From IMG/VR virus record IMGVR_UViG_3300046008_000416, positions 1 through 41,661 of that record: a stretch of 41,661 nt of DNA, one strand, 5' to 3'. Position 1 is the first letter of the stretch; each line of letters starts with the position of its first letter. Source of the DNA: a virus. The notes beneath the pieces are model-generated. The model had not been told where the DNA came from. It saw only the letters and a program-made list of their open reading frames with translations, and did no database searches. Below are positions 1-41,661 of the stretch, in pieces. The position numbers and the translations under genes are program-made.

Positions 1-127
1 TTTTAGATGCCGACATGATAACATGTTCATATAAAAGAAGTGGTGTGGTATTGATACTAATTGATTTACTTCAGTTACAATAAGAAACGGTATCTGTTAG
101 ATTGTATTAAGGGGGGTATCCCCCTAT
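1..127. repeat. Direct terminal repeat, left copy (circular join)
   Basis: The first 127 bases are identical to 41535-41661. The exact length of 127 equals a common assembler k-mer, so this most simply marks a circular contig with a 41,534-bp unit; true terminal redundancy cannot be excluded. It contains a short perfect hairpin of five G and five C around TAT (112-124). Confidence 0.95.
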
Positions 128-198
128 GGTATTGTTGTATAGTAGTGGTGACGTCCTTCAAACTGCCAAACAATTTTGGAAGTAACCTTAAACTAGTC
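128..198. other. Non-coding spacer downstream of the leftward 199-522 gene
   Basis: Together with 1-127 and 41518-41534 this makes a gap of about 215 bases on the circle between two leftward genes. No supported gene is seen. A 10-mer CTTAAACTAG is repeated with 11-bp period at 187-196 and 198-207, over the stop codon of the upstream gene. The GGGGG-TAT-CCCCC hairpin at 112-124 lies in the same gap. Confidence 0.6.
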
Positions 199-522
199 TT
201 AAACTAGCTGAGGTTTGTATATCTCATCTATAGTTACTTGCCTAGTAGGTTCATCATCATCTAGTACATATATGAAGCCTGATATAGCATTTATTTGTAC
301 GTTTGACACTGACTCTGTAGGTGCTAATCCCATTGATTTAGCTGCTATCTCTGCTGTTCTCATAAGTGTCATAAGCTCATTAGCATTTTCTGTTTCATCT
401 ACTAGTGTATTAGCTTTGTCTATTACTTTATGGATAAGAGTCTTTAGTTTATCTGCTAGTTCCATGTTTCCAGAACGTAATAAATCTATTGCTTGCTTGG
501 ATTCATCTTGAGTGTCATACAT
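199..522 (-). CDS. Hypothetical protein, possible small terminase-like
   Basis: A 107-residue acidic, helical protein, first gene of the leftward operon that crosses the circular join. The start at 522 is chosen because AAGGTGG lies just upstream; the longer frame to 555 would put the ribosome site inside the gene. The C-terminal half (helix around ELMTLMRTAEIAAKSMG, then VQINAISGF) recalls the ends of some phage small terminase subunits, and terL is 0.7 kb away, but it faces the opposite direction, which is unusual. The family is not securely recognised. Confidence 0.75.
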   Translation of the reverse strand: MYDTQDESKQAIDLLRSGNMELADKLKTLIHKVIDKANTLVDETENANELMTLMRTAEIAAKSMGLAPTESVSNVQINAISGFIYVLDDDEPTRQVTIDEIYKPQLV

Positions 523-597
523 AATTACCACCTTTTTATGATAGAATTGTATCACAAGAACTTAAGGAATCAAATGTGACTAGTAAAAGGAACGAAT
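523..597. promoter_or_regulatory. Divergent intergenic region with back-to-back promoter candidates
   Basis: This gap separates the leftward operon from the rightward late arm. Leftward, TGATACAAT (554-546) is an extended -10 box about 25 bases before the 522 start. Rightward, TATGAT (537-542) is a weaker -10 candidate. The short repeat AATGTGACT occurs twice (around 574 and 596). No clear -35 boxes. Confidence 0.45.
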
Positions 598-777
598 GTG
601 ACTGAAAAAGAAATATATAACATAGCCTTTGGTGTTAGGATGATGTTTGAATATGATGAAGATGAGTTTGAGTTCATTAAGAAGTATATAAATGAGATGG
701 ATAATAAGGCACTAGATAAGATGCTTATTGCTTGGATTAAGGAGAGAAGAAATGAACCTAAAATCAATAAAGATTGA
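598..777 (+). CDS. Hypothetical small protein, GTG start
   Basis: A 59-residue acidic, helical protein (VTEKEIYNIAFG at the N-terminus), first gene of the rightward arm. GTG at 598 is chosen because AAAGGA sits seven bases upstream and no ATG has such a site. It overlaps the next gene by 26 bases. No family recognised. Confidence 0.6.
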   Translation: MTEKEIYNIAFGVRMMFEYDEDEFEFIKKYINEMDNKALDKMLIAWIKERRNEPKINKD

Positions 778-1012
778 TGATATTGCTAGGATTATTCAAT
801 ATAATGAAGATAAGAGTAAGAAGAAATTATCAGAGTTAAAGTCTATTAAGATTCATCCAGAGACATATAGAACACTAAAGAAGATACAGAGTGCTAATAA
901 CTTGAAGAGTGTATATGGAACAATAGATATACTCATTATAACTGCTGCTATGGCTCAGATGAGTGATAGTACAGATGAATATAAATCAATTAAGAAAAGG
1001 ATTATTGCATGA
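752..1012 (+). CDS. Hypothetical protein
   Basis: An 86-residue lysine-rich protein. The ATG at 752 has GGAGAG about eight bases upstream. The stop overlaps the next start (ATGA). The central stretch (SIKIHPETYRTLKKIQSANN) and following helices could be a ribbon-helix-helix-like DNA-binding fold, and its position before terL would allow a role in packaging, but no family is recognised. Confidence 0.65.
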   Translation: MNLKSIKIDDIARIIQYNEDKSKKKLSELKSIKIHPETYRTLKKIQSANNLKSVYGTIDILIITAAMAQMSDSTDEYKSIKKRIIA

Positions 1013-1212
1013 CAAATAGAGAAGTATATGATGCTATTATGGTTGAGTTTAGTCAAGTAGATTTTAGTGATAATGAGATGGTTAAGAAGTATGTAGCTCA
1101 AGCTGTTAATTTCACTAAGAGTAAGCTAAATATCACAACAGGTATGGCTAGTAGATATGTATATCAGATAGTAGTAGCTTGTAGAAATGGAACAGTACAA
1201 CCTAATGGCTAA
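1009..1212 (+). CDS. Hypothetical protein preceding terL, candidate small terminase
   Basis: A 67-residue helical protein joined to its upstream neighbour by an ATGA overlap and overlapping the terL start by a few bases. Small terminase subunits usually lie immediately before terL, which makes this a positional candidate, but at 67 residues it is shorter than typical TerS and no HTH motif is clear. Confidence 0.6.
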   Translation: MTNREVYDAIMVEFSQVDFSDNEMVKKYVAQAVNFTKSKLNITTGMASRYVYQIVVACRNGTVQPNG

Positions 1213-2503
1213 GCTACAAAAGAAAGTATTGCCTCATCAGCATAAGATTATATACTCACAAGCTATGTATCCAGCCTTGGTTGCGGGCTTCGGAAGTGGG
1301 AAATCGGAAAGTTTGATTATGAAAGTATTGAAGCAGTTATTTGAGATTAATGAGTATGCTTATATTGCTGTATATGAGCCAACAGTTGACCTTATTAAGA
1401 GGATTATGTATCCTAGATTCGAAGAGATATTAGCTAATGCTGGATTGAAGTATAGATTGAATAAGTCTGAAGGTACTATTGATATTGAATCAGTAGGACA
1501 GATAATATTTCGTTCATTAGAGAATCCTAGCCGTATTATCGGTTATGAAGTACATCATAGTCATGCAGATGAATTAGATACGCTAGATGCTGATAAGGCT
1601 TCTGATGCTTGGGTAAAGATTATCTCTCGTAATCGTAAGAGATTGCCTGATAATGGTACAAATACTGTATCAGCATATACTACTCCAGAAGGATTTAGAT
1701 TTACTTATCAGAGATGGGAAAAACAAAGGATTAAAGACATTGAAGAGCTTGGTTTCTCTGACTATGAATTAATTAAAGGCTCTACTTATGATAATCCTTA
1801 TCTACCACCTGAGTACATACGTTCACTAGAGGCTTCTTATCCAAAAGATTTGATTAGAGCATATCTTAATGGTGAGTTTGTTAACCTTGAGTCTGGACAA
1901 GTGTATGTTGACTTTGATAACAAGCTAAATCATACAGACCTCTCATTAGATGGTTCTTATAGACCATTTAACAATGCAGAGAGAGTTCATGTTGGATTAG
2001 ACTTCAACATAGGTCATATGAGTGCTGTAGTGGGTGTTCACAGGGATGATAATATGTATATAGTAGATGAGATTACAAACCAAAGGGATACTCCATCTAT
2101 GATAGTTGAAATAAATAGAAGATATGGTCATCATCCAATAACTGTATATCCAGATGCTAGTGGTAACTCAAGGAAGACAGTTGATGCATCTAAGTCTGAT
2201 ATTGTATTGCTAAGAGAAGCTGGGTTTACAATCAATGCTCCACTGAAGAATGGTGCTGTTAAGGATAGAATTATTGCTGTAAACACTATGTTTTGTAATT
2301 CTATTGGTACAAGAAGGCTATTTATCAATACTCACGTTTGCAAAGAGTTGGTTGATAACTTGAATGAACAAGCTTATGATGATAATGGCAACCCTAGAAA
2401 GGCAAACAATGTTGACCATATGCTTGATGCTCTAGGCTACCTAATAGTTCGTAAATATGGCGTAAATAAGGCTACAACTAAGGTAAAAACATTTAGGTTA
2501 TAA
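1205..2503 (+). CDS. terL: Terminase large subunit
   Basis: DNA-packaging motor and headful/cos nuclease, acting at the portal during head filling. The 432-residue protein has a Walker A motif GFGSGKS (about residues 28-34), a Walker B-like acidic end HADELD (about 119-124), and a C-terminal RNase-H-type nuclease with GLDFNIGHMSAVVG, YPDASGN and the late acidic NVDHMLDALGYL. Order and length fit the terminase_6 type. ATG 1205 is preferred; ATG 1187 would add six residues inside the upstream gene. The portal gene follows after 58 bases. Confidence 0.95.
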   Translation: MAKLQKKVLPHQHKIIYSQAMYPALVAGFGSGKSESLIMKVLKQLFEINEYAYIAVYEPTVDLIKRIMYPRFEEILANAGLKYRLNKSEGTIDIESVGQIIFRSLENPSRIIGYEVHHSHADELDTLDADKASDAWVKIISRNRKRLPDNGTNTVSAYTTPEGFRFTYQRWEKQRIKDIEELGFSDYELIKGSTYDNPYLPPEYIRSLEASYPKDLIRAYLNGEFVNLESGQVYVDFDNKLNHTDLSLDGSYRPFNNAERVHVGLDFNIGHMSAVVGVHRDDNMYIVDEITNQRDTPSMIVEINRRYGHHPITVYPDASGNSRKTVDASKSDIVLLREAGFTINAPLKNGAVKDRIIAVNTMFCNSIGTRRLFINTHVCKELVDNLNEQAYDDNGNPRKANNVDHMLDALGYLIVRKYGVNKATTKVKTFRL

Positions 2504-2504
2504 T
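2499..2504 (+). promoter_or_regulatory. Candidate late promoter -10 box upstream of portal
   Basis: TATAATTTC spans the terL stop, 58 bases before the portal ATG. It resembles boxes at 3966, 7704, 9030 and 15444, each in one of the few gaps of the late arm. No convincing -35. Confidence 0.35.
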
Positions 2505-2561
2505 TTCACTACTATGGTAAACCTCTGAAATCACGTTTACTTTGTTTAAAAAGGACACATA

Positions 2562-3965
2562 ATGGCTCTATATAAAGAACAGAAAGATAACGTAGATTTT
2601 AAGCATCCTGACTATTTGCTTTCAGCTGAGCAAGTTAAGTATGTAAAAGATATATTCGATGGTATTGATACGGCTAAGAAGTATGTCAAGCAAGCTCCTA
2701 GGGAAAATGATGAATCTTATATTACAAGAAGAGATGCTGCTACACTAAAGAACTTTGTTAAGAGAGCTGCTGAAGCATTTGTTGGTATGATATTCAGAAA
2801 GCCTATTGATACGGTTGGTTTTGGAAAGAGCGTAAATGCTGTATTTAAGAATGTTGATACTAAGAATACTATCAATAAATTCTCAAGAGATTTAACTACT
2901 ACACTGATACGTGATGGTAAATGTTTTATTGCAGCTGATACTCCAATTGGAGGGGGAAATCCATATCTAGCTATTATTGAACGTAATAGCGTAATTAACT
3001 GGAGAAAAGACTCTACTGGCAAGTACACCATGGTTGTCGTGCATGAAGTAATTGAACAGCCAAGCGGTGAGTTTGGAATAGAAGTAGTTGAGCAGTGGAG
3101 AGTATATAAAGAAGATGGAAATGTTGATATTTACTCAAAGAATGAAAATGGTGAATACGGTTTAGTCAAAACAATAGATACAGAGTATGACTATATCCCA
3201 ATTGTAGCTTTGGATATTAGTGAATTACCTCCTTTATATGATATTGCAAAACTTACTGTTAAGCACATGAATAGAACAAGCTTTAAAGACAAGTACCTTG
3301 ATATGGCTGCTATACCAATTCCAGTTATATGGGGAGCTGATGAGAATAACGGAGATGGAACTAAGCCTGTATTTGTTATTGGGGTAGATGAAGCATTTGT
3401 ATTCACTGGTTCTAAGCAAGAAGGTGACTTTGAGTGGAGAGAACTAAGTGGTAGTTCAATAAAAGCTCTACAAGATGATTTATCTGTAATTGAAGAAGAT
3501 ATTACCTCTGGTGTAATTCGTGCAGCCACAAGCGATAATACAACCGTTAAAACAGCCACTCAAGCATTCTATGAAGCAGCTGAGTCATCTAATCGTGTTA
3601 CGGTTATTGCTAACGTAGTTGAGATTGCATTAAATAAAGCAGTAATCATGTTGGCTGATATGGCTAATGAACCAATGCCTGAAACAGCTAGAGTTATTGT
3701 TAACCAAGATTTCAATGCTATTACAAGTGCTAATGATGACTTGCGACTACTTTGGGAAATCTACATGGGCGGGGCTTTGTCAATTGAAACATTCCTAAAC
3801 TCGCTTGATAGTTATGAAGTGGTAGATATTGGTTCAGTCGAAGATGAACTAAAGCGTATTGGACAGGATAATTTTACTCCTGAACCAAAGAATATGAGCG
3901 AAGAGTCAAAGACTGCTATTGACAATAAGATGCTATCGGTAAAGAGCAGTGCAGAACAAATGTGA
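2562..3965 (+). CDS. Portal protein (DUF4055 family)
   Basis: Ring-forming portal through which DNA is pumped into the head and to which the tail connects. The 467-residue protein starts with HPDYLLSAEQVKYVKDIFDG and contains PLYDIAKLTVKHMNRTSFKD, typical of DUF4055 phage portal proteins. It sits between terL and the scaffold and capsid genes, which is the usual portal slot. AAAAAGGA precedes the ATG. The long C-terminal helices fit the portal crown and wing. Confidence 0.88.
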   Translation: MALYKEQKDNVDFKHPDYLLSAEQVKYVKDIFDGIDTAKKYVKQAPRENDESYITRRDAATLKNFVKRAAEAFVGMIFRKPIDTVGFGKSVNAVFKNVDTKNTINKFSRDLTTTLIRDGKCFIAADTPIGGGNPYLAIIERNSVINWRKDSTGKYTMVVVHEVIEQPSGEFGIEVVEQWRVYKEDGNVDIYSKNENGEYGLVKTIDTEYDYIPIVALDISELPPLYDIAKLTVKHMNRTSFKDKYLDMAAIPIPVIWGADENNGDGTKPVFVIGVDEAFVFTGSKQEGDFEWRELSGSSIKALQDDLSVIEEDITSGVIRAATSDNTTVKTATQAFYEAAESSNRVTVIANVVEIALNKAVIMLADMANEPMPETARVIVNQDFNAITSANDDLRLLWEIYMGGALSIETFLNSLDSYEVVDIGSVEDELKRIGQDNFTPEPKNMSEESKTAIDNKMLSVKSSAEQM

Positions 3966-3971
3966 TATAAT
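3963..3971 (+). promoter_or_regulatory. Candidate late promoter, extended -10
   Basis: TGATATAAT overlaps the portal stop codon and lies about 50 bases before the scaffold ATG. It is a perfect TGnTATAAT extended -10 and matches 7701-7709 exactly, suggesting extra transcription of the highly needed scaffold and capsid genes. Confidence 0.5.
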
Positions 3972-4020
3972 TTCCACAGCAAAGGTGGATACCAGCTAAA
4001 ATTTGAAGGAGGACATGGAG

Positions 4021-4752
4021 ATGTCTTTAGATGTAGTAAAAAAGTTTGCAGAAGAAAGTGGTAACGAAGAGTTGTTGAGTGCCGTAAAAGGCATAGGTAG
4101 TTCAATGAGTGCGAATCTGGATAGAATCGGCTACTTAGAAAAAGAACTTCAAGGTACAATCTCGAAGCGTGATAGACAAGCTGAACTTGTAAAGGCTAAA
4201 CTTGGTCTTGAAGAACTTACTGAAGATGCTCTTGAAAAAGCACTACAGAGTAAAGCCAAGCAAGGAACTCCTGAGTTTGAGGCTGAAAAGTCAAAGCTTG
4301 AACAGATGATTGCTGCATTACAGGAAGAGAAGACTGGTCTATCTTCAAAGTATGAGCAAACTGTAAATATGGGTAAGATTGAAAGATCGTTAAATGAGCT
4401 TGGTGCTGCTAAGGACGCTAACGGACAGAAGGCTTACGATATTCTATTGGCTGAAGTTACTCAGAATGCTGTTTTTGATAATGGCAATCTAGTTTTCAAA
4501 GCAAATGATGGAACTACTGTCAGAAATACAGATGGTACTCCAATGACTCTTGCTGATAAGTATAATCAGTTGAAAGAATCTGAAGGGTTTAAGTTCTTGT
4601 TTGTTGAGACCAAGCCAAAGTCTGGTTCTGGTACTCAAGGAACAAAAGGTGGGTCTACACAGACTTTAAGCAGAGGGTCAATGACAAATGCGGATAAGGC
4701 TAAGTTTATTACTGAACATGGTCAGAATGCGTATTTGAAGTTACCAAAATAA
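4021..4752 (+). CDS. Capsid scaffolding protein
   Basis: Predicted internal scaffold for procapsid assembly. The 243-residue protein is charged and strongly coiled-coil in its first half (residues about 30-125, many E/K heptads), with a low-complexity glycine/serine/threonine linker near residue 200 and a basic C-terminal end, as in phage scaffolds that bind the capsid shell through their C-terminus. It lies directly before the major capsid gene. ATG 4021 is chosen over 4015 because GGAGG is then eight bases upstream. Confidence 0.8.
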   Translation: MSLDVVKKFAEESGNEELLSAVKGIGSSMSANLDRIGYLEKELQGTISKRDRQAELVKAKLGLEELTEDALEKALQSKAKQGTPEFEAEKSKLEQMIAALQEEKTGLSSKYEQTVNMGKIERSLNELGAAKDANGQKAYDILLAEVTQNAVFDNGNLVFKANDGTTVRNTDGTPMTLADKYNQLKESEGFKFLFVETKPKSGSGTQGTKGGSTQTLSRGSMTNADKAKFITEHGQNAYLKLPK

Positions 4753-4766
4753 CAAAAGGATAAACA

Positions 4767-5714
4767 ATGGCACTTAAAATTGATAATGAAATCGTACACA
4801 CGGTTGCTACAGAAACTATTATGCAGAATGTTGACGCATTCACAGCTGGTACTCGTGGAGCTATTACACTAGGTACTCAAATGATTTCAGGTGATATGCT
4901 TGAAACTTCTATGTTGGCAGAAATTGCTTCACTTATCGCTCGTAGAGATATTGCTTCAGATGCAGCTGCTGCTGTTAAAACTGTTGACTCACGTGATGAG
5001 AATACGATTAAGGTTTACTGGGGAACTGGTGCTATTGAGTTTAAATCAGTAGATGCAAAACGTTATGGTACTGATGCTGGTGCATTCTCAGCTGCTATTG
5101 GTGAGCAAATTGGTAAGGGTATCATTTCTTATGCTCTAAACGCTGGTATTGCAGCTGTACGTGCTTCTATTCAAGCTGGTGGATATGTTACTGGTGATGG
5201 TATCGCTACAATTACTCCTACATTGTTGAATAGCTCATTGAAAACATTTGGTGATGCTCAAGATTCAATCGTATCTTTCGTAATGAATGGTGCTACATAT
5301 AATGATTTGGTTGGTAGTGCAATTGCTTCTACTTCTTCTTCTGTTGCTTATGGTGCTATCTATGAAGGTGCTACTGGTAGTCTTGGTCGTCCTGTATTCG
5401 TAACTGATGCTGCTGGTCTTGCAATGACAGTTGGTGCAGAAGCTGGAACTGCTGTTCTTGGTCTTACTATGGATGCTGTCAGTATCATTGAATCAGAGTC
5501 TCGTGACTTTATGAGTGAAATGGTATCTGGTGGAGAGAACATTAAGTATCGTATCCAAGCTGAGGGTTCTTATGCTCTTAACGTAAAAGGCTATAGCTGG
5601 AAAGCTGCTAGTGGAACAAACCCAACTATCGCTGCTGTAGGTACTGCTGCTAACTGGGAAAAGAAAGCAACTAACGTCAAGTCAACTGCTGGCGTTATTC
5701 TTTTCGTAGCGTAA
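4767..5714 (+). CDS. Major capsid protein
   Basis: The 315-residue protein lies directly after the scaffold, is alanine/glycine-rich without membrane segments, and has codon choice consistent with heavy expression. An N-terminal helix is followed by segments such as DENTIKVYWGTGAIEF and ISYALNAGIAAVRASIQ that fit an HK97-type capsid of the group often annotated as major capsid protein after a DUF4055 portal. AAAGGATAAACA precedes the ATG. Family membership is inferred mainly from order and composition. Confidence 0.85.
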   Translation: MALKIDNEIVHTVATETIMQNVDAFTAGTRGAITLGTQMISGDMLETSMLAEIASLIARRDIASDAAAAVKTVDSRDENTIKVYWGTGAIEFKSVDAKRYGTDAGAFSAAIGEQIGKGIISYALNAGIAAVRASIQAGGYVTGDGIATITPTLLNSSLKTFGDAQDSIVSFVMNGATYNDLVGSAIASTSSSVAYGAIYEGATGSLGRPVFVTDAAGLAMTVGAEAGTAVLGLTMDAVSIIESESRDFMSEMVSGGENIKYRIQAEGSYALNVKGYSWKAASGTNPTIAAVGTAANWEKKATNVKSTAGVILFVA

Positions 5715-5720
5715 TAAACT

Positions 5721-5936
5721 ATGACTATCATCTACTCTAACAAAGAGGTTGATAGTCTAAGTGGTCAATACGTTGAACCGTTTAGATTCTCAGGAGTTGA
5801 AAAAGGTGTTACAAAAGTCTATACAGATGATAGTAAAATTGAATCTGCATACAAAGATGCTGGTATTGAAGTTAGTCCTATTTCTAGTAAAGAAGATAAG
5901 CCTTTACCAAAAAAGCAGAATAAAGTAGTCTCTTAG
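5721..5936 (+). CDS. Small head protein, hypothetical
   Basis: A 71-residue protein that starts six bases after the capsid stop. The N-terminal half looks like a small beta domain, and the C-terminus is a basic tail (KPLPKKQNKVV). Small proteins in this slot are often head-decoration or head-closure accessories; no specific family is recognised. Confidence 0.65.
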   Translation: MTIIYSNKEVDSLSGQYVEPFRFSGVEKGVTKVYTDDSKIESAYKDAGIEVSPISSKEDKPLPKKQNKVVS

Positions 5937-5970
5937 GAGGCTATGAATATTTTTCTATAAGGAATAATCA

Positions 5971-6471
5971 ATGGCACTAGTTATTTATCCTGCAACTGGG
6001 TACGATTCATTAATATCGGAGGCAGATGCTACAGCAATCATAACAGCCAATAGCCTACAGTCATCATTGTGGTCTGCATTAACATCTGCAAATAAAGAAA
6101 TCTATCTACGTATAGCAACTACTAGAATACTAAACTCAGTATCCTATGATTACTCAAACCCAACTGGCTACTTAGATGAAGCAAAATATTTAGCAGCAGA
6201 TAGCTGCTTACCTAAGTCTTGTGCATTGATGGCTATACACGATTTAGCATATGGATTAAGTTCTGAAATCAATCCTCAGACTGGGCTTATAGCCAAAGAG
6301 AAGGTTGGTGATCTAGAAGTTACTTACATTCATGGAGCTAATGCTTCATCCAAGCAACTATCTAGTAGAGAAACTAATCCATTCCCAGCATCAGTTCAAT
6401 CATGCTTGAAGTCATACGGAGCAATACTAAGCAACGGTGGATTCAGACAAGCTACATTAGAGCGTGCATAA
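5971..6471 (+). CDS. Head-tail connector (DnaT-like / adaptor)
   Basis: The 166-residue protein begins MALVIYPATGYDSLISEADA and continues with helices, the pattern of phage adaptor proteins often labelled DnaT-like ssDNA-binding protein. It sits right after capsid genes and is joined to the next gene by TAATG, fitting the adaptor ring that docks below the portal. A strong AGGAGG followed by a five-codon mini-ORF (5943-5960) lies just upstream. Confidence 0.75.
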   Translation: MALVIYPATGYDSLISEADATAIITANSLQSSLWSALTSANKEIYLRIATTRILNSVSYDYSNPTGYLDEAKYLAADSCLPKSCALMAIHDLAYGLSSEINPQTGLIAKEKVGDLEVTYIHGANASSKQLSSRETNPFPASVQSCLKSYGAILSNGGFRQATLERA

Positions 6472-6833
6472 TGTCATTGGCTACTAACCTACAAGCTACA
6501 TCAGTACAGCTTCTAGTAAAGTATGGAAATGCAGTTACTTTGATTAAGTCTGTTAAAGATACTGTATATAATCCTGCTATTGCTGGAGGATATGCAATCG
6601 TTAATACAACGTATAGCGATAAGGCTTACATTAAAGCACCTACAACAGCTGAACTTGAATACAGTGGTATAGATTCCTCTTTATGGAATAAAGTGTCAGG
6701 AATAGCAACTATAGCGTATAAGAGTGACTATTCTAATATAACAAATGACTGGACTATAAATGGAAAGAAGGTTCAGAAGGTTATTAAGACTGAAGCTCAA
6801 GATACTCCTATTGTATTAAAAGTATATTTCTAA
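6471..6833 (+). CDS. Head completion / connector protein
   Basis: A 120-residue, beta-rich protein translated from ATG 6471 inside the TAATG junction with the adaptor gene; its own stop also forms TAATG with the following gene. Position two after the adaptor is that of a head-closure (stopper) protein. No family motif is recognised. Confidence 0.65.
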   Translation: MSLATNLQATSVQLLVKYGNAVTLIKSVKDTVYNPAIAGGYAIVNTTYSDKAYIKAPTTAELEYSGIDSSLWNKVSGIATIAYKSDYSNITNDWTINGKKVQKVIKTEAQDTPIVLKVYF

Positions 6834-7324
6834 TGTCTTATGACTTTGGAAAACAGCTTGATGTATCTAAGCTGAAAAAGACTATCCTTAAAAAAGTAAA
6901 TACTGCAATTGAAAATGAGTCAAAAAAAGTTCTTGCTACACTAAGAAGAAGAGTTAACTTCTCCAATGGCAGTGACTACGGTAAAGGAATATCTGCATAT
7001 GACTACATCGGTAATAGTAGTGAGTCCTATAAGAGATGGGATGCTAATGTAAGAATGGTTGGAGATTCAATAAGGGCAGAGTTTGATAATAGTTCAAAAC
7101 ACGCCATATACCTATATTCAAAAACACGATCAGTAGGTCATAATAATGGATTTAGGTCAGCATATCCGCATGAAGAGAATGCTAGAGTCATGGTGAATGG
7201 CAGACTAGTTGAGACTGGGAAGACAAGAGAAAATCAAACATCATTTGCTAAATGGATGAAGTTCAATAGAGACGTTAAGCAGTCAATGATAACCAATATA
7301 AAGAAGGAGTTTAAAATAAAATGA
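6833..7324 (+). CDS. Tail completion protein, HK97 gp10-like by position
   Basis: A 163-residue basic protein beginning with a helix rich in lysines (KLKKTILKKVNTAIENESKK), as in HK97 gp10-type neck proteins. It contains YPHEENARVMVNGRLVETG near the C-terminal third. It lies between the connector and the DUF4128-like gene, the usual place for this family. Confidence 0.65.
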   Translation: MSYDFGKQLDVSKLKKTILKKVNTAIENESKKVLATLRRRVNFSNGSDYGKGISAYDYIGNSSESYKRWDANVRMVGDSIRAEFDNSSKHAIYLYSKTRSVGHNNGFRSAYPHEENARVMVNGRLVETGKTRENQTSFAKWMKFNRDVKQSMITNIKKEFKIK

Positions 7325-7698
7325 CATTACTGCAAATAAAGATAGCTATGGAAACATACTTCAACACAAACTATACTGAGACAGCTATTCACTATGCTGG
7401 TACTAACTTTGATACGTCAATCAATACAGAGTGGATTTACTTTGAGTACATAGGCTCTGCAATAGCTGATAGTGGATTAGATAATGCAGTCTATTCACAC
7501 AGAGGTTATATAAAGCTTGTATCTATGGCTGAAACAGCTTATAGGGCTACAGAGATAGCTGATATAGCATTAGCACTGTTTAAGGGCAAGAAGGTATCTG
7601 ATATGTATCCAAATGAGATGCTATTAACAGCTCAAGGATATGATAAGACTTTGAATAAAAGCTACATAGAACTAGAATTGAATATGACAACTTATTGA
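7321..7698 (+). CDS. Tail terminator-like protein
   Basis: A 125-residue protein joined by an ATGA overlap to the previous gene and followed by the tail tube gene. Length, an N-terminal helix and then alternating strands, and location fit the tail-terminator / DUF4128-type proteins that cap the tail tube at its head-proximal end. Confidence 0.6.
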   Translation: MTLLQIKIAMETYFNTNYTETAIHYAGTNFDTSINTEWIYFEYIGSAIADSGLDNAVYSHRGYIKLVSMAETAYRATEIADIALALFKGKKVSDMYPNEMLLTAQGYDKTLNKSYIELELNMTTY

Positions 7699-7700
7699 AA

Positions 7701-7709
7701 TGATATAAT
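7701..7709 (+). promoter_or_regulatory. Candidate late promoter, extended -10
   Basis: TGATATAAT, identical to the box at 3963, stands 57 bases before the tail tube start in a 67-base gap between otherwise overlapping genes. It probably adds transcription of the abundant tube protein. Confidence 0.5.
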
Positions 7710-7765
7710 GCTATTAAATCTTTGAAAGAAGATTGTACAATCTATTCTACCTTAAAGGAGCCACA

Positions 7766-8257
7766 ATGGCTATCAATTTGCTCGATTCACAGGGAACACG
7801 TGTTTATATCGCTCCAGCTAATACTGCACTTGCTACGCCTGCAAATATTCAAACTGCTTATGCTTCTGCAAAGCTTGTTGGATGTATTCAAGACTTAGGG
7901 TCTATGACTAAATCCCGTAACGTACAAGAGTATTCTTGTTTATCATCTGATGAGATTGCTAAATCTCTTGGTTCAGTTAGTCTTGGTAATATGACTATTG
8001 GAATGTTGTTTGACCCTGCTGATACTGCTGGTCAAAAAGAACTTAAAGATATGTTCTCTGCAAATACTCGTCGTGAGTTTATTGTTGGTCTATCTGATGG
8101 AGCTTTCAGTTCAACTACAAATCCAACTTGTTTTGTATTTACTGGTGCTGTTTCTTCTGTTGAAGTTTCAATTCAAAAAGACAATGCCGTTATGATTAAC
8201 GCTACTGTTGAATTTGCTTCTGTTCCAGTTGAAATTGCTAAAGATATTACTGCGTAA
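7766..8257 (+). CDS. Major tail (tube) protein
   Basis: A 163-residue beta-rich protein expected to form the tail tube rings. It contains VGCIQDLGSMTKSRNVQEYS and ends with EVSIQKDNAVMINATVEFAS, resembling phage tail tube proteins of about this size. It precedes the chaperone and tape measure genes. ATG 7766 follows AAAGGAG. A terminator-like pair of hairpins follows the gene, as is common after highly expressed tube genes. Confidence 0.8.
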   Translation: MAINLLDSQGTRVYIAPANTALATPANIQTAYASAKLVGCIQDLGSMTKSRNVQEYSCLSSDEIAKSLGSVSLGNMTIGMLFDPADTAGQKELKDMFSANTRREFIVGLSDGAFSSTTNPTCFVFTGAVSSVEVSIQKDNAVMINATVEFASVPVEIAKDITA

Positions 8258-8268
8258 GTAATATCTAT

Positions 8269-8284
8269 ATACCCTTCGGGGTAT
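8269..8284 (+). terminator. UUCG-capped hairpin after tail tube gene
   Basis: ATACCC-TTCG-GGGTAT gives six base pairs closed by the very stable UUCG tetraloop, 12 bases after the stop. There is no T-run directly behind it, so it may protect the mRNA end or act with the next hairpin. Confidence 0.6.
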
Positions 8285-8297
8285 TAGTTCTAATGGG

Positions 8298-8332
8298 TAC
8301 TAGGTTGACTCATCTCCTCCCTAGTATCTTTT
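8298..8332 (+). terminator. Terminator-like hairpin whose loop can pair with the next ribosome site
   Basis: TACTAGG (8298-8304) pairs with CCTAGTA (8320-8326), followed by TCTTTT. The loop holds CATCTCCT (8311-8318), the exact reverse complement of AGGAGATG (8369-8376), the ribosome-binding site of the tail chaperone gene. It could be a partial terminator, a translational control element, or both. Confidence 0.55.
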
Positions 8333-8345
8333 AGAGCTAATTATA

Positions 8346-8354
8346 TGATATACT
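8346..8354 (+). promoter_or_regulatory. Candidate promoter before tail chaperone genes
   Basis: TGATATACT is a near match to the extended -10 boxes at 3963 and 7701. It lies 26 bases before the chaperone ATG and downstream of the terminator-like hairpins. Confidence 0.4.
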
Positions 8355-8380
8355 TTCCTATCTAAATTAGGAGATGTGAA

Positions 8381-8701
8381 ATGCCAAACCCATTCGCAAA
8401 GTTTACTACCAAAACTAAAAAGGTAAAGATTAAGGCTTTAGGTAATGCTGAAGTAGAATTACGTGAACCAACTGTTATCGAGATTGCTGACTTCTATAAG
8501 TTAATGGCTAATCCTGATGGAACTATGAATGTTGCTAACTTCCTTGAAGCTAAGCTTGAGCGTATTGCTACTTGTTTGATTAGCCCTGCTATGACTGTTG
8601 CTGAATTGAAAGCACTAAGCTCAGCTGCCTCTGATGCTATCAATGAGATTTATGAAGCATCTGATGCAATGATTGCTAAGGGCGAGGGAAACGAAGTCTA
8701 A
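8381..8701 (+). CDS. Tail assembly chaperone, short form (G-type)
   Basis: The 106-residue product of the unshifted frame. It corresponds to lambda gpG: a soluble chaperone that coats the tape measure protein during tail assembly and is absent from the virion. Support comes from its place between tube and tape measure, its size, and the slippery heptamer just before its stop. ATG 8381 has AGGAG at optimal spacing. The N-terminus reads MPNPFAKF. Confidence 0.85.
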   Translation: MPNPFAKFTTKTKKVKIKALGNAEVELREPTVIEIADFYKLMANPDGTMNVANFLEAKLERIATCLISPAMTVAELKALSSAASDAINEIYEASDAMIAKGEGNEV

Positions 8702-8997
8702 GTCCTGAGAAGCTACTCTTACACAGGGTAGCTAGGACATTAGGTAAAACTGTATTCGAGATTGAACACACAATGTCAATCAATGAATTAAACTCATGGT
8801 CTGAGTATCTATCACTTGAACCATCTAACTCAATTGAGATTCAACTAGCATTACTTACAACTGTTGTAGCTAATATGATGGGTGGAAAGAAATCAGTAGA
8901 TGACTTTTTGATTACTAATTATAAACCGCAAGTAGACAAACCGCTATTCATGGATGAAAGTGATGTCAAGAATATGTTTAGTCTAATCTCCAAATAG
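8381..8997 (+). CDS. Tail assembly chaperone, frameshifted long form (GT-type)
   Basis: A -1 slip at GGGAAAC (8686-8692) fuses the first 104 residues to 101 residues read in the -1 frame to 8997, about 205 residues in all. The added part (SPEKLLLHRVARTLGKTVFE, then MSINELNSWSEYLSLEP) is the typical T domain of siphophage GT proteins, which recruits the tube protein to the tape measure. The -1 frame is open from 8680, so an independent start at 8773 would remove half of the domain. Confidence 0.85.
8686..8692 (+). promoter_or_regulatory. Programmed -1 frameshift heptamer GGGAAAC
   Basis: In frame the codons read GAG GGA AAC, giving G GGA AAC, a canonical X XXY YYZ heptamer. After the slip the ribosome reads GGG AAA and then CGA. 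The zero-frame stop TAA follows two codons later. Confidence 0.88.
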
Positions 8998-9013
8998 TAC
9001 CCTCTATGGGTAC
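8997..9013 (+). terminator. Small hairpin at end of chaperone gene
   Basis: GTACCC-TCTAT-GGGTAC, six base pairs, begins at the stop codon of the long chaperone form. No T-run follows, so termination is doubtful; it may be an mRNA processing or stability element. Confidence 0.4.
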
Positions 9014-9029
9014 ACTTCAAAACCTTCGC

Positions 9030-9035
9030 TATAAT
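9030..9035 (+). promoter_or_regulatory. Candidate promoter before tape measure gene
   Basis: TATAATTACAATAA lies 44 bases before the tape measure ATG. It shares TATAATTACA with the box at 15444. Confidence 0.45.
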
Positions 9036-9078
9036 TACAATAACAAGTCAAACGACTATCCCACAATAAGGCTCTACT

Positions 9079-12000
9079 ATGGCTGATGATATTAAGTTAA
9101 ACGTTGGTGCTACATTAGACATGAAAGGTCTTGAAGCTCAATTAAAAGAGCTGAAGAAACAACTAAAAGATGAAACAAAGAAGGTTGTATTTGAAGGTGA
9201 TTCAGGCTCGTTAGCTAAGATTGAAAAGCAGATTACTAGAGTAAATAAGTTAATATCAGATGGATATGCAAAGCAAAATAAACTAGCAGAACAATCTCTT
9301 ACTCATCAAGAAAAGCTACAGCTAAAAAGACTTGATAACAAGAAGCTTATCCTACAAAAAGAATTAGTAGCTGAGCAGACCAATCAGAAAGCAATACAAA
9401 ATGCTCATATCAAATCTATGGAATCTATGGTTAGTAGACATAAGATTGCATATGAAAAACTAAAGGCTCAAAACAAGCTAAATGTTAATGAGCAGATATA
9501 TGGATTTAGAGCTGTAGAGCAAGCCAGTAAACAATCTCAGCAGAATATGCTTAATGATGCAAAAGTAGCTAAAGCTAAGATTGCTAAAGTAAATAGTGAT
9601 TATGCTAAAACATTTATGGGTTCGCTTACAGAAGGAACGACATTTGGTCATAAGCTTGCAACAACAGCACAATATGCAATAGCTGGTTCTAGTCTATATG
9701 CGCTTGCTGGAGCATTTACATCGCTTAAAGATGCTGTTGTGGAATCAGATAAATACCTGCAAATGTTTAAAGGTGTACTTGAATTAAATGATGTAAAAGC
9801 TAAAGAATTACAGCAATCAATATTTAATGTAGGCAAAGAATTTGGTGGTACAACACAGGGTATTAGCGAAGCAGCATTACAATTGGGAAGAGCTGGTCTT
9901 GAAGGTGAAAAATTAGCTACTGGACTAAAGGTAGCATCACAAGCTGCATTGATTTCTGGAGATAGTATTGAGAATGTAGCAGAGATGCTGTCTTCTTGGA
10001 GTATAGCATACCAAATAGACGATATGAAAAGACTTGGCGATGTTATGGTAAAGGTAGCAAATGAGTCGCTACTGTCTATAGATGGCTTGAAGACTGCTAC
10101 ATCATACATAACTGCTGCTGGAGCTTCTGCTGGAGTTACAGCGGAAAATCTAATCTCATTAGCTGGTGCATGGAAACAAACAGGTAAAGCTGATTCTATT
10201 GTTGGTACAGAAATTAGACGTTTGTTTAGCCAAATAGAAGGTGGTTCTGAAGAGGCTAGAAAAGCCTATTGGGCTATGGGTGTTGATATTGATAAAGTGA
10301 ATAAGGCTCTTAAGTCTGGTGATAAAGCTACTCAAGAATCGGCAATGAAATCATTCATGGCGCAGATGGGTACATATGAGAAACTTCCTAAAGCACAAAA
10401 AGAAGCTGTTGATAAAATACTTGGAACTATGCAAGTTCTAGATAAACAGACTATCCAATCTGGGTTTATTGCTGGTAGGGAATATGCAGATATGGCTAAG
10501 GCTGCTGATAACGCTAGTGGTTCACTGGATGAAGCATCTAAGAAGATTTCTCTTAGTTATGAGAAGATGTGGGAGAGGATTAAAGCAGCTGGAGTTGAAT
10601 CTGCTGTAAAGCTAGAAGAAGGATTTAAAAAGTCATTCTCTGGTTCAAGCACTACTGCTGAGCAATTCGATACAAAGATGATTGAGCTGTCTAAGACATT
10701 TAATGCTGTAGCAGAATCAGCTGGACTTCTTGCTGGAGAAATAGCTACACCATTAGTTACAGCAATTGGTGGGGCTGTAACGGCTCTAGGTAGCTTAGTT
10801 GGAATAGCGTCATCATTTGCATCATACGCTAAAGATGCAACTACTGCTGTTGCTGGAATGACTGGAGGATTCTCAACATTAGCAATTGAGATTGGAGTTG
10901 CAGCTGTAGCATTCAAGAAATTCCCAATGATAACTATTATAGCAGAAGCACTAAGATTAATAGATATGTATAGAGAAATTCTTGATCTAAAGAATCAGAT
11001 TAATAGAGATGGATTACAGTCAAGTGCAAGTACCGCATCTGCTAAAGATACTAGCATGGTTGCTGGATACAAAAGTAAGTCTGATAAGCTAAAAGAAGCT
11101 GTTAGAATTGAAACTGAACTTGTATCAAGACTGAACAAATTAACTTCAATCACAGATGAGCAGAGAGCTAGAACTGATTCAGCTACTAAAAATAAGCTTG
11201 ACAATTCAATAATAATATTATCAAAAAGACTAGAGTCTATACGCAAACTAAAGTCTGATTTAGAAGTAGTTGAAAAGAAAGATAAGCCAATAAAAGTAGT
11301 AGATACATCTGCTGTAGGAGTAATGCCTACAACTAAAAAAGAAAAAACTGCAGAGCAGATTGCTGATGAGGCTGATAGATTGGCTAGACAAGAGCTAAAA
11401 AATAAGATAGCTCTAATAAACAAAGAAGAGCAATTAGCGTTTATTAAGTACGGTATATTTGATAAAGAATCACAAAGCCAATATCATGCTGGTATTACGC
11501 TGCAAAGAATTGAAGACACTACTAAAGAGTACAAGTCTCATGCTTGGGCTGTTGACGATATTAGTAATGCTGAGAAGGCTAGACTTGATGCTGTAGTTGA
11601 TATACTAGGAGCTAATCAGAAGTTTGCTATTGAAAAAGCCAATGAGTTAGACGTGTTAAAGGCAAAGGCTAATCTTGAATCAGCCATGTTTGAAGAGTCT
11701 AAGATTCGTATGCAGTTTGAGCTTGATATGGCAGAAGCTATTTCAAAATACAATACATCTCCAGCTGGAACTGAAAGGGATAGCAAGATAGTAGCTGATG
11801 CAGAACTAGCAATAGCTAAACAGAATAAGTCATTTGATGAACTAGCAATTAAAGATGCAAATACTCTTCGTGATATACGTATTGAGATAGCAGACCAACA
11901 AGCTTCAATTGCTGATGGCATGACAGTATGGGCTGACTCAATAGGAAAGATAAATAGTGAGTATGGAAATGTAGCTAATTCAATTTCTGGCATATATGCC

Positions 12001-15000
12001 TTTCAAAAGAAAGCGGCAGTAGCACAAGAGCAGCTTGAAATAAAGTATGCCAAGAAGGCAGAAGGTAGAGACAAAAAAGATTTGAAATCTGCACAGTTCT
12101 TTGCTGACCTAGAGGAAGAGAAGTCAAAAGAGCAGGCTATCATTGACTATAATAACTATCAAGCTCAACTTGATATGTATGGCAATCTAGCTGGAGCTAT
12201 GTCTAGTATGTTTAAACAAGGCTCTAAGGAAGCAGCTGCATTCCAAATCATACAAACTGCACTAGCAGGAATATCTGGTGTCACAGCTATCCTTGAACAA
12301 GGAAAAGGAGACCCATATACTTCGTGGGGAAGAATGGCTGCTATGGCTGCTATTGTAATACCAATGGTAACTTCTATCGGGGGAAGCATAAAGACTATGT
12401 TTGGTGGAGAAAAGGTATCTACATCATCTGACGCATTCTCTTCTATGGCTGCAAATGATGGTAAAGGTTCTGTTCTTGGGGATGCATCAAAGGCTTCAGA
12501 GTCAATAGCTAACTCTCTTGAGCTTATGGGAGATATAGCTAAGCCTGAGTTTGCGTTAATTTCACAGATGAATAAATCGCTTATATCTATTGACCAGAAG
12601 ATTGGTGGAGTTTCAAGCTTATTGCTACGTCAAGGCGGTTTTGCCTTTGGTGAAGGATACGAAGGATTTGATACAGGATATTCCAATAACATAAGTACTA
12701 CATCTGGAGTTGGTGGACTAGCGTCAAAGGCTCTTGGAGTTGGTGCTATGGGTATGGCTGGAAGTGCAGCTTTAGGATTAGGTTCATGGGCTGCTCTAGG
12801 CACACTTGGACCAGTTGGAATAGCTGTAGCCATAGCTGATAAGCTACTTCTAGGTGGAGCAATATCTGGAGTTATAAATAGTGCTGTTGGAAGCATAGTT
12901 GGCGGAATATTCGGCAAAACATCCGTATCGCAAACTATGACCGATTCAGGTATTTATTTTGCAGATGCATTATTGACAAGTGCTAAAGAGCAATTTGAGG
13001 GTAGTGCGTATCAAACTATATCAACTACAGTAAGCAAGAAGTCGTGGTTTAAAAAGTCATCGAGTACATCAATAGTCACTCACTTTGACGAATTGAATGG
13101 CGAGTTAGAACGACAATTCAGTCTTGTGCTAGGTGGACTATATGATACTACAATGCTTGCTGGCAATGCGTTAGATGCATCCGCCTTATCTGTAGGGGCA
13201 AGCCTTGATAACTTTGTTGTATCCATTGGGAAAATCTCCCTCAAGGGTAAGACTGGTGATGAGATACAAGAAACGCTAAGTGCTATATTTGGCAAAATTG
13301 GTGATGATATTGCGCTAACCACATTTCCACTGTTAACAGCCTTTCAAAATGTAGGTGAGGGTCTATTTGAGACGATGAGTCGTGTGTCAGTAGGTATGGA
13401 AGAAGCTGAATACTACATCAACCGTTTGGGTTATGCATTTGATGATATTTCATATCTTGACATACTAAATAAGCAAGGTGATGTAGGCTTTGAAGCATTA
13501 ATGCAGTCTATAGCAAATGCTAATAATGTAACCAAAGACTTAAGCAATGGTCTTATAGAGCTTATGGATGCGGCAGGTGGAACAGCAGAGGAGCTATATT
13601 CATTATACAACGCACTAGACTCATTGGGTCTTATGCTTTCATCTGTAGGCATAGATAGCATTATGTTGACTCAAGCAATGATAGCTGGAGCTGGTGGTAT
13701 CGAACAGCTTGCAAGTGGTATCTCTGACTACATAGATGGGTTCCTAGCTGAGTCAGAACAAACTATGTACAAAGTATCACTATTGGTAGAGCAGTTTGAT
13801 AGACTCAACTTAACTATGCCAGATAGCAAAGCTGGTTTCAAAGAGCTGGTTGATGGTATTGATACCACAACAGAAGCTGGACAAGACCTATATGGAAGAG
13901 TAATTCTTCTAAGTAGCGCATTTGATGAAGCATCTGAGTCAGCTGAGAATGCTAGAAATAGTTATGTTGAATTGTTCTCACGAATTGATAGAATACTAAA
14001 TCCTACAGCATTCAAGAAACTGGCTGAACTATATCCATTAATAGGTACAGCTACGCTTGAGAATGCTAATGATGTAATATCAAAGCTAGAAGAAGCTCGT
14101 GATAGTGAGCTGAACTCAATACAGAGCATAATTAACGCTGTAGCTAGTCTAAATGACCTTTCTAAGTCCATTAGAGATACTGCAATGGGTACAACTCTAA
14201 GTAGCTCACAGGCTCAATACAGCTCAATGTACACACTGATTGAAACTGCTATTGCAAACAATACTGATTTCACTGGATATGTTGCTGATTTTACAAAGTC
14301 TGCTAATGACTATGCAAATAACATTAAAACAAATGCAACTTCATTGGCTGACTATCAATATCAATCACTTGTATTGGCAAATGAGATTAGCTCTTTAGCT
14401 ACTTCAGATGATTCAACTACTCTTGGCGATATTAACGATACGTTTATAGATTACATCACTGAGTTACAAGCAAGTCTTGAGTCGCAGTTTGCGTCTTTAT
14501 TTGGAGATGAGACATTAAGTGTTTTGCTTACTGGCACAGAGACAGGTATGGGTGACTATATTAAATTGCTGTACCAAGCACAGGCAGATGCTAAAGCAAA
14601 AGGAACAGCGCCCTTATCAGCTTCTACTTTCACTGCTGGACATACGCTTGGCACTCAGGAGAGAATTGACTTTGCAAAAGCAACAGGATTAACTATAGGC
14701 TCTCAAGAGTTTGAAAAAGCAATTATAGATATACAAGGCTTCGATACTCAGGCAGATGATACTTCTTACTTGAAGCAACTATCGGGGCTAAGTGGTTCAT
14801 CATTGTCAGACCCAACTATGATGAAGATAATAAAGTCACTTGGTGACAGAGCCCCAGAAGATGCACAAGTAGCGTACTCAGCTGTTCAACAATCACTACA
14901 AGATAGTGCTCAAAGCGAATACTTAGCTTCTCAAGCAGCTAGAGCAAACAACCTATCTGCCTATACAGAGATAATGGGTGTTGTAAGTAGATTCCAAAAG

Positions 15001-15441
15001 ATTCATAAAGACTGGTGGCAGAGTACCAATGAGATGCAAGACAATGCTATACTTAATAAGTATGGCACTGGGTTTAATACCAACGAGAAGCGTGGTGAAA
15101 ATGCTAACCAAGCAATGTATGACTCTTATGTTCGTCTTGCCAATAGTTATCTAAGTGCAGCAGATAGATATAATATTCCTCTGAAGGATTACTTTGGATT
15201 CCAGTCTGGAGGATATACTGGAAATATTGGAGTAGATGATTTTGCTGGTATCGTACATGGACAGGAATATGTAGTTAACGCTCAGACAACTAAAGATTTA
15301 GGACTGAATAACTCATCTGGTGTCTTTGAAGAGCTGCTTAATGAAATCAGTGATTTAAAGAATCTAACAATAAAGCTTGTTGCAGATAGTTCAAAGCAAC
15401 TAAGTACCCAAAGAGCTATGCTGGCTGAAAGCGTAGCTTAG
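9079..15441 (+). CDS. Tail tape measure protein
   Basis: At 2120 residues this is the longest gene, as expected for the protein that fixes tail length; by the usual 0.15 nm per residue the tail would be roughly 300 nm. The first 160 residues are coiled coil. A TP901-type core follows (about residues 200-480, with SIAYQIDDMKRLGD and YITAAGASAGVTAENLIS). Hydrophobic segments lie near 200-215, 555-620 and 1214-1280, the last glycine-rich and membrane-seeking. Near the C-terminus GGYTGNIGVDDFAGIVHGQE is a common tape measure ending. No peptidase or lysozyme domain is evident. Confidence 0.95.
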   Translation: MADDIKLNVGATLDMKGLEAQLKELKKQLKDETKKVVFEGDSGSLAKIEKQITRVNKLISDGYAKQNKLAEQSLTHQEKLQLKRLDNKKLILQKELVAEQTNQKAIQNAHIKSMESMVSRHKIAYEKLKAQNKLNVNEQIYGFRAVEQASKQSQQNMLNDAKVAKAKIAKVNSDYAKTFMGSLTEGTTFGHKLATTAQYAIAGSSLYALAGAFTSLKDAVVESDKYLQMFKGVLELNDVKAKELQQSIFNVGKEFGGTTQGISEAALQLGRAGLEGEKLATGLKVASQAALISGDSIENVAEMLSSWSIAYQIDDMKRLGDVMVKVANESLLSIDGLKTATSYITAAGASAGVTAENLISLAGAWKQTGKADSIVGTEIRRLFSQIEGGSEEARKAYWAMGVDIDKVNKALKSGDKATQESAMKSFMAQMGTYEKLPKAQKEAVDKILGTMQVLDKQTIQSGFIAGREYADMAKAADNASGSLDEASKKISLSYEKMWERIKAAGVESAVKLEEGFKKSFSGSSTTAEQFDTKMIELSKTFNAVAESAGLLAGEIATPLVTAIGGAVTALGSLVGIASSFASYAKDATTAVAGMTGGFSTLAIEIGVAAVAFKKFPMITIIAEALRLIDMYREILDLKNQINRDGLQSSASTASAKDTSMVAGYKSKSDKLKEAVRIETELVSRLNKLTSITDEQRARTDSATKNKLDNSIIILSKRLESIRKLKSDLEVVEKKDKPIKVVDTSAVGVMPTTKKEKTAEQIADEADRLARQELKNKIALINKEEQLAFIKYGIFDKESQSQYHAGITLQRIEDTTKEYKSHAWAVDDISNAEKARLDAVVDILGANQKFAIEKANELDVLKAKANLESAMFEESKIRMQFELDMAEAISKYNTSPAGTERDSKIVADAELAIAKQNKSFDELAIKDANTLRDIRIEIADQQASIADGMTVWADSIGKINSEYGNVANSISGIYAFQKKAAVAQEQLEIKYAKKAEGRDKKDLKSAQFFADLEEEKSKEQAIIDYNNYQAQLDMYGNLAGAMSSMFKQGSKEAAAFQIIQTALAGISGVTAILEQGKGDPYTSWGRMAAMAAIVIPMVTSIGGSIKTMFGGEKVSTSSDAFSSMAANDGKGSVLGDASKASESIANSLELMGDIAKPEFALISQMNKSLISIDQKIGGVSSLLLRQGGFAFGEGYEGFDTGYSNNISTTSGVGGLASKALGVGAMGMAGSAALGLGSWAALGTLGPVGIAVAIADKLLLGGAISGVINSAVGSIVGGIFGKTSVSQTMTDSGIYFADALLTSAKEQFEGSAYQTISTTVSKKSWFKKSSSTSIVTHFDELNGELERQFSLVLGGLYDTTMLAGNALDASALSVGASLDNFVVSIGKISLKGKTGDEIQETLSAIFGKIGDDIALTTFPLLTAFQNVGEGLFETMSRVSVGMEEAEYYINRLGYAFDDISYLDILNKQGDVGFEALMQSIANANNVTKDLSNGLIELMDAAGGTAEELYSLYNALDSLGLMLSSVGIDSIMLTQAMIAGAGGIEQLASGISDYIDGFLAESEQTMYKVSLLVEQFDRLNLTMPDSKAGFKELVDGIDTTTEAGQDLYGRVILLSSAFDEASESAENARNSYVELFSRIDRILNPTAFKKLAELYPLIGTATLENANDVISKLEEARDSELNSIQSIINAVASLNDLSKSIRDTAMGTTLSSSQAQYSSMYTLIETAIANNTDFTGYVADFTKSANDYANNIKTNATSLADYQYQSLVLANEISSLATSDDSTTLGDINDTFIDYITELQASLESQFASLFGDETLSVLLTGTETGMGDYIKLLYQAQADAKAKGTAPLSASTFTAGHTLGTQERIDFAKATGLTIGSQEFEKAIIDIQGFDTQADDTSYLKQLSGLSGSSLSDPTMMKIIKSLGDRAPEDAQVAYSAVQQSLQDSAQSEYLASQAARANNLSAYTEIMGVVSRFQKIHKDWWQSTNEMQDNAILNKYGTGFNTNEKRGENANQAMYDSYVRLANSYLSAADRYNIPLKDYFGFQSGGYTGNIGVDDFAGIVHGQEYVVNAQTTKDLGLNNSSGVFEELLNEISDLKNLTIKLVADSSKQLSTQRAMLAESVA

Positions 15442-15443
15442 GG

Positions 15444-15449
15444 TATAAT
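15444..15449 (+). promoter_or_regulatory. Candidate promoter after tape measure gene
   Basis: GGGTATAATTACATCAATAA lies directly after the tape measure stop and 24 bases before the next ATG, matching the 9030 box over TATAATTACA. Confidence 0.4.
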
Positions 15450-15472
15450 TACATCAATAAAAGGAACAGCAG

Positions 15473-15748
15473 ATGGCACAACCAGTTTATGCAATACGTT
15501 ATTTGGGTACAGTGAGAGTAGTTAAAAACACCAAATACACAACAGCTTCGCTATTATTATCATTTGCAGGAGCTACAGTTGCAAAGCTGTCAACTGACAT
15601 ATCTGGCGATACAGTAGGGATAACTGTAAATAATACACCAATGGCTAAATACAAGGATGGTGAAGAGCAGTACGTACAAACAGGAGATACTTTTGAGTTT
15701 GACAAGGACTGTACTTTAAAAATAGGTCTCTATAAGGCGGTTACATAA
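15473..15748 (+). CDS. Small tail/baseplate protein, hypothetical
   Basis: A 91-residue beta-rich protein (repeated short strands, no helix-forming blocks) after the tape measure gene. AAAGGAACAGC precedes ATG 15473 and its stop overlaps the next start. Its place suggests a distal tail component; no family is recognised. Confidence 0.7.
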   Translation: MAQPVYAIRYLGTVRVVKNTKYTTASLLLSFAGATVAKLSTDISGDTVGITVNNTPMAKYKDGEEQYVQTGDTFEFDKDCTLKIGLYKAVT

Positions 15749-16785
15749 TGAGGTATTTAAAGCAAGAGATAGAAGCCTTTGTGTCATCCAATATACCAGA
15801 GAATACAGAAGTGTGGTCTAATGAGCAAGTTGCAGCAGGAAGCTTTACTGTTGGTAAGACATATACCATACTATATGTTGGGACAACAAACTTTACTTTA
15901 ATTGGTGCATCATCAAACACTATCGGAACTGTATTCACTGCCACTGGAGTTGGAAGCGGAACTGGTACAGCTATGATTACATATGTAGCTGGAGACTTGC
16001 TTTTATTGGAGCCTTACATATATAAAGCTGTTGCTATTAATTCAGATAAAAGACCAGATATATATACTGGAGTATATTGGGTAAAGTGGAGTGTAAGCAA
16101 TAGACTAGCAATGCTAGATTTATCTGCTAATTCACAGAGTGAAGTTATTGGAGCTGATCTAGTTGTTGTGTTTAATCAAGTAGGTATTGAGACTCTTGCT
16201 ATAGGTAACTATGAGGCATCTGGGATTAAAGTTGAGGTATTAACTGCGGATGAGTTAACTGTTTTGTGGACTTATGAGAATAAAGACTTCTATAATATTG
16301 CAGTAGATGACTATTACTCATACATTTATGAGCCTTATGATTTCGCAGTGTCCAGAGGGATTAAGATAGACATTCCTGTTCTTGGAAGTAAAATTAGGGT
16401 TACGCTATACAGCTCAGGCATAAGAGCTGCTTGTGGCTTCTTGGCTGGAGGCTTATCTGTATATATGGGAGAAACTTTATGGGGAGTAGGCTTTAAGTAT
16501 AACTCATTTGCAATTAAATCAACTGATGATTTTGGTACTCTATCTGTAACCAAAAGGGCAGTGCAAGACTTGGTGGATTTTGAGACTGTATTTGACTCTA
16601 CATACCTAATGAGAATACGTCAAAACATCAAGAGTATTTATAATGATATAATTGTATTTATAGTTGAGGATGACTCTAACAATTATGAGAACTTATTGAC
16701 ACTAGGGGTAGTTGAATCTGCTTCAATAGTTCTAAGTAACTCTCAAAAAACTACTATGACTTGGTCTATAGTTGAAGCTATCTAG
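15748..16785 (+). CDS. Distal tail / baseplate protein with inserted GTGTGTA-type domain
   Basis: The 345-residue protein lies between the tape measure and fibre genes, so a distal tail or baseplate role is likely. Residues about 30-76 form a module (FTVGKTYTILYVGTTNFTLI followed by IGTVFTATGVGSGTGTA) that recurs in many unrelated phage structural proteins. Here it interrupts the N-terminal region between NTEVWSNEQ and GDLLLLEPYIYKAV. The remaining beta-rich body is not assigned to a known family. Confidence 0.7.
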   Translation: MRYLKQEIEAFVSSNIPENTEVWSNEQVAAGSFTVGKTYTILYVGTTNFTLIGASSNTIGTVFTATGVGSGTGTAMITYVAGDLLLLEPYIYKAVAINSDKRPDIYTGVYWVKWSVSNRLAMLDLSANSQSEVIGADLVVVFNQVGIETLAIGNYEASGIKVEVLTADELTVLWTYENKDFYNIAVDDYYSYIYEPYDFAVSRGIKIDIPVLGSKIRVTLYSSGIRAACGFLAGGLSVYMGETLWGVGFKYNSFAIKSTDDFGTLSVTKRAVQDLVDFETVFDSTYLMRIRQNIKSIYNDIIVFIVEDDSNNYENLLTLGVVESASIVLSNSQKTTMTWSIVEAI

Positions 16786-16796
16786 GAGAAATAAAT

Positions 16797-19532
16797 ATGG
16801 CAATTACTCAAAACATAACCGCTTTACCACCAGCTGGTCATAGGGGCGTTGATATTCGTACAGTCTTTGTCACAAAGCAAGAAGCTTTTCAGGACACGCT
16901 GCAAGCCGTGACAGTTACTCAGTTAAACAGTTTCGCAACTCAAGCTAATCAACTTCAAGTAGAAGTAAACGCAACACAACAGTTGGCAGAGGATTATGCG
17001 GTAAAAACTGCTGCTACCGTTGAGACTGGGACATACTCAGCTAAAGAGTTTGCACTTGGTGATTTGACAGCAACAGGCGGTTCAGCCAAAGCATGGGCTG
17101 TTGATGCCTCAAACCCTGATGGTATTGCTACAAGTGGGTCAGCTAAGTCTTGGGCTACTAAAGCCACAACAACAGTAGATGGTACATCTTACTCATCAAA
17201 AGAATACGCTAGCGGAGATGCTACGGCTTCTGGTGGTTCAGCAAAGGCATGGGCGATAGATTCCTCTAGCCCAAATGGCACTACAGATAAGAGTGCAAAG
17301 ACATTAGCTACAGAAGCGGCTGCATCTGCCTCTACGGCAACAACACAAGCTGGTATAGCAACTACTAAGGCAAGCGAAGCTTCTACTTCTGCTACCAATG
17401 CTGCCTCTAGTGCATCTACTGCTACCACTCAAGCAGTTATTGCTACGTCAATGGCTACTGTATGTACAAATATTTATGACCAATTTGATGATAAGTATTT
17501 AGGAGCTAAAGCTACTCCTCCATTGCTAGATAATGATGGTAATGCTTTAACGTATGGTGCTTTGTATTTTGATACTACAAATAACTTCATGAAAGTATGG
17601 AGTAATACAGGATGGATTAATGCTGGTAGTTCTGTCAATGGAACAACTGAGAGATATACCTATCATGCTACTGCTGGACAGACTGTATTTGCTGCTACGT
17701 ATGAAGCTGGGTATATTGACGTATTCTTGAATGGTTCAAAGCTAGAGAATGGTGTAGACTTTACAGCTGTTACTGCTACTAATATTACACTAACTTCTCC
17801 AGCAGCATTGAATGATGTAGTAGATATTATCTGTTATGCGGTATTTGAGTTAAGTACAGCACCTACAAAGGACGTTGTAGCATATACTGTATCAACTGTT
17901 GCTGATTTAGCTTCTGTTCCTTCTAGCTATACTACTGCTATTGTGAAGGATTTAAATAGAGGTGGTACATTTATTTGGTCATCAACTGGTACTGCTAATG
18001 GTGGTACTGTATTTGCAGGAGCTACTGGATTTTGGAATAGACAGTATGATGGAGCTGTTAATGTTAAGTGGTTCGGAGCCAAAGGAGATGGAGTTACAGA
18101 TGATTCATCTAAATTCGCATTAGCATTTGGCAATACTACATTTAATAACATTACAGTATTTATTCCGTATGGAACTTTTATTATTAAATCACCAATAACT
18201 ATCCCTTGCGGAGGGTCATTAGTTGGAGAGGGTGCAGGTTCTATTATTAAAGCTGACTTTAGCGAATGGGTAGGAACTGATTATAGAGCTATTATTGTAA
18301 AAAGCAAAGAGGGAATTAACTATCATGGATTAGACTATAATGCTCAAATAAGAGACTTTAATCTATTTGGAATTAATAATTCAACATTAGTTTCTATTGG
18401 TGTGGACTTTAGAGCGGCTACTGTAATAGCTACTGGAGTAGTTGTGAATAATGCTTGGTACAATGGAATAATGACTGATGTTTTAGTTAGTGGGTTTGAT
18501 ACTGGTATTAATATTTTTGAAATGTGGTGCTCAACATTACGAAATGTAAATGTAATGTATTGCAGAGAATCATGCACTATTTTAGGTAAAGTAGTTAATG
18601 TTACATTTGAACAAATACGCTTCACAAACCATGAGTTATCTCATACATCATCTACAGATAATATGTATGGACTTAGCATACATCAAAGTGATAGGTATAT
18701 TGGTGCAGAAGTGGGTAGACCAGAGGGAATAGTAGTAACTGCTGGTTCTTTGATATTTGGGGCTACAACTAATTTATTAATAGGTGAAGTATTATATTTT
18801 AGATGCTCTAAATCTATTTTAGATGGCCCTAGTGGGGATTGTGTAGTTATTGGAGTAGCAGACAATGTTGAGATTGATGGAAATTATATATATGCAGTAG
18901 GAACTGGGGCTGTTGGAGTAAAACTTACAGCTGTTGCTACTTCTGATTCAAAAATAAGCGTAATCAATAATGACTTTGTTGGAAACTACACAGATTCAGT
19001 AGGAGTCTCATCTTGGGACGGAGCAAGATATGGTTGCTCAATTTCAAATAATTTCTTTAGAGGATTTTTATCTCCAATACAATTAAACTACTTCCAAAAC
19101 GGTCAAATAGTTGGAAATTATGGGCGTGCTAATATTGGGAACTTTATATATAATCAAAGTGGAGGAAACAAAACGGTAATAGATAATAATGTTTCAGATG
19201 ATAGCTTCCCAATTATCTCATTACACCCAACAACGTCTACTGATATTGATATTAGAAATAATACATCAGCTAACTCAAGTACATATTATAAAGGGAAAGT
19301 TACAATGCTTGCAGGAGCTACATCAATTACACTTCCATCTAATTTTCATGTAGGTATTACTAATTATCTATATTCAGTAACAAATGCAAGCCCTAGTGCA
19401 AATATAGGGTCATTTTGGATTACAAATAATAATAGTACAACTCCATCGGCTACTTTAACAACTGCTAGTGCTATTGCTGCTGATACCGTAATTTATTACA
19501 CAGCTATAGCAACTCCATATTATGGGTTGTAG
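16797..19532 (+). CDS. Tail fibre/spike with pectate-lyase-fold receptor domain
   Basis: The 911-residue receptor-binding candidate starts with a T7-fibre-like anchor (ITALPPAGHRGVDIRTVFVT), followed by collagen-poor repeats YSAKEFALGD and GGSAKAWA (three copies, residues about 78-170), an alanine-rich coiled coil (170-220) and a beta domain with GYIDVFLNGSKLENGVDF. A neck module ends in VKWFGAKGDGVTDD (about 420), the start of a pectate_lyase_3 right-handed beta helix that likely binds or degrades surface polysaccharide. Confidence 0.88.
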   Translation: MAITQNITALPPAGHRGVDIRTVFVTKQEAFQDTLQAVTVTQLNSFATQANQLQVEVNATQQLAEDYAVKTAATVETGTYSAKEFALGDLTATGGSAKAWAVDASNPDGIATSGSAKSWATKATTTVDGTSYSSKEYASGDATASGGSAKAWAIDSSSPNGTTDKSAKTLATEAAASASTATTQAGIATTKASEASTSATNAASSASTATTQAVIATSMATVCTNIYDQFDDKYLGAKATPPLLDNDGNALTYGALYFDTTNNFMKVWSNTGWINAGSSVNGTTERYTYHATAGQTVFAATYEAGYIDVFLNGSKLENGVDFTAVTATNITLTSPAALNDVVDIICYAVFELSTAPTKDVVAYTVSTVADLASVPSSYTTAIVKDLNRGGTFIWSSTGTANGGTVFAGATGFWNRQYDGAVNVKWFGAKGDGVTDDSSKFALAFGNTTFNNITVFIPYGTFIIKSPITIPCGGSLVGEGAGSIIKADFSEWVGTDYRAIIVKSKEGINYHGLDYNAQIRDFNLFGINNSTLVSIGVDFRAATVIATGVVVNNAWYNGIMTDVLVSGFDTGINIFEMWCSTLRNVNVMYCRESCTILGKVVNVTFEQIRFTNHELSHTSSTDNMYGLSIHQSDRYIGAEVGRPEGIVVTAGSLIFGATTNLLIGEVLYFRCSKSILDGPSGDCVVIGVADNVEIDGNYIYAVGTGAVGVKLTAVATSDSKISVINNDFVGNYTDSVGVSSWDGARYGCSISNNFFRGFLSPIQLNYFQNGQIVGNYGRANIGNFIYNQSGGNKTVIDNNVSDDSFPIISLHPTTSTDIDIRNNTSANSSTYYKGKVTMLAGATSITLPSNFHVGITNYLYSVTNASPSANIGSFWITNNNSTTPSATLTTASAIAADTVIYYTAIATPYYGL

Positions 19533-19533
19533 T

Positions 19534-19872
19534 ATGAATAAGCTAAAGCAATTACTAAAGTCAACGATAGTACTGATAACTTTTTCATCTTCATTAAGTG
19601 CTGACAACTTCTTTCAGCAAGAAGATAAGCAAAAGCACATCGTAGGCTCTATGGCTATAGGCGGAGTTGCTACTGGATTGGCAAGACACTATGGCTCTAA
19701 TAAGCTTGAGGCTATTGCTATCGGTATTGCTTCGGCTTTGTTGGTGGGTATCGCTAAAGAGGCTATTGATGGTAAAGGCTATGGCACTAAGGACGTTAAT
19801 GATATTTATGCAGATACAATTGGAGCAGTTAGTGGTAGTTTATTATCTGCTCAATTCAATTGGAAGTTTTAA
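19534..19872 (+). CDS. Secreted YfiM/DUF2279-like protein
   Basis: A 112-residue protein with an N-terminal signal peptide (LLKSTIVLITFSSSLSA, likely cut near residue 24). The mature part (KQKHIVGSMAIGGVATGLAR, then KEAIDG and DVNDIYADTIGAVSG) has the glycine-rich helical hairpins of the YfiM/DUF2279 periplasmic family. Start at ATG 19534, one base after the spike stop. Its first ten codons nearly match those of the gene at 23234. It is probably part of the lysis region, acting in the periplasm. Confidence 0.75.
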   Translation: MNKLKQLLKSTIVLITFSSSLSADNFFQQEDKQKHIVGSMAIGGVATGLARHYGSNKLEAIAIGIASALLVGIAKEAIDGKGYGTKDVNDIYADTIGAVSGSLLSAQFNWKF

Positions 19873-19876
19873 GTTT

Positions 19877-19948
19877 ATGACGTATTCTAAGTTGCTTATG
19901 AAGCTCCATCTAGGGGTTAGAAAATTTATTTATGGGTGGTTCAAGTAA
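19877..19948 (+). CDS. Possible 23-residue cationic peptide
   Basis: ATG 19877 to TAA 19948, encoding a short basic, amphipathic peptide (MTYSKLLMKLHLGVRKFIYG at the start). Its stop forms TAATG with the PAS gene, which supports translational coupling, but there is no strong ribosome site, so it may only be a leader. Confidence 0.35.
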   Translation: MTYSKLLMKLHLGVRKFIYGWFK

Positions 19949-20625
19949 TGTTAGATTATCTAAGACGTTTGTGGACGAGATACAATCCTTTCGATATCAA
20001 ATGGTATATCCACGATATGTCTAAGCCTCTCCAAGAATTTAGAGAAGCACTCGAAGAGATACGGCATGGGAATAATGTCACTATTGCGTTGTTGGAAAAT
20101 GAACTAGCGGAAAAAGAGTTTATCCTACAGCAATTTGCTGATGTCATCCCTGATATGGTTTGGCTCAAAGAGTATGATGAGATGGGAAATGGCGGTAAAT
20201 ATGTGTATGCTAATCGTGCTATACGTGACCAATTACTGTTGTGTTCTAATCCTATTGGTTCTACGGATGTGGAACTGGCGTTGAGAGCAAAAGAAATCTA
20301 TGGTGTTCATAACCATACGTTTGGTGAGAAGTGCAGTAATAGTGATTTGGCTACTATAGAGAACGACAAGATTGGGCACAAATCAAGTAGGTTCTTAGAG
20401 TCTGGGCTAGTAAAAGGCGAGATGATGTATCTCGAAGTGCATAAGTCTGTTGTGCGTACCGACAAGGGAAAAGTCATCGGAGTGTGTGGCAGCGGTAGGA
20501 ACATCACTGACTATATCGAAGCAGTTAAAGAGCTAGAGACCCTAGAGCAAGATGACATCAAGTGCTGTCTATCCATCAAGAAGCTCGTTGAAGTGTTTAA
20601 AAAATATGAATTTGAGGAGGAGTAA
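19948..20625 (+). CDS. PAS-domain protein
   Basis: A 225-residue protein with an N-terminal amphipathic/coiled region (1-60) and one PAS domain (about 65-190): VIPDMVWLKE, then KYVYANRAIRDQLL, NPIGSTD, and the closing strands YLEVHKSVVRTDKGKVIGVC with GSGRNITDYIEAVK. PAS folds sense small ligands, redox or light. No kinase, cyclase or DNA-binding output domain follows; only a helical C-terminal tail (190-225). The start is the TAATG junction at 19948. It is clearly more GC-rich than neighbouring genes and is coupled to an XhlA-like gene, suggesting a transferred cassette. Confidence 0.85.
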   Translation: MLDYLRRLWTRYNPFDIKWYIHDMSKPLQEFREALEEIRHGNNVTIALLENELAEKEFILQQFADVIPDMVWLKEYDEMGNGGKYVYANRAIRDQLLLCSNPIGSTDVELALRAKEIYGVHNHTFGEKCSNSDLATIENDKIGHKSSRFLESGLVKGEMMYLEVHKSVVRTDKGKVIGVCGSGRNITDYIEAVKELETLEQDDIKCCLSIKKLVEVFKKYEFEEE

Positions 20626-20627
20626 GT

Positions 20628-20852
20628 ATGGCTGCTGAAACGTGGGAGGAGGTTAGGTATCACGTTCTCGGACAACTACCCGTCCTCAATAAAAAGATAG
20701 ATAGTCTTGAGACAAAGCTGGGAGTTGTAGAGACTAAGTTCGAGTCAGGGATGGCAGTGATAACGACGAAGATGGGGATGATAACTTTTATATCATCATC
20801 AGTCGTATCTATCATCGTAGGACTTGCAGTACATTTTTTGGGAGGTAAGTAA
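20628..20852 (+). CDS. XhlA-like membrane protein (holin-associated)
   Basis: A 74-residue protein with the architecture of the XhlA/hemolysin family: an N-terminal soluble coiled coil (LNKKIDSLETKLGVVETKFE) and one C-terminal transmembrane helix (MGMITFISSSVVSIIVGLAV) with a short basic end. XhlA-type proteins assist holins in permeabilising the inner membrane. GGAGGAGTAAGT precedes the ATG, and the stop forms TAATG with the next gene. Confidence 0.75.
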   Translation: MAAETWEEVRYHVLGQLPVLNKKIDSLETKLGVVETKFESGMAVITTKMGMITFISSSVVSIIVGLAVHFLGGK

Positions 20853-20977
20853 TGCACAAAGTTGACAAACTCTCTAGGGAGTTGGCAAGACTCATACAAG
20901 AGAAGAAATATAAAGAGGCGAAAGCTATACACGAAGAACTAGGCGAAGTCCTAGAGACTTATCAATGGTGCTGTTAG
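20852..20977 (+). CDS. Small coiled-coil protein of the PAS/XhlA cassette
   Basis: A 41-residue, highly charged, wholly helical peptide (KVDKLSRELARLIQEKKYKE) ending in Trp-Cys-Cys. It is translated through the TAATG junction with the XhlA-like gene and preceded by GGGAGG. The same raised GC content as the PAS gene marks it as part of that cassette. Function unknown. Confidence 0.55.
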   Translation: MHKVDKLSRELARLIQEKKYKEAKAIHEELGEVLETYQWCC

Positions 20978-21017
20978 AAATAAGGCTAAGAACTCATCAC
21001 ATTATAAAGGATAAAGA

Positions 21018-21443
21018 GTGGAATTAAAATTAGTACGTAAAAAGGGTAATGCTTTGTCTACTGAAGGAAAGCTATTTATAAATAATGGGTTTCAATGTTA
21101 TACTGTTGAGGATGCTAATAGACGTTTAGAGTCTGCTGGTATTTCAGCTAAGATAGATGGAAAGACTTGTATTCCAAGAGGTGTGTATGATGTTACTATT
21201 TCAATGAGTACAAGGTTTAAGAAGTTCTTGATTGAAGTACAAGATGTGCCTTATTTTAAAGGTATACGTATCCATAGTGGTAATAGCTCCAAAGACACTG
21301 AAGGGTGTATTATTGTTGGCTCAACCAATACTAGAGATGATGATGATTGGGTAGGTGGTAGTAGGGTTGCTTATGAAGCACTACATAAGAAAGTAAAAGA
21401 AGCCTTATCTAAAGGTGAAACTGTAACATTGGAGGTATTATAA
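21018..21443 (+). CDS. DUF5675 protein, candidate endolysin
   Basis: The 141-residue protein matches the DUF5675 pattern: an N-terminal LVRKKGNALSTEGKLFINNG, then CIPRGVYDV, RGIRIHSGNSSKDTEGCIIV and DDDDWVGGSRVAYEALHKKV. The His-Ser-Gly and Glu-Gly-Cys-Ile elements resemble L,D-transpeptidase-like (YkuD-type) active sites. Genes of this family often lie in phage lysis regions, so a peptidoglycan role is plausible but unproven. GTG start at 21018 with AAAGGA upstream; the stop overlaps the following ATG. Confidence 0.7.
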   Translation: MELKLVRKKGNALSTEGKLFINNGFQCYTVEDANRRLESAGISAKIDGKTCIPRGVYDVTISMSTRFKKFLIEVQDVPYFKGIRIHSGNSSKDTEGCIIVGSTNTRDDDDWVGGSRVAYEALHKKVKEALSKGETVTLEVL

Positions 21444-23224
21444 TGAGTAAAGCAAGAGAATTAAGTAAGTTACCAAACTACGTATTGAGTACTGTAGCTG
21501 AGTTAAAGTTAGCAGTAGGTAAAGAACAAGGCGATAAAGCATTTATAGGTGGGTACTATGCTGATGGTGATGGTGGAGGTGGAGACTTCTATTGGGATGC
21601 TGTAAATGTTGAAGCTGATAATGGTGGTACTATCTTTCAAGTAACTGGAACTACTACTGGTAGATGGAAACGTATCTATAGTGGTAGTGTATCAGTTAAA
21701 TGGTTTGGTGCTAAAGGTGATGGAATAGCTGATGATACGGTTGCTTGGCAAAAGGCAATACAATTGAAGCAACCAATCACTGCCAACTCAAATAATATTT
21801 TTGCGCTGTCTGATACTTTAGTAATTGATAGACAAATAACACTTAATGGTAATAATTGTAGATTTATTCCTTCCTCTTCCTTTGTCTATACACAAGATAA
21901 AGCATTGATTAAAATACGCACAACAACAAATACAACTATAGCAGAGAAAAAATTTGGGCAGTTATATAATGTAAATTTTGGTAATGTAGTTATTGATGGT
22001 AAAGGAACAGATGCAATAGGGTTGCTTTGTGATTATTTTATAGGAAGTTATATCCATGACATTCATATAACCGACTGTAATAATAGTGCTTTACAGATTG
22101 GATATGAGAACGGGGTAGCGTACCAATACGATGCTATTAGAGAGTCTACTTTTGAAAGAATATCAACTAATCTTTGCGGGAACCCTACATTGCAGAAAGC
22201 AACTCTGCAATGGTTTACTTGTGGAGGTGAAGTAACAAACTCTAGTATGTCTACTGATATGTTTTTTAGTGATATACGCCTAATAGAAAATAAATATAAG
22301 GCTATGTCTATTGAACATAATAGAATATTTCCATATACAATAGGTTATCAATATGGAACAATAACAACTAGGTTCAATAACTTGCAGGTGGATACAGCAC
22401 AAGCTAACTTGTATAATTGTAATGTTATTGAAATGGCTCACACTGGATACGGTATATCTATTGAAAATTCATTTATTGTAGGATGTCCAACTACTGCAAG
22501 TGGATATTGGGGATACGCTATGATTAAACTAGGGAATAACTCTAGTTATGCTAATTTTTGTGAGACAGTATCTATTATAAATACTAGGATACAAAATAGC
22601 GCAAATGGAATAGCTGTATTGTGCGAGAATATTGGAACTCTACAACTAAGTACAAATGATTTTGGTTCCGTTGGAACAAAAAGAGGAATAGTAATTGCTA
22701 AAATCAACCCTGCTGATTTACAATCTATTTTTTTGGACCCGTATCACTCGGTCACAGTACACTCAGATACGAATATTATGTCTCAAACAGATTTGTTCTT
22801 TTCGCAGAAGTCAATGATAGAAAGTCTTGGCGTATATAAAAATACCTCTGGAGTATATACAGACTTTTTAACAAATAAGGTTTGGGTATCAACTGGAATT
22901 TTTACAAGCACATTTGTAGTTGATTTGGCAACATATATAAATGCACTTGATATACAGTTACAATTTATTAGAATAACTGTGTATGCAAGCGGTGGTGGAG
23001 TAAGGAGTCTAGCAAGTGCCGATATGTTGTTAATTGATGTCAATCAATCTGCTGGTGTTAAATCATACAATATATTAAATCAAAATGCCTCTATAATCAA
23101 CCTAAATATAGACTCTCCTTATGGCTTTGGTGACTTTCACGGAGGTGAGGGGTATAAATTTAGAGTAACAAACTCAGTAGGTGCTACTTCTATATCAGCA
23201 TCAATATTAGTAGAATTCTTGTAA
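21443..23224 (+). CDS. Second tail spike with pectate-lyase fold
   Basis: A 593-residue protein with a very short N-terminal anchor (MSKARELSKLPNY) followed by the same neck as the first spike: STVAEL, GGDFYW, NGGT, GRWKR and VKWFGAKGDGIADD (about residue 90), then a pectate_lyase_3 beta helix and a distinct C-terminal beta domain (about 500-593). It is probably a polysaccharide-binding or -degrading spike attached through the first fibre. GGAGGTATTA precedes the ATG within a TAATG junction with DUF5675. Confidence 0.85.
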   Translation: MSKARELSKLPNYVLSTVAELKLAVGKEQGDKAFIGGYYADGDGGGGDFYWDAVNVEADNGGTIFQVTGTTTGRWKRIYSGSVSVKWFGAKGDGIADDTVAWQKAIQLKQPITANSNNIFALSDTLVIDRQITLNGNNCRFIPSSSFVYTQDKALIKIRTTTNTTIAEKKFGQLYNVNFGNVVIDGKGTDAIGLLCDYFIGSYIHDIHITDCNNSALQIGYENGVAYQYDAIRESTFERISTNLCGNPTLQKATLQWFTCGGEVTNSSMSTDMFFSDIRLIENKYKAMSIEHNRIFPYTIGYQYGTITTRFNNLQVDTAQANLYNCNVIEMAHTGYGISIENSFIVGCPTTASGYWGYAMIKLGNNSSYANFCETVSIINTRIQNSANGIAVLCENIGTLQLSTNDFGSVGTKRGIVIAKINPADLQSIFLDPYHSVTVHSDTNIMSQTDLFFSQKSMIESLGVYKNTSGVYTDFLTNKVWVSTGIFTSTFVVDLATYINALDIQLQFIRITVYASGGGVRSLASADMLLIDVNQSAGVKSYNILNQNASIINLNIDSPYGFGDFHGGEGYKFRVTNSVGATSISASILVEFL

Positions 23225-23233
23225 GGAAACACT

Positions 23234-23434
23234 ATGAATAAACTAAAGCAATTCCTAAAATCAAAGTCAATTAACTTCGCACTCATCATGGGTGCATTAG
23301 GTGTAGTAGAGTCATATACTGGTGAAATAAAAGATAAACTAGGAGATACTTATGGTTTAGCTTATGCAATGGTATTTTCTATTGGTATGGTATATCTACG
23401 ACTGATTACTAACACATCAATTAAGGATAAATAG
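23234..23434 (+). CDS. Small membrane protein, candidate holin
   Basis: A 66-residue protein with two hydrophobic stretches (INFALIMGALGVVESY and YGLAYAMVFSIGMVYLRLIT) separated by a charged turn and ended by a basic tail, the shape of small two-helix holins. It lies directly before the spanin pair. AAGGAAAC precedes the ATG. The first ten codons nearly match the start of the 19534 gene. Confidence 0.65.
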   Translation: MNKLKQFLKSKSINFALIMGALGVVESYTGEIKDKLGDTYGLAYAMVFSIGMVYLRLITNTSIKDK

Positions 23435-23760
23435 TGTGGGTACTATTTTTGAAAACATACTGGAGATTGGTTTTGGAATTGGTGTTCTTCTTATCATTGT
23501 TGGTCTTGTTGGGTTTGATGAAAATATCGAACACTAAGCTAGAGGCTGACAAAAAGGTGCTTGAATCTGAACTGTCAAGTATTACTTTACAGTTGGAGCA
23601 GAACGCTAAGGACTACGACGTAGCTATGACTGAATACACTAAGAATATTCAACATAGGGACAAGGTATTTAAAACAAGAGTTGAAAGTATCTATATATGG
23701 GAGGATAAAAATGACAGCTGCCAAGATGTTATTAATCGTTTTAACAATTATACTTTTTAG
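23434..23760 (+). CDS. i-spanin (inner-membrane spanin subunit)
   Basis: The 108-residue protein has an N-terminal transmembrane anchor (LVLELVFFLSLLVLLGLM) and a long periplasmic coiled coil (KLEADKKVLESELSSITLQL), the Rz layout. With the embedded o-spanin it should fuse inner and outer membranes in the last step of lysis. GTG 23434 is chosen from AAGGAT five bases upstream, giving a one-base overlap with the holin candidate's stop. Its C-terminal coding end overlaps the o-spanin in another frame. Confidence 0.8.
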   Translation: MWVLFLKTYWRLVLELVFFLSLLVLLGLMKISNTKLEADKKVLESELSSITLQLEQNAKDYDVAMTEYTKNIQHRDKVFKTRVESIYIWEDKNDSCQDVINRFNNYTF

Positions 23761-23941
23761 TGGGTGCTTTGGTTGTGAGCCACAAGTTAAGAAGTGTGTC
23801 ACTCCTAACGTTAAAAAGCCTATAATGAATAATACAATTGTAAAAACGGATAAAGAAGTATTTGAAAAGGTGATGAGCAATTATCTGCTTATGGAGAAAT
23901 ACGCAGAAGATTTGCTTGATTCCAATCTAGTTTGTAAATAG
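23711..23941 (+). CDS. o-spanin (outer-membrane lipoprotein spanin subunit)
   Basis: A 76-residue lipoprotein whose start overlaps the i-spanin gene in a different frame, the classic Rz/Rz1 arrangement. Signal sequence AKMLLIVLTIILFSGC carries the lipobox FSGC; the mature part is short with further cysteines (CEPQVKKC). ATG 23711 is chosen because GGGAGG lies just upstream; the frame is also open to 23681. Confidence 0.8.
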   Translation: MTAAKMLLIVLTIILFSGCFGCEPQVKKCVTPNVKKPIMNNTIVKTDKEVFEKVMSNYLLMEKYAEDLLDSNLVCK

Positions 23942-23954
23942 TCCTAAAGGACTA
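23939..23954. terminator. Shared hairpin between convergent arms
   Basis: TAGTCC-TAAA-GGACTA, six base pairs. It contains the stop codons of both converging genes (TAG 23939-23941 rightward, TAG 23946-23944 leftward). Only a weak T-rich stretch follows on the plus strand, so efficiency is uncertain. Confidence 0.6.
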
Positions 23955-24123
23955 CTTCTACTTTACCAGACTTCCCAAACTCTACTCCATCTGAGAAGCA
24001 TTGAGCCAATAATCTAATAAGAGCATCTTCTGCTTTCTTATTCCCTTTATACAGAGCATTTGGAACAGCTCTGACAAGCATACGCAAATATTGGTTTTCT
24101 TTATCAACAACTACTGTTTCCAT
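23944..24123 (-). CDS. Hypothetical protein, last gene of leftward arm
   Basis: A 59-residue helical protein (METVVVDKENQYLRMLVRAV start). ATG 24123 is chosen for GGAGAG upstream; it overlaps the end of the DUF3310 gene by 20 bases. Function unknown. Confidence 0.65.
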   Translation of the reverse strand: METVVVDKENQYLRMLVRAVPNALYKGNKKAEDALIRLLAQCFSDGVEFGKSGKVEVVL

Positions 24124-24415
24124 ATTTTCTCTCCATAAGTAGTTCAATATATTTAATAGCTTTTAGTAAATCTTCTTTACCATTCTTTAGATGATACCTA
24201 GATACATATTTAATAACATTTCCAACTTCCCACTCAAGATTATTTGCTGTGATATATTCATTAGGTGGAATAGCAAATGATGTGTAATGGCTAGGGTTTA
24301 TATTATCCCCATAAACACTCTTAAGTGCATTATCATATGCTCTATTAAACATCGCTCCAACTGAGTTACCTTCTTCTTTCATCTCTCTTTCAAACTCAAT
24401 CATTTCTGTAATCAT
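24104..24415 (-). CDS. DUF3310 protein (SaV-like, nucleotide-kinase-associated)
   Basis: A 103-residue protein whose second half, INPSHYTSF, then NNLEWEVGNVIKYVSRYH, then KEDLLKAIKYIELLME, is the diagnostic DUF3310 region found in many phages, often annotated as nucleotide kinase. It is most likely involved in nucleotide metabolism. It overlaps the MazG-like gene by an ATGA junction, supporting a joint function. Confidence 0.8.
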   Translation of the reverse strand: MITEMIEFEREMKEEGNSVGAMFNRAYDNALKSVYGDNINPSHYTSFAIPPNEYITANNLEWEVGNVIKYVSRYHLKNGKEDLLKAIKYIELLMERKYGNSSC

Positions 24416-24873
24416 AATTTAGCCTTTGTATAATCTGCTTTATATAGAGTATGCTCTGGTTGGTCTTTCCACTTCATCCACTTGTCTCCATCATTACCAT
24501 GTAAATCCCACTTCTCTGCTTGCTTTGGGTCTTGTAGTCTTGAGCTAATCTCTAGTACAGTCTCTTCCATAGCTATCTGAGCATCAAAACCAAATCTAGG
24601 CATAAAGTTTACAGTGAATACATTGATGTCACATAGAGCATCAATTACGTCTTCCTCAGTGCTATTTGCATTATACATCTCTGCATCAGCTAACATTGAC
24701 TCAGCATAAGTATCTGCTAATTTCTTGAGAGATTTCTTATCCATAACTTTATGTAGCCCTAGCATTTCAAGCAACTCTTCAACAATACAATACACTGCAA
24801 GCTTCTTAGTGATAGGTGTCTTATCCGTACCTCTAGCTATTCCCCAATTATTAATACTTTCTACAATGTTCAT
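24412..24873 (-). CDS. MazG-like nucleotide pyrophosphohydrolase
   Basis: A 153-residue all-helical protein with the acidic signature of the all-alpha NTP-pyrophosphatase superfamily: YCIVEELLEMLG (EExxE-like, about residues 28-40) and, later, EEDVIDALCDINVF, the ExxD metal-binding pair. These enzymes hydrolyse dNTPs or (p)ppGpp to monophosphates. Both flanking junctions are ATGA overlaps. Confidence 0.75.
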   Translation of the reverse strand: MNIVESINNWGIARGTDKTPITKKLAVYCIVEELLEMLGLHKVMDKKSLKKLADTYAESMLADAEMYNANSTEEDVIDALCDINVFTVNFMPRFGFDAQIAMEETVLEISSRLQDPKQAEKWDLHGNDGDKWMKWKDQPEHTLYKADYTKAKL

Positions 24874-25001
24874 TTATTATCCTTGATATATTCTTGTGCA
24901 TCTTCTTCTGAATAAAAAATCTTTATGATTTTCCAATAACCAAAGTGGTCTCTTGCTTCAACAAAGTGTTGAATGTTATTATCTGCTTTACGGTATTTCA
25001 T
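24870..25001 (-). CDS. Hypothetical 43-residue protein
   Basis: ATG 25001 to TGA 24870, with ATGA overlaps at both ends and AAGGAAG upstream, which supports it as a real gene. The sequence contains FVEARDHFGYWKIIKIFYSE and ends EEDAQEYIKDNK; no family is recognised. Confidence 0.7.
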   Translation of the reverse strand: MKYRKADNNIQHFVEARDHFGYWKIIKIFYSEEDAQEYIKDNK

Positions 25002-25222
25002 TCTACTTCCTTTTCATTAGCTTCAGCTATCTTTTTTCTATTCCAATTAACTGCTTCTAGGCAGTCATTGATACGTCTCATATCCCTAGTTTCTAATGGC
25101 TCATTTAGTAAATCCCTAATAGTATCTTCTGCCCAAATGATTTGCCTATGAAACAATCTAATATTCTTTTGTACAAAGTCCTTATCATAGTATGTGCTAT
25201 ACAAGTATTCTGATGACTTCAT
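24998..25222 (-). CDS. Hypothetical protein
   Basis: A 74-residue, highly charged helical protein (RQIIWAEDTIRDLLNEPLET). GGAGAAGA precedes ATG 25222, which lies inside the end of the upstream gene; the stop overlaps the next ATG. Function unknown. Confidence 0.7.
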   Translation of the reverse strand: MKSSEYLYSTYYDKDFVQKNIRLFHRQIIWAEDTIRDLLNEPLETRDMRRINDCLEAVNWNRKKIAEANEKEVE

Positions 25223-25484
25223 TCTTCTTCTCCAATTTTGATATAGCTTTCAATATGCTTTGAGTGCATCTAAAAGACCTAGCTCTCTGTCCATTTGATA
25301 TATGCGGATTTCCCTCTTGAGCATATCTTCTAGCAGATATAGCCTTCTTAATTCTCTCGGTATCCCATTCGTTAGCATAGAACCCATGCTTCACTGTTGT
25401 TCCAGTTGGACACGTTAAATGGTATAGATAGCCATTGCTCATATTGGCTCCAGCATTTTCTAAATCACGCAATGTTACAATCAT
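25197..25484 (-). CDS. Hypothetical basic protein
   Basis: A 95-residue protein with a mixed N-terminal part (LYHLTCPTGTTVKHGFYANE) and a basic helical C-terminal half (ERIKKAISARRYAQEG, QSILKAISKLEKK), which could contact nucleic acid. ATGA overlap with the upstream gene. No family recognised. Confidence 0.65.
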   Translation of the reverse strand: MIVTLRDLENAGANMSNGYLYHLTCPTGTTVKHGFYANEWDTERIKKAISARRYAQEGNPHISNGQRARSFRCTQSILKAISKLEKKNEVIRILV

Positions 25485-25672
25485 CTTTTGACTCCCTTAA
25501 ACATATCACAATCATCTAAATCTCCGTCAACTACCATAGCATCTTCGCTTGGTTTGATAAAACCTAGATGACGTTCTAAGCTATTAATCAACTCTAATCT
25601 TTTTCTAGCTTGTTCCTCATTTTCTGGAATAGCTGAGTATAATAATTCTAACCTTGTTTTGTCATCCATCAT
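25481..25672 (-). CDS. Hypothetical protein
   Basis: A 63-residue protein, helical first half (EEQARKRLELINSLERHLGF) and acidic second half. AAAAGGAC lies upstream of ATG 25672, directly after a hairpin at 25691-25720. First gene after the RNA-rich spacer. Function unknown. Confidence 0.65.
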   Translation of the reverse strand: MMDDKTRLELLYSAIPENEEQARKRLELINSLERHLGFIKPSEDAMVVDGDLDDCDMFKGVKR

Positions 25673-25690
25673 TTATTTGTCCTTTTATTT

Positions 25691-25720
25691 GTAGTGCAAT
25701 GCTGATATACCATCCACTAC
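25691..25720 (-). ncRNA. Hairpin before the 25672 gene
   Basis: GTAGTG pairs with CACTAC, extended by four further pairs after a one-base bulge, loop of about nine. It ends just before AAAAGGAC, the ribosome site of the next gene, so it may influence its translation or mark an RNA 3' end. Confidence 0.5.
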
Positions 25721-25777
25721 CCGACTTTATTTCTACCACGTTAAACCTAGATTGTGTAGGTGTCCTTGTGATTTATC

Positions 25778-25820
25778 AGTAAGGCAATAGCCTCTAATCA
25801 ACCAACTCTATTGGCTCACT
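25778..25820 (-). ncRNA. Twelve-pair hairpin with D-loop-like apex
   Basis: On the minus strand AGTGAG-C-CAATAG pairs with CTATTG-C-CTTACT: twelve pairs with one C-C mismatch and one G-U. The 17-base loop begins AGTTGGTTGA, the same 10-mer as in the stem at 26037-26075. Confidence 0.55.
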
Positions 25821-25837
25821 AAAGGCGATATTGTAGT

Positions 25838-25910
25838 GAAGACTGGTAGGGCTTGAACCTACGACCTGTCTGAGACATGCCCAGTGCTCTACCTGCTGAG
25901 CTACAGTCTT
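25838..25910 (-). tRNA. tRNA-like gene with non-standard anticodon arm
   Basis: A 73-base element read from 25910. Acceptor AAGACTG/CAGTCTT (7 pairs), D arm GCTC/GAGC with GG in the loop, and T arm GTAGG-TTCAAGC-CCTAC are all perfect. The anticodon segment CTGGGCATGTCTCAGAC does not form the normal five-pair stem with a U33-containing loop: the best fold, CTGG/TCAG, leaves GCATGTC with ATG at the anticodon position. CCA is not encoded. It may be a decayed tRNA, a tRNA mimic, or carry an unusual anticodon. Confidence 0.6.
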
Positions 25911-25920
25911 CATGTTAAGG

Positions 25921-25997
25921 TGATATAGCGAATGACAGTGAAACATTCCTATATCGTGACTAAATCTTTAGACTTTTATTTAAAAGTTTATCACTGT
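25921..25997 (-). ncRNA. Hairpin with possible loop pseudoknot
   Basis: GATATAG (25922-25928) pairs with CTATATC (25949-25955) and inside it AATG (25931-25934) with CATT (25944-25947). The apical loop contains ACAGTGA (25935-25941), the exact complement of TCACTGT at 25991-25997, so a seven-pair pseudoknot is possible. Confidence 0.45.
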
Positions 25998-26005
25998 AAG
26001 TTTTT

Positions 26006-26075
26006 TGATAGCTAATACATCGTGCTATCAGCGATGATAACAGTTGCAATCTCAACCAACTGAGACCACTGCTAT
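26006..26075 (-). ncRNA. Two adjacent stem-loops
   Basis: Stem one: TGATAGC (26006-26012) with GCTATCA (26024-26030), loop 11. Stem two: ATAACAGT (26037-26044) with ACTGCTAT (26068-26075), seven Watson-Crick pairs plus one G-U on the transcribed strand, enclosing TCTCA/TGAGA (26050-26054, 26061-26065). The inner part reads like a tRNA D arm on the minus strand. Confidence 0.5.
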
Positions 26076-26126
26076 ACGATTAAACACACATAGATTGGTT
26101 AGTGTACAGTATCTTCTTCTGATGAC

Positions 26127-26225
26127 TGTGGGGAGCAACACATATAACTATCTCACGTAGTCGCTACGGATACCTCAACGTGAACCCTGCATCCACTGGT
26201 TAACCAGTCTGTGTTACTCCACACA
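26127..26225 (-). ncRNA. Branched structured RNA after thyX
   Basis: A 16-position closing stem (26127-26142 with 26210-26225) has 14 Watson-Crick pairs on the plus strand and a G-U at one of the other two positions on the minus strand. It encloses a hairpin ACTGG-TTAA-CCAGT (26195-26208) and a second stem (26153-26157 with 26079-equivalent partner 26179-26183), inside which CGTAG-TCG-CTACG (26156-26168) is an alternative. The element starts 15 bases after the thyX stop. It is unlike a simple terminator, having no T-run. Confidence 0.6.
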
Positions 26226-26240
26226 ACCATCCTAAGATGG

Positions 26241-26792
26241 CTATTCATTAAATAGAAACTTCATATCCTCAGGGATACATTCATACATTGCTTCACTGAC
26301 TTCTCTAATTTGGAAGTGTGCTGAAGATGCTCTACGAAGCTCTAGGAAGTTCTTTAAGCTTCTAGCGTTAAACATTACTGTCCAGTTGTATTGGAAGGCT
26401 TGCGGTAGCATTAGAGATACAATCTCGTTTGATACTCCTTCCTCTATAAAGTCTTCAATCCATATCTTTAGGTGAACAAGTAGCATATCTACTCTATCAT
26501 GCCCAGTAGGCTCAAATACAATATCAGTCTTGTTCAATGTATATCGACTTGACTGACACGCATAACTAGCCATACGATGACGAGTCATTTCAAGTAATAC
26601 TTTTGTACTAGCTGATATGTCAAATGTGAATGTAGCAAACTCCAATACACTAGAGTGCTTATGTTTCAGTGCTACCTTGGTAATACGATTATCACGCTTA
26701 ATTGGGTCTGAATAATCTCCCTTAGCGTAGCAAAGTCCTATACTATGGTCTATCCCTTCAAGTCCTTGATGAGCAATTAGTTTTACTTTCAT
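26241..26792 (-). CDS. thyX: Flavin-dependent thymidylate synthase ThyX
   Basis: Makes dTMP from dUMP with methylene-tetrahydrofolate and FAD/NADPH, supplying the phage dTTP pool. The 183-residue protein carries the ThyX signature RHRMASYACQSSR (residues 71-83), preceded by HSSVLEFATFTFDI with its conserved His, and the C-terminal ARSLKNFLELR. It is somewhat shorter than most ThyX proteins. An ATGA overlap links it to the small upstream gene; MazG-like and DUF3310 genes downstream fit the same pathway. Confidence 0.95.
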   Translation of the reverse strand: MKVKLIAHQGLEGIDHSIGLCYAKGDYSDPIKRDNRITKVALKHKHSSVLEFATFTFDISASTKVLLEMTRHRMASYACQSSRYTLNKTDIVFEPTGHDRVDMLLVHLKIWIEDFIEEGVSNEIVSLMLPQAFQYNWTVMFNARSLKNFLELRRASSAHFQIREVSEAMYECIPEDMKFLFNE

Positions 26793-26941
26793 TCACTTAC
26801 CTTCTTTGCTAATAGTTCACATACATTTGCTAACTCTTCACTTATCCAATCAGGTAGGCAGTGGTCACCAAACTTTCCTATGGTAAAGCCTTCCATCTGT
26901 GACAATAGAACTAATATTCTTAATGCTTCTTGCTTATCCAT
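26789..26941 (-). CDS. Hypothetical 50-residue protein upstream of thyX
   Basis: ATG 26941 to TGA 26789, in ATGA overlap with thyX and preceded by AAAAGGATTAGAA. A short helical protein (QEALRILVLLSQMEGFTIGK) with CLPDWISEELANVCELL. No family recognised; the tight overlap supports a real, coupled gene. Confidence 0.65.
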   Translation of the reverse strand: MDKQEALRILVLLSQMEGFTIGKFGDHCLPDWISEELANVCELLAKKVSE

Positions 26942-26943
26942 TT

Positions 26944-27120
26944 CTAATCCTTTTCATATTTAAGACAGTCTATAAAGTCTTTTTCATATTTAACTTCACC
27001 ACGTACGGTATCATGTGAATAGTAACATGGATACTTAAAAGATGAAGCGTCAAATGGTTTTATTATATAAAATTTACAATCATGGCAAAAATCATAATTG
27101 CCTTTATTTGTTGGTGTCAT
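26944..27120 (-). CDS. Hypothetical Cys-rich small protein
   Basis: A 58-residue protein with CHDC near residue 12 and two later cysteines (YPCYY, DCLKY), which may form a small zinc site. The ATG at 27120 overlaps the stop of the upstream gene (ATGA) and AAAAAGGATTAGAC lies upstream. No family recognised. Confidence 0.65.
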   Translation of the reverse strand: MTPTNKGNYDFCHDCKFYIIKPFDASSFKYPCYYSHDTVRGEVKYEKDFIDCLKYEKD

Positions 27121-27536
27121 TGTCTAATCCTTTTTGTTGTGTCTCCGAGAGTACAGGTCTTTGGGAATCCAAACTCTCTATACTCATCTACTGTGAAATA
27201 TCTATCAGTAAGTTCGTATGTTCCATCTGAATACATCATCCTAACTTTGTATTCATAGACTGGCTCTGAAGGTTTGATGCGAATTTTTCTGTGAATATAA
27301 AATACATTGCTTGGCATTGGTAGCCATGAGTGTATTTTGTCATCTTGGTAGTTATCATTGAACCATTCGATAGGTATGTCTTTGTCTTCTGCCAAAGCGT
27401 GTAGTATATTTGCCGATGGATGACGATTCTCACCTCTTGGAATACATACGTTTGAGTCGAAGAACTTTTTTAAATCCTCTTTTAGTAGTCCTCCAATTAA
27501 CTCTACTCTATCAGTAAAGTCTTCTTTAGTCATCAT
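27117..27536 (-). CDS. Hypothetical protein
   Basis: A 139-residue protein with a helical N-terminal part and a C-terminal beta segment (EYKVRMMYSDGTYELTDRYF). It starts with two consecutive ATG codons overlapping the stop of the transglycosylase frame, and AAAGGAG lies upstream. Function unknown. Confidence 0.7.
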   Translation of the reverse strand: MMTKEDFTDRVELIGGLLKEDLKKFFDSNVCIPRGENRHPSANILHALAEDKDIPIEWFNDNYQDDKIHSWLPMPSNVFYIHRKIRIKPSEPVYEYKVRMMYSDGTYELTDRYFTVDEYREFGFPKTCTLGDTTKRIRQ

Positions 27537-28083
27537 AACTCCTTTGAATGATTTAGCACATCTTGTGCTTGTTCTCTACCTAGCTTACATATACCCTTGT
27601 AAGCAGTAAGAGCTTTTTTGTAATTACCTTGATACTTATCTAGGTTACGTTTTAATCGTACAGCTGAACATTCAGCATTGCCTTTAAACGTATAAGGACT
27701 ACAAGGTAATAAGTCTCCATCTTTAATTGATATACCAAAAGCACCTATCACATAAGGTACAGCATGAGTAACATCTTGTTCATAGTCACTCTCTGACTTA
27801 CAGATAGATGCTAAAACTTTGGGGATACATTGTTATCCTCAGCAGCATCAATAATAATATTAGCTTCTTTAAGTGAAGCACCATCTTCCATAATCTTAAT
27901 GACAAGTTGCTGATGAGCTATGATCTCGTCACTATCATTATACTCTGCTTCACATACAGCCATTTGAGCTTCTAGTGATGCTACTTCTTTAAGATATTCC
28001 TTCTCTAATTCATTCTCATGGTATACTGCATATACAGAGAATGATATGAGCATTACGATTACAGTGTCTTTAAATATATTCAT
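27533..28083 (-). CDS. Membrane-anchored lytic transglycosylase read by -1 frameshift
   Basis: Read with a -1 slip at CCCAAAG (27823-27817), the two frames give one 183-residue protein: an N-terminal anchor (FKDTVIVMLISFSVYAVY), a coiled-coil periplasmic linker, then an SLT/goose-lysozyme-like domain. Catalytic Glu is in ICKSESDYEQDV (about residue 98), followed by GAFGIS, the helix NLDKYQGNYKKALTAYKG and a last helix. It would cleave peptidoglycan in the periplasm. The domain is not complete in either frame alone, and the downstream frame has no good start (only GTG 27751, after the catalytic Glu). A sequencing error or natural frameshift would look the same. Confidence 0.65.
27811..28083 (-). 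CDS. Unshifted product: membrane anchor plus coiled coil only
   Basis: Without the frameshift translation stops at TAG 27813-27811, three codons after the slippery site begins, giving 90 residues: signal anchor, coiled coil (ELEKEYLKEVASLEAQMAVC), and the first helix of the SLT domain. It lacks the catalytic Glu. ATG 28083 is chosen for AAAAGGAAAC upstream. If real, it may dimerise with or restrain the full enzyme. Confidence 0.65.
   Translation of the reverse strand: MNIFKDTVIVMLISFSVYAVYHENELEKEYLKEVASLEAQMAVCEAEYNDSDEIIAHQQLVIKIMEDGASLKEANIIIDAAEDNNVSPKF
27817..27823 (-). promoter_or_regulatory. Putative -1 frameshift heptamer CCCAAAG
   Basis: Zero-frame codons TCC CCA AAG give C CCA AAG, a valid X XXY YYZ heptamer, immediately before TTT TAG. 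The downstream lytic transglycosylase domain is in the -1 frame. The layout mirrors the GGGAAAC site at 8686. Confidence 0.55.
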
Positions 28084-28100
28084 TATGTTTCCTTTTATTG

Positions 28101-28502
28101 TTACTGCAAGATAAGCCCATCTAGGCAATTAGACCAAAACTTCCCCCCGATATTTTCATTCAGGTAAGCACATGACTCAAGTACACCGTATCCAAATAGA
28201 TACTTATTTTCAAGATAAGTCATAGTCCTTTGGTTGCTACACCAAGCTAGTATTTCTTTTGTCTCAATCTCTAGTCCTTCTGTAAGCTTACTAGAGCCTG
28301 TATAAGACTTCCATTTGTTCTCAGCAACTTTTGTCCTTACTGCATTCTTTCTTTGAGTTTTAAGTGGCTTTAAACGTGTTGTAGATACAGCTAGCTTCTT
28401 GCCAACATAAGCTCTTCCATCTTTGTAGTGAATAATATATACAAAGCCAATAGCTCCTTCTGGTAGACTATCAACTATGTTATTCTGGTATAACCACTGC
28501 AT
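28101..28502 (-). CDS. GIY-YIG-like endonuclease (Seg-like, phage type)
   Basis: The 133-residue protein has GFVYIIHYKDGRAYVGKK (VYI...YVG, residues about 19-36), then KWKSYTGSSKL (about 85) and the acidic TYLENKYLFGYGVLES, matching the common phage family annotated as putative GIY-YIG homing endonuclease. It could cut DNA in intron-less homing or in recombination. The start overlaps the end of the upstream small gene by 23 bases. Confidence 0.75.
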   Translation of the reverse strand: MQWLYQNNIVDSLPEGAIGFVYIIHYKDGRAYVGKKLAVSTTRLKPLKTQRKNAVRTKVAENKWKSYTGSSKLTEGLEIETKEILAWCSNQRTMTYLENKYLFGYGVLESCAYLNENIGGKFWSNCLDGLILQ

Positions 28503-28650
28503 ACTTTAGCCCTTGTTTCTCCATCTCTTTTCTAACCATCATATCTACAAACTCTTTCTGTTGGATGCCTCTTACGGCACAAAGAATCTTCATGTTATAA
28601 CTAGTAACATCACTGATGTTAACAGTTGTGTCTTTTCGCTCTTTCTTCAT
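28480..28650 (-). CDS. Small ribbon-helix-helix-like protein
   Basis: A 56-residue protein: a basic N-terminus, a short strand (TTVNISDVTSY), then two helices (MKILCAVRGIQQKEFVDMMV and KEMEKQGL), which is the MetJ/Arc ribbon-helix-helix order. It is a likely DNA-binding regulator. AAGGTGAGATTGA lies upstream of ATG 28650; both ends overlap neighbours. Confidence 0.6.
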   Translation of the reverse strand: MKKERKDTTVNISDVTSYNMKILCAVRGIQQKEFVDMMVRKEMEKQGLKYAVVIPE

Positions 28651-28888
28651 TCAATCTCACCTTTATCCTTTCAATATTTCTTTCTATCCATTCTTTAGCA
28701 ACATCTTTACTTATGAAAGATGCTATCTTATATCCAGACTTGTATTCCCAACAACCATAAACTACAGTATCTTTCTTATAATAAAAGATCATGCCTCCAG
28801 CAGTAAATGAATTACTGGCTGTTAGCTTTGGGAACTCAGTTTTTATATCAAGCGAAAGGGTTAACTTTCTTGGTTGCTGTTGTTGCAT
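28619..28888 (-). CDS. Hypothetical protein
   Basis: Up to 89 residues, with a small alpha-beta domain (IFYYKKDTVVYGCWEYKSGY, then AKEWIERNIERIKV). Two starts are possible: ATG 28888, inside the end of the SSB gene with AAGG upstream, or ATG 28792, with GGAGG only one base away. The first avoids a 55-base gap and is used here with reserve. Confidence 0.55.
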   Translation of the reverse strand: MQQQQPRKLTLSLDIKTEFPKLTASNSFTAGGMIFYYKKDTVVYGCWEYKSGYKIASFISKDVAKEWIERNIERIKVRLNEERAKRHNC

Positions 28889-29573
28889 TTGTAGTACCTT
28901 GCTTAGCTTTAGTTTTCTTCACAGGACTCTTTTCTAGTCTAGCCTTAGCTGAGTCATAAGCCTTAGTCTCTGTAGCTCCTGATAGCATTTCTGATGCAGA
29001 TAGCTTATCAGCATTGAATACATTTAGAATCTCTAAGTTATACACTTGATTTCCATCTTTGTTCTTAACTGGGTTCTTATCTTTGTCAAGAGCTTCAATC
29101 TGTTGCAATGCTACATTCATGGTCTTCCCTTGCCAATCAACCATGAAGTCAACTTCTTTTTCTACTTCAACTTGCTTACGTTCACCATCAACTTCTTTCC
29201 ACTCTTTTGTCTTAACAATACGTGACTCAGACTTGATGTTAGCCAATGAATTGTTCTCTGACAAAGTAGCAATGTAGTTCATCTTTTTAACTGTAATGTA
29301 TGTAGGCAGTGACATCTTCTTACCAGTCTTCTTATCCACATAGAAAGTATCTTGCTCTCTGTTGGTTGCATACAAGTCTGTACTCCATAAGCCTTCGCCT
29401 TCAAACTCTACGTGAACACCAATTGCTCCACCTTCTGACTGAATACCCCAAGCACGATTAACAACTAACTCATATACACCAGCCTCACTGATAAAACTCA
29501 TTCCTGATGAATCTTTCATCTCCTCTTGCATAGTTCCGATTTTTTCTTCATTGATACGTTTAAAAATTGACAT
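28848..29573 (-). CDS. Single-stranded DNA-binding protein (DUF669-type, Sak4 partner)
   Basis: A 241-residue protein with an N-terminal MSIFKRINEEKIGTMQEE, a beta-rich body resembling the OB-like DUF669 family (GVYELVVNRAWGIQS, GVHVEFEGEG), and a long basic linker (SPVKKTKAKQGTTNATTATK) ending in KKVNPFA. DUF669 proteins are encoded next to Sak4-type ATPases in many phages, as here, and act as their SSB. The exact C-terminal heptapeptide is shared with the 33597 gene and resembles, in role, the docking tail of bacterial SSB. Confidence 0.75.
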   Translation of the reverse strand: MSIFKRINEEKIGTMQEEMKDSSGMSFISEAGVYELVVNRAWGIQSEGGAIGVHVEFEGEGLWSTDLYATNREQDTFYVDKKTGKKMSLPTYITVKKMNYIATLSENNSLANIKSESRIVKTKEWKEVDGERKQVEVEKEVDFMVDWQGKTMNVALQQIEALDKDKNPVKNKDGNQVYNLEILNVFNADKLSASEMLSGATETKAYDSAKARLEKSPVKKTKAKQGTTNATTATKKVNPFA

Positions 29574-29582
29574 TGTATTTCC

Positions 29583-30269
29583 TTATTTTTTTGTTGTAAT
29601 AGATTTTAAGATTGAACCGATATTTACTGTATCGGAAATGACTTGACCTGTTGGAATACCAGCTCTTGTTTTACCTACATAAGTTGAAGTTGAGTTAGTA
29701 TGCAATACACGCTCTCCATCATTATTTACGTTCATATAGTACACTTCATCAAACAAACTTACTAGCTTGCTCTGTGCCTTCTTAGCAGGTATCTGTGGCA
29801 TATATGTAACAGAACCATTTGCTTCTGCTGATTCTCGTAAAGCTGAAAAGATAATGTTTACGCCCTTTAAATCACGAAACATCTTTACCATCTTAATCAT
29901 CTTTTTAGTGTACTCTTGCCACTTAGGGAAAGTATTAGATGGATTACCAAAGTACTCATCGTCTTCTAGCTCAGATACAATCATCTCACCAATCTCAGTC
30001 AATGAGTCGATACAAATATTGTCATACTTTAACTTACCATCCCTGATAGCTAAATATGCTTTTCCAAGTGTAGCAATATCAAGAATATCAATAACATCAA
30101 TCTTCTTATCCTTTAGGACTAGTAGTCCACCTTCTGCGCTCAATACAAGTGTTTTACCAACTAATGTTCCAAGCTGTGTAGTCTTCCCGACTCCAGATTC
30201 TGCGAAAAGTAGTACCTTGATACCATCCGTATGCGCTTCTGAAGTATTCTTAATTTCAAAGTCACTCAT
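29583..30269 (-). CDS. Sak4-type RecA-like ATPase (AAA_24)
   Basis: A 228-residue ATPase promoting single-strand annealing and recombination. Walker A is ESGVGKTT (residues 24-31), a Walker B strand NICIDSL (84-90) is followed by EIGEMI, and the late YVGKTRAGIPT segment is typical of phage AAA_24 proteins. It is encoded just before its SSB (gap of nine bases). GGAGATGTATT precedes the ATG. Confidence 0.85.
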   Translation of the reverse strand: MSDFEIKNTSEAHTDGIKVLLFAESGVGKTTQLGTLVGKTLVLSAEGGLLVLKDKKIDVIDILDIATLGKAYLAIRDGKLKYDNICIDSLTEIGEMIVSELEDDEYFGNPSNTFPKWQEYTKKMIKMVKMFRDLKGVNIIFSALRESAEANGSVTYMPQIPAKKAQSKLVSLFDEVYYMNVNNDGERVLHTNSTSTYVGKTRAGIPTGQVISDTVNIGSILKSITTKK

Positions 30270-30323
30270 AATACATCTCCTTATTATTTAAAATATTGTA
30301 ACAGTATAATGCTTTAACATATC
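30270..30323 (-). promoter_or_regulatory. Gap with candidate leftward promoter for sak4
   Basis: On the minus strand AGCATTATACTG contains TATACT about 40 bases before the Sak4 ATG, in a gap unusual for this compact arm. The plus strand of the same site reads TATAAT, so direction is not certain. Confidence 0.3.
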
Positions 30324-32444
30324 TTAATCATATGTCTCAGCAAAAGGATCGCCTTCTTCGACATATTCATCATCTGAATAGTCATCGACTTCTTTTTCTT
30401 CTTTCCTTTCTATGGTTTTAAATATAGTCTTTTCAAGCTCTCTAGTAGTAAGAGGATTGTCGAACTGCTTGTTGACCCTGAGTATTTCATCTTTGGCTTC
30501 ATCATGTGTATAGCCTGTATCCATAAGCAATAGGGCTAACTTAATCAATGCACTGTTTCTTCCTCCATGTTGATTACGAATGATATACTGACTGATACCA
30601 CCAATATTCTTCTTGGATAGATTAGACCCAGCTTTTCTATAAGTTTCACTCTCGCCAGTGTTTGATACGTACTTATCACAGTTAATCAGTATCCCTTCGT
30701 TATACCAATACTCACCACTAGCTCCATAAAAGAATCTACTAGCATCAGTGCATTGTCTATCTAGCTCAATAGGCAAATCCTCCATGATATTCTTCATAAA
30801 GTTACTATATTGCTCCACTGTCAAGTCAAGCGTATATTCCATAGGCATGATAATTCTGAATCTATCACAGACAATACCATTCTTTTCTTTCTGATGGTTC
30901 CTAGTAGTTGAAATAAGGTATGTATAGTCGCTCAAAATGATTTTAGCCATATCCAATGTGGTTCCACCATCAACGTCAAGCATAAGCAATGAAAATGATG
31001 TAATTACATTATCTTTATTTCTATACCCATTCTTGAATCTATGTGCTGAATAACACAACCCATCTGACTGAGTAACCTTATGCATATCAGTCCAAGTACC
31101 AATTTCATTAGGTGTATATCCAGTTGTCATATCTGCTGAATAACTGAATATCAATGGTTCAGTTAAGTCTGTTGCAGTCTTTCCTCTAGCTTGATAAAAC
31201 GTAATGTTCTGCCTGTCTTCAATCTGTAAAGTAATATTGTTCTGATAAGCATAACCTTTAGCTAATTCCCAAAAGGCTTTCTTGGATTTAATATCTGCAT
31301 AGAATGGTAATTCTTGTGTTAATGTATATTCACTCTCTTCACCATTGCTTTCACACAACCAATCAACAATAAGTTCATACTTCTCAGGTCTTGAATTAAT
31401 TAGCTTCAAGCTTTCAAAACTCTCTTCAACAATAGCCATAGCTTCATTAAAGTGTTTAGCTTCTACTTGCTGTTTCATATCCATCATTGCAATCAATGCA
31501 CTAATCTTCAATGCCAACCAATGCTTATTCTGAGTATATACCATGTTTAGTGGTTTATATTTAGATACTAGCTCGCTGTCTTCTTTGCCTTTAATCTCTG
31601 ACTCAATATAAAGCCTCTTAGCTTCATCATCAAGCTCCAAGACTCTATTATGATAGTTGGTTGCAATGTAAGTCATACAAGCACTAATCTCATTGATAGC
31701 TATCGCTGTAGCACCTTCGTTAACAAGAGTATAGTGATTTACATGGCTTGTAACCATAGCAAATAAGTTACGTCTAGCCATACCAGCACCTAGTAAATCA
31801 AAGAATAGCTTTTCTGTCTCTGCTTTACCTTCAAAGATTAATGTAGGACTTCCAAACATCATCATGTTATGAGGAACTGGTTTACTTGCAGCTTTAACAC
31901 CTGTAGTACGTCTTAGGTTAGGTTTGATAACTCCATGATCGAATGCATTAAGCAATGTATCACTTAACATATCGTACTCTTTAGCTAATACAGAACCCAT
32001 CTCATCAAGTGCAATGTTTACTGAATAAATATCCATAGTATCCATCATAGAGCGTATAGCACTAATAGCGCTGTCTGTAGCACTCTTATAGATAGGACTG
32101 ATAGTTACACCCTCCTTGATAAGCTTGGCAATACCTTCCATATCAAATGGGTCAATATCTTCCATCTTTTGTTCAGCAATAGCTTTGATTTCAATTAGAG
32201 CATCTTTAATGAATAGCTCTTCTATGTACCGTAAGCTTCTACTCTTACTTAATCCACTTCCTGCAATAGCAATACCATACACATTGGCTGGTACTGTACT
32301 AAAGTCTGTAGGACACTGAACCTTGCTGCGAACATTATTTGCTATAACAGCCACGCCGAATAAACTAAGTACCCTCATATAGTGGGCTAAATCGCTATTG
32401 GCATCTTTGCCAGCTAAAACCGAAACCATCTTATCTAACATCAT
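30324..32444 (-). CDS. Helicase-primase-like replication protein
   Basis: The 706-residue protein combines an N-terminal DUF3987-like ATPase (residues 1-380; loop AGSGLSKS at 61-68, a variant Walker A, and NIALDEMG as Walker B near 145) with a C-terminal archaeo-eukaryotic-type primase: LLMLDVDGG (about 486), STTRNH (about 513) and DASRFFYGAS (about 570), then a PriCT-like helical end (GGRNSALIKLALLLMDTGYT). It should prime and unwind phage DNA. The order, helicase first and primase last, is unusual. It ends in EEGDPFAETYD. Its start overlaps the HNH gene stop. Confidence 0.75.
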   Translation of the reverse strand: MMLDKMVSVLAGKDANSDLAHYMRVLSLFGVAVIANNVRSKVQCPTDFSTVPANVYGIAIAGSGLSKSRSLRYIEELFIKDALIEIKAIAEQKMEDIDPFDMEGIAKLIKEGVTISPIYKSATDSAISAIRSMMDTMDIYSVNIALDEMGSVLAKEYDMLSDTLLNAFDHGVIKPNLRRTTGVKAASKPVPHNMMMFGSPTLIFEGKAETEKLFFDLLGAGMARRNLFAMVTSHVNHYTLVNEGATAIAINEISACMTYIATNYHNRVLELDDEAKRLYIESEIKGKEDSELVSKYKPLNMVYTQNKHWLALKISALIAMMDMKQQVEAKHFNEAMAIVEESFESLKLINSRPEKYELIVDWLCESNGEESEYTLTQELPFYADIKSKKAFWELAKGYAYQNNITLQIEDRQNITFYQARGKTATDLTEPLIFSYSADMTTGYTPNEIGTWTDMHKVTQSDGLCYSAHRFKNGYRNKDNVITSFSLLMLDVDGGTTLDMAKIILSDYTYLISTTRNHQKEKNGIVCDRFRIIMPMEYTLDLTVEQYSNFMKNIMEDLPIELDRQCTDASRFFYGASGEYWYNEGILINCDKYVSNTGESETYRKAGSNLSKKNIGGISQYIIRNQHGGRNSALIKLALLLMDTGYTHDEAKDEILRVNKQFDNPLTTRELEKTIFKTIERKEEKEVDDYSDDEYVEEGDPFAETYD

Positions 32445-33121
32445 ATTACTCCATTAATTGTATGTTCAAGATTATTTTCAAGAACATAAGAATCATATTT
32501 TTTAGCAGCATCAATAGCTGTATCAAACATTCCAAGTCTAATTATCTTACCACCAATACCTATTGATGATATATATTTACAACATCTTTTATCAAAACAC
32601 ACTCCCCTATAGCCACTTGTATTATGTGAATACAATAGGCTTGTATTTCTATTTTGAACAGTCATGCTTACCCATCTGCAATTTGAAGGCTCATAATTGC
32701 CATCATTATTTATTCTATCTATAGTCAAGTCGTCATCATATCCATTTGCGATAGCCCAATCATAAAATTTAACAAACTCACCTTCCCATTCAGAACATAT
32801 TTTTATTCCTCTTCCACCGTAATGTTCAAATGCAGAACATTTTATATTCAATACCCTATCCTTCATCCCTCTGTATATCTTATATAATCTAGTTCCAGAC
32901 ATTCCATGACTTGTAAGCTGTTGTGACGCTTGCTCTATGTGATAGCATCCGCAACTTATTGTATTTCCGCTCTTAATACTTTGAGCCATTGCTCTAAACT
33001 CTTTTCCACAATAGCATTTATAAATTCCATATCTTCGCTTTTTTACAGCATTAGCAGTTGGATAATACATTCCTAAATCTTCAATTAACAATGGCACTGG
33101 TATTTGTGATTTTTCTAACAT
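32441..33121 (-). CDS. HNH homing endonuclease with AP2 domain
   Basis: A 226-residue free-standing homing endonuclease. N-terminal cysteine pairs CYCG (36-39) and CGCY (57-60) may bind zinc; the HNH core is LTIDRINNDGNYEPSNCRWV (132-151) with following QNRN; the C-terminal AP2-type DNA-binding domain starts SGYRGVCFDKRCCKY (169-183) and ends near TINGV. It is inserted between leader and primase gene, overlapping the primase by ATGA. Its ribosome site AGGAGG lies inside a predicted pseudoknot. Confidence 0.9.
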   Translation of the reverse strand: MLEKSQIPVPLLIEDLGMYYPTANAVKKRRYGIYKCYCGKEFRAMAQSIKSGNTISCGCYHIEQASQQLTSHGMSGTRLYKIYRGMKDRVLNIKCSAFEHYGGRGIKICSEWEGEFVKFYDWAIANGYDDDLTIDRINNDGNYEPSNCRWVSMTVQNRNTSLLYSHNTSGYRGVCFDKRCCKYISSIGIGGKIIRLGMFDTAIDAAKKYDSYVLENNLEHTINGVI

Positions 33122-33123
33122 AA

Positions 33124-33188
33124 AGCCTCCTCAGACTTATAAATTTACATGAGAGGTTGAAGCTGAGGAGGCTGTAGACAACCTCTCA
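33124..33188 (-). promoter_or_regulatory. Predicted H-type pseudoknot over the HNH ribosome-binding site
   Basis: Two perfect interleaved stems: AGCCTCCTCAG (33124-33134) with CTGAGGAGGCT (33163-33173), 11 pairs; and TGAGAGGTTG (33150-33159) with CAACCTCTCA (33179-33188), 10 pairs. Connecting loops are 15, 3 and 5 bases. The arm 33134-33124, read leftward, carries GAGGAGGC, the ribosome site three to four bases before the HNH ATG (33121), so the stem should block translation. Confidence 0.7.
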
Positions 33189-33227
33189 GATAAACTTTCT
33201 ACATAGGACATTATACCATGCTTTAGT
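33189..33227 (-). promoter_or_regulatory. Candidate promoter for the HNH/primase operon
   Basis: Leftward TGGTATAAT (33218-33210) is a perfect extended -10 box. A start about seven bases later would begin the RNA some 15 bases before the pseudoknot, giving a short structured leader. Confidence 0.5.
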
Positions 33228-33455
33228 TTAAATCTCTACTCCTATTGTTTTTACTTCAAAATTTTCAACCAATGAGAATAGAGTCTTTTTCATCATATCT
33301 TTCTCATCTCCAAACATATCTAAGAACTCGTCTATTACTGTACCAGCTTCATCCATAGGTACTCTTTCATCATGCACTAATAACTTACCTTGATTACCAG
33401 TAATACGAAACTCATCTTCATAATTTAAATGAATTGTATAAAGTGTTTTATCCAT
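33228..33455 (-). CDS. Hypothetical protein behind a structured leader
   Basis: A 75-residue acidic protein (HLNYEDEFRITGNQGKLLVH, then DEFLDMFGDEKDMMKK). ATG 33455 is chosen because AGGAG lies six bases before it; the ATG at 33461 would be too close. The nested hairpin at 33475-33567 ends 20 bases upstream. Function unknown. Confidence 0.65.
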   Translation of the reverse strand: MDKTLYTIHLNYEDEFRITGNQGKLLVHDERVPMDEAGTVIDEFLDMFGDEKDMMKKTLFSLVENFEVKTIGVEI

Positions 33456-33474
33456 CTCCATCTCCTAATTAATT

Positions 33475-33567
33475 TTGGTAAAGTGTCGATGCTGAGGGAT
33501 TTGACTGATTGCTTACTGAGTTTACGAAGTAAGCTGTCAAACCCGATAAGCTAGAGACCTTTACCGA
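33475..33567 (-). ncRNA. Nested-hairpin RNA leader
   Basis: Three coaxial stems: GGTAAAG (33477-33483) with CTTTACC (33559-33565), GGGATTTGAC (33496-33505) with GTCAAACCC (33536-33544, one bulged A), and GCTTACT (33511-33517) with AGTAAGC (33528-33534), apical loop ten bases. It fills the gap before the 33455 gene. A TATAAG box (33590-33585) about 20 bases upstream would start RNA just before the first stem. No T-run follows, so it reads as a cis-acting leader rather than a free small RNA. It does not fit a tRNA fold. Confidence 0.6.
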
Positions 33568-33596
33568 TTAGCACATTGAATCAACTTATACTAACA

Positions 33597-34016
33597 TCAC
33601 GCAAATGGATTTACCTTTTTTTCTACAACTTCAACCAATGGCTTATCGTCTTGCTTTATCTTAATACCAACATCATCATCGTATAGCATTTCAAATATCT
33701 CTTCTCTGGATAAAAGACCTTCTCTTGCTAAAAGAATAAAATGTTGCATTCTTGCCATTAATATACCATCATCAGTACCTCTATTAGCTTGGTAACCAAT
33801 GTATGCAGTTTCTTCTAATGTCATTTCATTATATGGCTTCTTTCTAAGAGCCTTAGCAATATAATCAGAAGATGAAACAGTTTTTGTACCTATAAGTGCA
33901 ACCAACTCTTCAGACGGATTGAATGGGTCAAACGTCTCAACATATTTTTTATAGTAAACCTTACCCATAGGTGTACTAACCAAATTACTCTTTGTGTAGC
34001 TTTTTTGTGATTTCAT
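33597..34016 (-). CDS. Hypothetical protein with SSB-like KKVNPFA tail
   Basis: A 139-residue protein with an N-terminal basic part (YTKSNLVSTPMGKVYYKKYV), a helical centre and the C-terminal tail VVEKKVNPFA, identical in its last seven residues to the DUF669-type SSB. All seven codons differ between the two genes. It overlaps the RHH gene upstream. No family recognised; a role in the replication or recombination complex is inferred from the tail. Confidence 0.7.
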   Translation of the reverse strand: MKSQKSYTKSNLVSTPMGKVYYKKYVETFDPFNPSEELVALIGTKTVSSSDYIAKALRKKPYNEMTLEETAYIGYQANRGTDDGILMARMQHFILLAREGLLSREEIFEMLYDDDVGIKIKQDDKPLVEVVEKKVNPFA

Positions 34017-34161
34017 TGTGTTCTTTAACCATTAACATTATCGCTTTAGATACGTTTGTAGTTCCATTCTTTTTGAACCCAAATTCTCTTATCATAGATA
34101 ATGTTTTGTCATCAAGCAAAGCAGTAAATCTTACACGCTTATTTTCATTGCTTGTTTCCAC
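33985..34161 (-). CDS. Ribbon-helix-helix DNA-binding protein
   Basis: A 58-residue protein with a basic strand (NKRVRFTALLDDKTLSMI), then the turn FGFKKNGTTNVSKAIMLMV and a lysine-rich end, the RHH (CopG/Arc) order. GTG 34161 is preferred as AAAGGAAAG stands seven bases before it; the frame extends to ATG 34191. It lies next to a 10-bp phased repeat array, a typical operator form for RHH proteins, suggesting autoregulation or a partition/initiation role. Confidence 0.7.
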   Translation of the reverse strand: METSNENKRVRFTALLDDKTLSMIREFGFKKNGTTNVSKAIMLMVKEHNEITKKLHKE

Positions 34162-34191
34162 AGTCTTTCCTTTCTTAAATAATATCATCAT

Positions 34192-34260
34192 ACTATCATA
34201 CTATTTATTAATCTTTTCTTTTTGTTAATCATTGCACTTCTCTCTTTACACACACACACA
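34192..34260 (-). promoter_or_regulatory. AT-rich gap with promoter candidates and CA run
   Basis: Between the RHH start and the repeat array. Leftward the sequence AGTATGATAGTATGATG gives two overlapping TATGAT boxes just upstream of the RHH gene. A (CA) run of seven units lies at about 34247-34260. Confidence 0.4.
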
Positions 34261-34380
34261 CTACCATACACTACCATAGGTAGTCATAGGCTACCATAAC
34301 ATACCATAGGTAACCATATCCTAATATCTGCATAATAAACCATACCAAACCATAGGCTACCATAGGCAACCATAGGCTAT
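34261..34380. repeat. Array of ten or more 10-bp phased repeats (iteron-like)
   Basis: Units of exactly ten bases around CTACCATAGG: CCATA or a one-base variant at 34264, 34274, 34284, 34294, 34304 and 34314, then a degenerate 25 bases, then CCATA at 34340, 34350, 34360 and 34370. The spacing matches about one helical turn, so the same face is presented in each group. It resembles iterons of replication origins or operator arrays of RHH proteins. Not CRISPR: no spacers. Confidence 0.75.
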
Positions 34381-34388
34381 GATTCTGA

Positions 34389-35243
34389 TTACCCAAAAAT
34401 ATCTTTTTTAACTCTGCTCAATGTCAAAGCATTATTATCAAGAACAGTAGTCTCTTCGATAATCTTACTTTCACAAGTAAAGCTAAATGGATTCTCTGTA
34501 AATAGCATATCAATAATCTCAGGATATTGTGTAGCTATTTCAATTTTCTTAACAGCTAGACTGATTGACTTATTAGCAAACTTAATGTTTGGTTTAGCTT
34601 CTAGTACAATAACCTTAGGAGCTTTATTTTTTACAATAACAACAGCTCTTATAGTGGATACAACTATGCCACGATTAATCTGTAACAACGTAGCATACAC
34701 ACTCATTTGTAAAGCATAAGCATTAATATCAGTCACACTCTTATTGGATGTTTTATAGTCAATCACAGTATAAGTACCATCTTTGTTTTTAACTAAAGCG
34801 TCATAACTACCAGCAATCTTAATATCATTGCTAATATCGTATTCAATATATCCTTCTATTTCATCAGGAGTTGGATTCAATTCTAAATACTCTTGTCTAA
34901 ATACAGAGCATACAAGCTGTAAATAGTCTAAGTCGATGTCTGATATGGAAACATCTTTTTCGTTCCTTAGAGATGCCTCTATGTAATCCTTAGGCATACT
35001 CATGTCTTTATTTAACTTTCCTTCATAGTAAAGTTGGGCATATAAGTGGACAAGGGTTCCAAATACAGTATTAGCATTACCAAAGAATGTCTTTTCTTTA
35101 TCAATAACATTCTTCTTCCACATCATTGGATTATCATATAGATTACGCAATCCACTAGGACTAATTACCATACCTTCATAGTTAGCATATTCTGCACCAT
35201 GAGGTTTAATTTCAATCTCATTTATCTTTTCAAATACACTCAT
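34389..35243 (-). CDS. PD-(D/E)XK nuclease (RecB/Cas4-like)
   Basis: A 284-residue nuclease probably acting as an exonuclease in recombination. Motifs: GTLVHLYAQ (motif with His, about residue 62), then IAGSYDALVKNKDGTYTVID and YKTSNKS (D...DYK core, about 142-170), then the YALQMSVYATLL helix (Q..Y motif). These match PDDEXK_1 / RecB-like phage exonucleases. It may feed single strands to the Sak4/SSB pair. The C-terminus is VKKDIFG. ATGA overlap with the small upstream gene. Confidence 0.85.
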   Translation of the reverse strand: MSVFEKINEIEIKPHGAEYANYEGMVISPSGLRNLYDNPMMWKKNVIDKEKTFFGNANTVFGTLVHLYAQLYYEGKLNKDMSMPKDYIEASLRNEKDVSISDIDLDYLQLVCSVFRQEYLELNPTPDEIEGYIEYDISNDIKIAGSYDALVKNKDGTYTVIDYKTSNKSVTDINAYALQMSVYATLLQINRGIVVSTIRAVVIVKNKAPKVIVLEAKPNIKFANKSISLAVKKIEIATQYPEIIDMLFTENPFSFTCESKIIEETTVLDNNALTLSRVKKDIFG

Positions 35244-35344
35244 TGTCTAATCCTTTTAGTTTCTTCAATCTTAGTTGCTTGTATACTCCATTTTGAAGCT
35301 TCTTCATCAAACCAACCTATTGCTAATAATACTTCTTTAGTCAT
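35240..35344 (-). CDS. Hypothetical 34-residue protein
   Basis: ATG 35344 to TGA 35240, with ATGA overlaps at both ends and GGAGGAATAA upstream, a strong sign of translation. The peptide contains VLLAIGWFDEEASKWSIQAT. No family recognised. Confidence 0.65.
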   Translation of the reverse strand: MTKEVLLAIGWFDEEASKWSIQATKIEETKRIRQ

Positions 35345-35538
35345 TTTATTCCTCCATATAATTGGATATTCTCTAGTAAATCATTTAGATTACCATCTAA
35401 GTCTATATAGCATAGCCAGTAAGCATAAGCATTAACGTCAATACCATCGAATGTACAATCTATTGGTTCACTATGTTCTAGTTCACATTCCATTAGCAGC
35501 TGTTTAATCTGTTCGTAGTTTTCTTTTACTCTACCCAT
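35341..35538 (-). CDS. Hypothetical protein
   Basis: A 65-residue acidic protein (ENYEQIKQLLMECELEHSEP, then AYAYWLCYIDLDGNLNDLLE). ATG 35538 is chosen as GGAGG lies nine bases before it. Function unknown. Confidence 0.65.
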   Translation of the reverse strand: MGRVKENYEQIKQLLMECELEHSEPIDCTFDGIDVNAYAYWLCYIDLDGNLNDLLENIQLYGGIK

Positions 35539-35539
35539 C

Positions 35540-35797
35540 TTAATATCCTCCATCTAAATATTTATAGTCATTAATCATTATGGTTAATAGCTCTTGAAAC
35601 TCATCTCTATCCATAGCATAGATGCTATCCTTTAATGCTTTAATTCTATTTCTATCTTCTATTAAATCATCGTAAAGTCTCTTTCTGAAGTCACATATTT
35701 CTTGAGTAGATAATCTGCTAACTAATTCATCATATAAATCTTCTGTTTCAAAGTCATCTAATTTAACTTCTACTTCAATATATTTTTCTATCCACAT
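35540..35797 (-). CDS. Hypothetical charged helical protein
   Basis: An 85-residue acidic, helical protein (STQEICDFRKRLYDDLIEDR). AAAGGATAAAAA precedes ATG 35797. No family recognised. Confidence 0.65.
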   Translation of the reverse strand: MWIEKYIEVEVKLDDFETEDLYDELVSRLSTQEICDFRKRLYDDLIEDRNRIKALKDSIYAMDRDEFQELLTIMINDYKYLDGGY

Positions 35798-35807
35798 TTT
35801 TTATCCT

Positions 35808-36077
35808 TTAAATTACAGGCACTACAGATTTCACTATATGCACTCCATCTTCAACAACAATTACAGCCCTGTAATCATCATAACCTTCAATTCTAGCTTT
35901 ATAAGTAGCACCTTCTAAGAAATTAATACCAGAAGGCTCAATAATGCATCTTAAAGCCACTTCCATGCTGTTACACATATCTTTACTCGGGTTAACTACT
36001 TTAGAGCCTCTAAGCCGTTCTAATGCTCTTTCGATAGCATGGTCTGTAAATACCATCTGTACTCTTTTTGTTTTCAT
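35808..36077 (-). CDS. DUF4258-like protein
   Basis: An 89-residue protein starting RVQMVFTDHAIERALERL and ending DYRAVIVVEDGVHIVKSV. The His-containing first helix and late strand pair resemble DUF4258 / RelE-fold small proteins. Whether it has RNase activity is unknown, and no antitoxin neighbour is obvious. Confidence 0.6.
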   Translation of the reverse strand: MKTKRVQMVFTDHAIERALERLRGSKVVNPSKDMCNSMEVALRCIIEPSGINFLEGATYKARIEGYDDYRAVIVVEDGVHIVKSVVPVI

Positions 36078-36280
36078 AAGTATTCCTCAATATCAATTTC
36101 AAATTCAATTCCATCTATTTCAATGGTCATGCTACTAGGTCTATCATCAGCATCAGGATAAGCATCTAGTATCTGTTCAATGATACTGAATTCATCACTA
36201 GGTTCTAATTCAAACACTGTCATCCATTGTCCACGATTGCCATCAGCATCGGCTCCGTACAATTCTTTCCACTGTCTCAT
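36074..36280 (-). CDS. Hypothetical acidic protein
   Basis: A 68-residue, strongly acidic protein (LDAYPDADDRPSSMTIEIDG), with ATGA overlaps at both ends. Such small acidic phage proteins sometimes mimic DNA, but nothing here shows it. Function unknown. Confidence 0.6.
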   Translation of the reverse strand: MRQWKELYGADADGNRGQWMTVFELEPSDEFSIIEQILDAYPDADDRPSSMTIEIDGIEFEIDIEEYL

Positions 36281-36618
36281 CTTGTCTCTCCAACTATTTT
36301 AGCAAATTCTTCCACCATGTCTGTGGTTACATAATCAGGTAATGGTAAAGTTTCACCTTCATCATCTACACCACCTACTAGCACTATGCTTCCTGCATAT
36401 GGTTGAGGAAAAGCAAATGGGCTTATATCTACAACTAGATTGCCACTCTTCAATAATCCCTCATCATCTATAAAGGCACTAATATCGCCTACAGCATTGG
36501 TTACTGCGTCAAATGTATCACATTCAAGATACTTGTAATAGTCCTTGTAGTCTTTAATCCACACTTCTTTGATTGTATAATCTTTGGTTGATATACAAAT
36601 TCCTCTTATTCCTTTCAT
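36277..36618 (-). CDS. DUF3846 protein
   Basis: A 113-residue protein with the DUF3846 layout: ICISTKDYTIKEVWIKD, then the CDTFDAVTNAVGDISAFIDD element and the late AGSIVLVGGVDDEGETL. DUF3846 proteins are frequent in phages and plasmids, function unsettled. ATGA overlaps on both sides. Confidence 0.7.
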   Translation of the reverse strand: MKGIRGICISTKDYTIKEVWIKDYKDYYKYLECDTFDAVTNAVGDISAFIDDEGLLKSGNLVVDISPFAFPQPYAGSIVLVGGVDDEGETLPLPDYVTTDMVEEFAKIVGETR

Positions 36619-36959
36619 TTTACTACCTCTATATGTATTGATGTTGCTGTATTAATTGCTGTCACTTCTCTGTCAGGCTCTATTCCCACTAAAACTGCCA
36701 TTACTCCCTTTCTAAAGTCTGTTAATTGTCTTGAGCGATATATTTTGAACTCACTTCCTGCATACTCTTTTAGCTGAGCAATAACAGCATAGCTATTGCC
36801 TACAAAGTATTGAGCATCCATTTCATTGTGAGTAATACAATTAGCTACCCACGTTCTTTGTCCATGTTGCATGACTGTGTAATAACAATTGCCTTTTGCT
36901 TTAACTACGTAGTAGAAACCTTTTTCACACTTTTTTGTGTTATCTGATAGTAATATCAT
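36615..36959 (-). CDS. Hypothetical protein
   Basis: A 114-residue beta-rich protein (GFYYVVKAKGNCYYTVMQHG near the start, EVTAINTATSIHIEVV at the end). ATGA overlaps on both sides. No family recognised. Confidence 0.65.
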   Translation of the reverse strand: MILLSDNTKKCEKGFYYVVKAKGNCYYTVMQHGQRTWVANCITHNEMDAQYFVGNSYAVIAQLKEYAGSEFKIYRSRQLTDFRKGVMAVLVGIEPDREVTAINTATSIHIEVVK

Positions 36960-37747
36960 TTTGAACTCCTAAATAATTTATATTCTAGCTCATCTACTGA
37001 ACTACTTTTATCTATTAAAGTATCTTCTGAAAGAGGTTTAGTCGTTCCATAAGATTGCATATCATCGCCAACTATAACTTCTCTCATTCTAAATACTCCA
37101 CGTCTAAACATTGACGTATGAAGTAAACAAGATAGTTTTTTGTAATCAATACCTTGCTCATATTCTTTAGCTATAAGACTAACCATGAATATCTTTCTGC
37201 TGTTCTTGTTGTACATATCATTACTTCTAAAGTTAAGTAATAGCTTGGTTTCAATACCCATCTTTTCAAGAGTTAATATCATTCCAATAATACGACTAGC
37301 ATTATTGATTACATCTTCATGTTTAACGTCTGAGAGATAAGAGGCATTAACACTAATTTGTATCTGCTTCTTGACATCATCATCTATCGGATTAACCCAC
37401 GCTTCAGGCTCTCCACTCAATACTAATCCTACATCAAAGAATTGACCATATACATCAAACTTGTAATCTTTAGTAGTTTCATATTTATCATCTAAGGTAT
37501 CGGCGTATTTATGTGAAGCTAATTTAATCTTACTGATTATTTCATTACTTCCATTTTCTACAATATCCATAAAGTCTTCATAGGTATGTGTTCCAGTAAA
37601 AGAAATATCGTCATCATCATCAACTTTCCTTTTAGAGTCTTTTCTTTTAGTTTTAACATTCTCATTCTCTATCAAGAACTGTTGAATATCATATACGCTA
37701 TTGAACTCAATATGTATTTCTTGGTTAGTATCATGTTTTATTTTCAT
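36956..37747 (-). CDS. DUF7192 / vWA-like partner of the AAA ATPase
   Basis: A 263-residue protein with a basic/acidic linker (KRKDSKRKVDDDDD) and a C-terminal domain containing YGQFFDVGLVLSGEPEAWVN, then IQISVNASYLSDV and IIGMILTLEKMGIETKLLL. This pattern is found in phage proteins adjacent to MoxR/CobS-type AAA ATPases, as in N4-like phages (vWFA-like). It probably works with the upstream ATPase. Nine bases separate the two genes. Confidence 0.65.
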   Translation of the reverse strand: MKIKHDTNQEIHIEFNSVYDIQQFLIENENVKTKRKDSKRKVDDDDDISFTGTHTYEDFMDIVENGSNEIISKIKLASHKYADTLDDKYETTKDYKFDVYGQFFDVGLVLSGEPEAWVNPIDDDVKKQIQISVNASYLSDVKHEDVINNASRIIGMILTLEKMGIETKLLLNFRSNDMYNKNSRKIFMVSLIAKEYEQGIDYKKLSCLLHTSMFRRGVFRMREVIVGDDMQSYGTTKPLSEDTLIDKSSSVDELEYKLFRSSK

Positions 37748-37756
37748 ACTATGCTC

Positions 37757-38881
37757 CTAGTCTAAATCAAATGGGTCACTATCTACTGTAGTATTAGCCA
37801 CAACAACCTTCTCAGTATGGATACATTCAGGAAAGTTGGTACATCCCATAAACTTACCGTACTTGCCTTCCTTCTCAATCATATGACCTTTGCCACAAAT
37901 TACACATTCTTTGCCACTATGCTCAATCTTAGGGGCTGTAGTAGTGAACGCTTTATCTGCTGTAAATGATGATGTTTTATAGTTAGCTTTGAATTGTTTA
38001 AGTAGTGCGTTTCTAGCATCCTCATCAATACCCTTGAAACAGTGAATCTTCAATGCCTCATAAACATCTATCCCAGCTTTCATAAGCTTAGCAGTACCAA
38101 TACAAGAACGCATAGTTATCATAATATCTTCAAACTTAGCATCTGCAACAGCTCTCATGGCTCTGAATCCACTTGCTAGTGCTTTATCTCCACATAGCTT
38201 CTCCTCTAGCTCTTCATCTAGCTCAAAGTGTACTAATGCAAATCTATCTAATGTTGCAGCATCTAACTTATTACGCCCTACATACTTAGTATTAGCCCCT
38301 GTTCCAACTGTATTAGCTGTACAAGCCATACGGAAATTATCATGCTTTGTTAGCATATTGCCATCAGGAGTTTCTATAAATCCATTACTAATTGCTGAAT
38401 TAAGAACTACCAATACATTAGGATTACCAGCATCAATTTCATCAAGGTTGAATAATCCGCCATCTCTGAAAGCATGAATAAAGCCGTTATATCTATATAC
38501 CCCATTAGCATCTACAAAGCCAATCAAGTCTGTTTTGGTTGTTTGCATAGATACAGATTGACTATGGAATGGAATTCCTAACCCTTTAGCTACTTGCTGT
38601 AGCGTATGGCTCTTTGAATTACCAGCTTGTCCACTAAGCATTAAATTAGCTCCACTAGCCACAATCTTAGTAATCAACTCAAATTGCTTATGCACTACCC
38701 CAACATCAACGGGTTCGCTTCCGTTATAAGACACTGATAGTAATTTAGTGGTATTTTGAGCAATTCCACCTATAGCTTCGTTTATCTTTTCTTCTATCCC
38801 TAAAGCATTTATATGCTCACCAATTATCTCTGTAATCATAGGCTTAAGTGCTTGCCCTAGTAAATCATTTTGTGTACTCAT
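37757..38881 (-). CDS. MoxR/CobS-type AAA+ ATPase with topoisomerase zinc finger
   Basis: A 374-residue protein: Walker A GQAGNSKS (84-91), pre-sensor loops, Walker B LFNLDEID (143-150), sensor I in MACTANTVGTG, and the Arg-rich VGRNKLDAATLDRF typical of CobS/MoxR ATPases. The C-terminus adds a topoisomerase-I-type C4 zinc finger with C326, C329, C347, C353 (CVICGKG...GCTNFPEC), then DSDPFDLD. MoxR proteins remodel partners, usually with a vWA protein, here the downstream gene. The zinc finger suggests action on DNA. Confidence 0.85.
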   Translation of the reverse strand: MSTQNDLLGQALKPMITEIIGEHINALGIEEKINEAIGGIAQNTTKLLSVSYNGSEPVDVGVVHKQFELITKIVASGANLMLSGQAGNSKSHTLQQVAKGLGIPFHSQSVSMQTTKTDLIGFVDANGVYRYNGFIHAFRDGGLFNLDEIDAGNPNVLVVLNSAISNGFIETPDGNMLTKHDNFRMACTANTVGTGANTKYVGRNKLDAATLDRFALVHFELDEELEEKLCGDKALASGFRAMRAVADAKFEDIMITMRSCIGTAKLMKAGIDVYEALKIHCFKGIDEDARNALLKQFKANYKTSSFTADKAFTTTAPKIEHSGKECVICGKGHMIEKEGKYGKFMGCTNFPECIHTEKVVVANTTVDSDPFDLD

Positions 38882-38904
38882 TTTATCATCTCCTATTATT
38901 TTGG

Positions 38905-39060
38905 TTAGTAATTAATCCACTCTGCTAAATCATCAGCATTAGTAAACAAAGCAGTTTCTCCCCATGCATTCATTACTGAAATATACTTATCAGTAATTAC
39001 ATAGTTTATGCCGAACTCTTCGCATAGTTCTACCATGCTATTCTTGATCTTCTTACTCAT
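38905..39060 (-). CDS. Hypothetical 51-residue protein
   Basis: ATG 39060 to TAA 38905, preceded by GGGGGTAAGTT. A compact alpha-beta peptide (MVELCEEFGINYVITDKYIS, ending NADDLAEWINY). No family recognised. Confidence 0.65.
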   Translation of the reverse strand: MSKKIKNSMVELCEEFGINYVITDKYISVMNAWGETALFTNADDLAEWINY

Positions 39061-39071
39061 AACTTACCCCC

Positions 39072-39269
39072 TTAGTTAAATGGATTCTTGACAGTATCAA
39101 GTCTCGGTAAACATAAACCCTCAGCTACACTTTGGTTCACGTTGTATAGCTCTGATTTTGTCTTATTAAGCTCAAATTCTAGCTCACTAATTTTGTTTTC
39201 CTCAGTATCAATTACCAATATTAATAAAAAACACATTACCCCTATTATCCCAATTAGCCACTTGTTCAT
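39072..39269 (-). CDS. Small membrane protein with coiled coil and NPF end
   Basis: A 65-residue protein: N-terminal transmembrane helix (WLIGIIGVMCFLLILVI), a coiled coil (ISELEFELNKTKSELYNV) and the tail DTVKNPFN. Layout is spanin-like, but it lies far from the lysis region. The NPF end resembles the shared tail of the two KKVNPFA proteins. Confidence 0.65.
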   Translation of the reverse strand: MNKWLIGIIGVMCFLLILVIDTEENKISELEFELNKTKSELYNVNQSVAEGLCLPRLDTVKNPFN

Positions 39270-39271
39270 AA

Positions 39272-39487
39272 CTATGCCTTTAAATCAATTTTACGGTACT
39301 TACAAGCATCTTCTTTCAATTCTGCAAGCAATCCCATTATTTCCAGCTTATTCTCTAAATAAGCAACTTTACGAGCTAATTTCTCTTCACTGATAATTAG
39401 CTCACATATCTCATTAGCATTCACTAATATTTCCTCATTTACCTCATAAGCAAATCTATTGCTTAATATTTCTGATTTTCTAATCAT
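39272..39487 (-). CDS. Hypothetical coiled-coil protein
   Basis: A 71-residue helical protein (EEKLARKVAYLENKLEIMGL). ATG 39487 is preferred over TTG 39490; it overlaps the stop of the tiny upstream ORF (TGATG). Function unknown. Confidence 0.65.
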   Translation of the reverse strand: MIRKSEILSNRFAYEVNEEILVNANEICELIISEEKLARKVAYLENKLEIMGLLAELKEDACKYRKIDLKA

Positions 39488-39549
39488 CAAAACAACCTAT
39501 CTGCTAGTTTTCCAAACCTTACCTCTAATCTAAGCAAAAACCATTTCAT
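39487..39549 (-). CDS. Possible 20-residue coupled peptide
   Basis: ATG 39549 overlaps the upstream stop (ATGA) and its own stop overlaps the downstream start (TGATG). AGGATTAG lies upstream. The peptide is basic and amphipathic (MKWFLLRLEVRFGKLADRLF). The exact overlaps at both ends favour translation, but size limits certainty. Confidence 0.45.
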   Translation of the reverse strand: MKWFLLRLEVRFGKLADRLF

Positions 39550-39866
39550 ATTCTAATCCTCATTCCATTTTCAAATTTTTGCGTCTCTTCATTCTGGCTA
39601 TTATATAAATACCAGATACCTTTTTTCTGTCTAATGTGATAACCCAATAACTCCAATACTGCATTAATTCTACTCTTCGTGGTTGTTGTTAGATAACCGC
39701 CATTATTAATGACCAGAAAGCCATCTAGGCTTATTCTAGCTACTGTGGTATCCCACAACTTCATACATATTTCACCATCTCTATTATGGAATACTTCTGT
39801 ATTATCCCGTTTCATAGGCTTAAAATCCCAAAATGATCTAGCCATATCTTCTGATATTTTACGCAT
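39546..39866 (-). CDS. Conserved phage protein of unknown function
   Basis: A 106-residue protein with RDNTEVFHNRDGEICMKLWD, then VARISLDGFLVINNGGYLTT and TTKSRINAVLELLG. This NT...V / GGY.T.TTK.R.NA order is a pattern seen in a widespread small phage protein family without known function. ATG 39866 follows the upstream stop directly. Confidence 0.7.
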   Translation of the reverse strand: MRKISEDMARSFWDFKPMKRDNTEVFHNRDGEICMKLWDTTVARISLDGFLVINNGGYLTTTTKSRINAVLELLGYHIRQKKGIWYLYNSQNEETQKFENGMRIRI

Positions 39867-39867
39867 C

Positions 39868-40113
39868 TTATAGCCCCATCTCAATAATTTTGTTGTATAG
39901 CTCCTGTAAATGTTCATCTAGGGAAAATGTATCATCCCACTCAATTACAACTATTCCACCATCTACAATTACATAAATGCCATGTTCATCAGCTTGGATA
40001 TTAAACACCTCATAATCATCTTCGCCCCTACTGTCGTAATCTTTCCAATTAATTTCAAATAATGGTAATTTACTCATATTTTGAAATTGCTCCAATAATT
40101 TGTTACTTCCCAT
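39868..40113 (-). CDS. Hypothetical protein
   Basis: An 81-residue acidic protein with a beta-strand core (GIYVIVDGGIVVIEWDDTFS). GGGTAAATT lies before ATG 40113. No family recognised. Confidence 0.65.
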   Translation of the reverse strand: MGSNKLLEQFQNMSKLPLFEINWKDYDSRGEDDYEVFNIQADEHGIYVIVDGGIVVIEWDDTFSLDEHLQELYNKIIEMGL

Positions 40114-40116
40114 AAT

Positions 40117-40221
40117 TTACCCCTTAATTTTTACGGTCAGAATATACCCTGCCATCAATAACGCATAAGCAAATATGCAACTATGGATTAAAAATCCTGC
40201 CATTTCTGATTGTAGTTCCAT
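40117..40221 (-). CDS. Hypothetical 34-residue membrane peptide
   Basis: ATG 40221 to TAA 40117, with the strong ribosome site GGAGG eight bases upstream. One transmembrane helix (GFLIHSCIFAYALLMAGYIL) and a basic end (TVKIKG). First gene of the main leftward arm. Confidence 0.6.
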   Translation of the reverse strand: MELQSEMAGFLIHSCIFAYALLMAGYILTVKIKG

Positions 40222-40790
40222 AATAGAACCTCCATTTATAATCTGTGGAATTATTAACTTAACCCGTAAATTAATAACTCCATTAATTATAAAGTGTAGT
40301 TTACTATCGTATAGCGTACTATTCTATACATACGGATATTAAGCGCATTTATTAGCGCACCGACTTATTTGTTACACCCTATACAAACTACATTATAGGA
40401 ATACTTTTATTGTATTAATCACAAACAAGATTTATTAACATACGAACATTTATAATTTCATTTCACCCTCTTTTTACCATGTTTAATTGTCGTACGAAAC
40501 GATACAATCCGATTATATAAACAATCGTTTTTAGTGGAGTTATTAAGCTCAAATATACTTTTATAAAATCATTTCAAAAAACACTATTATTTATTAATGT
40601 ATATGTAGTTCTAATTGCAATAATCAGAATTTATTACATAATGTAGGAATTATTATAAGGCTCATAATATAGGTGCTTATTGCATTAACAAGCGATTATA
40701 GGCGATACTCTAAAATCTAGTTATCATTAATCATTCATAGAACATTAAACACCTATAAATAGATGCTTAATTATTATATGATTTAGTGAT
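40222..40790 (-). promoter_or_regulatory. AT-rich non-coding region at the head of the leftward arm
   Basis: A 569-base stretch without a supported gene, the longest in the genome with 25673-26240. Leftward TATAAT boxes stand at 40291-40286 and 40397-40392. A short GCGC-ATTTATTA-GCGC hairpin lies near 40340, and partly repeated motifs (AGGTGCTTAT / AGATGCTTAA, around 40668 and 40761) occur. It likely holds the early promoter(s) and possibly an origin; no clear iterons. Confidence 0.55.
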
Positions 40791-40817
40791 TAAAAAATAG
40801 GCAGTTTATAGCCTATT
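40791..40817 (-). terminator. Rho-independent terminator of the 522-40850 operon
   Basis: Read leftward, AATAGGC-TATAAACT-GCCTATT followed by TTTT: seven pairs, eight-base loop and a U-run. It ends the small operon that crosses the circular join. Confidence 0.8.
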
Positions 40818-40826
40818 GATTAATCA

Positions 40827-40848
40827 ATTACTACTAAAAGGTAGTAAT
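40827..40848 (-). terminator. Accessory hairpin directly after the 40850 stop
   Basis: ATTACTAC-TAAAAG-GTAGTAAT on the plus strand, eight perfect pairs, one base after the stop codon and ten bases before the main terminator. Probably stabilises the RNA end or assists termination. Confidence 0.6.
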
Positions 40849-40849
40849 G

Positions 40850-41329
40850 TTATTTTCTAGCTTTTTTTATTTTATCGCCTTTAACTTTTTGTGAAGTTAT
40901 TGAAATACGATTTTCTTTAAAATGATTTTTGATTGTTTCGACATAAGTGTCAATAGTCGATTTAGAAAATAAATCATTGATTGTTTCGATTGAGAATTCA
41001 TTTATCAATGTTGTTAATTGTCCATTAGATAATAAATCTTCACGGATTTTACAATCGTCAATAAGCTTTAAACGAGCTACTTTGATAGCTAATTTAAACT
41101 GATTAGAGAATTCCTTACTCTTCATCCCTTCAAGCTCCATTTTAAGGATAAAATTAATCTTATCCTTTTTAGTAGTTCCGATAACTGATTCATCATTAAT
41201 ACCGTTAAGTAAGTATTTAACAACCTCTTTAGTTGTTACCTCTGTATCAATACGAGTAGCTTTTATTGTACTAGCGTTTGTTAAAAGCTTATTGTTAAAG
41301 CTCTTTAGTGTTTCTTGTTGTGTGTTCAT
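40850..41329 (-). CDS. Hypothetical helical protein
   Basis: A 159-residue lysine-rich, all-helical protein (SNQFKLAIKVARLKLIDDCK in the centre; KVKGDKIKKARK at the end). AAGGACGGATACA precedes the ATG. It is last in a separate leftward operon with the 41341 and 199 genes, followed by a strong terminator. A nucleic-acid-binding role is possible from its charge. No family recognised. Confidence 0.7.
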   Translation of the reverse strand: MNTQQETLKSFNNKLLTNASTIKATRIDTEVTTKEVVKYLLNGINDESVIGTTKKDKINFILKMELEGMKSKEFSNQFKLAIKVARLKLIDDCKIREDLLSNGQLTTLINEFSIETINDLFSKSTIDTYVETIKNHFKENRISITSQKVKGDKIKKARK

Positions 41330-41340
41330 TGTATCCGTCC

Positions 41341-41517
41341 TTATTTGTTGTTGTAGATAATAATATCACGTAGCATCATTACTTCCATTGATGATGCACT
41401 ATAGTTGTTATAAGCCATTAACTTAATAATCATGTCCCAAACACCTTGTTTGTTAGTAGTGTCAAGTTGTCTGTTGATAAACACTTGTTGGATCTCTTCT
41501 TGTTGTTGTGTTGTCAT
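41341..41517 (-). CDS. Hypothetical Gln-rich small protein
   Basis: A 58-residue protein (MTTQQQEEIQQVFINRQLDT start, AYNNYSASSMEVMMLRDI near the end). GAGGTAACAAG precedes ATG 41517. It lies eleven bases before the 41329 start, so both are probably co-translated. No family recognised. Confidence 0.65.
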   Translation of the reverse strand: MTTQQQEEIQQVFINRQLDTTNKQGVWDMIIKLMAYNNYSASSMEVMMLRDIIIYNNK

Positions 41518-41534
41518 CTTGTTACCTCATTTCT

Positions 41535-41661
41535 TTTTAGATGCCGACATGATAACATGTTCATATAAAAGAAGTGGTGTGGTATTGATACTAATTGATT
41601 TACTTCAGTTACAATAAGAAACGGTATCTGTTAGATTGTATTAAGGGGGGTATCCCCCTAT
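41535..41661. repeat. Direct terminal repeat, right copy (circular join)
   Basis: Exact copy of bases 1-127. Removing one copy joins the leftward genes at 41341-41517 to the leftward gene at 199-522, making one continuous operon across the join. Confidence 0.95.

Follow-up and report, generated by a model that had tools for sequence, protein, structure and literature searches.

Small ribbon-helix-helix (RHH) proteins that act on repeats lying just upstream of their own gene are known from the Arc/CopG-type repressors, such as Arc of phage P22 and the proteins of PHROG 3180, which consist of a single domain. The Arc operator is short, with two half-sites. In the type Ib partition systems, the RHH proteins Omega of pSM19035 and ParG of TP228 coat iterated sites and act as promoter repressors as well, the Omega repeats being 7 bp long. 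Type II partition systems, in the gene order parC-parM-parR, likewise use an RHH protein, ParR, which binds direct repeats of 10 bp in pB171 or 11 bp in R1, ParR proteins of different families binding only their cognate arrays (PMC9426499). In R1, parC is split into two blocks with the promoter between them (PMC5016525).

The locus described here lies in the window, a 41.7-kb tailed-phage record from IMG/VR (IMGVR_UViG_3300046008_000416, analysed over all of its 41,661 nucleotides). The + strand encodes the terminase, portal, major head protein and tape measure, and the – strand carries an early/replication arm with a primase, a Sak4-like annealing protein, a single-strand binding protein and a PD-(D/E)XK exonuclease. 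The phage is without detectable lysogeny genes, and a search for a tyrosine integrase, run with working controls, returned none. Two other genes of the – strand were observed in passing: a thymidylate-synthase-like protein of 183 aa (26241–26792), which matches its PHROG profile only over 371–575 of 866 and may be a short form or fragment, and a CobS-like AAA ATPase (37757–38881; PHROG 249, 'porphyrin biosynthesis') to which a topoisomerase-type zinc ribbon is fused. An array of 10-bp direct repeats lies in the interval that separates the nuclease gene, which ends at 34389, from a gene for a 58-aa protein, which probably starts with GTG at 34161; the array and the features around it are as follows:

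33434–34389, no strand assigned: exchanged cassette, comprising array, RHH gene, 139-aa gene and leader; unrelated DNA in the sister phage (L002 6855–7930)
33597–34016, – strand: next gene, for a 139-aa protein without a known family; it shares 32 nt with the RHH gene
33985–34161, – strand: gene for a probable RHH protein, 58 aa, GTG at 34161 with an AAGGA-type ribosome site just upstream; the mechanical open reading frame extends to 34191
34200–34228, – strand: weak promoter-like TTAACA-17-AATAGT, between array and RHH start
34261–34320, – strand: block 1, made of six 10-bp units whose core reads ACCATA on the + strand and TATGGT on the transcribed strand
34321–34336, no strand assigned: inter-block gap, the first unit to its left and the first to its right being 26 bp apart, about 2.5 turns
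34337–34376, – strand: block 2, made of four 10-bp units, with a further, degenerate one (TCTGCATAAT) at 34327–34336
34398–34427, – strand: weak promoter-like TTGACA-18-GATATT at the nuclease gene's 3' end; L002 has it too

The array proper occupies 34258–34378 and contains ten units with an ACCATA core, set at an exact 10-bp step in blocks of six (starts at 34261, 34271, 34281, 34291, 34301 and 34311) and four (34337, 34347, 34357 and 34367), with a degenerate eleventh unit at 34327 as the fifth of block 2. Exact ACCAT is read at 34263, 34273, 34293, 34303 and 34313 in block 1, and at 34339, 34349, 34359 and 34369 in block 2. When the units are aligned, columns 5–8 (CATA) are invariant in 10/10 units, columns 3 and 4 each show a single change, and each of the four spacer columns shows 4 or 5; the unit is best given as ACCATAnnnn, a 6-bp conserved core followed by a 4-bp variable spacer. 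Mismatches number 2/60 in the core versus 18/40 in the spacer (Fisher P = 4e-7; permutation over windows 0/100000). The lag-10 self-identity of 34258–34388 is 0.60 (z = 7.4), a value reached by 0/2000 dinucleotide-preserving shuffles, and five ACCAT share one 10-bp phase, against a maximum of 3 in 2000 shuffles. No other site in the whole window comes close to the array, which is its strongest period-10 site (z 7.8).

These unit positions and lag-10 shuffles confirm what a sequence-only reading had described, namely at least ten units of exact 10-base period in groups of six and four, and the neighbours that it named are also in place, the array ending 100 bp from the RHH start and the nuclease gene ending at 34389. 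Its span of 34161–34388 holds for the array but has to be narrowed, since 34161–34257 is only an AT-rich spacer that reaches the likely GTG start and lies outside the array proper. As to its further statement that each block faces one side of the helix, each block is in strict phase with no indels inside it. Because 10.0 bp differs from the pitch of B-DNA, the drift of the sites would come to about 17 degrees with each unit and to 86 degrees across six of them, at 10.5 bp/turn, and because of the 26-bp offset of block 2 from block 1 the two blocks would face roughly opposite sides. Two by-products of the repeats were seen within the array: a terminator-like site, rejected on that ground, and a very hydrophobic 30-codon reading frame (34271–34363, – strand; MVAYGLVWFIMQILGYGYLWYVMVAYDYLW), with no ribosome site seen, which is probably of the same origin.

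A sister phage (contig 3300042400_000575; L002/L005) is about 98–99% identical to the window on both flanks of this site. Within it, the stretch between the stop codon of the nuclease gene and the first conserved gene beyond, with array, RHH gene and partner gene, is replaced as a whole by 1.08 kb of unrelated DNA. The replacement is built to the same plan, with a 179-bp upstream region, a gene for an Arc-like RHH protein of 51 aa (phrog_3180, E 2e-5) and a 139-aa gene that again overlaps it by 32 nt. The sister's 42.9-kb record has no ACCATA array, and the upstream region there has a hexamer of its own, ARTACT, in four copies at 6930, 6942, 6954 and 6972 (spacings of 12, 12 and 18 bp); 0/20000 mononucleotide shuffles held as many, for a motif that was picked after inspection. 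Among the phages compared, one genome has the ACCATA array, and the leader of the L002 type is also found in L008, a more distant relative. Contigs L003 and L006 end near the site, which is suggestive of several alleles breaking the assembly.

The exchange is not unique to this site. The segment at 39070–39760, with small unknown genes, is a second one replaced between the window and L002, and a tRNA-His gene (25836–25911, – strand) is cleanly missing in three relatives (L005, L006 and L007), in which homology resumes at 25831 and 25917. Since other segments also differ between these phages, the exchange alone is no proof of a link between array and RHH gene. The leader of the conserved 77-aa gene (33462–33585, – strand) folds well, with z –3.2 and no shuffle as good; it has a closing stem GGTAAAG/CTTTACC and no Rfam match, and it is replaced in L002 by a leader that folds not clearly better than shuffles.

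The 58-aa protein is basic. Searches of Pfam, PHROGs and NCBIfam, and six-frame searches with PF01402 and phrog_3180, gave it no RHH match, and RHH homologues were found neither by back-translation in viral contigs nor by tblastn in named phages. A single-sequence AlphaFold2 model is β-α-α (strand 18–24, helices 28–42 and 47–67) with a pLDDT of 77. Foldseek returned nothing significant for this model, which is a weak negative because Foldseek fails likewise with a monomer model of the sister protein, which is clearly Arc-like. Near full-length alignment with the 51-aa sister protein gave a score of z = 4.9, equalled in 1/1000 shuffles, with no match by BLASTP, and hhalign against a three-sequence RHH profile gave E 0.014 at a low reported probability (3%). 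We regard the 58-aa protein as a probable RHH protein, and hold the fold itself with moderate confidence. For the 139-aa protein, profile searches matched no motor family and no toxin family, no homologues were found in phages, and the proteins of the two cassettes are not detectably similar to each other. The one viral match of its gene, in L054, is a local one to a DnaC-like ATPase and was judged spurious.

Set beside the described systems, the locus resembles the Arc/CopG type in having a small single-domain protein with repeats just ahead of its gene, and PHROG 3180 is matched by the protein of the sister cassette; in place of two half-sites, however, there are ten phased sites in two out-of-phase blocks. 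With ParR/parC it shares a probable RHH gene, two blocks of direct repeats of 10 or 11 bp and a proposed cognate-only specificity, but no motor gene was found, the 58-aa protein is without the ParR C-terminal domain, and the order is operator, RHH gene, gene of no known family. The sequence-only reading had proposed a binding array of the Omega/ParG kind, and this is partly supported. The contrast between core and spacer, the Arc-like homology and the joint exchange speak for an RHH binding array, whereas the Omega/ParG comparison fits the binding geometry only, as no ParA-type ATPase was found here.

We consider it reasonably probable that the array serves the adjacent 58-aa RHH protein as its cognate operator, cooperatively bound, probably autoregulatory, and part of an exchangeable early-gene cassette. 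It is from the observed geometry, core conservation and cassette swap that we infer binding, cooperativity and the direction of regulation. Phased repeats with a conserved core adjoin a regulator gene, which is what characterises an RHH-controlled operator array, and array, RHH gene and partner are replaced together in the sister, where a different hexamer stands upstream. Against this, the 58-aa protein matches no RHH profile, a single genome carries the array, 100 bp separate it from the RHH start, and a strong promoter is not apparent: a promoter scan found no more sites than in shuffles, neither of the two candidates rising above background. In the proposed mechanism, RHH dimers would place a β-ribbon in the major groove of every ACCATA core and, within each block, stack cooperatively from one 10-bp step to the next, so as to coat the leader/promoter region that separates the RHH operon from the nuclease gene. 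As the protein accumulates, it would shut down transcription of its own gene, of the 139-aa partner gene that overlaps it and probably of early genes further downstream. Since searches with working controls found neither a ParA-type ATPase nor a tyrosine integrase, the likeliest output is transcriptional autoregulation of the early operon. Array, regulator and partner would form one exchangeable cassette, so that operator and protein specificity change together.

That the array is a neutral tandem repeat, produced by slippage in a non-coding gap and bound by no protein, appears unlikely to us. Decamer satellites of ACCATA do occur in many unrelated genomes, and the array borders on a (CA)n run. 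There is nothing special about the word as such, since in viral contigs 41 stretches of three ACCATA units at 10-bp steps were found against 48 for a control with the reversed core. By eye, no RHH gene was recognised beside these viral arrays, and BLAST of the array against phages and plasmids gave only chance-level fragments. Yet slippage does not account well for a core retained while the spacers drifted, for strict phase in two blocks with no indels inside either, or for a location directly ahead of the RHH operon. Among 84,980 genomes, 54 stretches with four ACCATA units were found, and because nearly all of them have identical spacers or are (ACCAT)n 5-bp satellites, it is unusual for spacers to drift about a core that is retained. 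Slippage commonly yields ACCATA arrays as such; this one is set apart by its drifted spacers, its pair of blocks and its site before a swapped RHH operon. We consider it highly improbable that the array acts as RNA, in a structured leader transcribed from the nuclease side and controlling the RHH gene. The transcribed strand does fold better than shuffles (z = –2.6), but a partly self-complementary repeat word folds well anyway, a 10-bp step is a constraint of the DNA helix and not of RNA, and Rfam gave no match on this strand and only a sub-threshold chance match on the other.

An iteron-type replication origin, at which the primase/helicase or another initiator would bind the decamers and melt the AT-rich 34170–34240, would share with this locus direct repeats by an AT-rich stretch, and the primase gene is about 1.8 kb away. 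The sister's primase is nevertheless 100% identical while the array is missing from its record, so that a primase-bound essential iteron origin is unlikely, and GC skew, which the sequence-only reading had put forward as a check, tracks the direction of the genes, with turning points at about 24 kb and at the ends but none at 34.3 kb. We give the initiator version little chance, and the iteron likeness noted earlier is disfavoured, though an origin might be bound by the cassette's own protein. We place very little credence in a centromere-like parC/parS site with the RHH protein as adaptor, despite the resemblance of two 10-bp-repeat blocks ahead of an RHH gene to the split R1 parC and the pB171 repeats (PMC5016525, PMC9426499). 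A Pfam AAA_31 search for a ParA-type ATPase was negative in both phages, with controls at 14/14; the annotated ORFs gave no actin-like match, and the StbA_N search for ParM was also negative, a weak result as its control set rang nowhere. There is also no tyrosine integrase, and the 139-aa protein matches no motor family. As a special case of the operator reading, RHH and 139-aa proteins might be an antitoxin-toxin pair: the RHH gene comes first, overlaps the second by 32 nt and follows operator-like repeats, with the same layout in the sister. This is improbable, since neither of the 139-aa proteins matches a toxin family and, at 58 and 51 aa, the RHH proteins leave hardly any tail that could bind a toxin.

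Taken as an operator, the array is an ordinary kind of regulatory element in unusually long form, and the natural allele swap makes it testable. Quite speculatively, and with a low probability, the cassette could be an exchangeable specificity module in which the RHH protein coats cognate arrays on co-infecting genomes and silences or excludes them while genomes with another cassette escape. It would then serve a virulent phage family as a region of immunity or incompatibility. If the operator reading is true, these near-identical phages would constitute a natural swap experiment in which protein and repeat word change together, and the RHH recognition code could be read from matched pairs of protein and repeat. 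A further gain would be a regulator with about ten phased sites from a phage that lacks a ParA-type partition ATPase, a case for testing whether long RHH arrays serve partition only.
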